Source: Saccharibacter floricola DSM 15669 (GTDB lineage Bacteria > Pseudomonadota > Alphaproteobacteria > Acetobacterales > Acetobacteraceae). From it: a stretch of 64,000 nt of DNA. Of this stretch, positions 1-64,000 are shown one piece after another; position 1 is the first letter of the stretch, and the number at the start of each line of letters is the position of its first letter. Below the pieces are notes generated by a model that saw nothing but the letters and a program-made list of their open reading frames with translations, did not search any database and had not been told where the DNA came from. The DNA lies in NCBI RefSeq assembly GCF_000378165.1, contig NZ_KB899335.1:186001-250000 (forward strand). The letters are read 5' to 3'. The position numbers and the translations under genes were made by a program.

Positions 1-369
1 CGCCCTCTGCTCTTTAGCAGCATTGCGCCTGACCTCGCTCAAGCACGCGGTGTTCCCATCACTGTGCTGTCGCGGCTTTTTATGATGCTCGCTGCTTTTG
101 CTGCTGCAGCATGCTCAGAAGTCGCGGGCGCGTTACTCTCTTTTAGTTTAATGATCGGCCCGGCATCCGCCGCCCTGCGCCTTGAGCTCTCCCCTACAAA
201 GGGCCTGCTTTTTTCTCTCGTCAGCGCCCTCTGCCTCTCATGGGGTGGGCTTATCCTCTCTTGGTATACGGATGCCCCAGTGGCTTTCTGGATCGGGATC
301 GGAGCTGTAGCGCTTTATATCAGCGCCAGTATTATCCAGCACTTACGCCAAACACGCAGACTTCTTTAG
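1..369 (+). CDS. Metal ABC transporter permease (ZnuB/MntB type), 5' end missing
   Basis: The reading frame is open from the first base of the window, so the start lies outside it. The visible C-terminal part has the arrangement of ABC-3 family permeases for zinc or manganese: a cytoplasmic segment with DLAQARGVP, then a hydrophobic helix with GALLSFSLMIGPASAALRL, matching the family's conserved 'G-LL---L---PAA-A' helix, and two more membrane segments. It would form the inner-membrane channel of a divalent metal importer together with an ATPase and a periplasmic binding protein, presumably encoded upstream. Which metal is carried cannot be read from this fragment. It ends with TAG and faces the rfb genes. 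Confidence 0.75.
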   Translation, partial: RPLLFSSIAPDLAQARGVPITVLSRLFMMLAAFAAAACSEVAGALLSFSLMIGPASAALRLELSPTKGLLFSLVSALCLSWGGLILSWYTDAPVAFWIGIGAVALYISASIIQHLRQTRRLL

Positions 370-424
370 AAGTCATGCATGGTTGATACCTTCCAATGGA
401 TAAAGGCAATAAAGCTGAGCATCA

Positions 425-456
425 AGACATGAAGAATAATCAAAAACTTCATGTCT
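425..456. terminator. Perfect hairpin between converging genes
   Basis: Arms agacatgaag and cttcatgtct form a perfect 10-bp stem around a 12-base A-rich loop. It lies between the converging metal permease and rfbD. There is no proper T-run after the stem, so Rho-independent termination is only a suggestion. Confidence 0.4.
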
Positions 457-516
457 ACAACTGGCACGGCGCTTGGGTCTTTTTTCGGCCGCTTCCAAAA
501 ACGAAGATTCATCGCC

Positions 517-1407
517 TTAATGCTGCTTTAGCTGCTTGACCGTCTGGGCCAATGTTGCCCGCCAATCTGGCAATGTCACACCAAATATGCGTGCCAATTT
601 GCTGTTGTCGAGCCGTGAATCGGCGGGACGAGGGGCGGGGGTTGGCCAATCCTTCGTGCCGATAGCGGTCATCTTGGGCATTTTCTGGCCATACGCTTCA
701 GCACATTCAAGTGTCGCCCGTGCCAACTCAAACCATGTGGCAGCGTCCCCTCCGCCTGTCGCATGGAAGATCCCTCCATAAGAAGGCTTCCACCCAGTGC
801 GTTTGACAACGCCAACAATGGCCAAAATCGCTTGGGCGAGATCGTCCGAACTGGTCGGATTGCCTTGTTGGTCTCCGACAACGCGAAGCTCAGGGTGCTT
901 TGTGCCCAGCGCCAGCATCGTCTTCACAAAATTCTTCCCATAGGGGGAATAAACCCAAGCAGTCCGCAGGATGATATTTTTCCCCTCGGTCGCTAAAATG
1001 GCCTGTTCACCAGCCGCTTTCGTCCGACCGTAGGCACTTTCTGGGCAGATAGGGTCTTCCTCTGTGTAAGGCTGCCCCTTTTTGCCATTGAACACATAGT
1101 CCGTTGACACATGAAGGAAAGGAATATCACGACGTGCACATTCCTCCGCCAAACGAGCCGGCCCCGTATGGTTGGCACGATCTGCCGCGTCTTCCTCATC
1201 TTCTGCGGCATCCACAGCCGTCCACGCCGCTGCATTCACCACAAAGGAAGGCTTGAGACGATCAAGTAGGGCCGCAAATTTTTCCGGATGGTCTAGATCA
1301 ACCTCAGGCCGCCCAACGCAGGTAACAGCCTCTCCGCCAAAATGACGCAGCGATGTCGCAAGCTGGCCGTGTTTACCGACCACCAGAAGAGGGGAAGAAA
1401 CGGTCAT
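517..1407 (-). CDS. rfbD: dTDP-4-dehydrorhamnose reductase RfbD
   Basis: Catalyses the last step of dTDP-L-rhamnose synthesis, the NADPH-dependent reduction of dTDP-6-deoxy-L-lyxo-4-hexulose, in the cytoplasm. It is a short-chain dehydrogenase-type Rossmann protein: an N-terminal glycine-rich turn (GKHGQLATSL), NAAAWTAVDAAE, STDYVFNG and a YGRTK (YxxxK) catalytic pair, all characteristic of RfbD/RmlD. At 296 residues it is normal length. I chose the ATG at 1407 because AAGGG sits 8 bases upstream; a GTG at 1416 in the same frame would overlap the rfbC stop. It is last in the rfbB-A-C-D order, the same content as polABCD of Acetobacter pellicle loci. Confidence 0.93.
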   Translation of the reverse strand: MTVSSPLLVVGKHGQLATSLRHFGGEAVTCVGRPEVDLDHPEKFAALLDRLKPSFVVNAAAWTAVDAAEDEEDAADRANHTGPARLAEECARRDIPFLHVSTDYVFNGKKGQPYTEEDPICPESAYGRTKAAGEQAILATEGKNIILRTAWVYSPYGKNFVKTMLALGTKHPELRVVGDQQGNPTSSDDLAQAILAIVGVVKRTGWKPSYGGIFHATGGGDAATWFELARATLECAEAYGQKMPKMTAIGTKDWPTPAPRPADSRLDNSKLARIFGVTLPDWRATLAQTVKQLKQH

Positions 1408-1412
1408 GACAC

Positions 1413-1976
1413 TCACCCTTTATAGGAAAACCACCCTTGAGCGGCAGAGAAGGACGGAGAGGCGAGGTCTTTTTCTGATAGAACCGCCTCATCAGCTGAG
1501 ATCGGCCATTCAATGCCGATCTCAGCGCAGTCCCACTTAACGCTACGCTCAGAGTCTTTATTGTAGAACGACGTGCACTTGTACTGCACTTCTGTATTTT
1601 CTTCTAACGTCACAAAGCCATGCAGGAAGCCCGGCGGCACCCAAAGCTGAGACCAGTTTTCAGCAGAAAGCTCCGCACCGGCCCATTTCCCATAGGTTGG
1701 GGAACCCGTCCGTGCATCCACAGCGACATCCCAAATAGCCCCTCGCGTTGCCCGGATAAGCTTCCCTTGTGCGTAAGGCTCAAGCTGGCAATGCAGGCCA
1801 CGCACGACGCCTTTTTGACGCGATAGGCTCTGATTGTCCTGAACAAAAGGTACCGTAATACCAATCTCTTTAAGGGTATTTTGATTATACGTTTCGGAGA
1901 AGAAACCACGATTATCTTCAAAACGTCGTGGTGTAATCAATAAGACATCTGGAAGAGAAAGAGGGGTAACATCCAT
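1413..1976 (-). CDS. rfbC: dTDP-4-dehydrorhamnose 3,5-epimerase RfbC
   Basis: Epimerises C3 and C5 of dTDP-4-keto-6-deoxy-D-glucose, the third step of dTDP-L-rhamnose synthesis. The 187-residue product is a cupin-type epimerase with family signatures: TPRRFEDNRGFFSETYN near the N-terminus, VRGLHCQ with the catalytic histidine, WDVAVDARTGSPTYGKW, and WVPPGFLHGFVTLEE. The ATG at 1976 is preceded by AGGAG at a distance of about 9 bases. It sits 15 bases after rfbA and 5 bases before rfbD, consistent with one transcript. Confidence 0.94.
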   Translation of the reverse strand: MDVTPLSLPDVLLITPRRFEDNRGFFSETYNQNTLKEIGITVPFVQDNQSLSRQKGVVRGLHCQLEPYAQGKLIRATRGAIWDVAVDARTGSPTYGKWAGAELSAENWSQLWVPPGFLHGFVTLEENTEVQYKCTSFYNKDSERSVKWDCAEIGIEWPISADEAVLSEKDLASPSFSAAQGWFSYKG

Positions 1977-1991
1977 AATGATGGCTCCTGA

Positions 1992-2921
1992 TTATGATTT
2001 TTTACGTTTTAGGGGCCGTTTATTCCCCTCAGCGACATTCAGCAACATCCGCCCAAGTTCTGTTTTAGCCATGCTTTGCCCACGCTCACGCAGCTTCTCT
2101 GCCGAGAGAAAGCCCATACGGAAAGCAGCCTCCGTCGGTGATCCCACCAATAAGCCTTGCCGCGATTGAATAGCCTGCACAAATGTTCCAGCTTGCATCA
2201 AGCTATCCGGCGTTCCCGCATCAAGCCACGCACAGCCGCGATCCAGATGGTCCACATGCAACGTACCCTCTGCAAGGTACATACGGTTTAGGTCGGTAAT
2301 TTCAAGCTCACCACGTGGGCTTGGTGTCACTTTATGGGCCATCTCACACACGCGATCATCGTAGAAATAGAGCCCTGTTACTGCCCAGTTTGACTCCGGC
2401 TCCTCAGGTTTCTCAACAATATCAAGCGCTTTACCCTGCTCATCAAATGTCACCACACCATACCGTTCGGGGTCACGCACTTGATAAGAGAAGACCGTAG
2501 CGCCACGCTGACGCCGTGTCGCATTAAGCAACATGAACTCCAACCGGTCGGCAAAAATCAGGTTATCACCCAAGGCTAATGCACAATGGGAGCCCTTGAG
2601 CCAATCCTCAGCAATAAGAAAAGCCTGCGCAATCCCTTCCGGGCATTGCTGAACCCGGTAGGTAAACTCAACACCAAAAGCCGACCCATCCCCTAGAAGC
2701 CGCTGAAATTGGGGCATATCCGTCGGCGTCGTGATAATCATAATTTCCCGAATTCCCGCCAAGATCAGCGTAGATAACGGGTAAAAGATCATCGGTTTGT
2801 CATAGACAGGCAAGAGCTGCTTAGAGGCAGCCTGCGTCATGGGATAAAGACGTGTCCCAGACCCGCCTGAGAGAAGAATACCCTTTGTATGCGGGGCTGC
2901 ATGCGGAGCAAGTTCTGTCAT
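1992..2921 (-). CDS. rfbA: Glucose-1-phosphate thymidylyltransferase RfbA
   Basis: Makes dTDP-glucose from dTTP and glucose-1-phosphate, the entry step of the rhamnose pathway. The nucleotidyltransferase signature GGSGTRLYPMT and the following KQLLPVYDKPM are near residues 18-43. EIMIITTP, ALGDNLIFAD and DAGTPDSLM are further typical RfbA blocks. At 309 residues it is slightly longer than the usual 290-295, with a lysine/arginine-rich C-terminal tail (RPLKRKKS). Its ATG overlaps the rfbB stop by four bases (ATGA), with AAAGGG just upstream, so translation is likely coupled. Confidence 0.95.
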   Translation of the reverse strand: MTELAPHAAPHTKGILLSGGSGTRLYPMTQAASKQLLPVYDKPMIFYPLSTLILAGIREIMIITTPTDMPQFQRLLGDGSAFGVEFTYRVQQCPEGIAQAFLIAEDWLKGSHCALALGDNLIFADRLEFMLLNATRRQRGATVFSYQVRDPERYGVVTFDEQGKALDIVEKPEEPESNWAVTGLYFYDDRVCEMAHKVTPSPRGELEITDLNRMYLAEGTLHVDHLDRGCAWLDAGTPDSLMQAGTFVQAIQSRQGLLVGSPTEAAFRMGFLSAEKLRERGQSMAKTELGRMLLNVAEGNKRPLKRKKS

Positions 2922-3973
2922 GATCCCTTTCCCAAGCGTTGGCCATTATAGCGCTGATCCATAATCATCTGCCACCAAGACTGATGATCAATATACCACT
3001 GAACCGTTTTCCTCAGCCCAGCGTCAAGTGAATGCGTTGCCGTCCAATCCAGGCTCCGCTCTGCATGAGAGGGGTCGATCTCATAGCGGAAATCATGACC
3101 AGGACGATCCGAGACAAAATCTATCAAACGCTCACGCGGCTCTAAGTGGTCAGGCCGCAACTCGTCAACAATAGCACAAATTTTACGCACCACGTCTAGA
3201 TTTGTGTGAGGTTGACGTGCACCAATCGCGTATGTCTGGCCGGGAACACCACGCTCCACCGCACGGACGAGCGCCTCAGCATGATCTTCCACATACAACC
3301 AATCCCGGATATTTTGTCCCTGACCATAAACGGGCAAGCGCTCCCTCTTAAGCGCTTTGATGATCATAAGAGGGACAAGCTTTTCCGGGAAATGTCGCGG
3401 GCCATAATTATTGGTCGTATTCGTCACAAAAGTTGGCATACCGTAGGTGCTATGCCACGCCCTCACAAGATGATCTGATGCTGCCTTTGTCGCAGAATAG
3501 GGGCTCCGTGGATCATAAGGCGTTGCTTCAGTAAAGGGAGGGTCTTCTTTGCTGAGATGCCCAAAGACCTCATCAGTCGAAATATGAAGGAAACGAAACG
3601 CCTCTTTCTTCTCCACAGAGAGGGCATGCCAGTAGCCACGCGCTGCTTCTAAAAGCGTATAAGTGCCCATCACATTTGTCTGCACAAATGCATCCGGCCC
3701 ATCAATAGAGCGGTCAACATGGCTTTCCGCCGCCAAATGCATCACCGCCTCAGGCTGATATTCATCAAATACCTGCCGAAGAGCACCGCCATTCCTAATG
3801 TCGATCAATGCGTGCGTATAACGTGCGTTAGACGCAATATCAGACAGGTTTTCAGCCGACGCTGCATAAGTCATACAGTCAACATTGAGAACATGGTGAG
3901 CCGTATGCTCAATCAGATAACGCACTACGGCCGATCCAATAAAACCACACCCACCCGTCAATAGAATTCGCAT
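2918..3973 (-). CDS. rfbB: dTDP-glucose 4,6-dehydratase RfbB
   Basis: NAD-dependent dehydratase producing dTDP-4-keto-6-deoxyglucose. The extended short-chain dehydrogenase fold is visible as GGCGFIGSAVVRYL at the N-terminus, HLAAESHVDRSIDGP, the HISTDEVFG segment that holds the catalytic Thr-Asp-Glu, and YSATKAASDHL with the YxxxK pair. At 351 residues it is standard length. It is the first gene of the minus-strand rfb operon; its start is divided from the divergent gene at 4199 by 225 bases, where promoters for both directions should lie. The dTDP-rhamnose would feed an O-antigen or exopolysaccharide; no rhamnosyltransferase is next to it here. Confidence 0.95.
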   Translation of the reverse strand: MRILLTGGCGFIGSAVVRYLIEHTAHHVLNVDCMTYAASAENLSDIASNARYTHALIDIRNGGALRQVFDEYQPEAVMHLAAESHVDRSIDGPDAFVQTNVMGTYTLLEAARGYWHALSVEKKEAFRFLHISTDEVFGHLSKEDPPFTEATPYDPRSPYSATKAASDHLVRAWHSTYGMPTFVTNTTNNYGPRHFPEKLVPLMIIKALKRERLPVYGQGQNIRDWLYVEDHAEALVRAVERGVPGQTYAIGARQPHTNLDVVRKICAIVDELRPDHLEPRERLIDFVSDRPGHDFRYEIDPSHAERSLDWTATHSLDAGLRKTVQWYIDHQSWWQMIMDQRYNGQRLGKGS

Positions 3974-4198
3974 ACCTATCCCCCGCCTTGCAGGGGTTTT
4001 CCCCCTTACTGGTTGCTATCATCAATACTGTGTTCGTATGGCATTATATTAACGCCATGCCCTCTATAAGAAAAGCAGCTCTGATAACGAATTCAAGCGG
4101 CCCATACCTTATACAGATTGAACCACACACCAGAACACCCTTTGAGATTGGAGAGATAGTGGTAAAAGGGCCTCCAGTATTGATGGAAAGGACAGAAC

Positions 4199-6235
4199 AT
4201 GCAGCGGGACGATCTGGAAGCCAGGCTGAGAAAGGTTCTTCAAAGACCGGATCTTCTCGTCATGTCAGAAGGCCTTCAGATTGACTGTGACCCCCACTTA
4301 AAAATGGCCCTTTCCTTACGCCACACAGACCATGGTGCCATCCTGCATCTTGGCGGGTCTAGTCCACGCTTTGACACATTGTCTCCAACCTTGATCCGCT
4401 ACGGGATTGAGCTTTTTTATCTCATTGAGGCTGGCATTCCCCCGATGCTCGCCAGCTTCGCCAGCGCACGCATTGCCGCACAGTTCCATTTGCTTGATGT
4501 TGCTGACGCTTGTCCACTTCCGCTCTTTCTCTCTCCTTTTGCTTCAGCTCATCCTGATAAAGACGCTCTTTTACATCGGATCGCCGATCTCTGCGCCTTT
4601 CTTCCTGATAAGGCACTGCCCAGCGCGACTGAACGCCACGACGCTGTTCAGACTGTTATGGCTCTCTGGTCTCTTCTCGCGCCAACAGAAACATTGATGG
4701 GTGGAGGAGGGGATTCCCGCCTCGCCGTCGATACAAAAACAGGGCTTAACCGTTACGCATGCTCGCATCGCCCTCGCCCTTGGGCGGTCTCTTTTGGCTC
4801 ATCAACCGCTTCCTCCTTATCTGAAAGAGGCTTTGGCGGTGCCGAAAAAGCACGCCGGGCCATGATGATAGCGCTTCTGTCCAATCATAACGCTCACGAT
4901 GTCCAACATCACTGCCTTGTATCCGTCAGAGAACGCATTGGCCGCCATATCGGCCTCCCTGTTAACCAAGTTATTGTCAACGCCTCTGGAACGGATTGCG
5001 AGCTCGCCGCCCTGAGCTTGGTCGCAATACGCACCTCGCGCCCCATAAGCACCTTGCTCATTGCCCCAGATGAAACAGGCAGTGGCGTGCCACTCGCCGC
5101 ACAAGGGCGACATTTTGCCTCCGACAGCGCCTGTACAGACCATGTGCATAAGGGAGAACCGATTAACGGTTTTCCTCAAGAGATCACACTTATTCCCATT
5201 GCTATCCGCACTGAAGACGGGAAAAGCCGCACACGTGAAGAGATTGACCAAGAATGCCGCCAAATTGCTCTCCAAGAAGCAGAGAAGGGACGACATGTTC
5301 TTCTTCATCGCTTAGATCAATCGAAAACGGGCATGGTCGCCCCCTCCATTCATATTGTCGACGAACTCATGGAACAGCTCGGCGAGCATATCACCGTCGT
5401 CGTTGATGCGTGTCAGGCCCGTGTCAGCCCTAGCCGCATGACGCAATGGGTTCAACGCGGCATGATGGTGATGCTGACCGGCTCCAAGTTCTTTACCGGC
5501 CCCCCATTCTGCGGGGCGCTCCTTGTGCCCAACTTCCTTGTTGACCAGCTGCGCCATACATCGCTTCCCACCGGGCTGCGCCATTACAGCCATCGTTCAG
5601 AATGGCCCGATCATGCTGATAACAGCGCCCTCAACGAAGGGTATAATCTTGGCCTCGCTTTCCGGTGGGAAGCTGCTTTAGCGGAAATGGACGCGCTCTT
5701 CGCCCATTCCAATGAAACCATCCGTGCGCGGCTTGAGCATTTTATGGATTATGTCAAACAAGCCTTAGACCATATACCGCAGGTAGAGTTGATCCCCCCA
5801 CCATCCCTCGGCAATGACCCTCTATGGGATGGCATCCCAACCATTCTATCATTCCTCGTTAGTGACCCGACAACACCCAATCGCCCGCTGTCCCTCGAAG
5901 ACGCACGCCGCCTCCACCGCTGGCTCAATGCCGACCTCAGTCCGTGGATCTCCGAACAAAATGAGGAACCCTCCCTGTTTTGCGTCTTAGGCCAACCTGT
6001 CCCGGTCGCCCATACATCTCTTAAGGGCCCAGCGGGGGCTTTGCGCTTCTGTGCCGGTGCACGTCTTGTGTCAGGCGAGCCCTCTCATAACCATCTCAAC
6101 AGCACACAACGCATGGCGCGTGAATGCCGCGATGTTCAGCGTGTGTTGAAAAAATTGCAGCTTATTCTCCGTCATTGGACTACTCTTCTTGAAGCTGACC
6201 CCATTCCTCGCTATGCGCCTCTATCACAGCCATGA
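4199..6235 (+). CDS. PLP-dependent fold-type I enzyme of unknown substrate
   Basis: A 678-residue protein whose middle resembles the aminotransferase class V / decarboxylase superfamily. Residues about 260-270 hold an SGTD phosphate-loop-like turn, D403 in VVDACQ is the likely pyridine-nitrogen partner, and K430 in TGSKFFTGPPF is the probable Schiff-base lysine, followed by CGALLVP. An extra N-terminal region of about 180 residues has no motif I recognise. The substrate is unknown. GGAAAGGA lies 7 bases before the ATG at 4199. The stop overlaps the next start (ATGA at 6232), so it is translationally coupled to a phosphatase and a flippase, which suggests a role in making or tailoring a surface polymer. 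Confidence 0.6.
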   Translation: MQRDDLEARLRKVLQRPDLLVMSEGLQIDCDPHLKMALSLRHTDHGAILHLGGSSPRFDTLSPTLIRYGIELFYLIEAGIPPMLASFASARIAAQFHLLDVADACPLPLFLSPFASAHPDKDALLHRIADLCAFLPDKALPSATERHDAVQTVMALWSLLAPTETLMGGGGDSRLAVDTKTGLNRYACSHRPRPWAVSFGSSTASSLSERGFGGAEKARRAMMIALLSNHNAHDVQHHCLVSVRERIGRHIGLPVNQVIVNASGTDCELAALSLVAIRTSRPISTLLIAPDETGSGVPLAAQGRHFASDSACTDHVHKGEPINGFPQEITLIPIAIRTEDGKSRTREEIDQECRQIALQEAEKGRHVLLHRLDQSKTGMVAPSIHIVDELMEQLGEHITVVVDACQARVSPSRMTQWVQRGMMVMLTGSKFFTGPPFCGALLVPNFLVDQLRHTSLPTGLRHYSHRSEWPDHADNSALNEGYNLGLAFRWEAALAEMDALFAHSNETIRARLEHFMDYVKQALDHIPQVELIPPPSLGNDPLWDGIPTILSFLVSDPTTPNRPLSLEDARRLHRWLNADLSPWISEQNEEPSLFCVLGQPVPVAHTSLKGPAGALRFCAGARLVSGEPSHNHLNSTQRMARECRDVQRVLKKLQLILRHWTTLLEADPIPRYAPLSQP

Positions 6236-6951
6236 TGAAGGCATCACGTTTGACACAGAACACCCGCCCAACTTTAGACCCGCAAGCCCATTTTATTGAT
6301 GGGCCTACCCTCCCTTCGGGAACAACACGCTTTTGGCTTGTTCGTCATGGCGTGGTTGAGGAAGATGCACGGCGCACAATGTATGGCACATTGGATGTCC
6401 CGCTCTGCCCCCACGCTTTACAAGACCATCAACCAGCCTACGCGTCTCTTGCGCGTCGTCTTCCACATGACGCCTTATGGTTTAGTTCGCCTCTCCAACG
6501 TGCCTATCAAACAGGCCTAACGATTCAAAAAGCAGGCCGTTTCTCCACGCCAATCGCGACAGAAGCGGACTTTACCGAGCAATCCATGGGGCAATGGAGT
6601 GGGGAGCCTCACGCAACCTTCCCAACACTCCTCAGCAAACCCTCGCACCCTTTCTGGTCTCTTTCGGCAGATGAAACACCTCCAGGAGGAGAGAGCATGG
6701 ATCAGGTTAAACAGCGCATTGGTTCATGTTTAGAGCGCCTAGCGCACGCCCATACAGGACATGACATGGTTGTGCTCAGTCATGGCGGAGCCATTCGTAT
6801 GGCTCTCGCCCATGCTTTACAATGTTCACCCGATATGGCCTTACATTTGACCGTTCAAAATCTTTCTTTATCCATCATTGAGCATATTGCCGGCTATTGG
6901 CGCGTGATCAGCGTTAATACTCTTCCCGATTTCGGGGAAAATACTCTATGA
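6232..6951 (+). CDS. Histidine phosphatase family protein (phosphoglycerate-mutase-like)
   Basis: A 239-residue member of the histidine phosphatase superfamily. The catalytic core is intact: LVRHG with the phospho-accepting His39, an arginine in SSPLQRAYQT (residues 85-94), an acidic residue in the FTEQSMGQW segment (around residue 116), and the second histidine, His184, in VLSHGGAIRM. The first 30 residues are a non-conserved extension. These enzymes remove phosphate from small molecules or phosphohistidine; the substrate here is unknown. It overlaps its upstream and downstream neighbours by four bases each (ATGA), so it belongs to the same operon as the PLP-type enzyme and the flippase. An alpha-ribazole phosphatase (CobC) is a weaker alternative, as no cobalamin genes are near. 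Confidence 0.7.
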   Translation: MMKASRLTQNTRPTLDPQAHFIDGPTLPSGTTRFWLVRHGVVEEDARRTMYGTLDVPLCPHALQDHQPAYASLARRLPHDALWFSSPLQRAYQTGLTIQKAGRFSTPIATEADFTEQSMGQWSGEPHATFPTLLSKPSHPFWSLSADETPPGGESMDQVKQRIGSCLERLAHAHTGHDMVVLSHGGAIRMALAHALQCSPDMALHLTVQNLSLSIIEHIAGYWRVISVNTLPDFGENTL

Positions 6952-8285
6952 AAAAATGGTTCCATGATGATCTTTTTGCGTCCATTCTGAAAAATACGGG
7001 GAAGCTTGGATCAGGGAAACTCATCGGGGCCTTGCTCGGCTTACTCGCACTCACCTGTGCCAGCCGCGGTATGAGCGCTCATGACTTTGGGGCCCTCACC
7101 ATGATTGGGGCCTATATCGAGTCCGTCTCTGCCATTGTGCAATTCCAATCGTGGCAGGTTGTTCTGCATTACGGATCAGTACCGTGGCAGAAAGGGGAAA
7201 AGAACCGCGTTAAAAATGCCATTCGCCTCGCCGTCGGCCTCGATGTCAGCGCTGGGCTCGTTGGGATGATTGGCGGGATCATTGCCGTTGTTCTCTTTGG
7301 TCATCAGCTTGGCATCCATGCCCGTTATAAACATCTTGTCGTGCTTTATTGCACACTCATCCCTGGTATAGGCGCCTCTAGTGTTTACGGGATCTTACGT
7401 CTTTTCGACCGTATCGATATCGTCGCACGCCAACAGGTCTCAACCCCTTTTGTCCGATCCATCATCTGTGTTTTTGTGTGGATTTTCCATGGTGGATTAG
7501 CTGGTTTTGTTCTCGCTTGGTATGCTGGCATCCTGGCAGGACAGCTTTATATGTGGGCTGGCGCCTGGAGCGAACTCCGGCGCCGAAAGATGCTTGATGC
7601 TCTCAAACCAAGCCTCTTTGAAGCTGCTCGGCACATGCCACAAGGCATGTGGGGGTTTGTCTGGACAGCCAGCCTTACCACCTTGCTCGAAACAACCTGG
7701 GAACCTGTCAGTAACCTCATCATTGGTCGCCTTTTAGGAACGTCCTCTTCTGGTATGTATACGCTGGCATTAACTTTTCTTGATGCTGTACAACGCCCAG
7801 CAAAACTTCTTGAAAAAAGCTATTATCCGGAGGTTGTCCGCCTCGACCCTCGCACCATACGGCCATGGAAACTGGCTCTACGCACATCTCTTCTCTCCGC
7901 TCTCGTTGGGGTTGCCGCAACGGCTCTCGTCTATATCGGCGGCGCTCCTGTGATCAGTCTTTTTGGCCATCGCTACGCAAGCGCCGCCCCTCTGATGGTC
8001 TGGATGTCTCCAGCGCTCATTTTCTTTATGGCGGGCTTGTCGATGGAAGGGGTGCTCTATACGGCAGGGCGAGCGAAATATATCATGGTCGTGCAGCTTA
8101 TTAGCGTAACCTGCTATATTCCGTTCCTAATCTTTATGAGCCATCATTACGGCCTTAACGGGGCCGGACTTGCCTATGCCCTCGGCATGGTATGGCTGAC
8201 CTTCCTGACCTTCCTCCTCACGATGGCCACCTTCATTCGACGCCGCCATATTATCCCTCCTCATGAACGAGAAGAAGCTCTTTAA
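6948..8285 (+). CDS. Polysaccharide / lipid-linked oligosaccharide flippase (MOP superfamily)
   Basis: A 445-residue integral membrane protein with about twelve hydrophobic segments spread over its whole length. It has the Wzx/RfbX-type layout: an N-terminal block with NTGKLGSGKLIGALLGLLALTCASRG, an internal hydrophilic loop near residues 290-305 (KLLEKSYYPEVVRLDPR), and a C-terminal block with GLNGAGLAYALGMVW. Such proteins flip lipid-linked glycans or related polymers across the inner membrane. It starts inside the phosphatase stop (ATGA at 6948) and is followed after 13 bases by the next gene. The gene pair suggests export of a product whose synthesis involves the PLP-type protein; the cargo is not identifiable. 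Confidence 0.72.
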   Translation: MKKWFHDDLFASILKNTGKLGSGKLIGALLGLLALTCASRGMSAHDFGALTMIGAYIESVSAIVQFQSWQVVLHYGSVPWQKGEKNRVKNAIRLAVGLDVSAGLVGMIGGIIAVVLFGHQLGIHARYKHLVVLYCTLIPGIGASSVYGILRLFDRIDIVARQQVSTPFVRSIICVFVWIFHGGLAGFVLAWYAGILAGQLYMWAGAWSELRRRKMLDALKPSLFEAARHMPQGMWGFVWTASLTTLLETTWEPVSNLIIGRLLGTSSSGMYTLALTFLDAVQRPAKLLEKSYYPEVVRLDPRTIRPWKLALRTSLLSALVGVAATALVYIGGAPVISLFGHRYASAAPLMVWMSPALIFFMAGLSMEGVLYTAGRAKYIMVVQLISVTCYIPFLIFMSHHYGLNGAGLAYALGMVWLTFLTFLLTMATFIRRRHIIPPHEREEAL

Positions 8286-8298
8286 GGGGTTATAGAGT

Positions 8299-9174
8299 AT
8301 GTTTCCTTTTTCCCTCCCAACCCGCCTTAAACGCTTAAAGACCCCCCGCTGTTCTCAAGAATCCCTTGAGACTGTCTTTAACTATGTTCTGCTTGACGAC
8401 GTTCCCTATCCCAACACGCCCCTTCCTTCAGATGTCTTGCCTCGCTCAACTTCTGAAGAAATTATGGAGAATTATCGTCTCTGCTGGCAACTGCTCGAGT
8501 TTGGCGTTCATCGTCCGCAATTTCGAGCGCTCACAAAACGCATTGCGCGCACAGGCCACGCCTCTGTTGATGAACAACGAGCCTTTAAATACGCACGGGC
8601 AAAATTCAAACATATGCGCTTTGCCTGTGCGAACCTCAGTAAAGCACATCGTTACCCACTCATTTTGCATATCGTCACTATTATTATGGGCAATATGCAG
8701 GACGCTTTTAAAAACAACCAACGCCTCAGCACGTTCATCAATGGCTGCTTCCTGTGGGTCGCCTTAACCCCAGCCTTCTATTGGTTTATCCAGTTATCGC
8801 TCCTTACCCTGCGCCTCGATAACCCAGAAGGAGTGCTCGCTTACCAACGTAAGCAAAATACTAAACTCGCACATCTCATGGAAACGCTGGATGCAACAAC
8901 AGGCCATGAATTCCATATCATGCGCAAAATTATCAGCCGCCGCGTCGCTTATAATGATTCACTACGAACCATTCGCCCAAGCGAATCCCTCAACCAACTG
9001 TCAGAATATCTCGCGACCATTAACGGTATGATGGGCGATATGCATGATGATCTCATCGAAAAGAAACTCAACGGCACACAGCATTACCGTCGTGACCGCT
9101 TTGAAGCTCCGCATGAAATTATCAAACGTATTACGGTTTTCCTCACCCGTTCTAAAGCGCTAACGCCTGATTAA
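8299..9174 (+). CDS. Unknown protein with two CHAD-like helical units
   Basis: A 291-residue, mainly helical protein that I do not recognise as a named family. Two parts resemble each other. Residues 98-135 have a basic helix (YARAKFKHMR) followed about 20 residues later by MGNMQD, and residues 206-250 have HIMRKIISRR followed about 30 residues later by MGDMHD. This basic-helix plus G-x-x-x-D arrangement is like the repeated helical bundles of CHAD domains, which bind polyphosphate in characterised members; the link is my inference. A hydrophobic stretch at about 151-170 could be a membrane helix. It is the last gene of the plus-strand set, and its TAA shares TTAA with the stop of the opposing gene. 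Confidence 0.5.
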   Translation: MFPFSLPTRLKRLKTPRCSQESLETVFNYVLLDDVPYPNTPLPSDVLPRSTSEEIMENYRLCWQLLEFGVHRPQFRALTKRIARTGHASVDEQRAFKYARAKFKHMRFACANLSKAHRYPLILHIVTIIMGNMQDAFKNNQRLSTFINGCFLWVALTPAFYWFIQLSLLTLRLDNPEGVLAYQRKQNTKLAHLMETLDATTGHEFHIMRKIISRRVAYNDSLRTIRPSESLNQLSEYLATINGMMGDMHDDLIEKKLNGTQHYRRDRFEAPHEIIKRITVFLTRSKALTPD

Positions 9175-10598
9175 ATCAGGCGCTTCTTGCGTAGCTGCGC
9201 AGCAATATCCTCTTTCACAGCCAAATAAGCCTGCCGCGCATCCACATGAACGCAATCTGCTCCTCCAAAAGTAAGCTGTGGCATAAGCTCAATTTTTGTC
9301 TGAAGCGCTTCCCGGTCATGATCTGGCTTACGGCCCAGCGCTGTATCCACATCAACATCTAAAACAATCACGAGATCAGGACGGTAAGCCGCAATTTTCT
9401 CGTAAAGACGCCGTTCTATCCGCGCTAACAGGCGAATGATGGGGTTATTTGTCTGCGCAGCTGACAAGCCCGGCCCGTCACATTGCCCCGGGATTTCCGC
9501 TTGTGGATAACGGTCTGTTATCACAAAATGACCTTGGTCAACGGCCTTTTTAACATGAAGGAAGCGCTTATAGCGCAACAAAGAAAACCCAAAGACAACC
9601 AAAGCCGTTACAAGACCGGGAATTTTCTCTCCCTTTGTCCGTGTCTTCTTTGCCTTTTTTGTCAGCTTTCTTTCCAACCACGGCCCAATAAGGGGCCACG
9701 TGCCAATGCGACGGCCAAGGTCACCTGAACCAAGCCCCAAATAGCCATACATTGTTGGTCGCATCCGCCCCAGACATTTTACAAGATCCGCGCTTATGCT
9801 GGACTTTCCAGACCCATCACACCCAACAAGAGAGACCAAAACCCCTTCACGTTGAGAGGCCGGTGCTGGATAAAGGGCTAAAACACGATCAACAGCCTCT
9901 TTGGCGTGTGTCAGCACTGTCTCCAAGGGCTGTGTTGAATCCAGCTCCAAAATAGGGGCCCCATTAAAACTAAGCTTTGGCAGATCACTAATTTTACGCT
10001 CAAGCTTAAAACGCACATGATCCGGCTTACGCTGCAATGCTGTTTCAATATCTACATGCAGTCGGATCACTAAGTCAGGCTTAAAGCGAGCCATACGTGC
10101 ATAAAACACACGCTCAAAACGACTTAATAGCCCCGCCCAATGCTGGGTAAAATTCAAATTAGCAACTGTCGGGCCATCCATCGGGCCGGGAAGGCTATTT
10201 TGGGGGTAACGATCCGTTAAAATCGCGTAGCCTCGCCAATGCCACCAACGCATTTTGGAAAAGCGCACGACACGTCGCATAGAAAGAACAAAACCTGCCA
10301 CAATAGCGACAGAGGTCGCTTTCTTCCCCGTTTGTATGCGCTTATTTTCACTTTTCGCTTTTTTGCTAACAAGCGAACCAATCAACGGAACCGGGCCAAG
10401 GGCACGTTCCAAATTGCCCGCTTGTTTGCCTAAATGACAAAAAGCTGTCGGGCGCTGTTTGGACATTTCCTCCAACAACACAGAGCCGACCGTCGATTTT
10501 CCGCTCCCATCGCAGCCAATAAGAGCAATAACGGGCTGTTTACGTCCTAAAATAGGCGTCAAGGGGTGGAGGTCTGCACACATAAGACGGGGCCTCAT
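9171..10598 (-). CDS. Fused tandem P-loop kinase, thymidylate-kinase-like (two domains)
   Basis: A 475-residue protein made of two copies of the same domain. Each has an identical Walker A (GCDGSGKS at residues 28-35 and 259-266), a DRYPQ nucleotide-kinase motif (129-133 and 362-366) followed by a PG-DGP segment, and a PDLVI-L-VD strand followed by A-x-x-RKPDH. The order P-loop, DRY, PDL matches thymidylate kinase-like proteins. Each half also has an unusual KK/TK-rich insert plus a hydrophobic stretch before DRY. The true phospho-acceptor is unknown. It may be a sugar or dTMP-type nucleotide; the rfb genes need dTTP, but that connection is speculative. ATG at 10598; an ATG at 10583 with GAGG upstream is an alternative start. 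Confidence 0.7.
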   Translation of the reverse strand: MRPRLMCADLHPLTPILGRKQPVIALIGCDGSGKSTVGSVLLEEMSKQRPTAFCHLGKQAGNLERALGPVPLIGSLVSKKAKSENKRIQTGKKATSVAIVAGFVLSMRRVVRFSKMRWWHWRGYAILTDRYPQNSLPGPMDGPTVANLNFTQHWAGLLSRFERVFYARMARFKPDLVIRLHVDIETALQRKPDHVRFKLERKISDLPKLSFNGAPILELDSTQPLETVLTHAKEAVDRVLALYPAPASQREGVLVSLVGCDGSGKSSISADLVKCLGRMRPTMYGYLGLGSGDLGRRIGTWPLIGPWLERKLTKKAKKTRTKGEKIPGLVTALVVFGFSLLRYKRFLHVKKAVDQGHFVITDRYPQAEIPGQCDGPGLSAAQTNNPIIRLLARIERRLYEKIAAYRPDLVIVLDVDVDTALGRKPDHDREALQTKIELMPQLTFGGADCVHVDARQAYLAVKEDIAAQLRKKRLI

Positions 10599-10653
10599 AC
10601 CTAGTGGAGGGCGCGATAATATGGCTTTTTTCCCTAAAGAGATAGGGGCTTAA

Positions 10654-10998
10654 TTACAGCTTCAAACCAAATTGAGAACCAACCCATGTGACCAATAGAT
10701 ACAACACACAGGTCAGGCTACAGCCAATGACTAGCACGAGCCAAAAATCCATGCCATGCCGTAATAAAAACGGCATCACCAAAAACATCGGTAGCGACGG
10801 CAAGACATACCAAAAGGTCGCCTCTGTGTGGTTTGCCATCAGGGACGGGTCTGGCTTTTCGAGCCATAACCACACCATCCCCAAAACAGATATGAGGGGA
10901 AGGGCTGCAATAAGCGCACCAAACCCTGGGTAACGTCGCGCAACGCTTGAAACAACTGCAATCAGAAGACCTGAAAGTATCACCTTAACAAGAAACAT
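10654..10998 (-). CDS. DUF3147 family membrane protein
   Basis: A 114-residue protein with four hydrophobic segments and almost no soluble part. The N-terminal VKVILSGLLIAVVSSVARRYPGFGALIAALPLISVLGM pattern is that of the DUF3147 family of small inner-membrane proteins, whose function is not established. The ATG at 10998 comes just after the tRNA-Lys gene on the same strand, and it is followed after 55 bases by the double-kinase gene, so it could be co-transcribed with that gene. Confidence 0.75.
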   Translation of the reverse strand: MFLVKVILSGLLIAVVSSVARRYPGFGALIAALPLISVLGMVWLWLEKPDPSLMANHTEATFWYVLPSLPMFLVMPFLLRHGMDFWLVLVIGCSLTCVLYLLVTWVGSQFGLKL

Positions 10999-11062
10999 GG
11001 TCTATCTTACTGCGTCGTTTTAGTCCGCATCCTGATTTTTAGGGAAAAGAACGACCCGGTTA

Positions 11063-11138
<76 letters not shown>

Positions 11139-11198
11139 ATAACCGGTAGTCGTTGGCGATTTTCTAGCAGCCTCTGCAAAAGACCGCAAGAGCTTTTT

Positions 11199-12095
11199 TT
11201 AACGTTCTGCCTGTAAAACACGCATAAGTTCTTCAAGCTGCTCAAGCGAGCGATAACTAATTTTAAGTGACCCGCTTTTGCCGTTAAAATTAATCTGTGT
11301 TTTAAGCCCAAGCTTCAAAGAGAGATCTTCTTCCAACCGTGCAATCTCAGGAGCACGCTCCTTACAGGTTGATGACCCTTCAGCAGCGCGATTGGCCTGC
11401 GCCACGAGCGCTTCTGTTTGGCGAACATTGAGCCCTTTGTCCAACACAATCGCCATCGCCGCAACAGGGTCTGGATGGCCGAGGAGGGCACGCGCATGCC
11501 CAGCACTGAGCAAGCCATCACGCACATGCTGCAACAATTTTTGAGGCAGGTTAAGCAGCCTAATCGTGTTGGTTATATGGGAACGCGACTTCCCAACAGC
11601 GCCCGCTAACTCTTCTTGTGTGAGATGATACTCCTGCAGCAAACGCTGCAACCCTACGGCTTCTTCAATCGGATTAAGGTCAGAGCGCTGAAGGTTTTCC
11701 ACCATTGCAGCAGCCATCGCGTCCGTATCATCAAGCATACGAATATGCACCGGGACTTCATGCAGGCCCGCACGCTGCGAGGCCCGCCAGCGACGCTCCC
11801 CAGCGATGATTTGATAATGGCCTTCTTTATCGGGGTTTGGCCTGACAAGAAGAGGCTGGATGACCCCGCGTGACCGAATGGAATCCGCAAGCTCATTAAG
11901 CTTATCAGAGTCCATATGCACACGCGGCTGGAAAGGACTCGGCGCTAACAGATCAACAGCAAGCGTGCCCGGCTGGTTGAACGTGACCGTCTCCTTCGAG
12001 GTCTTATGGCCAGCGCGCGCCAAGACAGGCGCTTGATCGCCCAGCAAAGCGGCCAATCCACGGCCCAATCGTTGTGGGGGTCCCTTCTTAGCCAT
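11199..12095 (-). CDS. parB: Chromosome partitioning protein ParB
   Basis: A DNA-binding CTPase that loads at parS and spreads to build the partition complex. In its 298 residues, the N-terminal GLAALLGD segment contacts ParA in relatives. The sulfiredoxin-like domain carries PFQPR, IQPLLVRP and GERRWRASQRAG, the last being the CTP-binding motif. The helix-turn-helix follows (LTQEELAGAVGKSRSHITN), then a C-terminal dimerisation region. It lies 4 bases after parA in the conserved alphaproteobacterial rsmG-parA-parB order; a parS site lies about 1.3 kb upstream, inside rsmG. Confidence 0.96.
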   Translation of the reverse strand: MAKKGPPQRLGRGLAALLGDQAPVLARAGHKTSKETVTFNQPGTLAVDLLAPSPFQPRVHMDSDKLNELADSIRSRGVIQPLLVRPNPDKEGHYQIIAGERRWRASQRAGLHEVPVHIRMLDDTDAMAAAMVENLQRSDLNPIEEAVGLQRLLQEYHLTQEELAGAVGKSRSHITNTIRLLNLPQKLLQHVRDGLLSAGHARALLGHPDPVAAMAIVLDKGLNVRQTEALVAQANRAAEGSSTCKERAPEIARLEEDLSLKLGLKTQINFNGKSGSLKISYRSLEQLEELMRVLQAER

Positions 12096-12099
12096 GGCC

Positions 12100-12888
12100 T
12101 TATCCCTTCTTCTGACGCGCTATCAGCTCTTCAGCTAGCGCCATATAGGCTTCAGCCCCTGAGGAACGTCGCGCATAGGTTAGCACCGACTGCCCATGAC
12201 TTTGCGCTTCTGGAATACGGACATTACGCGGAATCAGCGTCTGGAAGACTTGCTCACCAAAGAAACCACGCGCATCTTCAGCAACCAAAGAAGACAGATT
12301 ATTCCGCCGGTCATACATCGTCAGCACGATCCCCTCGAGATGGAGATCCGCATTAAAGGCATGCCGCACCCGGTCGATTGTGCGCACGAGCTGGCTAATC
12401 CCCTCAAGAGCAAAAAACTCACATTGCAGTGGCACCAAAACACTTTGAGCAATAATGAGGGCATTGAGTGTCAACAGCCCTAAGCTCGGCGGGCAATCAA
12501 TGAGGATCGTATCATACCGGTCTTTCACATGCTGCAACGCATCGTGCAGGCGATATTCGCGGCGCTCCCCATCCATAATTTCCAATTCAGCACCAGCGAG
12601 GTCTCCATTCGCAGGGATCACGTCAAGCTGTTCAATCGCACTGGGTTGGGGAAGAGTGGAAGGCTCTTCATCACCCACAAGGGCACTATAGCTCCCCCGG
12701 CTTCGCTGGTCATACTCGACACCGAGCCCCGTTGACGCATTCCCTTGCGGGTCAAGATCCACCAACAAAACACGCTGATGCTGAGCAAGAGCTGCCGCAA
12801 GGTTAAGGCTGGTTGTGGTTTTTCCCACCCCGCCTTTTTGGTTCGCAATGGCGATAATTCGAGTGTTGTGTGAAGGCTCTTTAGACAC
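12100..12888 (-). CDS. parA: Chromosome partitioning ATPase ParA
   Basis: A deviant-Walker ATPase that moves ParB-parS complexes and so segregates the origin region. The deviant Walker A motif IANQKGGVGKTTT lies close to the N-terminus, with LLVDLDPQGNASTG and LIDCPPSLGLLTLNAL as the next conserved blocks. I took the GTG at 12888, which gives 262 residues, the usual size, and only an 8-base overlap with the end of rsmG. A GTG at 12927 is also in frame but would overlap rsmG by 47 bases. Neither has a clear ribosome site, so translation is probably coupled to rsmG. Confidence 0.93.
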   Translation of the reverse strand: MSKEPSHNTRIIAIANQKGGVGKTTTSLNLAAALAQHQRVLLVDLDPQGNASTGLGVEYDQRSRGSYSALVGDEEPSTLPQPSAIEQLDVIPANGDLAGAELEIMDGERREYRLHDALQHVKDRYDTILIDCPPSLGLLTLNALIIAQSVLVPLQCEFFALEGISQLVRTIDRVRHAFNADLHLEGIVLTMYDRRNNLSSLVAEDARGFFGEQVFQTLIPRNVRIPEAQSHGQSVLTYARRSSGAEAYMALAEELIARQKKG

Positions 12889-13459
12889 GTTTAAGTTCAC
12901 TAATTTTAAGAAGAACGCCGTCCTCACTGGACTGGCTGGGGAAGCTTTCTGTTGTCATGTGCCAGTCACGGGTAGCGTCGGTCAACTCATCAGAGGCTTT
13001 TCGCCCTTTTAAAAACAAACAAAACCCCTCTTTTTTCAAAAGAGGTTCTGCCCAGCCAAGCAATCGCGACAACGGGGCTAGAGCACGCGCGGTAATAATA
13101 TCCGCAGGTTCTACCTCAGCGGCCTCAATCCGTTTTGCGATGACCGTTGTCTTTACCCCGCACAGTCGGCTTGCTTCACGCAGAAAGGCGCATTTGCGCT
13201 GGTCAGATTCAATAAGTGTGACCGGATTTCCCGTCGCAATCGCGAGGATAAGACCAGGGAAGCCACCCCCTGACCCTAGGTCAATTATGCGTACTCCAGC
13301 AGGAATATGCGCCGTAAGCTGCAAACTATCCTCAATATGGCGCGACCAAAGATGGGCCATATCGCGGGGACTAATGAGGTTAATGCGGCTATTCCATTGC
13401 TCTAACAGGGCGGCAAATCGCTCTAGTTTCTCATGCGTTTCACGTGAAACACCCGTCAT
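12881..13459 (-). CDS. rsmG: 16S rRNA (guanine-N7) methyltransferase RsmG
   Basis: Methylates N7 of the conserved guanine at position 527 (E. coli numbering) of 16S rRNA using S-adenosylmethionine. The 192-residue protein shows the RsmG pattern: [12 protein letters not shown] followed by [12 protein letters not shown], the SAM-binding loop [29 protein letters not shown], and [13 protein letters not shown]. The ATG overlaps the mnmG stop (ATGA). Codons for residues VSRET near the N-terminus also form the parS palindrome, so the protein sequence here is under a second, DNA-level constraint. Confidence 0.95.
13437..13450. promoter_or_regulatory. parS partition site inside rsmG
   Basis: The sequence gtttcacgtgaaac is a perfect 14-base palindrome. 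With its flanks it matches 15 of 16 bases of the well-known bacterial parS consensus TGTTTCACGTGAAACA. It lies in the first codons of rsmG, close to parA and parB, where many alphaproteobacteria carry parS. It should be the nucleation site for ParB and marks the origin-proximal part of the chromosome. Confidence 0.88.
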
Positions 13460-15315
13460 GATCGACTCCTGACATGCGCAAGCAGAGCAACCAGCGCAGC
13501 CGGCGTTAGGCCACGCACACGCTGCGCCGCTGCAAAATTAGGCGGCCGTGCTTCCGAAAGGCGCTCTTGCATTTCACGGCTTAACCCACCAATCGCACTG
13601 TAGTCCAGATCATCGGGAAGTTGCAGCCCCGTTTCACTTTGAAGCTGGGCAATATCGCGCTCTTGCCGGCGGAGGTACCCGCCATACCGTGCTTCTGTCT
13701 GAACATGGCGACGCACACGTTCGGGCAGCTGTCCATACCAAGGGGCAAGGGCCTTCACCTGTTCTTCTTGCGCTTGGGTCGCGAGGACATCAAGCAAGCT
13801 CCGCCGCCGTCCATCTTGAGAAACCTCAATCCCCTGTTTTTGCAGGTCTTGGGGAAGGAAGATTTTGTCTGATGCGCGTTTAATCGCCTCATCAATCTGA
13901 CGCACCGTTTCCTCAAACATATGGCGCCGTTCATCACTGACACAGCCCGCCTCAATGCCTTTAGGCGTTAAACGCAAGTCCGCGTTATCGGCTCGAAGAA
14001 GAAGGCGATATTCCGCCCGCGAGGTAAACATGCGGTACGGCTCGCTAATGCCGTGCAAGGTCAGATCATCGACCAACACACCCAAGTAAGATTCATGGCG
14101 GCCTAACGTCAGCGGTTCTTTGCCCGCCACAGCACGCGCCGCATTGACGCCAGCCAGCAAGCCTTGCGCCCCGGCTTCTTCATAGCCTGTCGTGCCGTTG
14201 ATTTGCCCAGCCAGATACAGCCCCGGCAATTTTCTCAGTTCAAGAGAAGGACGTAGCTCGCGTGGATCGACATAGTCATATTCAACCGCATAGCCCGGTG
14301 TCACGATCCGGGCGTTTTCCAACCCCGGCATGCTAGCAATCATTTTCTCTTGAACGGAAGCGGGCAGGGAGGTGCTGATTCCATTTGGATACACCAAGTC
14401 ACCGCCGGGATTTTCAGGCAGTCCCTCTGGCTCCAAAAACACCTGATGGCTATCACGCCCTGCAAAACGAATGATTTTATCTTCAATCGACGGGCAATAG
14501 CGCGGCCCACGCCCAACAATTTCTCCCCCATACATGGCGGAGAGATGAAGGTTGTCACGAATGATCTGATGAGTCTCTGCCGTTGTGTGGGTAATCCGAC
14601 AGGTCAGCTGACGATGAGGCAGCTCAGACGTGAGCGCACTAAAAGCCTCTGGCTCCTCATCCCCCACATCAGCAGGCAAGCTCTCCCAATCAATGCTATC
14701 GCGAGCAAGACGAGGAGGGGTGCCTGTTTTCAACCGCCCCATAGCAAGACCGAGCGCCTCAAGTCGCTCTCCAAGCTGCGTAGCGGGGGCCTCCCCAATA
14801 CGCCCAGCTTCTTCTTTGACATCACCGGTATGGATCACCCCACGTAGGAACGTCCCACTGGTAATCACCACAGCGCCCGCATGATAGCGACGGCCATCTT
14901 CACACACCACACCGCTCACGCGCTGATCGTCAACGATCAGATCACCCACAGCACCTGCCTCAATCACAAGGTTAGGTGTCGCACGCAACAACTCCTGCAC
15001 CGCCGCACGGTAAAGAAAGCGATCTGCTTGCGCACGCGGGCCATGAACAGCAGGCCCTTTGGAGCGATTAAGTAGTTTGAAATGAATACCAGCCCGATCG
15101 GCCGCTTTCCCCATAATCCCATCAAGGGCATCAATTTCACGCACAAGGTGACCTTTGCCGATCCCGCCAATGGCAGGATTGCACGACATCGCCCCGATTG
15201 TGTCGGGGTTCTGTGTCAGCAATAACGTCGCTGCTCCCGTACGAGCGGACGCCGCCGCGGCCTCGGTGCCCGCATGGCCACCACCGATGACGATCACATC
15301 ATAATCTGGGGTCAT
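13456..15315 (-). CDS. mnmG: tRNA uridine-5-carboxymethylaminomethyl modification enzyme MnmG
   Basis: The FAD-binding partner of MnmE; the two form the cmnm5U modification at the wobble uridine of several tRNAs. The 619-residue protein begins with the FAD-binding Rossmann signature [14 protein letters not shown]. It carries [42 protein letters not shown] and a C-terminal region with [15 protein letters not shown] and YGGYLRRQ, which are all family signatures. The ATG at 15315 follows the mnmE stop by 6 bases, and the stop overlaps the rsmG start. GidA is the older name. Confidence 0.97.
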
Positions 15316-15321
15316 GATCTC

Positions 15322-16617
15322 TTATTTCCCGATACAAAACTGGCCAAAAATCGTGTCGAGCAAGGCTTCAACATCCACATGCCCGGTTAAACGCCCCAAA
15401 GCGCGCATCGCCAAGCGCAGCTCTTCACCACGAATCTCCGGCCATGGTGCGCTCATCGCACGCTCTAAATGATCCCGCGCTTCCTCCAGCCCAGCACGAT
15501 GACGGGCCCGCGTTAGGGGAGGAGCCGCACGTTGGTTCATCAACGTCTTCACCACATCACTGAGGATCGCCCGCAGCGGAGCAATCCCCTCTGGGCTTTG
15601 CGTATGGATGCCAATCTCTCCCTCTAACGCCGGCACAAGGTCAATCTTTGTGCGGACACGGATCGCATCAGGAGCCAAGGTCTCAGCGTCATCACCGGGG
15701 CCAACAAGATGCAGTACCCGATCCGCCTTTTCTACATGGCGCATAGCACGACGGATCCCTTCCGCCTCAATCTCATCATCCGTCTCGCGCAGCCCGGCGG
15801 TATCAATCAAACGCAGCTTAATACCATCCAGCATCCAATCCACACTGATCGCATCACGCGTCGTCCCGGCTTTTTGCGTAACGATCGCCGCATCATGCCC
15901 ACACAGCGCATTCAACAAGCTCGACTTCCCAACATTAGGCGCCCCTGCGATGACAACCGTCAGGCCTTCACGCGTGATTTCTCCACGTTCATCCTTTAAA
16001 TGCTCGCTCATCTCGTGGCCTAAAGCCCGGCACTCTCCAAGCAGCGCTTCTTCCACCTCAGCTGGCAGCTCCTCGTCGGGAAAGTCAATCAAGGCCTCTT
16101 GCTGCGCAAGTACCTGCCGCAAACGCTGGCTCCATCCCTGATACAACGTGCTTAACACACCATCAGCTTGGGCAAGCGCTTGCTTCCGCTGGGCCTGTGT
16201 TTCCGCATCGACAAGGTCGGCAATCGCTTCCGCCTGAAGCAAATCCAGCCGCCCTGCTTGAACAGCGCGGCGCGTAAACTCACCCGGCTCGGCAGGCCGT
16301 GCTCCAAGAGAAACGAGGGCCTGTGCGACCGATTCAATAATCGCGGGGCCGGCATGAAGATGCAGCTCAGCGCTATCTTCTCCCGTATAGGAACGCGGGC
16401 CTGGAAGCCACAGGATCAAAGCCTGATCCAACACCTCTCCATCATGACGCAAAGAGCGTAAACTTGCGTAACGTGGAGCAGGTAACGAGCCTGCAAGGCT
16501 CTCAAGAATGAACGCACTTTGAGGCCCACTGAGCCGCATCACGGCAATCGCCGCACGGCCAAGCCCGGTCGCGAGTGCAAAAATAGTGGGGGTCTGTGAA
16601 GACATGGAGGCAGTCAT
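15322..16617 (-). CDS. mnmE: tRNA modification GTPase MnmE
   Basis: A G-domain protein that works with MnmG on wobble uridines. The 431-residue product has an N-terminal formyl-THF-binding domain ([39 protein letters not shown]). A Ras-like GTPase domain is inserted in a helical domain, with the P-loop [15 protein letters not shown]2/G3 parts [10 protein letters not shown] and [11 protein letters not shown], and the end CIGK with the catalytic cysteine. I chose the ATG at 16617 because GGAAG is 7 bases upstream; ATGs at 16629 and 16605 are in the same frame. Confidence 0.96.
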
Positions 16618-16693
16618 GGGTGCTTCCATACAGCACTCTTGAAGGAAAATCAGCTTTATTGACGTTCTCAGCTCAAAAAGGCAGCTTAACGCT

Positions 16694-17140
16694 ATGGCTC
16701 AGCTTTCTTTTCACATCCCTCTTGGCACCATCACTCTCAGTGAAGACGATGGCCACATTGTCTCTCTGGATGAAGGGTGGGGCCGTGACCAAACCGAAAC
16801 CCCGCTTTTGGTCAGAGCACGTACCTTGTTGCAGGATTATTTCGACGCAGTCACCGTTGATCTCTCATCCCTCCCAGTACGCCCATATGGAACGAATTAT
16901 CAGAAACGCGTCTGGGAAGAGGTGCGTCACATTCCTTTTGGCCAAACACGACGTTACGGCGACATCGCACACGCTATCGGTGGAAGTGCCCAATCCGTCG
17001 GGACGGCCCTTGGCGCTAATATGATCCCACTTCTTATTCCGTGTCACCGGGTGGTCAGCGCACGGGGGTCTGGTGCGTATTCCGCCTTTGGCGGTGCTGA
17101 AGACAAAGTCCGTTTACTCGACCTTGAAAACGGCTTTTAA
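16694..17140 (+). CDS. ogt: Methylated-DNA--protein-cysteine methyltransferase
   Basis: A suicide DNA-repair protein that takes the alkyl group from O6-alkylguanine onto a cysteine. The 148-residue product has the DNA-binding helix-turn-helix with [15 protein letters not shown], the 'arginine finger' region AVG-like [10 protein letters not shown], and the active site IPCHRVV with Cys117. It lacks the Ada N-terminal zinc domain, so it is the stand-alone Ogt type. It is transcribed away from mnmE, and shares a terminator hairpin with the converging rho gene. Confidence 0.9.
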
Positions 17141-17159
17141 TACACATAGGGTTCCTACC

Positions 17160-17182
17160 AAAAAGGGGCCCTAAGGCCCCTT
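17160..17182 (-). terminator. Terminator between ogt and rho
   Basis: Arms aaggggcc and ggcccctt form an 8-bp stem with loop ctaa. Read on the minus strand it is followed by TTTTT, so it is a good Rho-independent terminator for rho; it may also slow ogt transcripts from the other side. Confidence 0.75.
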
Positions 17183-17187
17183 CATGA

Positions 17188-18489
17188 TTAGTTATTCATC
17201 GCATCAAAGAAGTCTTGGTTAGACTTACTATAGCGAAGCTTGTCGAGGAGGAAGTCCATCGCATCCATCGTGCCCATCGGGGCCAAGATGCGGCGGAGCA
17301 CCCACATTTTCGACAAGGCAGCACGATCCACCAACAATTCTTCTTTCCGCGTGCCAGACTTCGTGATGTCAATCGCAGGGAAGGTGCGTTTATCGGAAAG
17401 CTTACGATCAAGGATGAGCTCAGAGTTACCCGTGCCTTTGAACTCTTCAAAGATCACTTCATCCATACGTGAGCCCGTATCAATCAACGCTGTCGCGATA
17501 ATCGTGAGCGAGCCACCTTCTTCAATGTTACGCGCCGCACCGAAGAAACGCTTTGGACGTTGCAGCGCATTGGCATCAACACCACCGGTCAACACCTTAC
17601 CAGAAGACGGAACAACCGTATTGTAGGCACGCGCTAAACGAGTGATGGAATCAAGCAAAATGACCACATCACGTTTATGTTCAACGAGACGTTTGGCTTT
17701 TTCCAACACCATTTCCGTCACCTGAACATGACGGTTCGCAGGCTCATCAAACGTAGAAGCCACGACTTCACCGCGCACAGAGCGCGCCATGTCGGTCACT
17801 TCTTCAGGACGTTCATCAATGAGAAGAACGATCAGGAAAACGTCAGGATGGTTCGCGGTAATAGATGCCGCAATGCTCTGCAACATCACGGTTTTACCCG
17901 TACGTGGAGGAGCGACGATCAAGGCACGCTGGCCCATCCCGATAGGGGCAACCAGATCAATAACACGCGAGGTATGATCGCGCTGGTCACGGCGGCCTTT
18001 GCTCTTGGCCGTCTTCGGTGTTTTCTCGTCTTCCTTTGGTTCCGTTTCCATCCGCAAACGACGTTCTGGGAACAAAGGCGTTAAGTTGTCAAAATTAATG
18101 CGTGATCGGACAGTTTCCGGCGCTTCAAAATTGATCGTATTGACTTTTAGCAGAGAAAAGTAGCGCTCTCCGTCACGCGGAGCGCGGATTTCCCCTTCAA
18201 CCGTATCCCCTGGACGAAGGCCAAAACGGCGGACTTGGTTGGGTGAAATATAAATATCATCTGGCCCAGGGAGGAAGTTAGCCTCTGGGCTACGGAGAAA
18301 ACCAAATCCATCAGGAAGGATTTCGAGAGTACCTTCCCCATACACAATCTGGTCACGCTCAGCCAAGGTTTTGAGAATGGCAAACATGATGTCCTGCTTA
18401 CGCATGGACGAAGCATTCTCAATATCCAGCTCTTCAGCATAATCGAGCAGATCAGCAGGAGTTTTCTTCTTCAATTCGGCGAGATGCAT
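17188..18489 (-). CDS. rho: Transcription termination factor Rho
   Basis: A hexameric RNA-dependent ATPase that ends transcription. The 433-residue product starts with [21 protein letters not shown], the Rho N-terminal helical domain. It has the primary RNA-binding fold ([35 protein letters not shown]), an RNA-binding/ATPase core with the Walker [26 protein letters not shown], the Q-loop/R-loop [10 protein letters not shown] and [21 protein letters not shown] slightly charged insert ([18 protein letters not shown]) near residue 150-170 is variable in the family. It has a leader of about 270 bases. Confidence 0.97.
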
Positions 18490-18760
18490 GAAAATATGCG
18501 CCTTGATGTGCCCCTTAGAGGGACAATATCTGACAGAAAGAGAAGATACACCGTCGGCATGGAAGCTCCACCAAGGGAGCCGAGCAAGAACGATAAGCTG
18601 AACAAACAGGCTATCAGAACATTTCCCGTAACAAAGACGGGACGAAAAATGGTGTATCCGATGCGGAGGGAACGATCAAAAGCAGGAAAACCTGCCCTGT
18701 TAAGATCGCTCTATTCCTTAGAGAAGGACCCTCCGCTCTGTCAAGACGCTCTTCCCTTAA
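18490..18760 (-). promoter_or_regulatory. Rho leader region with possible promoter and upstream hairpin
   Basis: The 271 bases between the GMC oxidoreductase stop and the rho start hold no gene. On the minus strand a TTGACA box (plus positions 18739-18744) could be a -35 element, but the -10 match (CTAAGG/TAAGGA) is poor. Further down, a GCAGG-tttt-CCTGC hairpin followed by TTTT (plus positions 18678-18695) could terminate the upstream transcript or attenuate rho. Long leaders with feedback control are known for rho genes, but I cannot show that here. Confidence 0.35.
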
Positions 18761-20305
18761 TTATAGGACTTTCATCATCGCTTCCGCTGTTCGCAAGGAA
18801 AGCGCCATGATCGTCAAGGCCGGGTTTGCTGCTCCTGCACTCGGGAATATTGAATGGTCACTGATCCACAAATTGTCGATGTCAAAGCTTTGCCCGTAAG
18901 GCGTGACCACGGCTTTCGCGCTATCTTTGCCCATACGGCATGTGCCAATCATATGGGCAGCGCGGCTGAAAACACGAATATCTTTCGCATCAACAGAGCG
19001 CCATAGAGCTGTCATCACGTCGGTTGCATGACGGTGCATGGCTTCTTCATTGGGGCCATAGCTGTAATCAATGCGCGGTTTGGGCAGACCAAAACCGTCC
19101 CGTTCCTCTGATAACGTCACGCGGTTTTCATCACGCGGGAGCGTTTCGCCATGCATCCCAATCCCGGCACTGTGGTTATAGTGGGCCAGTGTTCGCGCCA
19201 ATGATTCACCGCGTCGGTTACTGCCGCGCGCCAGCCCAGCCGTCCACGTAACGGGCATCATACCCAAAGACTGCAAAAGATAACCGCCCGCAAAATCAGC
19301 CCCTTTAGGGCGGATCATATCCTCCGTGATGGTCAGGGATGGATACCCCTTATTAGGCCGCATTTCGTCATCAAACACACCCCATACTTGGGTCGAGATA
19401 TGGGTCATATAATTGCGTCCCACTAAGCCGGAGCTATTAGCAAGCCCTGTATGGAGCAGCAGACGCGCTGTCTCCACAGCACCGGCGGAGAGCACAACAG
19501 AACGGCATTTTTGGCGTTCTTCTCGCCCAGCGCGCTGGTAAATCACGGCCGTAATTCGCCCTTGAGTGTCACGCTCAAAGCCTGTGACCATACAGCCTGG
19601 GCGTATCTCCCCACCATGCGCAACAGCCATCGGTAGCCAGGTATTATCGGCTCCCGACTTTGAACTATTACGGCACCCCTGATGGCACGCTCCGCAATTT
19701 TGGCACGCATCACGCCGCCCATAATAAGGCTGGTCACGTTCTTGGGTGACCAAAGCAACAGGACCATCAGCATGGCGCAAACCGACCTGGTCACAGGCAT
19801 CGCGCATTTTAAGCGCAGCTCCATTAGCGGCCGGTGGTGGGTACGCATAGCGACGCTGAGCATCCCATGGATAAGACGCAGGACCACTCACCCCGATAAA
19901 ATCCTCAACCCGCTCAATGTAAGGGAGCAGCTCATCATAGCCGAAAGGCCAGTCTTCGCCCTCTCCTGTCTCTGTTTTAAGCTGAAAATCACGCGGATCC
20001 ATTCGCGGCAAAAAAGCACCATAATGGAGCAGCGACCCACCAACGCCCGTGCCACTATTATTACCGCCAAAGGCTTGGGGCGTTGTACCGCCAGAGAGGC
20101 GCTCATGACGCCAATAGAGCTCCTGAGCACCCATTTCATCAGGTGTATAGCGGTTTGCGTCAAATTTAGGCCCAGCTTCTAAAGCCACAACCGTGCGTCC
20201 TTGCCGGGCAAGTTCAGCCATTAATGGCGCGCCACCTGCGCCCGTACCGACGATAACGGTATCAACGACTTTATTGGCAGAAAACCGTGTCATTGTCTCA
20301 TTCAT
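18761..20305 (-). CDS. GMC-family FAD dehydrogenase with cysteine cluster motif
   Basis: A 514-residue glucose-methanol-choline oxidoreductase. It has the N-terminal FAD fold VIVGTGAGGAPLMAELA, GTGVGGSLLHYGAF for flavin binding, and the C-terminal GTCRMG and DHSIFPSAGAANPALTIMALSLR blocks. At about residues 201-211 lies C-x2-C-x2-C-x3-C (CQNCGACHQGC), a spacing that suits an iron-sulfur cluster, as in FAD-dependent glucose dehydrogenases. The substrate (sugar, alcohol or acid) is unknown. There is no Tat signal and no cytochrome partner nearby. The ATG at 20305 has GGAAG upstream. It lies downstream of the subunit-3-like gene but after a 330-base structured spacer. Confidence 0.82.
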   Translation of the reverse strand: MNETMTRFSANKVVDTVIVGTGAGGAPLMAELARQGRTVVALEAGPKFDANRYTPDEMGAQELYWRHERLSGGTTPQAFGGNNSGTGVGGSLLHYGAFLPRMDPRDFQLKTETGEGEDWPFGYDELLPYIERVEDFIGVSGPASYPWDAQRRYAYPPPAANGAALKMRDACDQVGLRHADGPVALVTQERDQPYYGRRDACQNCGACHQGCRNSSKSGADNTWLPMAVAHGGEIRPGCMVTGFERDTQGRITAVIYQRAGREERQKCRSVVLSAGAVETARLLLHTGLANSSGLVGRNYMTHISTQVWGVFDDEMRPNKGYPSLTITEDMIRPKGADFAGGYLLQSLGMMPVTWTAGLARGSNRRGESLARTLAHYNHSAGIGMHGETLPRDENRVTLSEERDGFGLPKPRIDYSYGPNEEAMHRHATDVMTALWRSVDAKDIRVFSRAAHMIGTCRMGKDSAKAVVTPYGQSFDIDNLWISDHSIFPSAGAANPALTIMALSLRTAEAMMKVL

Positions 20306-20635
20306 GAACGCACTTCCGTAGATGTGTGTGTACTGGGGTACATGGGGATTGTACGACCCCATGACCGTGTGGGTACCGAGTACCGGGGACGGTACTGTAC
20401 CCGGTTATAAAAAGGGGATTGTACACAGCCTTACTGTGGACAATTCTGGATAACGTGCTGCACCCTTTGAGAAAGCTTAGCCTTAGAGTTGTACACAGTG
20501 TGAGTAAGATGGGGTACATTTTTAGAAAGCCGGGTACCACAGTACTCACAGGCTTCCTCTCCATCTCCATCTTTTTCTCTTTTTATATTTATTATTAGGG
20601 AGAGAACACTTTCCTGTGCATTGATCATCTCGCAC
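20306..20635 (-). other. Intergenic spacer rich in GTAC-centred hairpins
   Basis: This 330-base gap between the subunit-3-like gene and the GMC gene has no open frame of interest. It holds twelve GTAC tetranucleotides between 20330 and 20545, far above chance (about one per 256 bases). At least three are inside clear hairpins: 20342-20362 (stem atgggg/ccccat), 20371-20402 (gggtac-gtaccg / cggtac-gtaccc) and 20418-20444 (attgt-a-cacag / ctgtg-g-acaat). The decamer ttgtacacag occurs twice (20419 and 20489). The part at 20575-20600 is very AT-rich. Its role is unknown; see findings. Confidence 0.6.
20371..20402 (-). repeat. Strong GTAC inverted repeat
   Basis: Arms gggtac + gtaccg (20371-20385) and cggtac + gtaccc (20390-20402) face each other around ggga. 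Each arm holds two GTAC units, so the whole 32 bases folds into a nearly perfect stem-loop. It is the core of the GTAC cluster upstream of the GMC gene. A transcriptional pause, RNA-stability element or operator are all possible. Confidence 0.7.
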
Positions 20636-21238
20636 TCACAATCCTTCAAAGAGATCACGTTGGTTTAACCCAATTTCTTGGAAGCCTTGGAGATGATCAT
20701 CCCCACCTGTCAAAAGAGCTGAAATATCCAGCGCCTCTTGAACGACCGGATGAGCAAAAAAAGTGCCTATAATATCGGCTCGAAGATCACAGCTCCACAG
20801 AGACATCTGATGAGGCGTTAAAGACGTTGGCACAGCTTCAGGAAGAGTTCCTTCCAAGGCGTGATCAAGAAGCTCCCCACGCTGAGCGGATGAGAGAGTG
20901 TGGTATGAACGGTGATGACGTGCATGAGCGTGCGCTTCAATGCTGTGTAACCCTTTCTCCCAAGCCTCTTTATCAGCTGGGAGATCAGCATAACGCCAGC
21001 CATCACGTAACCCATCTAATGCCTGATCGAGAAGGAAAGCTAATGGCACATTAACGCCATCGGGTAAGAGGAGATGTTGAGGGAGAATATCGTCACAGAT
21101 TCGCTCTAAAAGCGAAAAAGAGTCGAGCGAAAGATGGCAGGGCCGCTCTTGCGGACTGTCCAACCGATCTAAAAGCAGAGCACGAGTTCGTGATGAAAGA
21201 TGCGCTGACTCTAGGAGAGAAGGCGATGTTAGGGTCAT
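20636..21238 (-). CDS. Gluconate 2-dehydrogenase subunit 3-like protein
   Basis: A 200-residue protein whose centre matches the small (gamma) subunit of membrane FAD dehydrogenases: LLERICDDILPQ, PDGVNVPLAFLLDQAL and LSSAQRGELLDHALEG follow the family order. Such subunits normally help the GMC-type large subunit fold and be exported. I see no Tat or Sec signal here, even in the longer in-frame extension from a TTG at 21379. ATG at 21238; a TATAAT box lies only 12 bases before it, so the message may be nearly leaderless. The large subunit is downstream, past the GTAC-rich spacer. Confidence 0.65.
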   Translation of the reverse strand: MTLTSPSLLESAHLSSRTRALLLDRLDSPQERPCHLSLDSFSLLERICDDILPQHLLLPDGVNVPLAFLLDQALDGLRDGWRYADLPADKEAWEKGLHSIEAHAHARHHRSYHTLSSAQRGELLDHALEGTLPEAVPTSLTPHQMSLWSCDLRADIIGTFFAHPVVQEALDISALLTGGDDHLQGFQEIGLNQRDLFEGL

Positions 21239-21250
21239 AACAGAGGGACC

Positions 21251-21256
21251 ATTATA
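21251..21256 (-). promoter_or_regulatory. Possible -10 box just before the subunit-3-like gene
   Basis: Read on the minus strand this is TATAAT, 12 bases ahead of the ATG at 21238. No good -35 is seen at 16-18 bases. If used, the 5' leader would be only a few bases long. Confidence 0.3.
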
Positions 21257-21380
21257 GAAGATATCATGGAACAACTCTTCCCGTTTGGCTGAAAAATACG
21301 GTATCGTGAACCGGAAAAGATGTTCTTCTTTAAGGAAAGCATCTTCTTTTATTGTTAATGTCTGCACGACAGGAGCCAAA

Positions 21381-22478
21381 ATGACGGTTGAGATCCAGGT
21401 GCCCGTTTTGGGTGAAAGCCTTAATACGGCGACAGTGGCACGCTGGTTAAAAAAGCCTGGAGACTACGTGCAGGCCGGTGAGATTATCGTTGAGCTGGAA
21501 ACAGATAAAGTCACCTTAGATGTGCCCGCCCCTGCATCCGGTCAGTTGCAAAAAGGGCGGTCTGAAGGGGAGGATGTGGAGGTCGGCCATGTGCTGGCAA
21601 CGATAGATGAAACGGCCACAGCTCCTGCTCCTCCAAAAAAGGCTGAGAAGACCGTAGCAGACAAAGCAGAAGCGGCACCTCCTGCACAAAAGGCTCACTC
21701 AGCGCCACAGAAGGCGCCTGAGAGGCCTGTAGAGGATAAAACGCCCAGCGCACCCGTTCCACCAGTGCCCCCATCAGAGGGCGAGCGGCGGGTGCCTATG
21801 AGCCGGTTGCGTAAAACCGTTGCACGAAATCTCAAAGAGGCACAGAACACAGCGGCTCTTTTAACGACATTCAACGAAGTTGATATGACAGCTGTTCGTG
21901 AGCTTCGTGCCCTTTATCGGGACAAATTTGCCGAAAAACATGAGGGTACACGCCTTGGGTTTATGTCCTTTTTCGCTAAAGCGGTGACGGGTGCGTTAAA
22001 AGATTACCCAGCTTTGAATGCGCGGATTGATGGCGATGAGGTCGTTTACCGTGATCATGTTAATCTCGGTATTGCTGTCGGTACAGAACGCGGCCTCGTT
22101 GTGCCGGTATTGCGACAGGCTGAAACGATGAGCTTTGCGTCGATTGAGCGTCAAGTTGCTGATTATGGGAAGCGTGCACGTTCTGGGAACTTGGCTCTTG
22201 AAGAATTAAGTGGAGGAAGCTTCACTATCACCAATGGCGGTATTTTTGGCTCGCTTTTGTCCACGCCGATCGTCAATGGCCCTCAATCGGGTGTTTTAGG
22301 CATGCATGCCATTCAAGAACGTCCTGTTGCTCGTCATGGCGAAGTGGTGATCCGTCCCATGATGTATGTGGCACTGACATATGATCATCGACTTGTTGAT
22401 GGGCGTGAAGCGGTGAGTTTTCTAGTACGGCTCAAAGAGTTAATTGAAGACCCAAGACGGCTTCTCTTGGATTTATAA
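21381..22478 (+). CDS. sucB: Dihydrolipoyl succinyltransferase-like E2, lacking the E3-binding domain
   Basis: The acyl-transferring core enzyme of a 2-oxoacid dehydrogenase complex, most like the 2-oxoglutarate type. The N-terminal lipoyl domain (residues 1-77) has [14 protein letters not shown] with lipoyl-lysine K43. A Pro/Ala/Lys-rich linker (about 78-133) leads to the catalytic domain (from about 137), ending with [11 protein letters not shown], which has His336 and Asp340. At 365 residues it is shorter than the usual 400 or more, because the peripheral subunit-binding domain that anchors E3 is not present in the linker. AGGAG is 6 bases before the ATG at 21381. It stands alone, without sucA or lpd. 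Confidence 0.85.
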
Positions 22479-22495
22479 GCCACCGTTATGCGTAT

Positions 22496-22536
22496 AAAAA
22501 AGTCCGACCCTTCAGAGATGAAAGGTCGGACTTTTT
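22496..22536. terminator. Bidirectional terminator after sucB
   Basis: Arms agtccgacc and ggtcggact form a 9-bp stem, with A-run before (aaaaa) and T-run after (ttttt). It can serve both sucB and the converging DUF3597 gene. Confidence 0.9.
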
Positions 22537-22570
22537 AACGAATGATGCCTACTAGATGGGCACGAAAAGC

Positions 22571-22972
22571 TTATTGGCCCCAATTTGAGGGAAGCTTTCC
22601 ACCATTTTGAGCGAGTTCTGAGTAGACTTGCTTGATCAGCCACACATTCATTGTCGCGGTGTCATTTTTATCACCGCTATAATGAAGCTCATCAGCGAGT
22701 TTCTGGCGGGATGTCAGAGAGCTATCCAACCCAAGAAGCTTCAGCAGATCCACAATTGAGGTCTGATAATTTGAAGGCTGACCCGCTTTAGCCGCGAGGT
22801 CTTTTAACACAGCTTCAACATCAACCTGCGCAACAGAAGGGGCCGCTCCAGATTCAGCAGAAGGAGCCGCAGCGGGGGCTGAGGCAGCCTGTGGTGCTTC
22901 AGCCGCTTGAGCGGAGGAAGACCCCGCAGCGAAGTGAACGACCTTAGAGACGATATCGCTAAACAATCCCAT
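22571..22972 (-). CDS. DUF3597 domain-containing protein
   Basis: A 133-residue protein. It starts with MGLFSDIVSKVV, continues with an Ala/Pro/Ser-rich linker to about residue 50, and ends in a compact domain (VDVEAVLKDLAAKAG ... SIVDLLKLLGLDSSLTSRQKLADELHYSG) that is the DUF3597 family pattern. The function of this family is unknown, though it often resembles small domains of cell-envelope proteins. No signal peptide is evident. It is a single gene, read toward the sucB terminator. Confidence 0.85.
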   Translation of the reverse strand: MGLFSDIVSKVVHFAAGSSSAQAAEAPQAASAPAAAPSAESGAAPSVAQVDVEAVLKDLAAKAGQPSNYQTSIVDLLKLLGLDSSLTSRQKLADELHYSGDKNDTATMNVWLIKQVYSELAQNGGKLPSNWGQ

Positions 22973-23042
22973 GAGAAAACTCCTTTGTCATGACAGAGAA
23001 CCTTTCCTACCGAAGAAGAGGCAGGAAAGGCATGATCATGGC

Positions 23043-24338
23043 TTAGTAACGGTAAAGATCGTGTTTAAAAGGCCCCTCGACAGAGACGCCAATGTAATCG
23101 GCTTGCGCTTTGGTCATTTTAGAAAGCTTTGCACCGACCTTCTCAAGATGAAGGGCAGCAACCTTTTCATCAAGGATTTTAGGCAGCGTATAAACTTTAG
23201 CTTCATACGTACCAGGCTCTGACGTCCAAAGTTCAATCTGAGCCAATGTCTGGTTGGTGAAGGAGGCGGACATCACAAAGGATGGATGGCCCGTCGCATT
23301 CCCCAGATTAACCAAGCGGCCTTCAGAAAGAAGAATGATGCGGCGGTTTGGTGCCAGCTCAATTTCATCAACCTGTGGCTTAATGTTGGTCCATTTATGA
23401 TTGCGCAGGGCAGAGACCTGAATTTCGCTGTCAAAATGGCCGATGTTAGAAACAATAGCGCGGTCTTTCATGGCACGCATATGTTCAATGGTGATGATAT
23501 CTTCGTTCCCTGTGCAGGTGACAAAAATATCGCCACGAGGAGCAGCATCGTCCATTGTGACGACTTCATAGCCTTCCATGGCAGCTTGAAGAGCGCAGAT
23601 AGGGTCGACTTCTGTCACAAGAACGCGGCAGCCTGCATTGCGGAGGGAGGCAGCAGAGCCTTTACCCACATCACCGTACCCTGCAACAACAGCAACCTTA
23701 CCGGCCATCATCACATCGGTGCCACGGCGGATGGCATCGACCAAGCTTTCACGACATCCATAAAGATTATCGAACTTGGATTTTGTCACGCTGTCATTGA
23801 CGTTGAAGGCAGGGACTTTCAGCTTCCCTTCGCGCTCCATTTCCCACAGACGATGCACACCCGTGGTTGTTTCTTCGGACAGACCACGCACATCCTTGAG
23901 GAGTTCAGGATATTTTTCATGCATCAATGTGGTGAGGTCGCCCCCATCATCAAGGATCATGTTGGGTGTCCACCCATCAGGGCCCTTGACGGTCTGCTCA
24001 ATGCACCACCAAAATTCTTCGTCTGTCAGGCCTTTCCAAGCGAAGACCGGCACCCCAGCAGCGGCAATAGCAGCGGCAGCTTGATCTTGTGTGGAGAACA
24101 CATTGCAAGAAGACCAACGTACACTTGCCCCTAAAGCGACGAGCGTTTCAATCAGCACTGCGGTCTGAATGGTCATATGCAGGCAACCGGCGATGCGTGC
24201 CCCTGCGAGAGGTTGGCTCTCACCATATTCTTCGCGAAGAGCCATCAAACCGGGCATTTCACCTTCAGCAATGGAGATTTCTTTGCGACCCCAATCCGCA
24301 AGGGAAAGATCGCGAACTTTATAGTCCTGTGTCGCCAT
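23043..24338 (-). CDS. ahcY: Adenosylhomocysteinase AhcY
   Basis: Hydrolyses S-adenosylhomocysteine to adenosine and homocysteine, clearing the product inhibitor of methyltransferases. The 431-residue protein has the NAD-binding motif [23 protein letters not shown]. Further family blocks are [37 protein letters not shown], the [21 protein letters not shown] segment with the catalytic lysine, and [10 protein letters not shown]. It ends with the usual C-terminal tail (KHDLYRY). It probably has its own promoter in the 286-base gap upstream. I looked for an SAH riboswitch there and saw no convincing one. Confidence 0.97.
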
Positions 24339-24446
24339 GACATGTTCCTTATCTGTCAGTCATTGGGTTGACGGAAATGGAGTAGAACGTAAACGCTCTT
24401 CTAGTCCCCATAACGATAGAGGGAACTATAAAGCTTTGCTCAAGAG

Positions 24447-24473
24447 GTGGAAAGAAGAGGCTGCTTCTTCCAC
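24447..24473. other. Hairpin in the ahcY-CorA divergent gap
   Basis: Arms gtggaaagaag and cttcttccac form a 10-bp stem with one bulged A and a 6-base loop. It lies midway in the 286 bases between divergent ahcY and the CorA-type gene. With no T-run it is not an obvious terminator. Nothing else recognisable is in the gap. Confidence 0.35.
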
Positions 24474-24624
24474 AGAACATTCAGAAAAAATGCATTTAAT
24501 ATTGCGTTTGACGATATGACGTGTCAGAGACCGGAAGATTATATGGAGTGAGGGCCATTATGACGTGGAGACCTTCATTCTATAAATGTTTTTGGTGATG
24601 TTTCTGCCATGAAGGGAGGATGCC

Positions 24625-25713
24625 GTGTCCGATAACACTGCCCGCAACTTTCCCTTCACGGTGTTAGATCCATCATTACGCGGGGGCAAAAAGCCCACGA
24701 TTGCTCACGGGCTTGTTTGGGCGATTGGTGTTTCCCCTGGCAAAGAGCTGCACTCTTTAGATGCAGAGACCGTTCAAGCGCTTCTTGCTCCCTCTTCGTC
24801 ATCAAATGCTCATCTGGATAAAGCAACCCGAGGGTGGGACTGGGCGTGGCTTCATTTTGATACGGTGCATAGTTCAGCACGTGCCCATGTCGCACAACTT
24901 AGAGATTTCCCCGAAGAAGCCGGGGCCATGCTGGCTGAGACGGATTACAGCATTGCCCTTGAAGCAGAAGATGACCGCGTATGGGGCGCTTTGCCTGCTT
25001 TTGATGATGCCCTTGCTGAAGAAGACCGTGAGATTTGTGCATGGCGCTTTGCGATGAGTGAGGAGCTGCTCATTACAACGCGCCGCACGCCAATCCCAGT
25101 GTTAGGGACGGCTTACCGGTCATTACGAGGGCGTGGTATTCCGCCTAATCCTGCTGGTGTTATTGATCGTGTGTTGCGTGACTTCACAGGCACAGTGCGG
25201 CGGCAGCTGGCTCAGCTTGATGATGAGCTTGACCGTGCTGAGGATGTTTTGCTGACCATTGAGCATGGTTCTGATCTTGGGCATTTGGGCGGTATCGTTG
25301 GTAAAGTGCGGCGCCGGGCGACAGAGCTTCGGCGTGTGGTGATGCCGATTGATCGTGTGCTGCGTGATGAAGATTTGGAACTGCCTGAATGGGCAGAAGA
25401 TGATTTGCGCGATCGCGCTGAACAGCAAATTCACGCAGCGCTTGATGACCTTATTGCGCTTCAAGACCGAGCACGGTCGCTACAAGATGAGCTCGCATCA
25501 GGCCAAGCTGAAGAAACTAACCGCCGGCTTTATATTCTCACTATTGTGACGACGCTCATGCTTCCAGCAACGTTTGTGACTGGATTCTTTGGCATGAATA
25601 CGGGAGGCATGTTCCTTGCTGAAGGTGGATGGGGAACTGTGCTCGCTGGGGGGTGCTGCTTCCTTTCTATGGCAGTGACCTTTATTTTTATGAAGCTAGC
25701 GCGATTGCTGTAG
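24625..25713 (+). CDS. zntB: CorA/ZntB-type divalent metal transporter
   Basis: A 362-residue member of the CorA family. It has a long soluble N-terminal part, a coiled-coil stalk (EQQIHAALDDLIALQDRARSLQDELASG), and two membrane helices at the C-terminus joined by the GMN motif (FFGMNTGGMF). The end lacks the longer charged tail of CorA and resembles ZntB, which moves zinc; the metal cannot be read from sequence alone. The start is GTG at 24625 with a strong GGGAGGA 4 bases upstream. No partner gene is needed, as these proteins are homopentamers. Confidence 0.8.
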   Translation: MSDNTARNFPFTVLDPSLRGGKKPTIAHGLVWAIGVSPGKELHSLDAETVQALLAPSSSSNAHLDKATRGWDWAWLHFDTVHSSARAHVAQLRDFPEEAGAMLAETDYSIALEAEDDRVWGALPAFDDALAEEDREICAWRFAMSEELLITTRRTPIPVLGTAYRSLRGRGIPPNPAGVIDRVLRDFTGTVRRQLAQLDDELDRAEDVLLTIEHGSDLGHLGGIVGKVRRRATELRRVVMPIDRVLRDEDLELPEWAEDDLRDRAEQQIHAALDDLIALQDRARSLQDELASGQAEETNRRLYILTIVTTLMLPATFVTGFFGMNTGGMFLAEGGWGTVLAGGCCFLSMAVTFIFMKLARLL

Positions 25714-25923
25714 GGGTGAGTTTGTACTTCTTTTACCGGAAAGAGCGTATTTTTTCGATCACGTTATAGACAGAAGCTTGATGTGAGCCCATCTGTGTAG
25801 AAGGGGAAGATCCTTTCCACGAAAAATCAGAACGGTCGATTAGAGAAACAGGATCAATTGTCTTTACTCTTTAGTGGTCATGATTACAGTCAAGACCAGA
25901 TAGAAAAGGTAGGAGACCTTAAC

Positions 25924-27360
25924 ATGTCTGATAATACACTACGCACAACAGCAGGTGCTCCTTGGGGGAGCAACCAAGATAGTAAGTCAGCTGGTCCACG
26001 CGGTCCGCTTTTATTAGAAAATTATCAACTTCTCGAAAAGCTGGCGCACCAGAATCGTGAACGTATTCCAGAACGTACGGTTCACGCGAAAGGCTCTGGC
26101 GCACACGGAACGCTGACCATCACCAATGATATCAGCAAATATACCCGTGCTAAGATTTTCTCTGAAGTCGGGAAGAAGACGGATATGTTCATCCGCTTCT
26201 CAACCGTCGCAGGGGAAATGGGCGCAGCTGATGCTGAGCGTGACGTTCGCGGCTTCTCGATGAAGTTCTACACCGAAGAAGGAAACTGGGATCTTGTTGG
26301 TAATAACACCCCCGTTTTCTTTGTCCGTGATCCGATCAAGTTCCCAGACTTCATCCATACGCAAAAGCGTCACCCACGCACCAATATGCGTTCAGCAACG
26401 GCAATGTGGGACTTCTGGTCTTTGTCACCAGAAAGCTTGCATCAGGTTGCTATTCTGATGTCTGACCGTGGTCTTCCAAAAGGCTTTCGTCACGTCAATG
26501 GTTACGGCAGTCACACCTATTCTCTGTGGAATGAGAAGGGTGAGCGCTACTGGGTAAAGTTCCACTTCAAAACCCAGCAGGGGCATGAGTTCTATACGAA
26601 CGAAGAAGCCGCAAAGGTTGTTGGGGAAGACCGTGAGTCTTCACAGGCTGACCTGTATAACGCGATTGAGCGTGGCGATTTCCCACGTTGGAACGTGTAT
26701 ATTCAGGTCATGGAAGAAGAAGAAGCGGAACGCGTTAACTTCAACCCATTCGATGTGACAAAGGTTTGGTCTCATAAGGACTATCCTTTGATTGAAGTGG
26801 GTGTGATGGAGCTTAACCGTAACCCAGACAACTACTTTGCTGAGGTTGAGCAGTCTTCCTTCTCCCCATCGAACATCGTTCCTGGGATTGGTTTCTCACC
26901 TGATAAAATGCTTCAGGGTCGTATCTTTGCTTATGCGGATGCCCATCGCTACCGCGTTGGCACACATTACGAATCTCTGCCCATTAACCGTCCGAAATTC
27001 CCTGTGAAGAATTATCACAAGGATGGTGCTATGCGCTTTGATGAGCCAAAAACTGGGGATGGTGGCTTTTATGAGCCTAACTCTTTCGGTGGGCCTGTTG
27101 AGGATAAAAGCGCCATTGAGCCGCCATTGCGCGTCAGTGGTGAAGCAGCTTACTACGAACATCGCTCAGATGGAGATGATTATACTCAAGCGGGTAATCT
27201 CTTCCGTCTCTTTGATGATGCTCAGAAGCAGCGCTTCTTTAAAAATATCGCAGGGGCGATGGCAGGTGTGCCGCAGCACATTATTGACCGTCAGCTTGGT
27301 CATTTTGAAAAAGCTGATCCAGCTTGGGCTGAAGGGGTGCGCAAAGCACTTGCAGGCTAA
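25924..27360 (+). CDS. katA: Catalase (small-subunit, haem type)
   Basis: Breaks hydrogen peroxide down to water and oxygen. The 478-residue product is the size of small-subunit (clade 3) catalases. Catalytic His is in [13 protein letters not shown], the Asn region is in [27 protein letters not shown] (catalytic Asn in GNN-PVF), and the haem-ligand Tyr lies in [23 protein letters not shown]-like start and NADPH-site regions are present. I start at the ATG at 25924, which has GTAGGAGA upstream; earlier in-frame codons lack this. No oxyR is adjacent. It is followed by a good terminator. Confidence 0.96.
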
Positions 27361-27407
27361 GGCTTTGTAGAAAGCAGGCTTTGCCGCGTAAGAAAGACAC
27401 ATAGAAG

Positions 27408-27439
27408 CCCTCCTCCAGACTTTCTGGGGGAGGGTTTTT
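27408..27439 (+). terminator. Catalase terminator
   Basis: Arms ccctcctccag (27408-27418) and ctgggggaggg (27424-27434) pair with one G-T and are followed by TTTTT. Confidence 0.88.
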
Positions 27440-27561
27440 ATATGACAGTTTTATGATTTTTAAGGGAGGAACGTTTAAAGAGGGTCTTTTTTAAAGATTT
27501 AAACTAAACTTTATTTTATAAGCGCCCTTCACTGTTTTCCTCATAAAGGGTGCAAAGCCTT

Positions 27562-29415
27562 ATGGTGTGTGTGCGTGACATGCAGGCTGTCTCTTTTCTG
27601 GTTGCTTTGGCATTTCCTCTTCCTGCATGGGCAGAAGATGGAACAGATGCCATCAAAGAGCTTCAGCGTGAGGTCAAAGAGATGCGTTCACAAATGCAAG
27701 GTGAAATTAACCATCTCAAACAGGATTTAGCACGCGAACATGCGCTCCGAGAGCGTGAGCATGCGTCTCTTATCGCGATGGAAAAGCGGTTGGACAATCG
27801 AACGACTCCGTTACGTCCAACGGTGCCCACAAAGAAGCAACATGTGGAAAAACCAATGATGGCCCGCACGCGGACGGTTTCGCCAACCTCTTCAGCGCCA
27901 ATTGTTGTCGCGCAGAAGAGGACGGAGGCTCATCATGAACCTTCCCATGATGAGGTCGCACAGACGCAGCTTGTGTCTTCTGAGCAGCCTTCTCCTTCTC
28001 CAGCAGCGCCGAAAAACACATCGTTAATGCCCGTATGGACGCGTCCTTCACGATCTGATCAATGGGTGGAAGGGCGTAATACTCCACCAGATCATGGGTT
28101 AGACCTTTCTCTTTCAGACTTTAAACATGCAACGGAAGAGGCTGAGGTGATGGAAGTCGGTGGAATGCGCATTGGCTTTCCTTCAGGTCGTCCAACTCTT
28201 TCATCAAAAGATGGACGCTACGCTTTTTCAGTCGGTCTTGTTGCGCATATTGATATCGGTGGCTTCCCCTCGTCAGACGGACAGCGTTATGGCGGGGCAG
28301 GACGTTTTGCGAAGCTGAATGAAAATGCACGCCGCCTACGTCTGCCTTTAAGCTGGCGATATAATAATTTCATCGTTTCTCTCACCCCCGAATGGGGGCG
28401 GACTGTTGATGGAACAGCCGGGCTTTACGAAGCGAACATGACCTATACGGGCTTTAAGAACAGCAAGCTTGTCTTAGGTTATTATCAGCCACGTGTGACG
28501 CTTTATGATTCTGAGAGTTCTAACGATTTCCAACTGATGGAACGTCCAGCTATTTCAGAGGTTGTGCGTCTTATCTCTGCGGGTGACGCGCGTATGACGG
28601 TCGGTGGTAAAACCCATGGGAAAGATTGGTTTGCCAGCGCCTATCTCACAGGCCAAACATATGGGGATCGCACAGCAGATCCGACGATCTCAGATAGCCA
28701 AGTGGGGTCGGTATTGCGTGTTGCGGGGCGGCCTGTTCACTCAAAAGACTGGGATCTCCATCTTGGTGCATCTGCCACTATGTCCTTTAAGCGTAATCAA
28801 AATGCGCAAGGGCGTGTTTTGGCGTTAATCGATCGTCCTGAAACGCGCTTAACCAACGAACGCCTTGTCGGCACAGGGACGTTGCTAGGGGTTAAAAATG
28901 CGTGGGCCGTAGGGCCAGAAATTGCCTTACGGTATCGGTCGTTACTCGTGCAGGCGGAATATTACCATGTTGGTGTCACGCGTGAGCAGCAGCAACGCCA
29001 ACAGCCGGCGCCTAATCTTGGTTTTGATGGCTATTATGTGTCGGCAGGATATACGCTCATTGGGCGTCCACGTCGCTATCGTGATTCATCAGCGGCCTTT
29101 ACGGCCCCACAAGCAATGGATGAATTTGACCCGACGAAAGGGCATTGGGGGGCACTTGAGGTGGTTGGACGCTGGAGTGTGATGGATTTTAATAGTGGCC
29201 TTGAGCGAGGCGTCTCCCCGTCATTGACAGGCGGCGTGCAGGGCGGAAAGCAGAATGTGCTTTCTGGTGGTTTAAACTGGTATCTAAACCGTCATTATCG
29301 CGTTCAGGTTCAATATAGTCATATTCACGCGACACCTTCACGAACGGTCGGCACGACAAACAATCAGGGGCGAACCATTAATATGATTGGGTCACGCTTT
29401 CAGGCTGCTTTCTGA
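27562..29415 (+). CDS. OprO/OprP-type outer-membrane porin with coiled-coil N-terminus
   Basis: A 617-residue secreted protein. A signal peptide ends at about residue 24 (PLPAWA|ED). A coiled-coil region follows (IKELQREVKEMRSQMQGEINHLKQDL and on), then a Pro/Ser/Thr-rich linker. From about residue 190 it becomes a beta-barrel of the phosphate-selective porin O/P family: GRYAFSVGLVAHIDIGGF, RRLRLPLSWRYNNFIVSLTPEWG, LVLGYYQPRVTLYDSESSNDF and LEVVGRWSVMDFN, ending in a terminal Phe as outer-membrane proteins do. The anion carried is unknown; similar proteins can pass phosphate or polyphosphate. I chose the ATG at 27562; the GTG at 27550 is upstream in the same frame. Confidence 0.8.
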   Translation: MVCVRDMQAVSFLVALAFPLPAWAEDGTDAIKELQREVKEMRSQMQGEINHLKQDLAREHALREREHASLIAMEKRLDNRTTPLRPTVPTKKQHVEKPMMARTRTVSPTSSAPIVVAQKRTEAHHEPSHDEVAQTQLVSSEQPSPSPAAPKNTSLMPVWTRPSRSDQWVEGRNTPPDHGLDLSLSDFKHATEEAEVMEVGGMRIGFPSGRPTLSSKDGRYAFSVGLVAHIDIGGFPSSDGQRYGGAGRFAKLNENARRLRLPLSWRYNNFIVSLTPEWGRTVDGTAGLYEANMTYTGFKNSKLVLGYYQPRVTLYDSESSNDFQLMERPAISEVVRLISAGDARMTVGGKTHGKDWFASAYLTGQTYGDRTADPTISDSQVGSVLRVAGRPVHSKDWDLHLGASATMSFKRNQNAQGRVLALIDRPETRLTNERLVGTGTLLGVKNAWAVGPEIALRYRSLLVQAEYYHVGVTREQQQRQQPAPNLGFDGYYVSAGYTLIGRPRRYRDSSAAFTAPQAMDEFDPTKGHWGALEVVGRWSVMDFNSGLERGVSPSLTGGVQGGKQNVLSGGLNWYLNRHYRVQVQYSHIHATPSRTVGTTNNQGRTINMIGSRFQAAF

Positions 29416-29425
29416 TGTCTCATAA

Positions 29426-29464
29426 AGTAAAGGCGGAGAAAATTCCCCGCCTTTACTCTCTTTT
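29426..29464. terminator. Converging terminator after the porin gene
   Basis: Arms agtaaaggcgg (29426-29436) and ccgcctttact (29447-29457) are a perfect 11-bp stem between the porin and the minus-strand gene ending at 29481. A T-rich tract follows on the plus side. Confidence 0.75.
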
Positions 29465-29480
29465 AGAAAAGAACGTCTAA

Positions 29481-30131
29481 TTAAGCGTCAGCTCCTGCAA
29501 CGGAAGCCCCTTCCTTAAGACGTTTAACCGTAAAGGTTTGTTGAGTGTCACCTTCCCAGCCCTTCAGCGTAACGCGCAGCTCTTTCCCAGGAGCAAGCTC
29601 GCCAATGGCGCGAAGCTGGTCAGCATTGCGGCCCATCATGAACTGGAAGTCGTTCAGCACAACGACATTGTCTCCCTCTGGGCGGAAATGAGCAGGCTCA
29701 CATTCCTGACCTTTGGCATCCAGCACGGTAGCAACAGTACGGTCGAACAATGCTGACAGACCATTGAGCATTTCAAAGGTCATGGGTGTCAGCTTTTCCC
29801 ATCCCATCAGGCTGGCTGCATTAAAATGGGTCAGCTCATTGCGTGGGTTGATGCTGAACCATGTGTCACGGTCTTTAACGCGCAGACCAATCAGATTGTC
29901 ACCCGCATCAACCATTTCAATATCTGGAAGGGAGCGTGGAAGAGAAGAACGCTTACGCAGCACTGCTGTTGATGGGAGGTTCAACGGCACAGGCGCTAAA
30001 GCAAAAAGATCTGGATATTCGTTAGGTGTGAACGGACGACGAATCAACTCATCACGGATCGGGTCATGATCAATGATATGACCAAACCAGTCGATTAGCC
30101 ATAGACGGGTCAGGGATACTGAATCACTCAT
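29481..30131 (-). CDS. Unknown conserved-looking protein
   Basis: A 216-residue soluble protein that I do not recognise. It has no signal peptide, no membrane segment and no metal or nucleotide motif. The first half has a Pro-rich stretch (NEYPDLFALAPVPLNLPSTA). A middle block runs ADFRVKDRDTWFSINPRNELTHF-like and reads like a mixed alpha/beta fold. The C-terminal part (APGKELRVTLKGWEGDTQQTFTVKRL) looks like beta strands. ATG at 30131 with a strong GGAGGAA upstream, so it is surely translated. It lies 49 bases after the mutY stop on the same strand, so it may be co-transcribed with mutY. Confidence 0.75.
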   Translation of the reverse strand: MSDSVSLTRLWLIDWFGHIIDHDPIRDELIRRPFTPNEYPDLFALAPVPLNLPSTAVLRKRSSLPRSLPDIEMVDAGDNLIGLRVKDRDTWFSINPRNELTHFNAASLMGWEKLTPMTFEMLNGLSALFDRTVATVLDAKGQECEPAHFRPEGDNVVVLNDFQFMMGRNADQLRAIGELAPGKELRVTLKGWEGDTQQTFTVKRLKEGASVAGADA

Positions 30132-30180
30132 ACACAATTCCTCCAGACTTTATATTGTTATTCCACGATACCGAAGCAAC

Positions 30181-31224
30181 TTATCGGTTGATTTGAAGGC
30201 ATTTCATCATAACACCAGATAAAGCTGCTTTCTCAGAGGAGCGGAAACTTCCAAAACTTGGATCAATCCCATTCCCTACCTGCGCAGATAGATAATGCTT
30301 GTATACGTCAAGATAAAGGGTGAAATGGCTAAAAATATGACGAATTTGTCCACAATACTCCCATTTTCTGTCTAATGGAGCGTAATGGAATGCGTCTGAG
30401 GGAGACCATGGCTCATCTGTCCATGGTGTGCCAGGTAATTCATCAGTTCCGCCCAATAATCCTTTATTGGGCCGTTGTCTAAGAAGGATATCGCCCTCTT
30501 GGTCTACTAAATAAAAATGTACGCCATAGCGATTAGGGCGTGGTTTTTTAGGGGCGCGTTGAGGAAGGTGAGAAGCTTGGCCTGCTTTATGCCCTTGGCA
30601 TGTGAGGCGCCACGGGCATGTAAGGCATGATGGCTGACGTGGCGTGCAAATTGTTGCGCCAAGGTCAAAAAGGGCCTGCGCAAAGTCAGAAGGGCGTTGT
30701 TGAGCGCTAGCATCTTCGTTAAGTGTCGCCGCTTTTCGTGCCAGTAAAGGCCGAGATTTTGGGAGCGGGTCGGAAATGTTAAAGAGGCGTGCGGTGACAC
30801 GTTCAACATTGCCATCAACGGGGACAAAGGGACGATTAAAGGCAATCGCAGCAACGGCGCGAGCTGTGTAGGCACCAATCCCCGGTAACGCTAAAAGTTC
30901 GTTAAGTTCAGAGGGAAAAGAGCCCATTTCAGCGATACGCTGTGCGCAAGCATGGAGGTTTCGTGCGCGGGCATAATACCCAAGCCCAGCCCAGAGGCGC
31001 AAAACCTCGTCTTGCGGTGCGGAAGCGAGATCCGTAATCTGGGGGAACTTTTCAAGAAAGCGTTTATAGTAGGGTGTAACCGTCTGCACAGTGGTTTGTT
31101 GCAGCATGATTTCACTCAACCAGACATGATAAGGGTTGGCTGTCTGGCCGGGTTTGGCACGCCACGGTAAATCACGTCGGTGACGGTCATACCAACGGAG
31201 AAGAGAAGATGTATCGGGTGTCAC
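30181..31224 (-). CDS. mutY: A/G-specific adenine DNA glycosylase MutY
   Basis: Removes adenine mispaired with 8-oxoguanine. The 347-residue protein has the helix-hairpin-helix (LLALPGIGAYTARAVAAIAF) followed by the catalytic Asp in VDGNVERV, an iron-sulfur loop C-x6-C-x2-C-x5-C (CTPRQPSCLTCPWRLTC) and a C-terminal NUDT-like domain (LRQRPNKGLLGGTDELPGT). I started at the GTG at 31224 because the conserved part begins there; the frame is open further upstream to 31281, but that would enter the gene on the other strand. No good ribosome site is visible. It is divergent from the DciA-like gene. Confidence 0.93.
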   Translation of the reverse strand: MTPDTSSLLRWYDRHRRDLPWRAKPGQTANPYHVWLSEIMLQQTTVQTVTPYYKRFLEKFPQITDLASAPQDEVLRLWAGLGYYARARNLHACAQRIAEMGSFPSELNELLALPGIGAYTARAVAAIAFNRPFVPVDGNVERVTARLFNISDPLPKSRPLLARKAATLNEDASAQQRPSDFAQALFDLGATICTPRQPSCLTCPWRLTCQGHKAGQASHLPQRAPKKPRPNRYGVHFYLVDQEGDILLRQRPNKGLLGGTDELPGTPWTDEPWSPSDAFHYAPLDRKWEYCGQIRHIFSHFTLYLDVYKHYLSAQVGNGIDPSFGSFRSSEKAALSGVMMKCLQINR

Positions 31225-31237
31225 ACAGGTGGATATG

Positions 31238-31780
31238 ATGAAAAAACAGACGTCCGACAAGAGCGAGAACCAAAAACTCAAATCAACGCGCCCTACGTCT
31301 GTAAAAAAACGCTCGGCTTTTCAGCCGCCGTCACGGACACGTAAGGGGATGATGATTGGTGCGTTAGTTCCCTCGGTAACGAAACCGGCTTTTAAGCGGA
31401 AATCACCGCTATTTATGCGGCTTATTTTGGATTGGGACTCTATCGTGGGGCCTTCTATGGCTCAGCAAAGCGAACCATGCCGGTTGCGACCGGGGGTGCT
31501 CACGCTTCGCTGTTCTGGACCAATGGCGATGGAAATTCAGTATGCTGTTCCTCAGCTTTTAGAGCGCATCAATACAGCGTGCGGTCTGAGTGGTGACGGC
31601 GCGATACAACAGATCAAACTCGTGCAAGACCGTAAGATAGTCGCGGTACGACCGCTCACAAAAAAGGCCGCCTCTCCCACTCCAGTGGCGTTGCCAGAGA
31701 TGGAAGAGGGGCCTTTACGTGATGCTCTTGAGCATCTTGGTGGGCAGATTGCTGCCCACTCAAAACATCGTCGCTCTTAG
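31238..31780 (+). CDS. DciA-like (DUF721) protein
   Basis: A 180-residue protein with a basic, Ser/Lys-rich N-terminus (about 50 residues) and a DUF721 domain: LILDWDSIVGPSMAQQSEPCRLRPGVLTLRCSGPMAMEIQYAVPQLLERINTACG follows the family pattern. DciA-type members load or regulate the replicative helicase DnaB in bacteria that lack DnaC, so this is the likely role. I chose the ATG at 31238, 5 bases after AGGTGG; an ATG at 31235 is the alternative. The stop overlaps the serB stop on the opposite strand. Confidence 0.72.
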   Translation: MKKQTSDKSENQKLKSTRPTSVKKRSAFQPPSRTRKGMMIGALVPSVTKPAFKRKSPLFMRLILDWDSIVGPSMAQQSEPCRLRPGVLTLRCSGPMAMEIQYAVPQLLERINTACGLSGDGAIQQIKLVQDRKIVAVRPLTKKAASPTPVALPEMEEGPLRDALEHLGGQIAAHSKHRRS

Positions 31781-32679
31781 TTTTTCTCACCACCAATAAT
31801 GGCAGAGGCAGGATAGCCCTGTGCGAAGAGATGGGCGCGCATCCCACAGAAATTCACCTGACGTTCGATTGTTTTGCGAACATTCGGTTTTGCGTGATAG
31901 GCGATCCCCATTCCCGCAGCGCTTAGCATTGGGATATCGTTGGCGCCGTCGCCTGTTGTGATGGATGCTTGCAGCTTCACGCCACGTTCAGCGCAGAGGC
32001 GTTCTAGATGCGTTTTCTTTTCGTCCGGGCCAAGGATTGGGCCAAGAAGTTGACCCGTGATGACACCATTTTTGATCTCAAGATCATTCCCGTAATGCTC
32101 ATCAAAGCCGCAAAGTGGAGCGGCGCGGGCCGTAAACCAATCGAACCCACCAGAGATCAGCGCTGTGCGGGCCCCGTTGGCTTTCATGGTCTGCACGAGC
32201 TCACGCACCCCATCGCTAAGGTCTAGCACGTGCAACACTTCATCAAGCAGGGATTCAGGCTGGCCTGCCAGCACAATGGTGCGTTCACGCAAAGACGTTG
32301 CAAAATCCATCTCACCATTCATGGCGCGATTGGTAATATCGGCAATCTTGTCGCCTGTGCCTGTGCGTTTGGCAAGCTCATCAAGCGTTTCACCTGCAAA
32401 AGTGGTGCTATCCATATCGGAGATCAGCACGGCTTTGCGGCGGCCACGATTCTTGTTGAGAATCGCATCAACTTTAAAAGGGGATAATGTTGCGCGGATT
32501 GTTTCCGGTGTTGGGGCGCCAGCTTCTGGCGTTGGGCAAGGGATATCGACCGCTTCACCCTCAGACAGGGTGACAGGGGCCTCGCCTTTGACCAAATTGC
32601 GCGCAATATCAATAGCTTCGTTGGACAAAGTACCGTGTTTGCGGTTTGCAACGAGGGTAAGGACATAAGGAAGGGACAT
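31777..32679 (-). CDS. serB: Phosphoserine phosphatase SerB
   Basis: Last step of serine synthesis: phosphoserine to serine. The 300-residue protein ends with a HAD-type phosphatase domain: DMDSTTF holds the catalytic Asp pair, ALISGGFDWFTARAA the second motif, and TTGDGANDIPMLSAAGMGIAYHAKP the last two. The N-terminal 70 residues form a less conserved regulatory region, as is common in SerB. It sits divergently next to miaA, with 44 bases between. Confidence 0.94.
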   Translation of the reverse strand: MSLPYVLTLVANRKHGTLSNEAIDIARNLVKGEAPVTLSEGEAVDIPCPTPEAGAPTPETIRATLSPFKVDAILNKNRGRRKAVLISDMDSTTFAGETLDELAKRTGTGDKIADITNRAMNGEMDFATSLRERTIVLAGQPESLLDEVLHVLDLSDGVRELVQTMKANGARTALISGGFDWFTARAAPLCGFDEHYGNDLEIKNGVITGQLLGPILGPDEKKTHLERLCAERGVKLQASITTGDGANDIPMLSAAGMGIAYHAKPNVRKTIERQVNFCGMRAHLFAQGYPASAIIGGEKN

Positions 32680-32723
32680 GACAGCTCTCGCTAACAGCTC
32701 AGAAGATATGGCAGAACAGCACG

Positions 32724-33695
32724 ATGAATGCTCCTGATAACGCGATCATTGTGGCCGGCCCAACCTGTTCGGGCAAGTCAGCATTAGCGCTTCATTTGGC
32801 AAGGCAGTGTTGCGGTGTCGTCATTAATGCGGATTCTATGCAGGTTTACCGCGAGTTAGACATCCTTACAGCCCGCCCCACGGAGGCTGATGAAGCGGCT
32901 GTTCCTCATCGTCTTTACGGTGTTTTGGAGGCATCCCAGCCAGGAAGTGTAGCGTGGTGGCGACAACAAGCACTAAAAATCATGAAGGAGTGCTGGGCAG
33001 AAGGGCGCTTGCCCATTCTGTGTGGAGGCACAGGCATGTATCTGCGTGCTTTGACGGATGGCTTGGTTGAAGTGCCAGACCCCGGAGATCAAGCGCGCCA
33101 TCAAGCGCGGGCTCTTTTGGCAGATATTGGCCCAGAGGCTTTGCATGAGCGTTTGAGCCAGATGGACCCAGAAACAGCATCGCGCCTCAAGCCCAATGAT
33201 TCCCAACGTATTGCACGTGCGTGGGAGGTGCGCATGGGCACGGGGCGTGGCTTGGCCGCGTGGCAGCAAGAGCCGGCTCTTCCAGCAGCTCCGTGTCGTT
33301 TTGTTTCTGTGCGTCTTGATCCCCCGCGCGACGAGCTTCGTGCGGCGATTGCACGCCGTTTTGACGCTATGCTTGAGGCGGGGGCCTGCGATGAAGTCGC
33401 CGCGTTGCTTGCTCAGCATTTACCTGACACTGTTCCAGCCATGCGGGCGCATGGTGTTCCCGAGCTTGCACGCGTGCTGCGTGGGGAGTCTTCCCTAGAA
33501 GAAGCGCGAGAAACTGCGGTTCGTGCTATTGGGCGTTATACACGCAGGCAGGCCACTTGGTTCCGCCATCATCGCCTTGGTCGAGAGGGTGATGATATGG
33601 TTTCATTTCACAGAATGAGTGAAAGTACGCAACTTTTGGAAAGAGAAATACAAAAAATAGAAAATTTTATTCAAAACCGAATTGACCAGTCCTAG
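32724..33695 (+). CDS. miaA: tRNA dimethylallyltransferase MiaA
   Basis: Adds an isopentenyl group to A37 of tRNAs reading UNN codons. The 323-residue product has an N-terminal P-loop AGPTCSGKSALALHLA, the NADSMQVYRELDILTARPT segment that positions the base, GGTGMYLRAL, and RRQATWFRHH near the end. Normal length for the family. It is divergent from serB and about 54 bases ahead of ilvB; it probably belongs to a separate transcript. Confidence 0.95.
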   Translation: MNAPDNAIIVAGPTCSGKSALALHLARQCCGVVINADSMQVYRELDILTARPTEADEAAVPHRLYGVLEASQPGSVAWWRQQALKIMKECWAEGRLPILCGGTGMYLRALTDGLVEVPDPGDQARHQARALLADIGPEALHERLSQMDPETASRLKPNDSQRIARAWEVRMGTGRGLAAWQQEPALPAAPCRFVSVRLDPPRDELRAAIARRFDAMLEAGACDEVAALLAQHLPDTVPAMRAHGVPELARVLRGESSLEEARETAVRAIGRYTRRQATWFRHHRLGREGDDMVSFHRMSESTQLLEREIQKIENFIQNRIDQS

Positions 33696-33749
33696 GATGG
33701 CGTTCTAGAGGGGAAGGGTATTTTTTTCGTTCTTGGATAGGAGCCGCCT

Positions 33750-35534
33750 ATGCCTGCTCATAAGACAGCCGCGACATCACCGATGCTTTCGACCGGTGCT
33801 GAGGTCGTTCTTCGCGTTCTCGAAGAGTATGGTGTAGAGGTTATCTTTGGGTATCCTGGTGGGGCTGTTCTGCCTCTCTATGATGCGTTGTTTGAGCGGA
33901 AAAAGATTCGTCATATTCTTGTCCGCCACGAGCAGGCTGCTGTTCATGCAGCGGAGGCCTATGCACGCTCAACAGGGAAAGTGGGCGTTGTGCTGGTCAC
34001 GTCAGGGCCGGGAGCGACAAACGCTATCACGGGTCTGACAGACGCGAAAATGGATTCCATTCCGCTTGTGTGCCTGACTGGGCAGGTGCCCGTGCCTTTG
34101 ATCGGCAAGGATGCTTTCCAAGAAGCAGACATTGTGGCGATGACCAGCCCGGTGACGAAGAAGAGCACCATGGTGCGTGATGGCGCTGAGCTGGCACCCA
34201 CCATGCGTGAGGCGTTTGAGATTGCCCAGAGTGGCCGTCCAGGGCCTGTTGTGGTGGATCTTCCCAAGAACGTCACTGTAGCAGAAGCGCCTTTCCCGCC
34301 GGCTCCTCAGACTGAAAAGCAGGAAGTCGTTGCCTCCGTTGATAAGTCTGCGATTAAACAGGCTGTTGAGGCGATGAAGAAGGCGAAGAAGCCTCTCCTT
34401 TACACAGGCGGTGGCGTGATTAATGCGGGTGATGAAGCATCGACTTTGTTGCGTGAGCTGGCACGGCGCACAGGCTTCCCTGTTACCTCGACGCTCATGG
34501 GGCTAGGGGCGTTCCCTGGTTCAAGCGACCAGTTCCTTGGTATGCTGGGGATGCATGGGGCGGTAGAAGCCAATATGGCGGCTCATGATTGTGATGTGTT
34601 GGTCTGCCTTGGGGCTCGCTTTGATGATCGTGTTACAGGGCGTGTTGATGGTTTCTCACCGCATTCGTTCAAAATTCACGCGGATATTGACCCACGTGAA
34701 TTTGGCAAGATCATTACCGTTGATGTGACCCTTCAAGGGGATTTGAAAGCAACGCTGAAGGCCCTTCTCGACGCTTGGGGTGATGCAAAAGCTGAAGACC
34801 TTACGCCATGGTGGAAAGAGATTGACCAATGGCGCCAGGTGAACGGCTTTGGCTATGAGCAAGACACGGCGTCTGACGCGCCTATTAAACCGCAATATGC
34901 GATTGATCGGCTTTATGCGCTGTCTCACAAGACAGGACGTGACACCTTCGTGTCCACAGAGGTGGGACAACACCAAATGTGGGCCGCGCAACATTTCGGC
35001 TTTGATGAACCGCGTCGTTGGCTGACATCTGGTGGGCTTGGTACGATGGGCTATGGTTTGCCTGCTGCTGAAGGGGCACAGGTCGCTCATCCAGACGCTT
35101 TGGTGATTGATATTGCCGGTGAAGCGTCAACCTTGATGAATATTCAAGAGCTGGGAACCTTGGCGCAATACCGCCTTCCGGTGAAGATTTTCATCCTCAA
35201 TAATCACTATCTTGGCATGGTACGTCAGTGGCAGGAGCTGATCCACGACAAGCGCTATTCTGAATCGTACAGCGATGCGTTGCCAGATTTCGTAAAACTG
35301 GCGGAATCTTTTGGGATTAAAGGCCTGCGTGCAACATCGGTTGGTGAGCTTGATACCACGATTGAAGAGATGTTGTCTCATAACGGTCCGGTGCTCGTGG
35401 ATGTGCACGTTACGGCTGAAGAAAGCTGCTATCCGATGATTCCGTCGGGTGCGACCCATAACCAAATGCTCCTTGGGCCGGATAAAGTCTTCGGTGGGGC
35501 GGAGCTAACGGAAGAGGGGAAACGCCTCGTTTAA
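33750..35534 (+). CDS. ilvB: Acetolactate synthase large subunit
   Basis: A thiamine-diphosphate enzyme that makes acetolactate (or acetohydroxybutyrate) in branched-chain amino acid synthesis. The 594-residue protein shows GYPGGAVLPLYDALF and the catalytic Glu in RHEQAAVHAAEAYARSTG, the FAD-region segment GRPGPVVVDLPKNV, and the diphosphate-binding GDG-like part IDIAGEASTLMN (GEAS in place of the typical GDGSF) followed by LNNHYLGMVRQWQ. The GEAS variation is noteworthy but other regions are intact. AGGAG lies 7 bases before the ATG. No ilvN/ilvH gene follows; the next gene is ilvC after 114 bases. Confidence 0.95.
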   Translation: MPAHKTAATSPMLSTGAEVVLRVLEEYGVEVIFGYPGGAVLPLYDALFERKKIRHILVRHEQAAVHAAEAYARSTGKVGVVLVTSGPGATNAITGLTDAKMDSIPLVCLTGQVPVPLIGKDAFQEADIVAMTSPVTKKSTMVRDGAELAPTMREAFEIAQSGRPGPVVVDLPKNVTVAEAPFPPAPQTEKQEVVASVDKSAIKQAVEAMKKAKKPLLYTGGGVINAGDEASTLLRELARRTGFPVTSTLMGLGAFPGSSDQFLGMLGMHGAVEANMAAHDCDVLVCLGARFDDRVTGRVDGFSPHSFKIHADIDPREFGKIITVDVTLQGDLKATLKALLDAWGDAKAEDLTPWWKEIDQWRQVNGFGYEQDTASDAPIKPQYAIDRLYALSHKTGRDTFVSTEVGQHQMWAAQHFGFDEPRRWLTSGGLGTMGYGLPAAEGAQVAHPDALVIDIAGEASTLMNIQELGTLAQYRLPVKIFILNNHYLGMVRQWQELIHDKRYSESYSDALPDFVKLAESFGIKGLRATSVGELDTTIEEMLSHNGPVLVDVHVTAEESCYPMIPSGATHNQMLLGPDKVFGGAELTEEGKRLV

Positions 35535-35636
35535 AACGAGAGCGTCTTTCTTAAAAAATGACTGTGAGGTCGAGGGTGTTCCCCTCGACAACGTTGGGGG
35601 CTGGTGGGCCTCGTTCAGATGGCCTTGAGGGGCTAA

Positions 35637-36668
<1,032 letters not shown>

Positions 36669-36690
36669 TCATTATATCTGTATTCTTTGG

Positions 36691-36737
36691 AAAAGCCTCT
36701 CTTTTTGCTCTTTTAGAGCTGGAAGGGGGGCTTTTTT
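36691..36737 (+). terminator. ilvC terminator
   Basis: An imperfect hairpin from aaaagcctctc to gaaggggggcttttt, with an inner gctct/agagc stem, ends in a T-run. It closes the ilvB-ilvC unit. Confidence 0.7.
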
Positions 36738-36820
36738 ATAACAAATACTTAATTTTTATAGCAGAATAAGGTTTTTATCATATTAAAGGTTGCATTTAGA
36801 AGAGATGGTGTTTAACAAGC

Positions 36821-36853
36821 GGCTTTCTTTAAGCCCAAGGGGGCATTATGCCC
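36821..36853 (+). other. Small hairpins in the speD leader
   Basis: Two small hairpins lie ahead of speD: ggctt-tcttt-aagcc (36821-36835) and gggca-tta-tgccc (36841-36853). They sit just before the ribosome-binding region and could be a regulatory leader, but no known polyamine RNA motif is recognisable. Confidence 0.3.
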
Positions 36854-36884
36854 AACAGGCTGTCTACTGGTTTGGGGGTACGTC

Positions 36885-37364
36885 ATGAACGCACTTGCTC
36901 AACTGGGGATGGTATCGGAATGTCCGAGAGATATCCAGAACGCTAACACAGTCCCGGCTGAGGCCGAATGTAAGGACTATTTTATCTCGCGCGACGGCGA
37001 GCAGTTTGCAGGGAATCACCTGCTGATTGACTTCTGGGATGCCCAGAACTTGAATGATCCACAACGGATTGACGGTATTTTACGCCGCGCTGCAGAAGCA
37101 GCAGGGGCGACGATTCTGCACGGCCATTTTCATCATTTTACCCCTAATGGGGGTGTGTCTGGCGTGCTCGTTTTGGCAGAAAGCCATATTTCTATTCACA
37201 CATGGCCTGAGCGTCAATTTGCTGCGGTTGATGTGTTCATGTGCGGCGCCTGTGATCCGCATCTCTCACTTCCTGTCATGCAAGAATTGTTTCAGGCAGG
37301 ACGGGTTGAGTTGGATGCCTTTCGTCGTGGACGTGTCCAAAAACGCATGAAAGACCTAGCGTAA
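36885..37364 (+). CDS. speD: S-adenosylmethionine decarboxylase proenzyme SpeD
   Basis: Supplies decarboxylated SAM for spermidine synthesis. The 159-residue protein is the small prokaryotic type, which self-cleaves to form a pyruvoyl cofactor; the cleavage site is in LAESHISIHTWPE (between Glu and Ser). A His in HGHFHHF and a Cys in MCGACDPH are the other conserved active-site parts. The N-terminal 30 residues are an extension beyond the usual start (MNALAQLGMVSECPRDI). It lies directly ahead of speE. Confidence 0.93.
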   Translation: MNALAQLGMVSECPRDIQNANTVPAEAECKDYFISRDGEQFAGNHLLIDFWDAQNLNDPQRIDGILRRAAEAAGATILHGHFHHFTPNGGVSGVLVLAESHISIHTWPERQFAAVDVFMCGACDPHLSLPVMQELFQAGRVELDAFRRGRVQKRMKDLA

Positions 37365-37458
37365 GCAACGCGTATTTCAGCAAAAAATAAATAGAAGATG
37401 TGGCGAAGCTGTTTTGAACGGCTTCGTCATGTCGTGATGATGTGTGGAAGGATCGGAT

Positions 37459-38331
37459 ATGGCCGATACATGGTTTAATGAGAGCCTTTACCCTGATTGG
37501 GGCCAGCGGTTTCAGACGGTGCGTGAGCTTGCACGAGAGCGTTCTGATTTCCAGGATATTGTGGTTTTTGAAAGCACCTCTCACGGCCGCGTTTTAGCGC
37601 TTGATGGTGTGATCCAGATTACTGAGCGCGATGAGTTCGTGTATCAAGAAATGCTGGCTCATGTACCGTTGCTTACGCACCCAAAAGCAGAGCGTGTGCT
37701 GATTATTGGTGCCGGAGATGGTGGCGTGCTTAAGCGCGTTCTGCAACATAATACGGTTAAGCAGGCTGTGATGGTCGAGATTGACGGCCGCGTTGTGGAG
37801 CTTGCTAAAGAGCATATGCCGATGATTGCGGGTGATGCGTGGCATGATCCACGTGCTGACGTGATTATTGGTGATGGGATTGATTATGTCGCTAAAGCAG
37901 CGCCGTCTTCTTTTGACGTGATCATTGTTGATAGCACAGACCCAATTGGCGTGGGCGAGGTGCTGTTTACAGATGAATTTTACCGCGATTGTGAACGGAT
38001 TCTCTCTGACGAAGGCGTGATCGTGAACCAATGTGGTGTGCCGTTTATGCAAGCAGATGAGCTGCAGGAAACGAGTGCACGTCGTGCGAAATTCTTCCCG
38101 CATGTAACGGCCTATGTCGCTGCGGTTCCGACCTATGTCGGTGGCTTTATGACGCTGGGTATGGCGAAAAAAGGCAAGAACCCGCATCAGCTGGATGTAG
38201 AGCAGATCAGACAACGTGCCCAAAAAGCGGGGCTTTTGGAAAGTTGCCGCTATTGGACTCCAGAGGTGCATATAGGCGCATTCGCCCTCCCTCCCTATAT
38301 TGCAGAGCATCTCCCCGCTGTTCAGGGGTAA
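37459..38331 (+). CDS. speE: Spermidine synthase SpeE
   Basis: Transfers aminopropyl from decarboxylated SAM to putrescine. The 290-residue product shows WFNESLYPDWGQRFQ, LDGVIQITERDEFVYQEMLAHVP, the SAM-like binding loop LIIGAGDGGVLKRVLQH, and IVDSTDPIGVGEVLFTDEFY. I begin at the ATG at 37459, which follows GGAAGGAT; an upstream ATG at 37444 lacks this. It follows speD after about 94 bases, so the two make a polyamine unit. Confidence 0.95.
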   Translation: MADTWFNESLYPDWGQRFQTVRELARERSDFQDIVVFESTSHGRVLALDGVIQITERDEFVYQEMLAHVPLLTHPKAERVLIIGAGDGGVLKRVLQHNTVKQAVMVEIDGRVVELAKEHMPMIAGDAWHDPRADVIIGDGIDYVAKAAPSSFDVIIVDSTDPIGVGEVLFTDEFYRDCERILSDEGVIVNQCGVPFMQADELQETSARRAKFFPHVTAYVAAVPTYVGGFMTLGMAKKGKNPHQLDVEQIRQRAQKAGLLESCRYWTPEVHIGAFALPPYIAEHLPAVQG

Positions 38332-38351
38332 TGTGCTGAAGGATGAAGAGT

Positions 38352-39200
38352 ATGGTTCGTCGCGTAACGGTTTCTGATGTTTTGAAAATGAAGGCAGAGG
38401 GGCGCCGTATCCCTATGGTGACGGTGTATGACTACCCCTCTGCGTTGATTGCAGAACGGGCTGGCGTGCCGGTTGTCTTGGTTGGGGATTCCCTTGGGAT
38501 GGTTGTGCATGGTCATAACACCACCCTTCCGATCCGAGCCGATGATATGATCTTCCATGCTCAGATGGTGATGCGCGGCAGCCAGAATGCTTTGGTTGTG
38601 GTTGACCTTCCTTTTCTAAGTTACGCAACGGAGCAAGATGCTGTCACAACAGCCCGGCGTATCATGCAAGAAGGCGGCGGGCAGGCTGTCAAACTTGAAG
38701 GCGGGGCGGAAATCGCACCGATTGTGCGGCGTCTGACAGAAATGGGCGTTCCCGTTATGGGGCATTTGGGCCTCACGCCTCAATCACAGCATCAGCTTGG
38801 ATTGCGTGTGCAGGCGAAAGAAGTGCGATCTGCTCGTAAATTATTAGCCGATGCTCGCGCACTTGAAGAAGCCGGTGCTTTTGGCGTTGTGTTGGAGCTC
38901 GTCCCGGCAGAATTGGCCGAGCTTGTGTCGAGTGAGTTGACGATTCCAACCATTGGAATTGGCGCCGGTGTGGGCTGTGATGGCCAAGTGCAAGTTTGGC
39001 ACGACCTTTTAGGAATATTTGATGGTAAGTCGCCACGCCATGCTCATCGTTTTGCTGAAATTGGCCCACAGATGGAAGAGGCTGTACGCCACTATGCCGA
39101 ACAAGTGAAAGAGGGCAGTTTTCCTACGGCGGCGCAGAGTTCAAAAATGAATCCAGAGGTTTTGGCAGAGCTTAAAAAAGATATTTCTTCTTCAAAATAA
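38352..39200 (+). CDS. panB: 3-methyl-2-oxobutanoate hydroxymethyltransferase PanB
   Basis: First step of pantothenate synthesis, moving a hydroxymethyl from methylene-THF onto alpha-ketoisovalerate. The 282-residue product carries VTVYDYPSALIAERAG, VLVGDSLGMVVHGHNTTLPI, VKLEGGAEIAP, GHLGLTPQSQHQLGG-like HLGLTPQSQHQ, and IPTIGIGAGVGCDGQVQVWHDLLG. The ATG at 38352 has AAGGA 8 bases ahead. It precedes the glycine riboswitch. Glycine cleavage makes the same one-carbon folate, so the neighbourhood makes metabolic sense. Confidence 0.95.
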   Translation: MVRRVTVSDVLKMKAEGRRIPMVTVYDYPSALIAERAGVPVVLVGDSLGMVVHGHNTTLPIRADDMIFHAQMVMRGSQNALVVVDLPFLSYATEQDAVTTARRIMQEGGGQAVKLEGGAEIAPIVRRLTEMGVPVMGHLGLTPQSQHQLGLRVQAKEVRSARKLLADARALEEAGAFGVVLELVPAELAELVSSELTIPTIGIGAGVGCDGQVQVWHDLLGIFDGKSPRHAHRFAEIGPQMEEAVRHYAEQVKEGSFPTAAQSSKMNPEVLAELKKDISSSK

Positions 39201-39245
39201 AGAGAAGAGAGATTGTCAGCTTCTGGAGATACTGGCACAGTGAAG

Positions 39246-39400
39246 CTCTCGTTACGGGAGAGACTGGCTAACAATGCCAGCGCCGAAGGAGCAACCGCCC
39301 CGGAAACTCTCAGGCAAATGAACCGAAACGAGAGGTTATTCTGGAGAGAGGTGCGTTAGCATCCGCCGATGGGATAATGATCTCAGGCAGAAGGACAGAA
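39246..39400 (+). ncRNA. Tandem glycine riboswitch upstream of gcvT
   Basis: Two aptamers in a row. Aptamer I (39246-39324) has P1 arms ctctcgtt and aacgagag, the conserved gggagag, gcgccgaaggagcaa and actctcaggcaaa blocks. Aptamer II (about 39329-39400) has ctggagag, cgccgatgggataa and atctcaggcagaaggacag, closed by ttctg/cagaa. These are the core signatures of glycine riboswitches. Glycine binding should raise gcvTHP expression. A hairpin with arms cgcaggct and agtctgcg (39411-39431) follows and may be the expression platform. Confidence 0.93.
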
Positions 39401-39410
39401 GGGGCTGTGT

Positions 39411-39431
39411 CGCAGGCTGGAAAAGTCTGCG
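39411..39431 (+). promoter_or_regulatory. Hairpin after the glycine riboswitch (possible expression platform)
   Basis: Arms cgcaggct and agtctgcg pair over 8 bp with one G-T pair, loop ggaaa; tggttttg follows. It lies between aptamer II and the gcvT start, so it could act as a switchable terminator or sequestering structure. Confidence 0.45.
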
Positions 39432-39470
39432 ATGTGGTTTTGTCCAATTTTTGCCGGGGTCATCCCTCTG

Positions 39471-40604
39471 ATGAACGAACCTCTCAAGCACACACCTCTC
39501 TACGATCTTCACGTATCACTTGGCGCCAAGATGGTGCCTTTTGCGGGCTACGAGATGCCCGTTCAATACCCGATGGGTGTGATGGAAGAACATCAACATA
39601 CGCGCCATAAGGCGGGATTGTTTGATGTGTCTCATATGGGTCAGCTTCGTATTCGTCCGCGTTCTGGCGGCGGGGCTGAGGCCGCAGCAGCGTTTGAAAC
39701 GCTTGTGCCGATGGACTTTATCGCTTTGCCTGAAGGGCGGCAGCGTTACGCGCTTCTGACCAATGAGCAGGGCGGTATTCGTGATGACCTGATGGTTGCG
39801 CGACAGGCGGGCGATCTGTTCGCTGTTGTTAATGCGGCCAATAAGGATAGTGACGCTGCTTATATTGAAAAGCAGCTGGCAGGAGACTGCCAAGTCACCC
39901 GACAGTTTGACCGCGCCCTTCTCGCCCTTCAAGGGCCGAAAGCGGTAGATGTCATTGTTGATCTCTTTCCCCAAGCAGCCGCGATGCGGTTTATGGATTG
40001 TGTGGATACAACCCTTGATGGTGTTGCTGTCACTCTTTCGCGTTCAGGCTATACGGGCGAAGATGGCTTTGAGCTTGGCCTTCCTGCCGACAAAGCAGAG
40101 GCTGTAGCACGAAAGTTGCTCGATCATCCTGATGTTGCGCCGATTGGTTTGGGAGCCCGGGATTCACTCCGTCTTGAAGCAGGGTTATGCCTTTATGGCC
40201 AGGATCTAGATACCACCACGACCCCGGTTGAAGCGGCGTTGGTTTGGTCGATCCAAAAGAGCCGCCGTCCCGGTGGGGAGCGTGCAGGTGGGTACCCTGG
40301 AGCGGAGATGATTGCTCAGCAGCTTGAGACAGGGGTGTATCGTAAACGCGTTGGCCTTATTCCTGAAGGGCGTGCTCCTATTCGCGCAGGGGTAGAGCTT
40401 TTTGCTGATGAGGCCGGGACGGAAAAGGTTGGCCGTGTCAGCTCTGGGGGTTTTGGCCCGACAGTCGGTGGCCCTGTTGCGATGGGCTATGTCAGCAAAG
40501 AGAAGGCAGCGCTTGATACGCCGCTTTTTGCGTCATTGCGTGGGCGTATGGTGCCGGTTGTCGTGCGTCGTATGCCGTTTGTTCCTGCTGGGTTTAAGCG
40601 TTAA
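39471..40604 (+). CDS. gcvT: Glycine cleavage system T protein (aminomethyltransferase)
   Basis: Takes the aminomethyl group from lipoyl-GcvH, releasing ammonia and making methylene-THF. The 377-residue product has KHTPLYDLHVSLGAKMVPFAGYEMPVQY, FDVSHMGQLRI with the catalytic Asp region, YTGEDGFELGLP and LGARDSLRLEAGLCLYGQDLD. I start at the ATG at 39471 (MNEPLKHTPLYD), where family homology begins. It is first in gcvT-gcvH-gcvP under the riboswitch. Confidence 0.95.
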   Translation: MNEPLKHTPLYDLHVSLGAKMVPFAGYEMPVQYPMGVMEEHQHTRHKAGLFDVSHMGQLRIRPRSGGGAEAAAAFETLVPMDFIALPEGRQRYALLTNEQGGIRDDLMVARQAGDLFAVVNAANKDSDAAYIEKQLAGDCQVTRQFDRALLALQGPKAVDVIVDLFPQAAAMRFMDCVDTTLDGVAVTLSRSGYTGEDGFELGLPADKAEAVARKLLDHPDVAPIGLGARDSLRLEAGLCLYGQDLDTTTTPVEAALVWSIQKSRRPGGERAGGYPGAEMIAQQLETGVYRKRVGLIPEGRAPIRAGVELFADEAGTEKVGRVSSGGFGPTVGGPVAMGYVSKEKAALDTPLFASLRGRMVPVVVRRMPFVPAGFKR

Positions 40605-40628
40605 TTTTTCACGATAAGGACAGTTATT

Positions 40629-40991
40629 ATGACCACACGTTATACTGAAACGCATGAATGGGTTCGTCTTGAAAGCGGCAATATTGCCACCATCGGGATT
40701 ACAGCCCATGCCGCTGAAGAGCTGGGCGATGTTGTGTTTGTTGAAGCGAAAGATGTTGGCACGCACCTTAAAGACGGGGAAGCCGTTGCCGTTGTGGAAT
40801 CTGTTAAAGCGGCTTCTGATATTTACACGCCTTTGGCCGCTACGGTGGAGAGCGTCAACAGTGCGCTGACAGATGACCCTGCTCTGATTAATGGCGACCC
40901 GGAAGGGAAAGGGTGGATCTTGACGGTGACGTTGGACGACCCAGAAGCGTTTAACACGCTGCTGAGTGCGGAAGATTACAAGAAACTCTAA
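40629..40991 (+). CDS. gcvH: Glycine cleavage system H protein
   Basis: The lipoyl carrier that shuttles aminomethyl between P and T proteins. The 120-residue product has [34 protein letters not shown] and the lipoylation lysine in [17 protein letters not shown], with EGKGWILTV at the C-terminal part. Normal length. It lies 24 bases after gcvT with AAGGA upstream. Confidence 0.97.
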
Positions 40992-41032
40992 GAACCTTAT
41001 TGTTCTTTTACCCCTTTGGTGGAGCAGCCCCG

Positions 41033-43891
41033 ATGTCTCTTTGTTGGCCTGAACAGACCGTTCCTTTCAGTCGGCGCCATAATGGCCCAAGCCCTGCGGA
41101 TCAGCAGGAAATGCTTCGTACATTAGGGCTAGAGAGCCTTGATGAGCTGGTTGATCAGGTTGTGCCTCAGAGCATCCGTCCGTCCATCAAAGGGGCAAGC
41201 ATTGGCCAAGGGGTGAGTGAGGCAGAAGCCCTTGAACGTTTACGGCGTATGGCGCGGAAGAACCGCCCCATGACGTCTATGATTGGGCAGGGCTATTACG
41301 ATACGTTTATGCCGTCTGTCGTGATGCGCAACGTGATGGAAAACCCTGCTTGGTATACGGCTTATACGCCCTATCAGCCAGAGATCAGCCAAGGGCGTTT
41401 GGAAGCGTTGCTTAACTTCCAAACTTTGGTCAGTGACTTAACGGGAATGCCTGTTGCCAATGCGTCCTTGCTTGATGATGCAACAGCCTGTGCGGAAGCG
41501 ATGGCGATGGCTCATCGTGTGGGAAAAAAACGCTCTAATCGCTTTCTTGTGGATCAAGACATTCATCCGCAGGTGCTCTCTGTGATGCAAACGCGCGCCC
41601 GTCCTCAAGGATGGGAGATTGAGGTAGCTTCCCTTGAAGAGGGCATACCAGAAGGGCCATTTTTTGGCGCCTTACTGGCTTATCCGGGCTCATCGGGAGA
41701 GGTGCGTGATCCACGCGTATGTATAGAGGCGCTACATCAGCAAGACGCTATCGTAACGCTTGTATGTGACCCAATGGCGCTTGTGTTGCTGGAATCCCCG
41801 CAAGTATTAGGCGCCGATATTGCTGTGGGATCTATGCAGCGTTATGGCATGCCGCTGGGCAACGGTGGGCCCCATGCTGCCTTTATGGCAACAAAGGATG
41901 CGTATAAGCGCTCTACCCCTGGGCGGATTGTTGGTGTGTCGCGTGATCGTGCAGGTAAGCCTGCGTTGCGGTTGGCACTGCAAACGCGTGAGCAGCATAT
42001 TCGCCGTGAGAAGGCGACGTCCAACATTTGTACGGCTCAAGCGCTTCCAGCCATGTTGTCAGGTTTTTATGCGCTTTATCATGGGCCAGAAGGGTTGCAG
42101 GCGATTGCAACACGGATCCATCGTTTCACGTCTATTTTAGCGGCCGGTTTTAAAGCGCTTGGGATAACGCGTCGTAACACGCACTTCTTTGACACCATCA
42201 CGTTAGAGTTCGGGGCGCAGGCTGCAACATTTTTGGACAAAGCGCGTCAGGCTGGCATTAATCTGCGTGATATGGGCGCTGGGCGTGTTGGTATCTCCTG
42301 TGATGAAACCACGCAAGCGGAGACGGTTCGTACGTTATGGCGTTGTGCAGGGGCTGATGATGCCCGTTTAGCGGATTTTGAAAAAGAGCTTTCTGTAGGC
42401 GACGAAGGGCTTCCTGCGTCTTTGCGCCGTCAGGGAGACCTCTTAACGCATCCTATTTTCCATCGTTATCATTCTGAAACAGATATGATGCGTTATATGC
42501 GTCGTCTTGCTGATAAGGACTTAGCGTTGGATCGGAGCATGATTCCATTGGGGTCGTGCACGATGAAGCTCAACCCCGCGACGGCGATGATGCCCATTAC
42601 ATGGCCAGAATTTGGGCGTATCCATCCTTTCGCGCCAGAGGATCAAAAGCAAGGATATACCGAGCTTTACGTCTATCTTGAAAAAGCACTCTGTACGCTT
42701 TCAGGCTATGATGCCGTGTCGCTTCAGCCTAACTCTGGTGCTCAAGGTGAGTTCGCTGGGCTGATGGCTATTGCAGCGTATCATCGGGCTCATGGGCAAG
42801 GGCAGCGCCATGTGTGCCTTATCCCGGCGTCGGCTCATGGCACGAACCCGGCCTCTGCTCAGATGGCGGGGATGACGGTGGTTGTCGTAGCCTGTGATGA
42901 TGCTGGGAACGTGGATGTTGCGGATCTTAAAGCGAAGCTAGCCCGGTATGAGGGTGATGTAGCGGCCGTGATGGTGACGTATCCATCAACCCATGGTGTG
43001 TTTGAAGAGCGTATTACAGAGATCTGTGCGCTGGTGCATGAGGCTGGCGGGCAGGTTTATCTCGATGGGGCTAATTTAAATGCGCAGGTTGGTTTGGCGC
43101 GCCCGGGGAAATATGGGGCGGATGTCTCTCATTTTAACCTGCACAAAACCTTCTGCGTTCCTCATGGTGGTGGGGGCCCAGGGATGGGGCCGATCGGGGT
43201 GGGGGCGCATCTTGCCCCTTACCTACCCTCGGGTGAGGCAGGTGGCGAGCGTATTTCAGCAGCCCCTTATGGATCTGCGTCAGTTCTGCCGATTTCAGCT
43301 GCCTATATCATGATGATGGGTGATGAAGGCTTACGCCAAGCCTCCATTGTGGCGGTGCTGAATGCGAACTACATCGCTAAGCGGCTTGAAGGGGCTTATG
43401 AGGTTCTCTTCCGTGGGGAGAGTGGCTTTACAGCACATGAATGTATCCTCGACTTGCGTCCGCTTAAGGAAAAAGCCGGGGTGACGGTCGATGATATTAC
43501 CAAGCGCCTGATTGATTATGGCTTCCATGCGCCAACGGTCAGTTTTCCCGTGCCGGGAACGGTGATGATTGAGCCCACCGAATCTGAAAGCCGGTGGGAG
43601 CTGGATCGTTTTTGTCAGGCGATGCTCTCTATCCGTGAAGAGATTGCCTTGATTGAAACGGGGGAGCGCCAGTATGAGGAAACGCCTCTTGCCTATGCCC
43701 CTCATACAGCGGCTGATCTCGTTTCTGAATGGCCACGGCGTTATAGCCGTCACGAGGGGGTCTATCCTGCTGGGACGGAGATTGATAAATATTGGCCAGC
43801 TGTGGGGCGGATTGATAATGTCTGGGGAGATCGGAATTTGATGTGTTCCTGCCCTGATATTGCCTCTTATGTTTCGGATACACAGAACTAG
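41033..43891 (+). CDS. gcvP: Glycine dehydrogenase (decarboxylating), single-chain P protein
   Basis: The PLP-dependent decarboxylase of glycine cleavage. The 952-residue product is the fused form, holding both halves that some bacteria split. [40 protein letters not shown] marks the first half. The second contains [26 protein letters not shown] and [22 protein letters not shown] with the PLP lysine. I start at the ATG at 41033, preceded by GTGGAG; the in-frame TTG at 41000 is not convincing. It closes the gcvTHP operon. Confidence 0.96.
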
Positions 43892-44004
43892 GTAAATGCG
43901 CTGGGCGTGTTGTGCCATCAATAGATGTTATCCCTATCATGTGCTTGCCACTGACGTGAAAGCAGGCCATGCAGGGAGAGCACTATAGGAAAGGATATTT
44001 CACC

Positions 44005-44307
44005 ATGAGTGACGCTATTCATATTCTCGCTATCGTTACGACTGATGCAGATAAAGCGCCTGCATTAGAGAAGGCTGTACAGCGCTGTGCTGCATTTTCT
44101 TTGAAAGAAGAGGCCTGCAAGCGTTATGAGATTTCACGCGACCTTGAAAAGGTTGGTCGTTTTACTGTGAGTGAAATTTGGGCGTCACAGTCTGGCTTTG
44201 AAACGCATCTTGCTTCCACTCACTTTGGTGAGTTGGTGGAGCAGGTTAAAAGTCAGGGTGCTCAGCTAGACGTGCTTAAAACACAACCACTTGAACCAAA
44301 AGCATAA
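44005..44307 (+). CDS. Small monooxygenase-like (ABM-fold) protein
   Basis: A 100-residue protein with the size and pattern of the antibiotic biosynthesis monooxygenase (ABM) fold: ILAIVTTDADKAPALEKAVQRCAAFSLKEEACKRYEI, then a strand VGRFTVSEIWASQSGFETHLASTHFGELVEQV. The FETHLASTHF motif is the usual histidine-containing helix. Members are cofactor-free dimeric oxygenases or quinol monooxygenases, but many act on unknown compounds. AAAGGA lies 10 bases before the ATG at 44005. It is just before the ROK kinase, perhaps in one transcript. Confidence 0.7.
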   Translation: MSDAIHILAIVTTDADKAPALEKAVQRCAAFSLKEEACKRYEISRDLEKVGRFTVSEIWASQSGFETHLASTHFGELVEQVKSQGAQLDVLKTQPLEPKA

Positions 44308-44324
44308 GACGGAGGTAACAGGCT

Positions 44325-45281
44325 ATGGCCGATTATCGCCTGGGGATCGATTTTGGTGGCACGAAGATTGAAGTGCTGGCCCTTGATCGAGCAGGGAAAG
44401 AGGTACTGCGTGAGCGTGTATCCAACCCCGGTAAATATGATGAAGCTGTGTTGGCTGTGCGTGACCTTGTGCTCAAAGCTGAGCAGACGGTTGGTTGTGT
44501 TCCCGCGCATCGTATCTCAGCAACACAGCCTTCTTCTACGCTGGGGATTGGTATTCCAGGCTCTCTGTCGCCTGAGACAGGGCTAGTGCGTAATTCCAAT
44601 GCGACATGGCTCAACAATAATCCATTTAAGGTGGATGTTGAAACAGCACTTGATCGCCCCGTCCGCATTGAAAATGATGCGAACTGTTTTGCTCTGTCAG
44701 AGGCTGCAGATGGTGCAGGTTCTGGATATGGTACAGTGCTAGGTGTGATTATTGGGACGGGAATGGGCGGTGGCATTGTCGCTAATGCGCGTATTCTCTC
44801 CGGCCATCATCACATTGCGGGTGAATGGGGGCATATTCCTTTGCCGTGGGCAACGAAGGATGATCTTCCTTTGCGGAAATGCTTCTGTGGGAATGAAGGC
44901 TGTCAGGAGCGTTATCTTTGCGGCCCAGCTTTAGCAGCGGAATGGAAAGGCGAAGGCAATCGTTCCCCTAGCGGGATTGAGGATGCTGCCAATAATGGTG
45001 ATGAAGCGGCTATTCGTGCGCTAGACCTCTACATGGATCGTTTCGCACGGGCATGTGGGCAGATTGTCAATTTCCTTGACCCAGACGTGATTGTATTGGG
45101 TGGGGGCGTGTCCAACCTGCAGTCCATTTACCAGCGCGTGCCGAAGCTTCTACCACGTCATGTGATCACCTCTCCTTGCACAACGCCTATCGTGCAAAAT
45201 CGTCACGGTGATAGCTCTGGTGTGCGTGGGGCCGCGTGGTTGTGGGATGTTAGCGAAACAGGGGCCCCGACCGAAGACTGA
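44325..45281 (+). CDS. ROK-family sugar kinase (fructokinase-like)
   Basis: A 318-residue ROK kinase. The ATP site GIDFGGTKIEVLALD opens it, the catalytic segment RIENDANCFALSEAADGAG holds the Asp, and GTGMGGGIV follows. A zinc site reads ...GEWGHIPLP...CFCGNEGCQERYLCGPA, with the H-x-C-x-C-x-C set typical of ROK proteins. The most likely substrates are fructose, mannose or N-acetylated sugars; fructokinase is the common assignment for this subtype in alphaproteobacteria. It follows the ABM-like gene by 17 bases. Confidence 0.85.
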   Translation: MADYRLGIDFGGTKIEVLALDRAGKEVLRERVSNPGKYDEAVLAVRDLVLKAEQTVGCVPAHRISATQPSSTLGIGIPGSLSPETGLVRNSNATWLNNNPFKVDVETALDRPVRIENDANCFALSEAADGAGSGYGTVLGVIIGTGMGGGIVANARILSGHHHIAGEWGHIPLPWATKDDLPLRKCFCGNEGCQERYLCGPALAAEWKGEGNRSPSGIEDAANNGDEAAIRALDLYMDRFARACGQIVNFLDPDVIVLGGGVSNLQSIYQRVPKLLPRHVITSPCTTPIVQNRHGDSSGVRGAAWLWDVSETGAPTED

Positions 45282-45314
45282 GTATCGTCTTCTTTTTAAG
45301 GCTTTACGCTCAGA

Positions 45315-45347
45315 AGGCGTGCTCGGCAAAAGAGCACGCCTTTTTTT
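45315..45347 (+). terminator. ROK kinase terminator
   Basis: Arms aggcgtgctc and gagcacgcct are a perfect 10-bp stem with loop ggcaaaa, followed by seven T. Confidence 0.95.
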
Positions 45348-45786
45348 AGATCGGATGAAAAGCTGATGGACGTCGTTTATCCTGCCTGTTGCAGGGGCAT
45401 TCTGTGATGCTGCCGGGGGCTTGGGTGAATTGTACAGCGTCTGAAAGACGAGAACTCTCATGATGCGCTTTTTTATACGCTAAAGCTGAGGGAAGAGAGG
45501 GGCCTGATTGTGTATTTGCGACATGTTCTGCTGTCTAGCCTAGAACATTTTGAACAGAATATGATGCCTCTTCTGTGGAGCACAAAGATTGTTATCGCTC
45601 CCAGATATGGTCTCATGCGTGCATTATGAACGTATACCTCATAACGGGCATAATCGTGATGGTTGTCCAATAGCACCTCAAATCATGAGGGCGCTCAGGA
45701 ATGATGAGCTGATGAGCGGAGATATAGGACGCTGAGGTAGTGTTCTACCAGACAGGCAGAATAGTGGTAAAATTATCTCTGATCAC
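45348..45786. other. Gene-free stretch between the ROK kinase and glnA
   Basis: The gap from 45282 to 45858 is 577 bases with a terminator at each end. Between them I see no credible gene: the small open frames lack ribosome sites and family resemblance. One possible hairpin has arms atgttct (45523-45529) and agaacat (45542-45548). Reads like ordinary non-coding DNA, possibly hosting an unknown small RNA or a decayed gene. Confidence 0.5.
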
Positions 45787-45823
45787 AAAAACCCCCGCCT
45801 CTCAACAGAAAGGCGGGGGTTTT
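45787..45823 (-). terminator. glnA terminator
   Basis: Arms aaacccccgcct and aggcgggggttt form a 12-bp stem with a 10-base loop; on the minus strand TTTTTGTG follows. It is a strong Rho-independent terminator for glnA. Confidence 0.93.
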
Positions 45824-45858
45824 CTATAGACGTTTTACAGGTCTTTTCCCGATAGGGA

Positions 45859-47313
45859 TCAGACGGAGTAATACATCTCAAACTCAACAGGGTGAGGAGC
45901 GTGCTCAAAGCGATACACATCTTCCCATTTCAGGTCGATATAGCTCTCGATCTGATCCTTTGAGAAGACATCCCCTTCCAGCAAGAAGGCGTGATCTTCT
46001 TTAAGAGCTTCCAGCGCTTCACGCAAAGAACCGCAGACTGTTGGGATCTGGCTAAGCTCTTCTGGAGGCAGAGCGTAAAGGTCTTTGTCCATTGCTTCGC
46101 CAGGATGGATCTTGTTGCGGATCCCGTCCAGACCAGCCATCAGCATCGCACTAAAGGCGAGGTAAGGGTTGGCGGTTGGGTCTGGGAAGCGGACTTCCAC
46201 GCGTTTGGCTTTTGGGCCGACCGAATGTGGAATACGGCATGCCGCAGACCGGTTTGCTGAAGAGTAAGCCAACAGCACAGGTGCTTCAAACCCTGGGATC
46301 AAACGCTTGTAAGAGTTTGTGGATGGGTTGGTAAACGCGTTCAGTGCTTTAGCATGCTTGATGATACCACCGATATAATACAGGGCTTCATCAGAAAGTT
46401 CAGCATAGCCTTTTCCTGCGAAACAAGGCTTGCCATCTTTCCAGATAGACTGGTGCACATGCATGCCTGTGCCGTTATCATCAGCAACGGGCTTTGGCAT
46501 AAAGGTGGCTGTTTTCCCGTAGGAATGGGCGACATTATGCACGCAATATTTATAAATCTGCATGAAGTCAGCAGATTTCACCAAGGTTGAAAAGCTGGTG
46601 CCAAGCTCGTGCTGGCTGCGGGCAACTTCGTGATGGTGCTTTTCGATGGAGAGACCCATCTCACCCATTGTGGCCAGCATTTCTGCGCGGAGGTCATTTT
46701 CGCTATCCACGGGTGGGACAGGGAAATACCCGCCTTTACGACCAGGGCGATGGCCCATATTCCCTTCTGGGTAGTCTTTCAGGGGGGCGTCAGGCCCTTC
46801 AATGCTGTCCACTCGGTAGGTGCTGTAATTTTCACCTGTGCCAAAGACGACATTATCAAAGATGAAGAACTCTGCTTCAGGGCCGAAGAAGGCAGTGTCG
46901 CCTAAGCCGCTTTTTTTCAGATATTCTTCTGCTGCACGTGCTGTGGAGCGTGGATCGCGAGCGTAGAACCCTTTAGAGCGAGGGTCGACAATATCGCAGA
47001 ACAAAATAAGCTGTGGACGCGCCGTGAACGGGTCCATAACGGCTGTTTCTGGATCTGGCAGGAGAACCATGTCAGATTCATTGATCGCTTTCCATCCTTG
47101 GATGGAGGAGCCATCAAACATAAAGCCATCTTTGAAGCTATCTTCCTCAATGGTGGCGACCGTTTGGGTCGTGTGGTGCCATTTTCCTTTAGGATCGGTA
47201 AAACGGAGATCAACAAACTCAACGCCGTGTTCTTCAATTAAATCAAAGACGCGCTGGATAGCGGCTTTGTTAGGAGCGCTTTTTTTAGAGGAGGATGTTG
47301 CTTTTTTGGCCAT
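45859..47313 (-). CDS. glnA: Glutamine synthetase type I
   Basis: Makes glutamine from glutamate and ammonia with ATP. The 484-residue product has [53 protein letters not shown], the catalytic [15 protein letters not shown], and [14 protein letters not shown]. The adenylylation site is present as DLYALPPEE (Tyr413), so it is the GlnE-controlled form. The first 16 residues are a Lys/Ser-rich extension ([16 protein letters not shown]) ahead of the usual start. ATG at 47313 with GAAGG about 10 bases upstream. No glnB lies next to it. Confidence 0.96.
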
Positions 47314-47467
47314 GGGTTTGTGCCTTCGCATGATTAAACTGCTTCCAAAACGATTAGGCGACATTGGCGCTCATGTCGAGAGGTTGCGCCCATGATGTTT
47401 CCTATGAAAGAATCTTTTCCTTTAGATTATTTTTTCTTTACACATCGTTTTCGCTGGAGTTTCCCGC

Positions 47468-48949
47468 ATGGTTTTGTCTTTTCCTTCTGATGCATCCGGC
47501 GTTTCGGATCACATTTTTTTTAACAACCCTGCTGTTTCATGGAGCCCCAATGAGGTGGATGCTGTGCTTCAGCAGCGTTTGAAGGGCATGGATGATGGTG
47601 AACTCTTTTTAGAATATCGTGAGAGTGAAACACTGGGCCTTGATAATGGTGTGCTTCGACAAGCGGGTTTCCAGCGTTCATCTGGATTTGGCTTGCGTGG
47701 TGTCCAAGGAGAGCAAACAGTTTTTGCCCATTCTGGGACATTAAGCCTAGAGGCGTTGCAGCGTGCATCAGAGGGATTGCAGCTTCTCACATCTCAGGAA
47801 GGGGTGGGGCAACCATCATTACAGAGTGATAGCCCTGTCTGTGAGGCACTTTATAAAGCCGATCACCCCTTAACAGAGGGGGTATTTGCCGATCGTGCTA
47901 CTCTTTTAAGTGAGATTGATGCCTATGGGCGTGGGCTGGACCCGCGCGTTGTTCAGGTTAATGCTACGTTACATACGCAGTGGCAGGTTGTGCGCGTGAT
48001 GCGACCTGGCTTCCTCAATGGTGGTCGTGAGGCTCCTATGGTGGATGTGCGACCTCTCGTGCGGTTGGACATTACGATTATTGTCGAGCAAGCGGGGCGG
48101 CGTGAAAGTGGGCGTTCCGGGCAGGGGGGGCGTTATAATCTTGCACGTCTTATACAAACGCAGACATGGCAAAGCATGACGCGGGAAGCCTTCCGTCAAG
48201 CCTGTGTGAATTTGGAGGCTGTGCCAGCTCCTGCAGGAGATATGCCGGTTGTGTTGGGGGCAGGTTGGCCCGGTATTTTGCTTCATGAAGCTGTTGGACA
48301 TGGGTTGGAAGGTGACTTTAATCGCAAAGGCACATCGGTCTTTAGCGGTAAGATCGGCCAGCGTGTGGCCTCTCCTGGGGTGACGATTGTTGATGATGGT
48401 ACGCTTTTTGAACGGCGTGGCTCTCTAGCAATGGATGATGAGGGAACAGCAACACAACGTACTGTGCTGATTGAGGATGGTATTTTGCGTTCTTATATGC
48501 AGGATCGTCTTAATGCGCGGTTGATGGGACAGTCCTCAACAGGAAATGGACGTCGAGAATCCTATGCACATGCGCCGATGCCACGTATGACAAATACAGT
48601 GATGACAGGAGGCAATTCCTCTGAAGAAGAGATGATCCGCTCGACCAAAAAAGGACTTTACGCTGTCAATTTTGGAGGAGGGCAGGTCGATATTACGTCT
48701 GGAAAATTTGTTTTTGCTACATCTGAAGCCTATTTGATTGAAGATGGTAAAATTACAACACCCGTAACCGGCGCGACATTGATCGGCAGCGGATCGGCAG
48801 TAATGCGCGGTATTTCAATGATTGGGCCCGAGATGGAACTGGATCCAGGCATCGGCACATGTGGCAAAGCGGGGCAAGGTGTGCCTGTTGGCGTAGGGCA
48901 ACCCGTGATGAAAGTTGAAGGTTTAACGGTTGGGGGACTTGCATCTTAA
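47468..48949 (+). CDS. tldD: Metalloprotease TldD
   Basis: A zinc peptidase subunit that acts with TldE/PmbA, known for maturing small peptides and CcdA breakdown. The 493-residue product has LEYRESETLGLDNGVLRQAG, and the metal site HEAVGHGLEGDF (HExxxH), followed by a GDT-like SPGVTIVDDGT and the conserved end with GTCGKAGQGVPVGVGQP. It has a short GGAG ribosome site. It is divergent from glnA, and pmbA is not within the window. Confidence 0.93.
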   Translation: MVLSFPSDASGVSDHIFFNNPAVSWSPNEVDAVLQQRLKGMDDGELFLEYRESETLGLDNGVLRQAGFQRSSGFGLRGVQGEQTVFAHSGTLSLEALQRASEGLQLLTSQEGVGQPSLQSDSPVCEALYKADHPLTEGVFADRATLLSEIDAYGRGLDPRVVQVNATLHTQWQVVRVMRPGFLNGGREAPMVDVRPLVRLDITIIVEQAGRRESGRSGQGGRYNLARLIQTQTWQSMTREAFRQACVNLEAVPAPAGDMPVVLGAGWPGILLHEAVGHGLEGDFNRKGTSVFSGKIGQRVASPGVTIVDDGTLFERRGSLAMDDEGTATQRTVLIEDGILRSYMQDRLNARLMGQSSTGNGRRESYAHAPMPRMTNTVMTGGNSSEEEMIRSTKKGLYAVNFGGGQVDITSGKFVFATSEAYLIEDGKITTPVTGATLIGSGSAVMRGISMIGPEMELDPGIGTCGKAGQGVPVGVGQPVMKVEGLTVGGLAS

Positions 48950-49010
48950 TTCTTTTGATGGCGTAATCGTTAACTCTCATAAATATTTCTTTAACAAGGT
49001 TTGTCCGTAT

Positions 49011-50036
49011 ATGAACAAATCCCTGTGGATGTCGTTGGTACTGTCTGGAGTAACCGCTTGGACAGTTGGTTGTGTGGGTCTGGCCCAAGCTGCTGATACG
49101 GCAACAGCAACAACACCGGCTGCGGCAACGTCGGCCACAACGAACACAAGCGCGGACAAACCGCTCCCAGAGCAATGGTACACGGGGTCGATTTACTCAC
49201 CTTCTCCAGCGTTGCCTGCTCCTGGTATGATTGCTGTGGAACCTTACGTTGCTGCAGGCTTGCCTGCCGGTGCTTTTGGTTCAAACGGGCATCTAAATAA
49301 GAATGTAGGCTCTCAAAAGTCTATTTCTCAGTATACATTGTTTAAATATGGTCTAACGAGCCACCTGTCTTTTTATTTGTTGCCGGATTACAGTTACAGT
49401 TGGGGGAATCACGCAAAAAGATCAGGTTTGAAATTTAATGACTTGCCTGTTGAGTTTGAATATCGTTTGACACCGCATTATACACCTTCTGTTTCGGTGT
49501 ATCTGGGCTTTAATGCTCCAACGGGTGATTACAGCAATCTCGCCAATGCATCAGAAGGTGTTGGACAGGGCGCGTGGTTTATCCGTTACGGGCTGCATAC
49601 GCAGTTTGCGTTGCCTTTCTTTAAGCATGCAATGCGTTTCCGTTTCTGGGCGCAGGGGCGTCAGCCTGTAACAAGTGCGCGACTACGGAACATTTCAAGC
49701 TATGGGACGGAGATGGGCTTCTCTGGACGGGCTCACCCAGGGCCTTTTGGGAATGAAGGGGGATCGGTTGAGCTGGGGATTACCAAGCGCTGGGTTTTTG
49801 CCATGGATCTGTATCATACGTGGTCATCGTCAACGACTTTGCGCGGGTATAATCGCAATACGGGGATGAATGTTCATTCTCGTACAGGATGGTCTGGTGC
49901 CTTTAATGTGGGGCCTGCGATTGAATATAACTTCTCTGCTGATGTTGGGGCGCTTGTTGGTGTGATTCTGCCGGTTGCTGGTCATAACACAACGCGTTCG
50001 ATTTCACCGCAATGCGCTGTTTTTGCAATGTTCTAA
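49011..50036 (+). CDS. Outer-membrane beta-barrel protein
   Basis: A 341-residue secreted protein. The signal peptide runs to about residue 28 (CVGLAQA|AD), then a Thr/Ala-rich linker and WYTGSIYSPSPALPAPGMIAVEPYV. The rest alternates in the way of a beta-barrel of the transporter/'phenol degradation MetA-like' type (e.g. KYGLTSHLSFYLLPDYSY, YRLTPHYTPSVSVYLGFNAPTGDY), ending in Phe, as outer-membrane proteins do. The substrate is unknown. I used the ATG at 49011, where the signal peptide begins. It follows tldD by 61 bases and has its own terminator. Confidence 0.75.
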   Translation: MNKSLWMSLVLSGVTAWTVGCVGLAQAADTATATTPAAATSATTNTSADKPLPEQWYTGSIYSPSPALPAPGMIAVEPYVAAGLPAGAFGSNGHLNKNVGSQKSISQYTLFKYGLTSHLSFYLLPDYSYSWGNHAKRSGLKFNDLPVEFEYRLTPHYTPSVSVYLGFNAPTGDYSNLANASEGVGQGAWFIRYGLHTQFALPFFKHAMRFRFWAQGRQPVTSARLRNISSYGTEMGFSGRAHPGPFGNEGGSVELGITKRWVFAMDLYHTWSSSTTLRGYNRNTGMNVHSRTGWSGAFNVGPAIEYNFSADVGALVGVILPVAGHNTTRSISPQCAVFAMF

Positions 50037-50065
50037 GCGTATTGTTCATCATTATATATGTCTTG

Positions 50066-50092
50066 AAAGCCGCTCTTTTGGAGCGGCTTTTT
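50066..50092 (+). terminator. Terminator after the outer-membrane gene
   Basis: Arms aaagccgctc and gagcggcttt make a perfect 10-bp stem with loop ttttg and a T-run. Confidence 0.95.
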
Positions 50093-50486
50093 GCTATCTG
50101 CTCTTTAGAGGGGAAGGCATTAGCGTAGGCATCCTAATATCATAACGATCATCATTAATCAGTGTCAGAAGAGCTTTCGGCTTTACAAAGGCACAACCTA
50201 TTTTATAGAATCATGACGTTCTTTTTATCGGTCGTGTTTTAGGATAATTTTTTCCGAAACGTAGAAGAACAATCACTATCAAGTACTGTATTACTTGCAT
50301 GGCACGCGAATTGATGCTCTGGCGTGGAAATATTTAATGAAATCGTCTGTTTTTGGTCAGAAGGGAGCATTCAAATAATATTAGATATATTCCCTCGGTC
50401 AATTGATGCCGAAAAATACGACACTCTCATAGTTATGTTGAGAGAGGATCAGTAAAATAAAAACTGTGCTTTAAGGAGTTAACGTT
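50093..50486. other. AT-rich gene-free region ahead of the cupin gene
   Basis: Nearly 400 bases without a gene between the terminator at 50066 and the cupin start. It is AT-rich, with a weak hairpin actctc/gagag near 50422-50444. A near-match to a sigma-54 promoter is discussed under rejected items. AAGGAG lies just before the cupin start. Confidence 0.45.
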
Positions 50487-50921
50487 ATGAGTAAAGAGAC
50501 GGTATCGCCGCTTTTACAGCAGGCGAGTGGGCGGTTTGATTTATATGAAATTGCTCAATCATTCCCTCCAACAGCAGATACAATGCTGCTCGATACCTAT
50601 GTGTCGGATAAACCAGAAGCTAGCATAAGGGTTTTTCGGATTTATCGTGATGTTCCGGCACATTATCATAATCAATGCGATGAAGTTTTATATGTCCTTT
50701 CAGGAGAGGGAACATTTTGGATTGATGATCCTGAGGAAGAAGCGCCTTTTGCGCCAGGACAGGTGATCATTTTTCCTAGGCGGGCTGTTCATTCTGTTCC
50801 GCGTATTATTAAAGGACCTGTCGTGTTCTTTTCGATCGATACGCCGCGACGCGCTCCAGATGATGTCGTGTTTGTGAACCCGGATGAAGGCACGCCCTCA
50901 ACCTTCATCGCGCGTTTGTAA
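50487..50921 (+). CDS. Cupin domain protein
   Basis: A 144-residue single-cupin protein. The metal site is in HYHNQCDEVLYVLSGEGTFWIDD (H-x-H-x4-E pattern), and the second motif PGQVIIFPRRAVHSVPR supplies the last His. Such proteins may be small epimerases, dioxygenases or sensors; no substrate can be assigned. The AAGGAG site lies 8 bases before the ATG. It faces the YggT gene. Confidence 0.8.
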   Translation: MSKETVSPLLQQASGRFDLYEIAQSFPPTADTMLLDTYVSDKPEASIRVFRIYRDVPAHYHNQCDEVLYVLSGEGTFWIDDPEEEAPFAPGQVIIFPRRAVHSVPRIIKGPVVFFSIDTPRRAPDDVVFVNPDEGTPSTFIARL

Positions 50922-50929
50922 GAAGGTGA

Positions 50930-50963
50930 GAGCCTCCTGCCATTAAAGCAAGGAAGGAGGCTC
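50930..50963. terminator. Hairpin between cupin and YggT genes
   Basis: Arms gagcctcct (50930-50938) and aggaggctc (50955-50963) are a perfect 9-bp stem between converging genes. No T-run follows, so termination is likely but not certain. Confidence 0.5.
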
Positions 50964-50968
50964 CTGTC

Positions 50969-51295
50969 TCATAGGCCTTGAGAGGAATAAATAAGGCGAA
51001 AGATCATTCTTAAAAGATAGGGAATGCCATATTCGATGAGGAGCAGCAGGATAAGAGGCGATAAATCCAACGCTCCCATATCTGGCAGGATGGCGCGAAT
51101 AGGGCGAAGAACGGGTTCAACCAAACGAACAAGCGTAGTAAAGGCGCTCATTAAAAAGCGATTATTACGAATATCGAGAATACCGAACCCGACAGCCATA
51201 GAGGCAACGCAATAGGCCAAGATGATCCATACATACACTTGAAGAAGTGCCATGATGATCTTCATCAGTTGGGCATAAAGCAGAATGATGTTCAC
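50969..51295 (-). CDS. YggT family membrane protein
   Basis: A 108-residue protein with two main hydrophobic segments. The pattern VYVWIILAYCVASMAV ... LVRLVEPVLRPIRAILPDMGALDLSPLILLLLIEYG, with the invariant EP-L-P-R and LDLSP, is that of the YggT/CcmC-like membrane family, linked in other bacteria to cell division or cofactor integration. The ATG lies close to the tRNA-Ala on the other strand. Confidence 0.9.
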   Translation of the reverse strand: MNIILLYAQLMKIIMALLQVYVWIILAYCVASMAVGFGILDIRNNRFLMSAFTTLVRLVEPVLRPIRAILPDMGALDLSPLILLLLIEYGIPYLLRMIFRLIYSSQGL

Positions 51296-51420
51296 GAATT
51301 GACCTCATTGAGAGCGATCGGGGTGCCATGTGTAAGGCGGAGACACGCACCCTAACAATATAGCTGCAAAAAGCTATCGTTTTTTAGACAGCAGAACAAG
51401 CGTGATAGTGGGCACTTCTC

Positions 51421-51449
51421 TTGACAGGTCTAAGTGATCGTGATGGAAT
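51421..51449 (+). promoter_or_regulatory. Promoter of tRNA-Ala
   Basis: A perfect -35 TTGACA (51421-51426), a 17-base spacer and -10-like TGGAAT (51444-51449). Transcription would start a few bases before the tRNA at 51462. Confidence 0.65.
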
Positions 51450-51461
51450 ATTGTCGTTCAT

Positions 51462-51537
51462 GGGGCTGTAGCTCAGTTGGTAGAGCGCCTCGTTCGCAAT
51501 GAGGAGGTCAGGGGTTCGACTCCCCTCAGCTCCACCA
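51462..51537 (+). tRNA. tRNA-Ala (anticodon CGC)
   Basis: Acceptor stem GGGGCTG pairs with CAGCTCC (with one G-T pair). The D-arm is GCTCAGTTGGTAGAGC. The anticodon stem-loop is CCTCG-TTCGCAA-TGAGG with anticodon CGC, and the T-arm GGGGTTCGACTCCCC. CCA is encoded at 51535-51537. Confidence 0.97.
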
Positions 51538-51542
51538 TGAAT

Positions 51543-53249
51543 TCACCTGTCATCATGCTGCGGTACAGTAGGCGTTCCATGAGGTATTATGGACGACGGT
51601 ACCGCCTGTATCAGCTGTAAATGAAGGTGATGGCCGTTTGAGTAATTTAGTCCAGAAATCTCTGTGAGTTGCTGAGTTCCTATACCCATGTGGCGAAGGC
51701 TTTCTGTGAGAGTAGGGGCGTCTTTACGGTCTATTAGCAGAAGATCACAACGTGCGTGGGCTTGCAGGCTTTGTGCAGCAAGGGACGGAGATAAAAGGCG
51801 CGTCTGTTCTCCTGCCAAAAAGACAAGGCTCGGTTCGTGATACGAGGCTGAGATGAGTACGCTTGAGGGGCATGGGCGCCATTGGTTAAAGGCCTGCGCT
51901 ACTTTGGGTGAAAGCTGAATCTGGGAAAGAGCAGGGATGACAGCTAGAAAAAGCCCTACATGAATGAGTAAAGTCGTTCCAATGGCACAATAGGCGGATT
52001 CCTGAGGTTTTTGATGATAGAAATACCAGATTGCGCTGAGCATAAGCGGTAAACACCCCAGCAGAGCGATAAGAGCACGAATGGAGAGAAGATGTTCCAT
52101 ACGCGCGAGCAGGACTGTGCCAGCACAGCAAAAGAGTAGCCCAAGGACTGACCATAATCCGCCATAAAGGCTGAGTAAGGCCTTCCCCCATCGTGAAAAA
52201 TGATGCTGGGGCCAAGCGATGAGCGAAGCTGCCGTGAGTAGAGCAATCGCTGGGAATGTAGGGAGTACATAATGGGGGAGCTTTGTGGCGAGGAGCTCAA
52301 AAAAGACCCAATGAGGGATGATCCAGCACAGAAGAAAGCGAACAGAGTGGCACCGTCGATGGTGCCAAATACTGGGGAGAGCACGAACAGTGAAGAGTGC
52401 CCCCGGCCAAAAGCTGAGTAAAAAGACGAGGAGATAATAGCCGGGGGGAAAACCGTGAGATTCCTGTGCGTGGCCAATTTTTCCCAAGAGGTTATGCCCC
52501 ACAGCGTTGGTAAAGAAAGCACCATGGCTGACAAGAGCAATCCCGATACACCAAGGTAAAGCGACAGTGAGCATCGCGGGCACACCCCATAGAGGGTGAA
52601 GGCGACGCCAAAGAGCTGTTGAACGTTCTGCTATACTAAAAGCCAATGGCGTGCCGAGGCCGGGAATAAGGACAATAGGGCCTTTGAGCATAAGGCCGCA
52701 TCCAAGAGCGAGCCAGAATCCCAACGTTACGTAGCGTGATGTTGGTCGTACGCTATGACGGTCGCGAATATGGCACCAAAGCAGGGCTTCTGCACAGAGG
52801 ATATCCAGCAGCAGCACGGTATCAATTGTGGCCATGCGTATTTCAGCGGCGAACAACGTGGATGCCATGAGAAGAAAGGCCGCTAATAGCCCAACGCCGC
52901 TACTAAAGAGTGAGGCTCCTAGCCAAGCGGTGAGAGGGACAATCGCACTTGCAGCAAGAAGGCTGGGGAGGCGATAGGGCCATGTTTGGTGGCGTATCTC
53001 TGGCCCTAAAACGAACTCACTTATTTTCTCAGACCCTGCCTCAAGCCAATAAATACCAGCCGGTTGAAGATAGCGTGGATGGTCTTGGAAGCGAATATCA
53101 AGATAGTTCCCTGAGCTGAGCATTTGCTCCGTGGCTTCCATATAGCGCGGCTCGTCGCGGTCAAGCGGGGGGAGGGCCATACGACCGGGAAGAGCAAGAA
53201 CAAAAGCCAGCAAGGCGAGAAGGAGATAATGCTTCCGCTGAAGTGTCAC
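51543..53249 (-). CDS. GT39 / ArnT-like membrane glycosyltransferase
   Basis: A 568-residue membrane protein with about 11-12 hydrophobic helices, a GT-C family sugar transferase. Residues 31-38 read DRDEPRY with the Asp/Glu of the first periplasmic loop used in catalysis, then FQDHPRYLQPAGIYWLEA. This order matches ArnT and other polyprenyl-phosphate-sugar:lipid or protein transferases. It probably adds a sugar to lipid A or another envelope lipid on the periplasmic side. It is preceded by a GT2 gene and the F0 genes on the same strand. Confidence 0.75.
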   Translation of the reverse strand: MTLQRKHYLLLALLAFVLALPGRMALPPLDRDEPRYMEATEQMLSSGNYLDIRFQDHPRYLQPAGIYWLEAGSEKISEFVLGPEIRHQTWPYRLPSLLAASAIVPLTAWLGASLFSSGVGLLAAFLLMASTLFAAEIRMATIDTVLLLDILCAEALLWCHIRDRHSVRPTSRYVTLGFWLALGCGLMLKGPIVLIPGLGTPLAFSIAERSTALWRRLHPLWGVPAMLTVALPWCIGIALVSHGAFFTNAVGHNLLGKIGHAQESHGFPPGYYLLVFLLSFWPGALFTVRALPSIWHHRRCHSVRFLLCWIIPHWVFFELLATKLPHYVLPTFPAIALLTAASLIAWPQHHFSRWGKALLSLYGGLWSVLGLLFCCAGTVLLARMEHLLSIRALIALLGCLPLMLSAIWYFYHQKPQESAYCAIGTTLLIHVGLFLAVIPALSQIQLSPKVAQAFNQWRPCPSSVLISASYHEPSLVFLAGEQTRLLSPSLAAQSLQAHARCDLLLIDRKDAPTLTESLRHMGIGTQQLTEISGLNYSNGHHLHLQLIQAVPSSIIPHGTPTVPQHDDR

Positions 53250-53295
53250 AATGACGGGCTTTCTCTCAATATAGGGTAGGTTAGGGTAGGGAAGG

Positions 53296-54048
53296 TTATA
53301 ATTCTGTTGGTGGACGGGTAGGGCGTGCGCGGTCTTGTAACCACATCACCCCAAGGAGGTCTCGAATACCAACGAGAGCACGGTTAAAGTTCGTGTATTT
53401 GGAGCTTCCGTGGAGCCGTTGCCTATGAGTTGTTTCAAGGCAAATAAGCTGGGCACCATAACGGCCCATCAAAGCGGGAAGGAAACGATGCAGTCCCTCA
53501 AATTGTGGGAGGGAGAGGAAAAGCTCTCGAGGGAAAAGTTTGAGGGGGGCCCCGGTATCTGGACATCCATCATGAAGAAGACGCCGCCGCAGGCCATTAG
53601 CAAAGCGTGTGGCAAGACGGCGTGAAAAGCGGTCGCGCCGTTTTCGGCGTATGCCGACCACTAAAGGCGTTGCATCGTGTGAAGCACATGTAATGGCTTC
53701 ATCAAGCATGATGCTTATGGTGCGTGGGTCATCTTGTCCGTCACCATCCATCGTTGCAATCCAAGGCGCACGGGCTGCTGCAATGGCTGTGTGCAGACCG
53801 GCTGACTTTCCAAGGCAATGAGGATGGGCGAGAATGCGCAACCGTGGAAGAATAGAGCGCCGGGCTTCTAAAAGCCGCTCCAATGTAGCGTCTGAGCTTC
53901 CATCATCAACGATAATAATTTCATGGGGAGGGAAGCCCTCTGAGGCTGACGCTAGTTCCTGACAGACAGGAAGAATATTGTCAGCCTCGTTGAGGACTGT
54001 AATGACGACAGCCAATAGAGGCGAAGAAAGCGTCTCGGCCGTCATCAT
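53296..54048 (-). CDS. GT2 glycosyltransferase (ArnC/DPM1-like)
   Basis: A 250-residue soluble GT2 enzyme: VVITVLNEADNILPVCQEL opens it, then IIIVDDGSSDATLERL and the metal-binding WIATMDGDGQDDP with the DxD. It lacks the C-terminal membrane helices of ArnC and is shaped like dolichol-phosphate mannose synthase, so it would charge undecaprenyl phosphate with a sugar. It starts 3 bases after the atpF stop, and the GT39 gene follows it, so the two probably make and use one lipid-linked sugar. Confidence 0.8.
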   Translation of the reverse strand: MMTAETLSSPLLAVVITVLNEADNILPVCQELASASEGFPPHEIIIVDDGSSDATLERLLEARRSILPRLRILAHPHCLGKSAGLHTAIAAARAPWIATMDGDGQDDPRTISIMLDEAITCASHDATPLVVGIRRKRRDRFSRRLATRFANGLRRRLLHDGCPDTGAPLKLFPRELFLSLPQFEGLHRFLPALMGRYGAQLICLETTHRQRLHGSSKYTNFNRALVGIRDLLGVMWLQDRARPTRPPTEL

Positions 54049-54051
54049 AGA

Positions 54052-54552
54052 TTACGCAGCTTGGCGGCGTAAGTTTTTAGACAAATTGTCTAGTCCACCG
54101 TCCAAAAGAAGGCGGGCTAGTTCAGGGTCTTGAGCGAGTTTTTCAGTGATAACATCACGTGTCGCCTTCATGGTGACGCGTGTTGCTTCATTGCGGATAT
54201 CAAGCAGAGCATTTTTCTCTGCAATTTCAATCCGTTCGCGTGCTTGCTTTTCATGGCGCGCAACAGTTTCTTGAGCTTCACGGGCTGCGCGTTCCTTTAA
54301 GGAGGCCGCTTCAGCTCTTGAGGCTGCAATCAGCTGCTCTGCGTCTTGTAAAGCATGCTCGCGCTCGCGGTTGGCATCTTCAAGCATTTGTTCTGCTTCA
54401 CGCCGGAGGCGTGTTGCTTCATCAAGGTGGCTTCGCACATTATTAGCACGCTCATCGAGCTTAGACGTAATTGCACGCCAAAGCACACGGCCAAAAATGA
54501 TGAAAAACAGAACAAAGGCTAGAGATTCCCAAAAGCGTGGTTCATGAAACAT
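54052..54552 (-). CDS. atpF: ATP synthase F0 subunit b
   Basis: The peripheral stalk of F1F0 ATP synthase. The 166-residue protein begins with a membrane helix (FWESLAFVLFFIIFGRVLW) and continues as a long charged coiled coil (EATRLRREAEQMLEDANREREHAL and on). The ATG at 54552 has a strong GAAGGAGAG upstream; an earlier in-frame start at 54585 does not. It follows atpF' in the order atpI-B-E-F'-F. Confidence 0.95.
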   Translation of the reverse strand: MFHEPRFWESLAFVLFFIIFGRVLWRAITSKLDERANNVRSHLDEATRLRREAEQMLEDANREREHALQDAEQLIAASRAEAASLKERAAREAQETVARHEKQARERIEIAEKNALLDIRNEATRVTMKATRDVITEKLAQDPELARLLLDGGLDNLSKNLRRQAA

Positions 54553-54565
54553 GATAATCTCTCCT

Positions 54566-55126
54566 TCAGCTGCGGGCACGCTCAACAGCTTTAGTCACAG
54601 TGTCACTGTCATAATGGCCCAAAAGCCGTTCTGTCAGTGTTGCTGTCGTAGCTGAAGCAATGTCTGTCAGATGGGAAAGAGCATCACTACGAGCTTTTGC
54701 AATCTCTTTCTCTGCTGCGCGGATTTCTTGATCCAAACGTGAGGCAGTCTCGGCACTTTGAGCGTCAGCTTCGGCCTTGGCTTTGTCACGAATGCTTTGA
54801 ATATCCGCCCGGGCGCTTTCAGCAGCTTTTTCCTTCGCATCAAGGAGTTCTTGATGCGCACGGTCAGCCTCTTTCTTGCTCTGTCGGGCAAGGTCGAGGT
54901 CTTTTTTAATCCGTGCATCACGCTTCTCAATTACCCGTGCGACACGCGGCAAAGCCGAGCGACTGAGGATAAAGTAGAAGATGATGAAGATGAGTGCTCC
55001 CCAGACCACTTGTCCCTGCAAGAGAGGGTCACCGAAGTGAAGCTGGGGCATGCCTTCCGCCACGGCCCGGCCCGGCAAGGCCGCAAGAGGGGCGGCAGAC
55101 AGGAGGAAACGAGGCGTCAGGCGCAT
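54566..55126 (-). CDS. atpG: ATP synthase F0 subunit b'
   Basis: The second, divergent stalk subunit found in alphaproteobacteria. The 186-residue product starts with a hydrophobic helix possibly preceded by a signal-like segment (FLLSAAPLAALPGRAVAEG), then VVWGALIFIIFYFILS and a long coiled coil. It is 13 bases before atpF and 12 bases after atpE. The name atpF' or atpX is also used. Confidence 0.9.
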   Translation of the reverse strand: MRLTPRFLLSAAPLAALPGRAVAEGMPQLHFGDPLLQGQVVWGALIFIIFYFILSRSALPRVARVIEKRDARIKKDLDLARQSKKEADRAHQELLDAKEKAAESARADIQSIRDKAKAEADAQSAETASRLDQEIRAAEKEIAKARSDALSHLTDIASATTATLTERLLGHYDSDTVTKAVERARS

Positions 55127-55138
55127 CTCATTAGATCC

Positions 55139-55366
55139 TTAGACGAAGAGGATAAGGAAGGCGATCAGAAGGGCGAAGAGAGCAATAGCTTCTGTCAGGG
55201 CGAAGCCAAGCATCCCAAGACCGAACACATGCGGACGGGAGGCAGGGTTACGTGCGATGGAGTTCACCAGTGCGGCGAAGATATTGCCGATACCGGCACC
55301 AACGCCAGCCAGAGCGATAACAGCAAGACCGGCACCAATTTCGCGAGCGGGATGAAGGAGGTCCAT
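55139..55366 (-). CDS. atpE: ATP synthase F0 subunit c
   Basis: Forms the proton-driven ring. The 75-residue protein is two membrane helices: [31 protein letters not shown] with the polar loop RNPASRP, and [20 protein letters not shown] with the proton-binding Glu59. No sodium-type ligand set is evident, so it should carry protons. Confidence 0.97.
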
Positions 55367-55422
55367 GGGTCAGATTCCTCTAAGTCAGGTCAATGACAAA
55401 AGCGGTAAGGGCGAGGGGCACC

Positions 55423-56172
55423 TCAGTGTGAGGTGGCCTCGCTCAGGTAAATGCAAGTGAGAATGGCAAACACATAGGCCTGCAGAAAACCCACTAGCAG
55501 CTCGAGTGCCGTTAGAGCGATGTTAATCGCGACTGGAGCGACAGCCAAAACATGGCCAACGACCCCCAGACCGGCAAGCATAATCGTAAAACTTGCAAAA
55601 ACTTCCAGCAGCACATGGCCTGCTACCATATTGGCAAACAGACGAATAGACAGGCTAACTGGGCGTGACAGGAATGACAGGATCTCGATCGGAATCAGGA
55701 TCGGTGACAAAGCCATTGGCGCGCCTTCAGGCATGAAATGCTTGAAGAAGCCTAGCCCCTGAAAGCGTAATGCGGTCAGGATAGAGATCACAAACACAGC
55801 CAGAGCCATCGCGAGTGTGACAGCGATATGGCTGGTGAACGTGAACGAAAAAGGTAACAGGCCGAGATAATTACCAGCCAAAATGAAGAAGAAGAGCGCA
55901 AAGATAAAAGGAAAAAACGCTGTGCCCTTCTCACCAATAGTGCTGACGGCGAGATCGCGAACAAAGTCATATCCCACTTCGGCTGCAGCTTGCAGCCGGC
56001 CTGGCACAACAGCAGCAGGACGCATGCCTATATAAAGGAAGGCAAGAACGAGTGCGACTGCAATCACCATGAACAGCGGGGATTGGGACAGACACAGAGT
56101 CTCACCGAAAGAACCAAGAATCGGATGCAGTTCAAACTGTCCGAGCGCGTCAATCGTTGATCCGCTGGCCAC
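55423..56172 (-). CDS. atpB: ATP synthase F0 subunit a
   Basis: The channel subunit next to the c-ring. The 249-residue protein has several hydrophobic helices, with the key Arg in RPVSLSIRLFANMVAGHVLLEV and the C-terminal LELLVGFLQAYVFAILTCIYLSEA. I chose the GTG at 56172 because GGGAGAA lies 6 bases upstream; the ATG at 56205 would overlap atpI more and has no ribosome site. It overlaps the end of atpI by 23 bases. Confidence 0.94.
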   Translation of the reverse strand: MASGSTIDALGQFELHPILGSFGETLCLSQSPLFMVIAVALVLAFLYIGMRPAAVVPGRLQAAAEVGYDFVRDLAVSTIGEKGTAFFPFIFALFFFILAGNYLGLLPFSFTFTSHIAVTLAMALAVFVISILTALRFQGLGFFKHFMPEGAPMALSPILIPIEILSFLSRPVSLSIRLFANMVAGHVLLEVFASFTIMLAGLGVVGHVLAVAPVAINIALTALELLVGFLQAYVFAILTCIYLSEATSH

Positions 56173-56509
56173 GCTGGCTTCTCCCGTCTTTCTTCGCTCC
56201 GACATCGGGTATCGGAGCATTCACAACCCGCCAGACATTTCTCATGCCGGCACAAAAACCAAGCAGGGTAAAGACGATCAAAAACAAAGGCAGATGCCCT
56301 GTCCAACGATCTAGGCCATAACCGATGCCCACGCCAACGGCGATCCCGGCGATCATGTCACTGCCAATCCGTAGAGCCATACCGAAAGAGGAGTTCTCTC
56401 CTCCCCCCATAAAGCTACGGCGTGCTTTTGTTTGAGGAACGCGACGACTTTCTGCCTGAGAAAGGCGCTCTTCAAAGCGACGTTCCTCTTTAGAAGAAAG
56501 ATGGTCCAC
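56150..56509 (-). CDS. atpI: ATP synthase assembly protein AtpI
   Basis: A 119-residue protein with a charged N-terminal part (to about residue 40) and two membrane helices (FGMALRIGSDMIAGIAVGVGIGYGLDRW and LFLIVFTLLGFCAGMRNVW). The helix pair with GxGxGxxLD is the AtpI/ATPsynthase I-type family, linked to c-ring assembly and magnesium. It leads the F0 operon; a promoter and hairpin lie upstream. Confidence 0.88.
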   Translation of the reverse strand: MDHLSSKEERRFEERLSQAESRRVPQTKARRSFMGGGENSSFGMALRIGSDMIAGIAVGVGIGYGLDRWTGHLPLFLIVFTLLGFCAGMRNVWRVVNAPIPDVGAKKDGRSQRGQRIND

Positions 56510-56596
56510 GGTTATTCCCCCAAACCCCTGCGATGTGAAAGAGACAAGAACCCTCCGTTGAAAATGGAGGGAGCTTACATCTCCTCTACGGGGAGT

Positions 56597-56626
56597 TAGC
56601 TAGACACTGCAATAGGTAAATGTCAA
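56597..56626 (-). promoter_or_regulatory. Candidate promoter of the F0 operon
   Basis: On the minus strand TTGACA (plus positions 56621-56626), an 18-base spacer and TAGCTA (56597-56602). A CCCTCC/GGAGGG hairpin follows in the leader (about 56553-56573). The -35 is perfect, the -10 weak. Confidence 0.45.
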
Positions 56627-56662
56627 CAATCTTTGGCCACAAACCCAGTAGAGATGGGCATT

Positions 56663-56687
56663 AAAAGAGGTCATTACGACCCCTTTT
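56663..56687 (-). terminator. Terminator of the reductase-like gene
   Basis: Arms aaaagaggtc and gacccctttt pair with one G-T pair around attac. On the minus strand the stem ends in CTTTT after the stop at 56698. Confidence 0.65.
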
Positions 56688-56697
56688 CAAACGCTAT

Positions 56698-58233
56698 TTA
56701 ACCAACAAGACGAAGACGACGTTTTGTCGATGTTTTGCCATTTGCTGGGGATTCTTCTCCCCCAAAAGGTAACATCGGAGGGCTGTCATCTTCTGTGCTA
56801 TTATCTATAGGCGCATCTGGCATGTGTTGACCAAGATAGGCTTCTGAGAGGGAGCGAAAAGCGTAATCCAGCATAGACGTGGCATAAGTAGCAACAGGGT
56901 CTCCCTCAACCGTGCCGCCGGGGCCGAAACGTGTGTAGGAGAACTGGTCGACAAAAGCCTCAAGAGGAGCCCCAAACTGAAGACCGATGCTGACAGCTTG
57001 GCCTAAACACTCCATTAATCCGCGAGCCATAGGGCTTTCGCGTGGCGGGGAAAGGGCGAGAGCTCCGAGAGAGCCGTCTTCAAACTCGCTTGTACGCATA
57101 AAGAGCCGATGTCCGCCAATGGAGGCACGTTGGCTAAATCCACCCTGACGCATGGGGAGGTGGCGCCTAACGCCCCGTTCAAGACGGCTCATAGTCGCTT
57201 CAGTCTCTGGTTCAGGCCGTTGTGGCAGATAGTCACAGAGGCCGGCCAGCGCGTCTTGCATGCGGGCATGGGCTTGGCTGTCTGTTTGAGGAAGCGGCTG
57301 CGTGCCTCCCAGAGCTAACGCCAAGGCTTTTTCCGGTGTGAGCCCACGGTGGGCGAGGCGATTGAGAGTAGACGGGCGGAGGCGTCCCTCGTCGTCAAGG
57401 AGAGAGAAAATAGGCGCGAGACCACAGGCTTCCACTTCTAAGAGTGCATCACTTGGCCCGGGTGATGAAAAGCCCGTTTCAATGGGCGCACGGTCAGAGT
57501 GCGCTGCCGCTGCTGTTGAGACGGAAACAGCAACGCGCTCGAACTCAGGAAAATTAGGGGTCGAGAAGAGAGGAGCAGGTTCTTTTGTTCCAGCCCGTGC
57601 GACGACCCGTGCAAGGCCGGTAATGGCGCGTGCCATCTGTCGCCCTTCGTCACTATCATAGTCCAAACCGATAGCGGCGAGGCAGGCATCTAGGTCGGTA
57701 AGGAGCACGACCCCTGCAGGATGATGAGATGCTGTGTAGGGAGGCGTGTCATCAAACAAAGGGAGTTCGCCACTTTGTTCTGCGTGTTGAGCGGCGTCGA
57801 GACGGCGTAAGCTGTCACAGGCGAGCTTGAGGCAGGCCACAAAATGCTCAGGTGAGAAGCAGTTTTCCTGCACGAAGCCTGAAAGGCGAACGACAAAGCC
57901 AGGTTGTTCGTCGGGCTGACGCCTCCAAAGGGCGAGGTTGGGGGTCATGTGCTGCATGAGGAGCAGGCACGACAAGCTCCGCCCAGGAGGTGGGGCCTCT
58001 TTGGGGGCGCCTGATAATGGAGGGGTTGCGTCGATCATATCAACCCATCGTGCAGCCTCAGAGGAGAGGCGCAGCGGGCCGCCACATGTCGGTGTCAGTT
58101 GAGTGAGCGCCTGGGCGGCGTTGTCGCCCCAGGCAGACGGGAGCGTGACCGAACGCAATGTGGCGCTGTCCGGGTCCGTGCTGATCTGAAGCGTTCTCAT
58201 GCGAACGCCGTTCCAGTGAAGGTGCGCTTTCAT
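56698..58233 (-). CDS. TSCPD-domain protein, non-catalytic relative of class II ribonucleotide reductase
   Basis: A 511-residue protein. Residues about 359-468 match the TSCPD domain at the C-terminus of B12-dependent ribonucleotide reductases: GGHRLFMRTSEFEDGSLGALAL, ISIGLQFGAPLEAFVDQFSYTRFGPGGTVEGDP-like and TSMLDYAFR. Earlier, LAAIGLDYDSDEGRQMARAITGL and EACGLAPIFSLL echo the NrdJ barrel region, but it is short and I see no catalytic cysteine/glycyl-loop set. So it looks like a truncated, repurposed NrdJ relative. Start: ATG at 58233; ribosome site unclear, with alternatives at 58254 and 58200. It may regulate or be a shell of the old enzyme. Confidence 0.7.
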   Translation of the reverse strand: MKAHLHWNGVRMRTLQISTDPDSATLRSVTLPSAWGDNAAQALTQLTPTCGGPLRLSSEAARWVDMIDATPPLSGAPKEAPPPGRSLSCLLLMQHMTPNLALWRRQPDEQPGFVVRLSGFVQENCFSPEHFVACLKLACDSLRRLDAAQHAEQSGELPLFDDTPPYTASHHPAGVVLLTDLDACLAAIGLDYDSDEGRQMARAITGLARVVARAGTKEPAPLFSTPNFPEFERVAVSVSTAAAAHSDRAPIETGFSSPGPSDALLEVEACGLAPIFSLLDDEGRLRPSTLNRLAHRGLTPEKALALALGGTQPLPQTDSQAHARMQDALAGLCDYLPQRPEPETEATMSRLERGVRRHLPMRQGGFSQRASIGGHRLFMRTSEFEDGSLGALALSPPRESPMARGLMECLGQAVSIGLQFGAPLEAFVDQFSYTRFGPGGTVEGDPVATYATSMLDYAFRSLSEAYLGQHMPDAPIDNSTEDDSPPMLPFGGEESPANGKTSTKRRLRLVG

Positions 58234-58465
58234 AGAGATGATTCTAGTACTCAAAATAGCTGACGCAAACCGTGGGAGAGCAGTATTCTTGGGAAAAGAT
58301 AGCTATAAAGATGGGGATATAGGGGATAACCTGCAAAGAACGATAAAAGAGGGATGATTGGACGTGTGCTGTAGAGTTCGCTAGAGCCTTAATAGGCAGG
58401 GCGTCTCTTGCTGCTATGGACGTCAATAGGGCACATAGAAATAGTCAGAACGTAAGAGAGGAAGC

Positions 58466-59035
58466 ATGGTGACAGGGATCTCCAGCGACGGGCTCTCCAC
58501 AAAACAGGCCCGACAGACACGTTTAGAGTTTGGTGTGGGGTTGGTTGTTGCGATAGCGTTAGCCGCTTTAGTGGCGATGGCTTTGTTGGGGCGGCATCAA
58601 TCGCATGATCGGGGCTATATGCTTCAGGCCGCTTTTAATCATATTGATGGCTTGTCGGTGGGGTCTGACATACGGCTTGCAGGTGTGACGGTTGGGCATG
58701 TGGTGAGCACAGCCATTGATCCGCGTCATTATCAGGCACAAGTCACGTTTTCTGTCGCACCAGACGTGCAGCTTCCTGTTGATAGTGGTGCTATCATTAC
58801 GTCGGACTCCTTGCTGGGGGGGAAATATATCGCACTTAACCCCGGTGGAGACACGGCGATGCTGCATGCTGGAAGCATGGTGAGTGAAACGCAGGGGGCG
58901 ATTAGCCTTGAGCAGCTATTAAGCAAGTTTATTTTTTCAGTAACGGATTCATTGCAAAAGAAAGACCAGCCTGCTTCCACTTCTCCTTCAGCAGGAGGGG
59001 CGGGGGATGCAACGACAGGGGCAAAAACGCCGTGA
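58466..59035 (+). CDS. mlaD: Lipid-asymmetry transport protein MlaD
   Basis: The inner-membrane, periplasmic substrate-binding part of the Mla phospholipid transport system. The 189-residue product has an N-terminal helix (VGLVVAIALAALVAMALL) and an MCE domain: YMLQAAFNHIDGLSVGSDIRLAGVTVGHV, then SLLGGKYIALNPGGD and a C-terminal helical tail (LEQLLSKFIFSVTDSLQKK). GAGGAAG lies just before the ATG. mlaE and mlaF are not in the window. Its stop overlaps the next start (GTGA). Confidence 0.92.
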   Translation: MVTGISSDGLSTKQARQTRLEFGVGLVVAIALAALVAMALLGRHQSHDRGYMLQAAFNHIDGLSVGSDIRLAGVTVGHVVSTAIDPRHYQAQVTFSVAPDVQLPVDSGAIITSDSLLGGKYIALNPGGDTAMLHAGSMVSETQGAISLEQLLSKFIFSVTDSLQKKDQPASTSPSAGGAGDATTGAKTP

Positions 59036-59286
59036 GCAACGATGATAAAACGCCTTTTTGGGCTGATGAGCACGGGCAGAAGCTGACATGTACGGAAAAG
59101 CTTCGGACATTGCGCGAGAATGAAAGCGAACTGCATCAAGTGATGCAGGATGCTTACGAGGATGCGCTTCTTTTCGGGGTCGATCCATTGATTATCAAGG
59201 CGCGTTTTGAGGCTTTGGTGAAAAAGATGGAGAGTCCTTTCTGTAAAAAGGGAGCCGATAGCGCAACAACGGAGGATCCGTCATGA
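59032..59286 (+). CDS. Small unknown protein coupled to mlaD
   Basis: An 84-residue acidic, soluble helical protein (LRENESELHQVMQDAYEDALLFGVDPLIIKARFEALVKKM). It has no membrane segment or known motif. Two cysteines (LTCTEKL and PFCKKG) are present. The GTG start at 59032 overlaps the mlaD stop (GTGA), and its stop overlaps the DUF2155 start (ATGA at 59283), so it is translated. It may act with MlaD at the membrane, but this is inference. Confidence 0.75.
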   Translation: MSNDDKTPFWADEHGQKLTCTEKLRTLRENESELHQVMQDAYEDALLFGVDPLIIKARFEALVKKMESPFCKKGADSATTEDPS

Positions 59287-59975
59287 CACAGCGTGCGATG
59301 AGGCTTCTCCCGCTTTTAGCGCTGGTGAGCAGTGTGAGTGCTCTTGATGGTGCTTGGGCTGGCGATGGAGGGGGGGTGTATGGTGTCGCACCGCCGGCAA
59401 CCTACCCTGACACGGCGTGGCAGGGACGTTCGGAAGCGATAGTGCGTGTGCTTAATCGCCTCGATTCACATGTGAATGACGTGACGATCCCTGTTGGGAA
59501 AGAGGTGACATATCGTAGTCTTACGGTGCGTGTGATGGCTTGTGTGCAACGTCCGCCAACGTTACCGGCAGAGTCTGCTGTGCATCTTCATATTGAGGAA
59601 ACGAAAGCACAGAATGTCCCGGTTTTTGACGGATGGATGCTTGCGACGCAACCGTCTCTTGGGGTGTATGGCAATCCGCTATATGATGTGCAGGCGGTAC
59701 GCTGCCAAGGCCAAGATGTTGCGCCACAGCCGGGGGCATTGCCGCCGACTAAGGCGCCATCTCTTGGGGCGATTGTGACGCCTCATATGGATGCAGATCA
59801 TCAGGAAGCACAAGGGGACGGGGCCTATCACCCTCCTCAGCCGCCTCAGGCACCACCAACAGGCGGCCCGATGTCGTTGTTGCCACCTGCAGCACCTGCC
59901 CCTTCGGCCGGTGGGGCTCCCTTGCCGCCACCAGCGCCACCGAGCACGGGAGCTTCCCCTACAAGCGGGCGGTAA
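59283..59975 (+). CDS. DUF2155 domain protein with proline-rich tail
   Basis: A 230-residue secreted protein. The signal peptide ends about residue 26 (SALDGAWA|GD). Then comes a DUF2155 core (AIVRVLNRLDSHVNDVTIPVGKEVTYRSLTVRVMACVQRPP ... VFDGWMLATQPSLGVYGNPLYDVQAVRCQ), a family of alphaproteobacterial periplasmic proteins of unknown role. The last 80 residues are a Pro/Ala-rich low-complexity tail (APAPSAGGAPLPPPAPPS). It overlaps the upstream gene by four bases, and dsbB follows after about 40 bases. Confidence 0.85.
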   Translation: MTQRAMRLLPLLALVSSVSALDGAWAGDGGGVYGVAPPATYPDTAWQGRSEAIVRVLNRLDSHVNDVTIPVGKEVTYRSLTVRVMACVQRPPTLPAESAVHLHIEETKAQNVPVFDGWMLATQPSLGVYGNPLYDVQAVRCQGQDVAPQPGALPPTKAPSLGAIVTPHMDADHQEAQGDGAYHPPQPPQAPPTGGPMSLLPPAAPAPSAGGAPLPPPAPPSTGASPTSGR

Positions 59976-60017
59976 GCTCTGTTGGGAGTAAAGCACAAGA
60001 GTGAGAGGTGAAGCGCG

Positions 60018-60542
60018 ATGTTGTTATTGAAAACAGGTCAGTTCAAAAGCGTATGGATGATTGGCGGTCTCTTTGTGTTGTCTGGCCTTTTCGCGTTGCT
60101 TGTGGCGATGGGCGCCGAGCATATTTTACATCTTGTACCATGTGAGTTGTGCTTGTGGGAGCGACGGCCTTGGAAGGTGTTGATCGCCTTTGGAGTGCTC
60201 GTTCTTGTGCTTGGCCCACGTTACGCGCGGTGGCCTGCGTTGCTTGGGGTTTTGTGTGTGCTGGTCAGCGTGGGGTTGTCTGTCATGCATATAGGTGTGG
60301 AGCAGGGATGGTGGCCCAGCCCGGCTGCGGAATGTCAGGCTCATGCTGTGTATGGCCAGAGCTTTGAAAATTGGATGAAGACGATGCCGCTTCGTCCTGC
60401 GAAACCCTGCGACCTCCCTGACTATCCTTTCGGCTTGCCGATTTCTCTTACGACCCTGTCGGGGGTTTATGCATTTGGCGTTTTTATTTTGTCGTTATGG
60501 GGGTTGCGCCACCTCTTTCGTGACGTGAAGCGTCAGCATTAA
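60018..60542 (+). CDS. dsbB: Disulfide bond formation protein B
   Basis: The quinone-linked oxidase that re-oxidises DsbA. The 174-residue product has four membrane helices. The CxxC is in LVPCELCLWERRPW, and the second cysteine pair is in AAECQAHAVYG ... RPAKPCDLP. These are the two periplasmic redox pairs. The size is typical. No dsbA is next to it. Confidence 0.9.
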   Translation: MLLLKTGQFKSVWMIGGLFVLSGLFALLVAMGAEHILHLVPCELCLWERRPWKVLIAFGVLVLVLGPRYARWPALLGVLCVLVSVGLSVMHIGVEQGWWPSPAAECQAHAVYGQSFENWMKTMPLRPAKPCDLPDYPFGLPISLTTLSGVYAFGVFILSLWGLRHLFRDVKRQH

Positions 60543-60555
60543 TAAGGCACGGTTT

Positions 60556-62580
60556 ATGACAGCGTCGCATTTCCATTGTCTCTATCAACAAGGTTTTGCA
60601 CGTGTTGCGGCCTGTACAGTGCCTGTGGTTTTGGCTGACCCGCAGCATAATGCCCGCACGATTGAGCAAGCGTGGCGACGCTGTGCGGAGCAAGGGGCGG
60701 CGGTAGCCGTGTTCCCCGAGCTGAGCTTGAGTGGCTACACGCTGGACGATCTTCATTTTCAGCAAGCTGTCCAAGAGGATGTTGAGCAAGCCTTGTCGGT
60801 GCTGGTTGATGCAAGCCGGTCTTTGATGAGTGTGGGAGTTGTGGGGGCCCCCTTACGGCGCGGGGATGCGTTGTATAATTGTGCGGTGATTATCCATCGT
60901 GGGCGCCTCTTAGGAGTGGTGCCGAAGAGTTTTTTGCCGCGCTATCGCGAGTTTTATGAGCCGCGCTATTTTTCAAGCGGGCTGGAGTGCCGAGGGACAA
61001 TTCGTCTGTGGGGGGAGGATATTCCTTTTGGGACGGATTTGCTTTTCGCGGCAAAGGATGTGGACGGCCTGACGCTGGGCGTTGAAATTTGCGAAGATCT
61101 TTGGGCGCCGTCACCGCCTAGTACGCAGCATGCCCAAGCTGGCGCCACGGTTCTGGCTAACCTTTCCGCCTCTCCTGTGACGGTAGGTCGGGCAGAAGAG
61201 CGTGCTCTTCTCTGTGCGTCACAATCAATGCGCACCATGAGTGCGTATCTTTATGCGGCGGCGAGTGTGGGGGAATCCACAACAGATTTGGCCTGGGATG
61301 GGCAGCTGACGGTGCATGAGGCGGGTGAAACATTGGCTTCTTCCCCACGCTTTCAAGAAGACGCAACGCAGCTTTTGGCCGATGTTGATTTAGTTAAGCT
61401 GCGTCAGGAGCGGACGCGTAGCGGGTATTTTGCACCGAAAGAAGAGACGTATCGACGTATTGGGTTTACTTTAGCGCCAGAGGTGAAGGATCGTGGCTTG
61501 ATGCGCACGGTCGCGCGGTTCCCTTTCGTGCCGTCGCATGTGCAGCGTTTAGATCAGGACTGTGAGGAGGCGTGGCATATTCAGGTGCAAGCCCTGTGCC
61601 AACGGCTGAAGGCCGCTCATGCGAAACGGATGATCATCGGTGTCTCTGGTGGGCTGGATAGTGCATTAGCGTTACTTGTGGCCGTAAGGGCTGCCGATGC
61701 GATGGGGTGGCCACGACAGGCGGTTTTAGCGCGGACAATGCCGGGTTTTGCAACAGGGGAAGAGAGTTTAGGTCTTGCTCATCAGCTTATGAATAGTCTG
61801 GCTGTTGATGGAGGTGTACTGGATATTCGCGATACAGCACAGGCGATGTTGGCAGCGATAGAGCACCCTTTTGCGCGTGGTGAAGCGGTGTATGACGTGA
61901 CCTTTGAAAATGTTCAGGCGGGGCTCCGCACGGATTTTCTTTTCCGTTTAGCGAACCATCATCAAGGGATTGTCATTGGCACGGGTGATTTGTCGGAGCT
62001 GGCGTTGGGGTGGTGCACCTATGGTGTGGGCGACCAGATGGCGCATTATAATGTCAATGCGGGTTTGCCAAAAACGCTTATTCAACATGTGATTCGCTGG
62101 GCTGCGCGTCAGGATGGTCATTTTTCAGAAGAATGTCGTGATGCGCTTGAGGCGATTGTGAATGCAGAGATCTCGCCTGAGCTTGTTCCTGACCAAGGAG
62201 CTGGCGTGCAGAGCACAGAGCAGATGATTGGGCCGTATCCGCTACAAGACTTCACGCTTTATTACGTGTTGCGTTATGGATTCTCTCCTCGACGGATTGC
62301 TTTTTTGCAGGAAAAAGCATGGAGCAATGTCACAAGAGGGGAGTGGCCTGTCCATTATCCGCTCGATAAGCGTGTTTCTTATGAGCTTTCTGAGATCGTG
62401 CGTTGGATGCGAGTTTTTGTAAGGCGTTTTTTTGGAAGTAGCCAGTTTAAGCGTTCGGCCATGCCCAATGGGCCGAAAGTTGTTGCAGGGGGCTCTCTTT
62501 CACCGCGTGGTGATTGGCGTGCGCCGTCAGATGGGCAAGCCTCTTTATGGCTGCGGTCTCTTGACGGGATTTGCGAGTGA
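60556..62580 (+). CDS. nadE: Glutamine-dependent NAD+ synthetase NadE
   Basis: Makes NAD from deamido-NAD. The 674-residue product has two parts. The N-terminal nitrilase-type glutaminase has the Glu in VFPELSLSGYTLDDL, Lys in VPKSFLPRYREFYE, and Cys in LGVEICEDLWAPSPPS. The C-terminal synthetase has the ATP loop IIGVSGGLDSALALLVA, GTGDLSELALGWCTYGVGDQMAHYNVNAGLPKTL and a final RRIAFLQEKAW. It is a full two-domain enzyme. ATG at 60556; the gene is about 14 bases after dsbB. Confidence 0.95.
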   Translation: MTASHFHCLYQQGFARVAACTVPVVLADPQHNARTIEQAWRRCAEQGAAVAVFPELSLSGYTLDDLHFQQAVQEDVEQALSVLVDASRSLMSVGVVGAPLRRGDALYNCAVIIHRGRLLGVVPKSFLPRYREFYEPRYFSSGLECRGTIRLWGEDIPFGTDLLFAAKDVDGLTLGVEICEDLWAPSPPSTQHAQAGATVLANLSASPVTVGRAEERALLCASQSMRTMSAYLYAAASVGESTTDLAWDGQLTVHEAGETLASSPRFQEDATQLLADVDLVKLRQERTRSGYFAPKEETYRRIGFTLAPEVKDRGLMRTVARFPFVPSHVQRLDQDCEEAWHIQVQALCQRLKAAHAKRMIIGVSGGLDSALALLVAVRAADAMGWPRQAVLARTMPGFATGEESLGLAHQLMNSLAVDGGVLDIRDTAQAMLAAIEHPFARGEAVYDVTFENVQAGLRTDFLFRLANHHQGIVIGTGDLSELALGWCTYGVGDQMAHYNVNAGLPKTLIQHVIRWAARQDGHFSEECRDALEAIVNAEISPELVPDQGAGVQSTEQMIGPYPLQDFTLYYVLRYGFSPRRIAFLQEKAWSNVTRGEWPVHYPLDKRVSYELSEIVRWMRVFVRRFFGSSQFKRSAMPNGPKVVAGGSLSPRGDWRAPSDGQASLWLRSLDGICE

Positions 62581-62684
62581 AGGGCGGGTAAATTTCTGAA
62601 AGAAACAGTGGAGGTAGGTTGTTTTTAAAATTTTTTATAGGAGGATATTGTCTCTTCGTTTTTTAGAAAGCTTATGTTAGAAAC

Positions 62685-62713
62685 TTGAAAATTATTTTTT
62701 TACCGACTATCTT
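62685..62713 (+). promoter_or_regulatory. Candidate promoter ahead of the repeat protein
   Basis: TTGAAA (62685-62690), a 17-base spacer and TATCTT (62708-62713), set in an AT-rich tract. The gap 62581-62875 holds no gene; two hairpins, around 62743-62757 (ctccct/ggggag) and 62820-62832 (cccc/gggg), lie downstream. Confidence 0.5.
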
Positions 62714-62875
62714 AGCGTTAGGTCATCAAAGTGGCATAGAAAACTCCCTCTAGGGGAGCGCTATTATAGGCTAGTTCACCCGAAAAAAATGCCCATAATG
62801 GCTTTTGTCATTCGCGTTTCCCCGTGAGGGGCGTATTATTGTCGGGCATTGCTCATTAATGAGAGAGGAGGGTTT

Positions 62876-63850
62876 ATGCCAGTCGTCACTGTTATTGGCG
62901 GTTCTAACAGGCCGTTCTCTGTTCCATTTTCTGGGCAGAACTCGGGTCGTATGGGGCGCGCATTTGAGCGTTCGATGGGGCGTGCGTTTGAGCAGTCCGC
63001 CGTGGCGACGCGGTCGGATGACAGTTCTTCAACGGCTACGAGTGCGGATACAGTGCCTGGAGCTGTTAATTCAGCAGGGACTATTACGCAGTCGAATGGT
63101 ACATTTGAGTACGCGAATAATACCTCTGTTAATGATAGTTCTGCGGGCCGGAACAATGTCCATGTCGGCAATAATGATACGATAACGGGTGGTATTCAGG
63201 ATACGATTTCTGCTGCAGGTAATCTGCAGGTTAACGGGGGAAGTGGTAACCATATCACCGTTAATGGGCCTCTAACGTTCTTGGGCGGCTCGGGAGATAC
63301 CGTTCTTCAATCCGAGAATGCAAGCATCTATGGGACGGGTAATAGTACCTATCATTATGTGGGAACCAACCAAGGTGCAACGCAGCTTTACTTTAATGGT
63401 GAGCAGCCCGATTCTAAGGGGATTACTCATTTTGATAGTAAAGACACGACCGGAGGCGGAGGGCATATTCTCTTTGATGCATCGTCGTCTCATAATTCCC
63501 TTGTTGCGAATGTTGGAAATGGGGACACCGTGCAGGGTGGCTCTGCTTCTGATACTATCAGTGTCCATAATATGAATGAACATGATGCTGCGACATTGTC
63601 AGGGGGAAGTGGGGCGCCGAACCTGTTCCAGTTCTTGAATGATAAAGGCGGGCAATACACGATTACGGACTTTGGTAGTGCCGCTGGAAACAAGGTTGGT
63701 ATTTCGTCTTCGAACATGGGGAATATCCAGCATATCCTCGATTCTTCAACCGTGAGTGGTGGAGATACGACGATTAGTTTGGATGACCAGACAAAGATTA
63801 CCTTCCTACATACAACGCACCTGAAACCAACGGACTTCCACGGATTTTAA
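62876..63850 (+). CDS. Gly/Asp/Asn-rich RTX-like repeat protein
   Basis: A 324-residue, acidic, low-cysteine protein with no classical signal peptide. From about residue 85 it shows repeated glycine/aspartate turns (VGNNDTITGG, VNGGSGNHITV, LGGSGDTVLQ, VQGGSASDTISV, LSGGSGAPN), like the calcium-binding nonapeptides of RTX proteins but degenerate. It ends with ISLDDQTKITFLHTTHLKPTDFHGF, a tail like that of type I-secreted proteins. The likely role is secreted or cell-surface; no T1SS genes are near. A strong GAGAGGAGGG ribosome site lies before the ATG at 62876. Confidence 0.65.
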   Translation: MPVVTVIGGSNRPFSVPFSGQNSGRMGRAFERSMGRAFEQSAVATRSDDSSSTATSADTVPGAVNSAGTITQSNGTFEYANNTSVNDSSAGRNNVHVGNNDTITGGIQDTISAAGNLQVNGGSGNHITVNGPLTFLGGSGDTVLQSENASIYGTGNSTYHYVGTNQGATQLYFNGEQPDSKGITHFDSKDTTGGGGHILFDASSSHNSLVANVGNGDTVQGGSASDTISVHNMNEHDAATLSGGSGAPNLFQFLNDKGGQYTITDFGSAAGNKVGISSSNMGNIQHILDSSTVSGGDTTISLDDQTKITFLHTTHLKPTDFHGF

Positions 63851-63892
63851 TCCGTAGATTCCTCTGGAATCGGTTGAGATATACGACTAAAG

Positions 63893-63922
63893 GCCCGCCA
63901 TCTATGTATGGTGGGCTTTTTT
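63893..63922 (+). terminator. Terminator of the repeat-protein gene
   Basis: Arms gcccgccat and atggtgggc (one G-T pair) with loop ctatgt, followed by six T. Confidence 0.9.
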
Positions 63923-64000
63923 ATGCTCAGAATAAGCCTGTCGCCTAAACGTATTAGGTTAGAGAAAACGAGCATAACGATATTCCCTTAGGGAATTCGC

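Follow-up and report, generated by a model that had tools for sequence, protein, structure and literature searches.

Why does a short intergenic spacer carry twelve copies of one four-base palindrome? The question arises within a window of 64 kb (the whole stretch of 64,000 nucleotides analysed here, from whose first letter all positions are counted), in which a spacer at 20306-20635 separates a GMC oxidoreductase gene (18761-20305, minus strand; PF00732/PF05199) from a gene resembling gluconate 2-dehydrogenase subunit 3 (20636-21379, minus strand; PF13618). The initial annotation of this DNA saw the cluster as a spacer between two dehydrogenase genes. It was right about the location and the shared strand, but the spacer does not appear to be an element of the dehydrogenase pair, and we regard both genes as incidental neighbours.

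A dense array of GTAC sites

All twelve GTAC tetranucleotides previously counted in the 216 bases of 20330-20545 are present at the positions given for them, starting at 20330, 20338, 20351, 20373, 20380, 20392, 20397, 20421, 20491, 20514, 20534 and 20542. Their density is about 45 times that of the sampled remainder of the same genome. In ten sampled 20-kb stretches of this genome, GTAC occurs on average 0.27 times and at most 5 times per 216 bp, and the approximate intergenic part of these samples holds 14 copies in 12,614 bases. Other intergenic DNA of the genome, the comparison on which the initial annotation had staked its claim of an abnormal density, is thus far sparser, and the claim is confirmed. 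When 20330-20545 was dinucleotide-shuffled 5000 times, the mean number of GTAC was 3.1 and the maximum 9. Elsewhere in the window, counting all stretches outside the spacer, no 216 bp hold more than 2 copies, and among 15 other four-base palindromes the highest 216-bp maximum is 8 (GCGC). The window as a whole contains 83 GTAC, whereas 100 shuffles of it average 107; apart from the cluster, the tetranucleotide is mildly avoided. Over the whole genome there are 15 GTAC triples (gaps of up to 30), eight of them in the spacer, and the six other places with such triples are within long open frames, which fill 98-100% of the 100 bp examined. The repeated decamer that had been noticed, TTGTACACAG, was likewise recovered twice in the spacer, at 20419 and 20489. 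On the basis of its density and its conservation in aligned origins, we describe 20330-20545 as an array of twelve predicted targets of a putatively orphan GTAC methyltransferase.

The strong inverted repeats reported around GTAC are also present in the spacer, whose minus strand folds better than its shuffles (z = -2.7). As GTAC is self-complementary, any two of its copies can pair. The double-GTAC stem at 20371-20402 exists as a bulged stem of 13 pairs, but at least 80% of these pairs are kept in only 6 of 49 relatives. The check on pairing conservation that had been proposed, when run on these 49 aligned relatives, goes against the hairpins: each of the eleven helices of at least five pairs that the minimum-energy fold predicts retains 80% or more of its pairs in between 1 and 19 relatives. 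It thus seems, to judge from these alignments, that selection acts on the GTAC sites and not on the hairpins. Within 20000-20900 no Rfam family was found at threshold. A function as RNA or hairpin is therefore disfavoured by both the poorly conserved pairing and the missing Rfam match, and the earlier suggestion of a differential-expression or RNA-stability element is left unsupported on the same two grounds. A scan of 20200-20800 for promoters gave one match, which is about the chance level. Finally, the spacer has no match better than E 0.1 in its own genome besides itself, and a plasmid search with it returned no match. We thus rejected a mobile element or repeat family, and the idea of a repeat-family remnant finds no support in this genome.

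The spacer as a probable chromosomal replication origin

Three kinds of evidence, namely GC skew, DnaA boxes and likeness to the hemE-side spacer of relatives, indicate that the whole spacer, 20306-20635, probably is the chromosomal replication origin (oriC). The cumulative GC skew of the 64-kb window reaches its minimum at 20317, which is 13 bases away from the first GTAC, and the skew changes sign at the spacer. Six matches to TTRTNCACA occur in the window and three of them are in the spacer (20419, 20435 and 20489), so that three exact TT[AG]TNCACA DnaA boxes stand within 79 bp (20419-20497). Two of the boxes read TTGTACACA and have a GTAC inside them. In the first (20419-20427, plus strand, no mismatch to the consensus), GTAC is kept in 50 of 50 aligned origins and the two bases on each side are invariant; in the other (20489-20497, plus strand), it is kept in 47 of 50. 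The third box, TTGTCCACA, lies on the minus strand at 20435-20443 and is without GTAC. An AT-rich and pyrimidine-rich stretch at 20557-20629 is a candidate DNA-unwinding element: the AT content is 0.70 in the 50-bp windows from 20560 and 20580 against 0.40-0.62 in those from 20300-20540, and T-rich stretches after the GTAC cluster were seen by eye in relatives too. The spacer has one GATC and no GANTC; the latter led us to reject GANTC and CcrM as an explanation of the array.

The genes to the left of the spacer are of the origin type. Beyond GMC follow, all on the minus strand, rho (17188-18489; PF07497/PF07498), mnmE, also called trmE (15322-16629; PF10396/PF12631), mnmG, also called gidA (13456-15315; PF01134), parA (12100-12927; PF13614) and parB (11199-12095; PF17762/PF02195). 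Outside Saccharibacter and Bombella, 42 clade members were examined and all 42 have the array just upstream of hemE, the place of oriC that is classical for Alphaproteobacteria. In G024 and G010, two other genera for which the flanks were checked, the array lies between the Maf gene and the HemE gene. The experimentally located Caulobacter origin is bounded by hemE (PMC1914354).

In the genome of the window, 24 kb separate hemE from the spacer, because of which we think that the line of Saccharibacter and Bombella has probably undergone a rearrangement that gave the spacer its dehydrogenase neighbours. A DNA search of 60 genomes (own included) found the spacer in 8 others, each with 10-12 GTAC per 250 bp, and on the named Saccharibacter and Bombella contigs GMC still adjoins the array. 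For the 18 Gluconobacter GMC homologues that were fetched, the upstream DNA (up to 700 bp) has 0-2 GTAC. It can be added that the Saccharibacter/Bombella origin is without its hemE neighbour in G000 (the window's genome), G001 and G034, where hemE is 19-26 kb away. Of the operator array with a GTAC core that the initial annotation had considered, the array of sites is close to our reading, but the operator is not, as elsewhere the array is found beside hemE and here it sits at the GC-skew switch.

For the conservation of single sites we used an alignment of 50 rows (42 hemE-side origins, the window, three whole-genome loci and four named Bombella loci), in which some rows are near-duplicates and from which the three clade members lacking the methyltransferase described below (MTase2) are absent. 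From 20330 to 20542, GTAC is intact in 34, 49, 37, 43, 42, 8, 18, 50, 47, 50, 50 and 9 of the 50 rows. Most positions are thus kept over 24 genera, while the hairpins are not, and the sites at 20392, 20397 and 20542 are mostly local. In the 50 origins, the major base has a mean frequency of 0.83 in GTAC columns and of 0.65 in the remaining columns from the first site to the last. Over all twelve sites there are 10 cells that are one base off GTAC, departures being mostly of two or more bases, and this rarity of one-mismatch states suggests selection on the tetramer itself. Flanking bases are conserved at the two DnaA boxes and at 20338, 20380, 20421 and 20534, and are variable at 20351 and 20373. 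The site at 20534-20537, intact in 50 of 50 rows, lies within GGGTACC and adjoins the AT-rich stretch. A GGTACCC resembling it also occurs upstream of hemE in two genomes without MTase2 (L214 and L223), and this site is possibly older than the array.

A second methyltransferase and the distribution of GTAC-rich origins

The genome of the window encodes two methyltransferases of the PF01555 family, a CcrM-like enzyme and a protein of 271 aa that we call MTase2 (G000:C1:190321-191133). The CcrM-like protein, whose gene's neighbour reads as RNase HII, was the only one compared with the NCBIfam CcrM model, and it scores 614 bits, under the model's cut-off of 830. In the 3.7-kb locus of MTase2 we recognized by eye MltA and an Smr-like protein, between whose genes MTase2 lies, and one further open reading frame, but no gene for an endonuclease; over 30 loci, the MltA gene adjoins MTase2 in 26 and Smr in 11.

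Among the matches listed, a CcrM-like PF01555 protein is found in 52 of 52 clade genomes and MTase2 in 49 of 52, as compared with 28 of 52 for PF02086 and 24 of 52 for PF00145. Hence, of the three methyltransferase families scanned in these 52 genomes, only the CcrM-like PF01555 enzymes and MTase2 are clade-wide. The PF02086 and PF00145 enzymes are weaker candidates for owners of the GTAC sites, being patchy in the clade, and neither family has an intact member in the window's genome. This genome does contain, at G000:C6:88224-88499, an apparent remnant, which matches part of PF02086 (the Dam family) and has an internal stop. To judge by its named members, Saccharibacter and Bombella, the clade would be one of acetic acid bacteria.

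MTase2 occurs in 111 of 249 genomes of the family at E 1e-20 (110 of them match at E 3e-92 or better, G207 having only pieces), and 385 genomes drawn from the class gave four matches at E 1e-40, all in the same family. The strict pattern GTAC-4-GTAC-9-GTAC was found in 39 genomes and all 39 carry MTase2, a count that includes G170 although its locus is probably not an origin. This locus (L120, G170:C180) has six GTAC per 250 bp and lacks TTGTACACA; its contig is 1.7 kb long and comes from a genome that is 66% complete.

Over the 109 genomes of a HemE tree, at least five GTAC per 250 bp were counted in 52 of 79 genomes with MTase2 vs 0 of 30 without it; in the seven Saccharibacter/Bombella rows the count refers to the origin locus and not to the DNA upstream of hemE. 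The sample started from 60 hemE regions hand-picked for genus spread among the matches listed (40 with MTase2 and without the strict pattern, 20 without MTase2), with 30 and 20 added later. The tree leaves out G033 (no full hemE), the strict-pattern genomes G160, G167, G198, G216, G238, G245, G249, G251 and G270, and also G170 and G194.

Within the clade, 49 of 49 genomes with MTase2 have the cluster, at 6-13 GTAC per 250 bp. The three without MTase2 have no cluster, their DNA upstream of hemE having 0-1 GTAC per 250 bp. In the 500 bp upstream of hemE, TTGTACACA occurs in 42 of 42 MTase2-carrying clade members and TTATCCACA in 2 of 42; in the three genomes without the enzyme, TTGTACACA is missing and TTATCCACA occurs 2, 14 and 1 times. 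The 14 TTATCCACA boxes in 500 bp belong to L224 (G092), and they compare with group means of 0.05-0.67 outside its trio.

The HemE tree puts these three genomes inside the clade, by forks of 100/99 and, less firmly, 93/96, and a grouping of the 49 MTase2-carrying members apart from them is rejected (p-AU 0.0008). The three as one clade are not rejected (p-AU 0.44), and the absence of MTase2 within the clade may thus be one event or two. Some of their branches are long. An independent-pairs test of the association between MTase2 and the GTAC cluster was not significant, the independent changes being few.

Outside the clade, 27 of 30 genomes with MTase2 stay below five GTAC per 250 bp in the DNA upstream of hemE, so MTase2 does not need such an array. 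The shortage of GTAC outside origins is about the same in both groups (observed/expected 0.69-0.71 with MTase2 vs 0.76-0.79 without), and we rejected a whole-genome GTAC shortage as a sign of methylation, because it does not clearly differ between them. In six outside-clade genomes (loci L171, L174, L178, L189, L197 and L204; genomes G090, G168, G134, G230, G012 and G093, respectively), the MTase2 gene and hemE share a contig and are 5-9 kb apart, because of which the gene may have settled first in the vicinity of the origin.

As for specificity, the best plasmid homologue of MTase2 is a Paracoccus protein (55% identity), and the best homologues in named phages are those of cyanophages ACG-2014f (44%), ACG-2014j (43%) and Syn19 (42%), with a further one of 45% in an unannotated phage. 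In Syn19 and ACG-2014j, the homologue's gene overlaps a gene that its depositors labelled as R.RsaI, a GTAC endonuclease. This label is absent beside the homologues in ACG-2014f, the unannotated phage and the Paracoccus plasmid; the labelled phage protein has no PHROG, Pfam or PDB match, and when it was used as the query no R.RsaI was found on plasmids. The two phage loci (L287 and L288) look like restriction-modification pairs, each a methyltransferase overlapping the annotated R.RsaI gene. Residues 106-195 of MTase2 are 49-64% identical to four aligned relatives vs 34-40% for the N-terminal part; 44 and 46 of these 90 residues are identical to the Syn19 and ACG-2014j homologues, as compared with 20 of 90 (22%) for the genome's own CcrM. 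We place the putative target-recognition part of the enzyme in this region. Because the homologues overlap annotated R.RsaI genes and this middle region is conserved, we infer that MTase2 recognises GTAC.

The chemistry of the modification may be of either kind. MTase2 contains the motif TSPPY, which we take to be linked to N4-methylcytosine (m4C). M.RsaI of Rhodobacter blasticus makes m4C at GTAC (PMC6256690, Table 1), and m4C is also the product of two persistent orphan groups of GTAC type in archaea (PMC10609329). On the other hand, M.PabI makes m6A in GTAC (PMC4357717), and as GTAC enzymes can also produce m6A, MTase2 could be an enzyme of m4C or of m6A.

Explanations of the array and comparison with known systems

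The explanation that we favour, and consider likely, is that the spacer is oriC, that the GTAC array is the target set of MTase2, and that hemimethylation limits firing of the origin in a way similar to Dam and SeqA. To what was computed (origin signatures, site conservation, co-occurrence and co-absence of MTase2) this adds by reasoning the GTAC specificity, the methylation, its m4C character and the effect on initiation. In this scenario, MTase2 would methylate GTAC in the array, probably as N4-methylcytosine, and passage of the replication fork would leave the sites hemimethylated directly after initiation. Hemimethylation may then alter DnaA binding, either directly in the two TTGTACACA boxes or via a reader acting on the array. 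Ultimately, origins would fire once per cycle, which would make the system a functional analogue of Dam/SeqA on GATC.

A more specific version, which we put forward tentatively and would not quite bet on, is a second, CcrM-independent epigenetic clock on oriC. Here, an RsaI-type enzyme that has shed its restriction partner would put m4C on about a dozen GTAC sites, two of which lie in DnaA boxes, and the hemimethylated state would itself gate the binding of DnaA; loss of the enzyme would return the origin to ordinary TTATCCACA boxes.

Among the alternatives, a nucleoprotein scaffold survives best, although we consider it rather unlikely. GTAC would then be the core of sites for DnaA variants or another origin protein, and methylation would play no role. 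It is plausible in that most sites stand at the same alignment positions in the relatives, that some flanks are conserved as those of protein-binding sites would be, and that two sites are perfect TTGTACACA boxes. However, ten of the twelve sites are 2-5 mismatches away from a DnaA box on the better strand, the flanks at 20351 and 20373 vary, and the array is tied to a methyltransferase resembling the phage partners of annotated R.RsaI.

It is also conceivable that a GTAC-rich origin and MTase2 were inherited independently and that their association is a coincidence of shared ancestry. The few independent changes and the non-significant pairs test would agree with this, but the joint absence of array and enzyme in three clade members, the phage homologues paired with annotated R.RsaI, which point to GTAC, and the rare one-mismatch states, which suggest selection on the tetramer, make it very improbable. 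Least credible of all, to the point that we hardly reckon with it, is a transcriptional or RNA element of a dehydrogenase operon (operator array, attenuator or stability hairpin), which would suit the position between two same-strand genes and the better-than-shuffled folding, but not the hemE-side array in all 42 clade members examined outside Saccharibacter and Bombella, the 0-2 GTAC upstream of all 18 Gluconobacter GMC homologues, or the poorly kept hairpins without an Rfam match.

Sequestration of the E. coli origin by methylation is textbook knowledge, and in Alphaproteobacteria attention has been on CcrM and CtrA. The clade described here is of industrial use. It is now given a probable replication origin, tied to a conserved methyltransferase that is apparently unstudied. 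Searches of an open-access collection listed neither a GTAC cluster nor GTAC methylation for an origin of acetic acid bacteria; GTAC itself is a widely distributed motif in 210 methylomes, according to a figure legend in PMC5390034. With the proposed GTAC system and natural lineages without it, methylation control of initiation would become directly testable outside Gammaproteobacteria. If the more specific version, the m4C clock, is true, it would mean m4C-based control of replication in Bacteria, and DnaA boxes that co-evolve with a methyltransferase.

How does the array compare with what is known? The E. coli oriC has about a dozen GATC in about 220-250 bp, and the present array is similar in that about a dozen four-base palindromes fill a similar length. 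Unlike the Dam/SeqA system, the spacer has a single GATC, and the PF02086 match of its genome is partial and interrupted by a stop. The CcrM/GANTC system is represented in the clade, as in Alphaproteobacteria, by a CcrM-like PF01555 match in each of the 52 genomes scanned (among the matches listed), but the spacer has no GANTC and MTase2 is a separate protein. The likeness to the RsaI system, judged from phage homologues, consists in the overlap of MTase2 homologues with annotated R.RsaI genes in Syn19 and ACG-2014j; it differs in that no endonuclease gene was seen by eye beside the window genome's own MTase2, the neighbour in 26 of 30 loci being MltA. In Burkholderia, GTWWAC and CACAG are methylated at origins (PMC7364216); there, the methylation is of adenine and the motifs are other ones.

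The closest parallel is provided by Blow et al. 2016 (PMC4752239), who describe four origin clusters of orphan-methyltransferase motifs: GATC (Dam), TTAA in Arthrobacter, CTCGAG in Nocardia and CTAG in Haloarchaea. The array resembles theirs in being a non-coding cluster at a probable origin, in orthologous places, and correlated with a conserved, putatively orphan methyltransferase. It differs in its motif, which is not among their four, in belonging to Alphaproteobacteria, in the presence of a CcrM-like enzyme besides, in the likeness of its enzyme to phage R.RsaI partners, and in having two motifs inside DnaA boxes. The anatomy is thus that of the known orphan-methyltransferase origin clusters, and what is new is the motif, the lineage and the position of motifs inside DnaA boxes.
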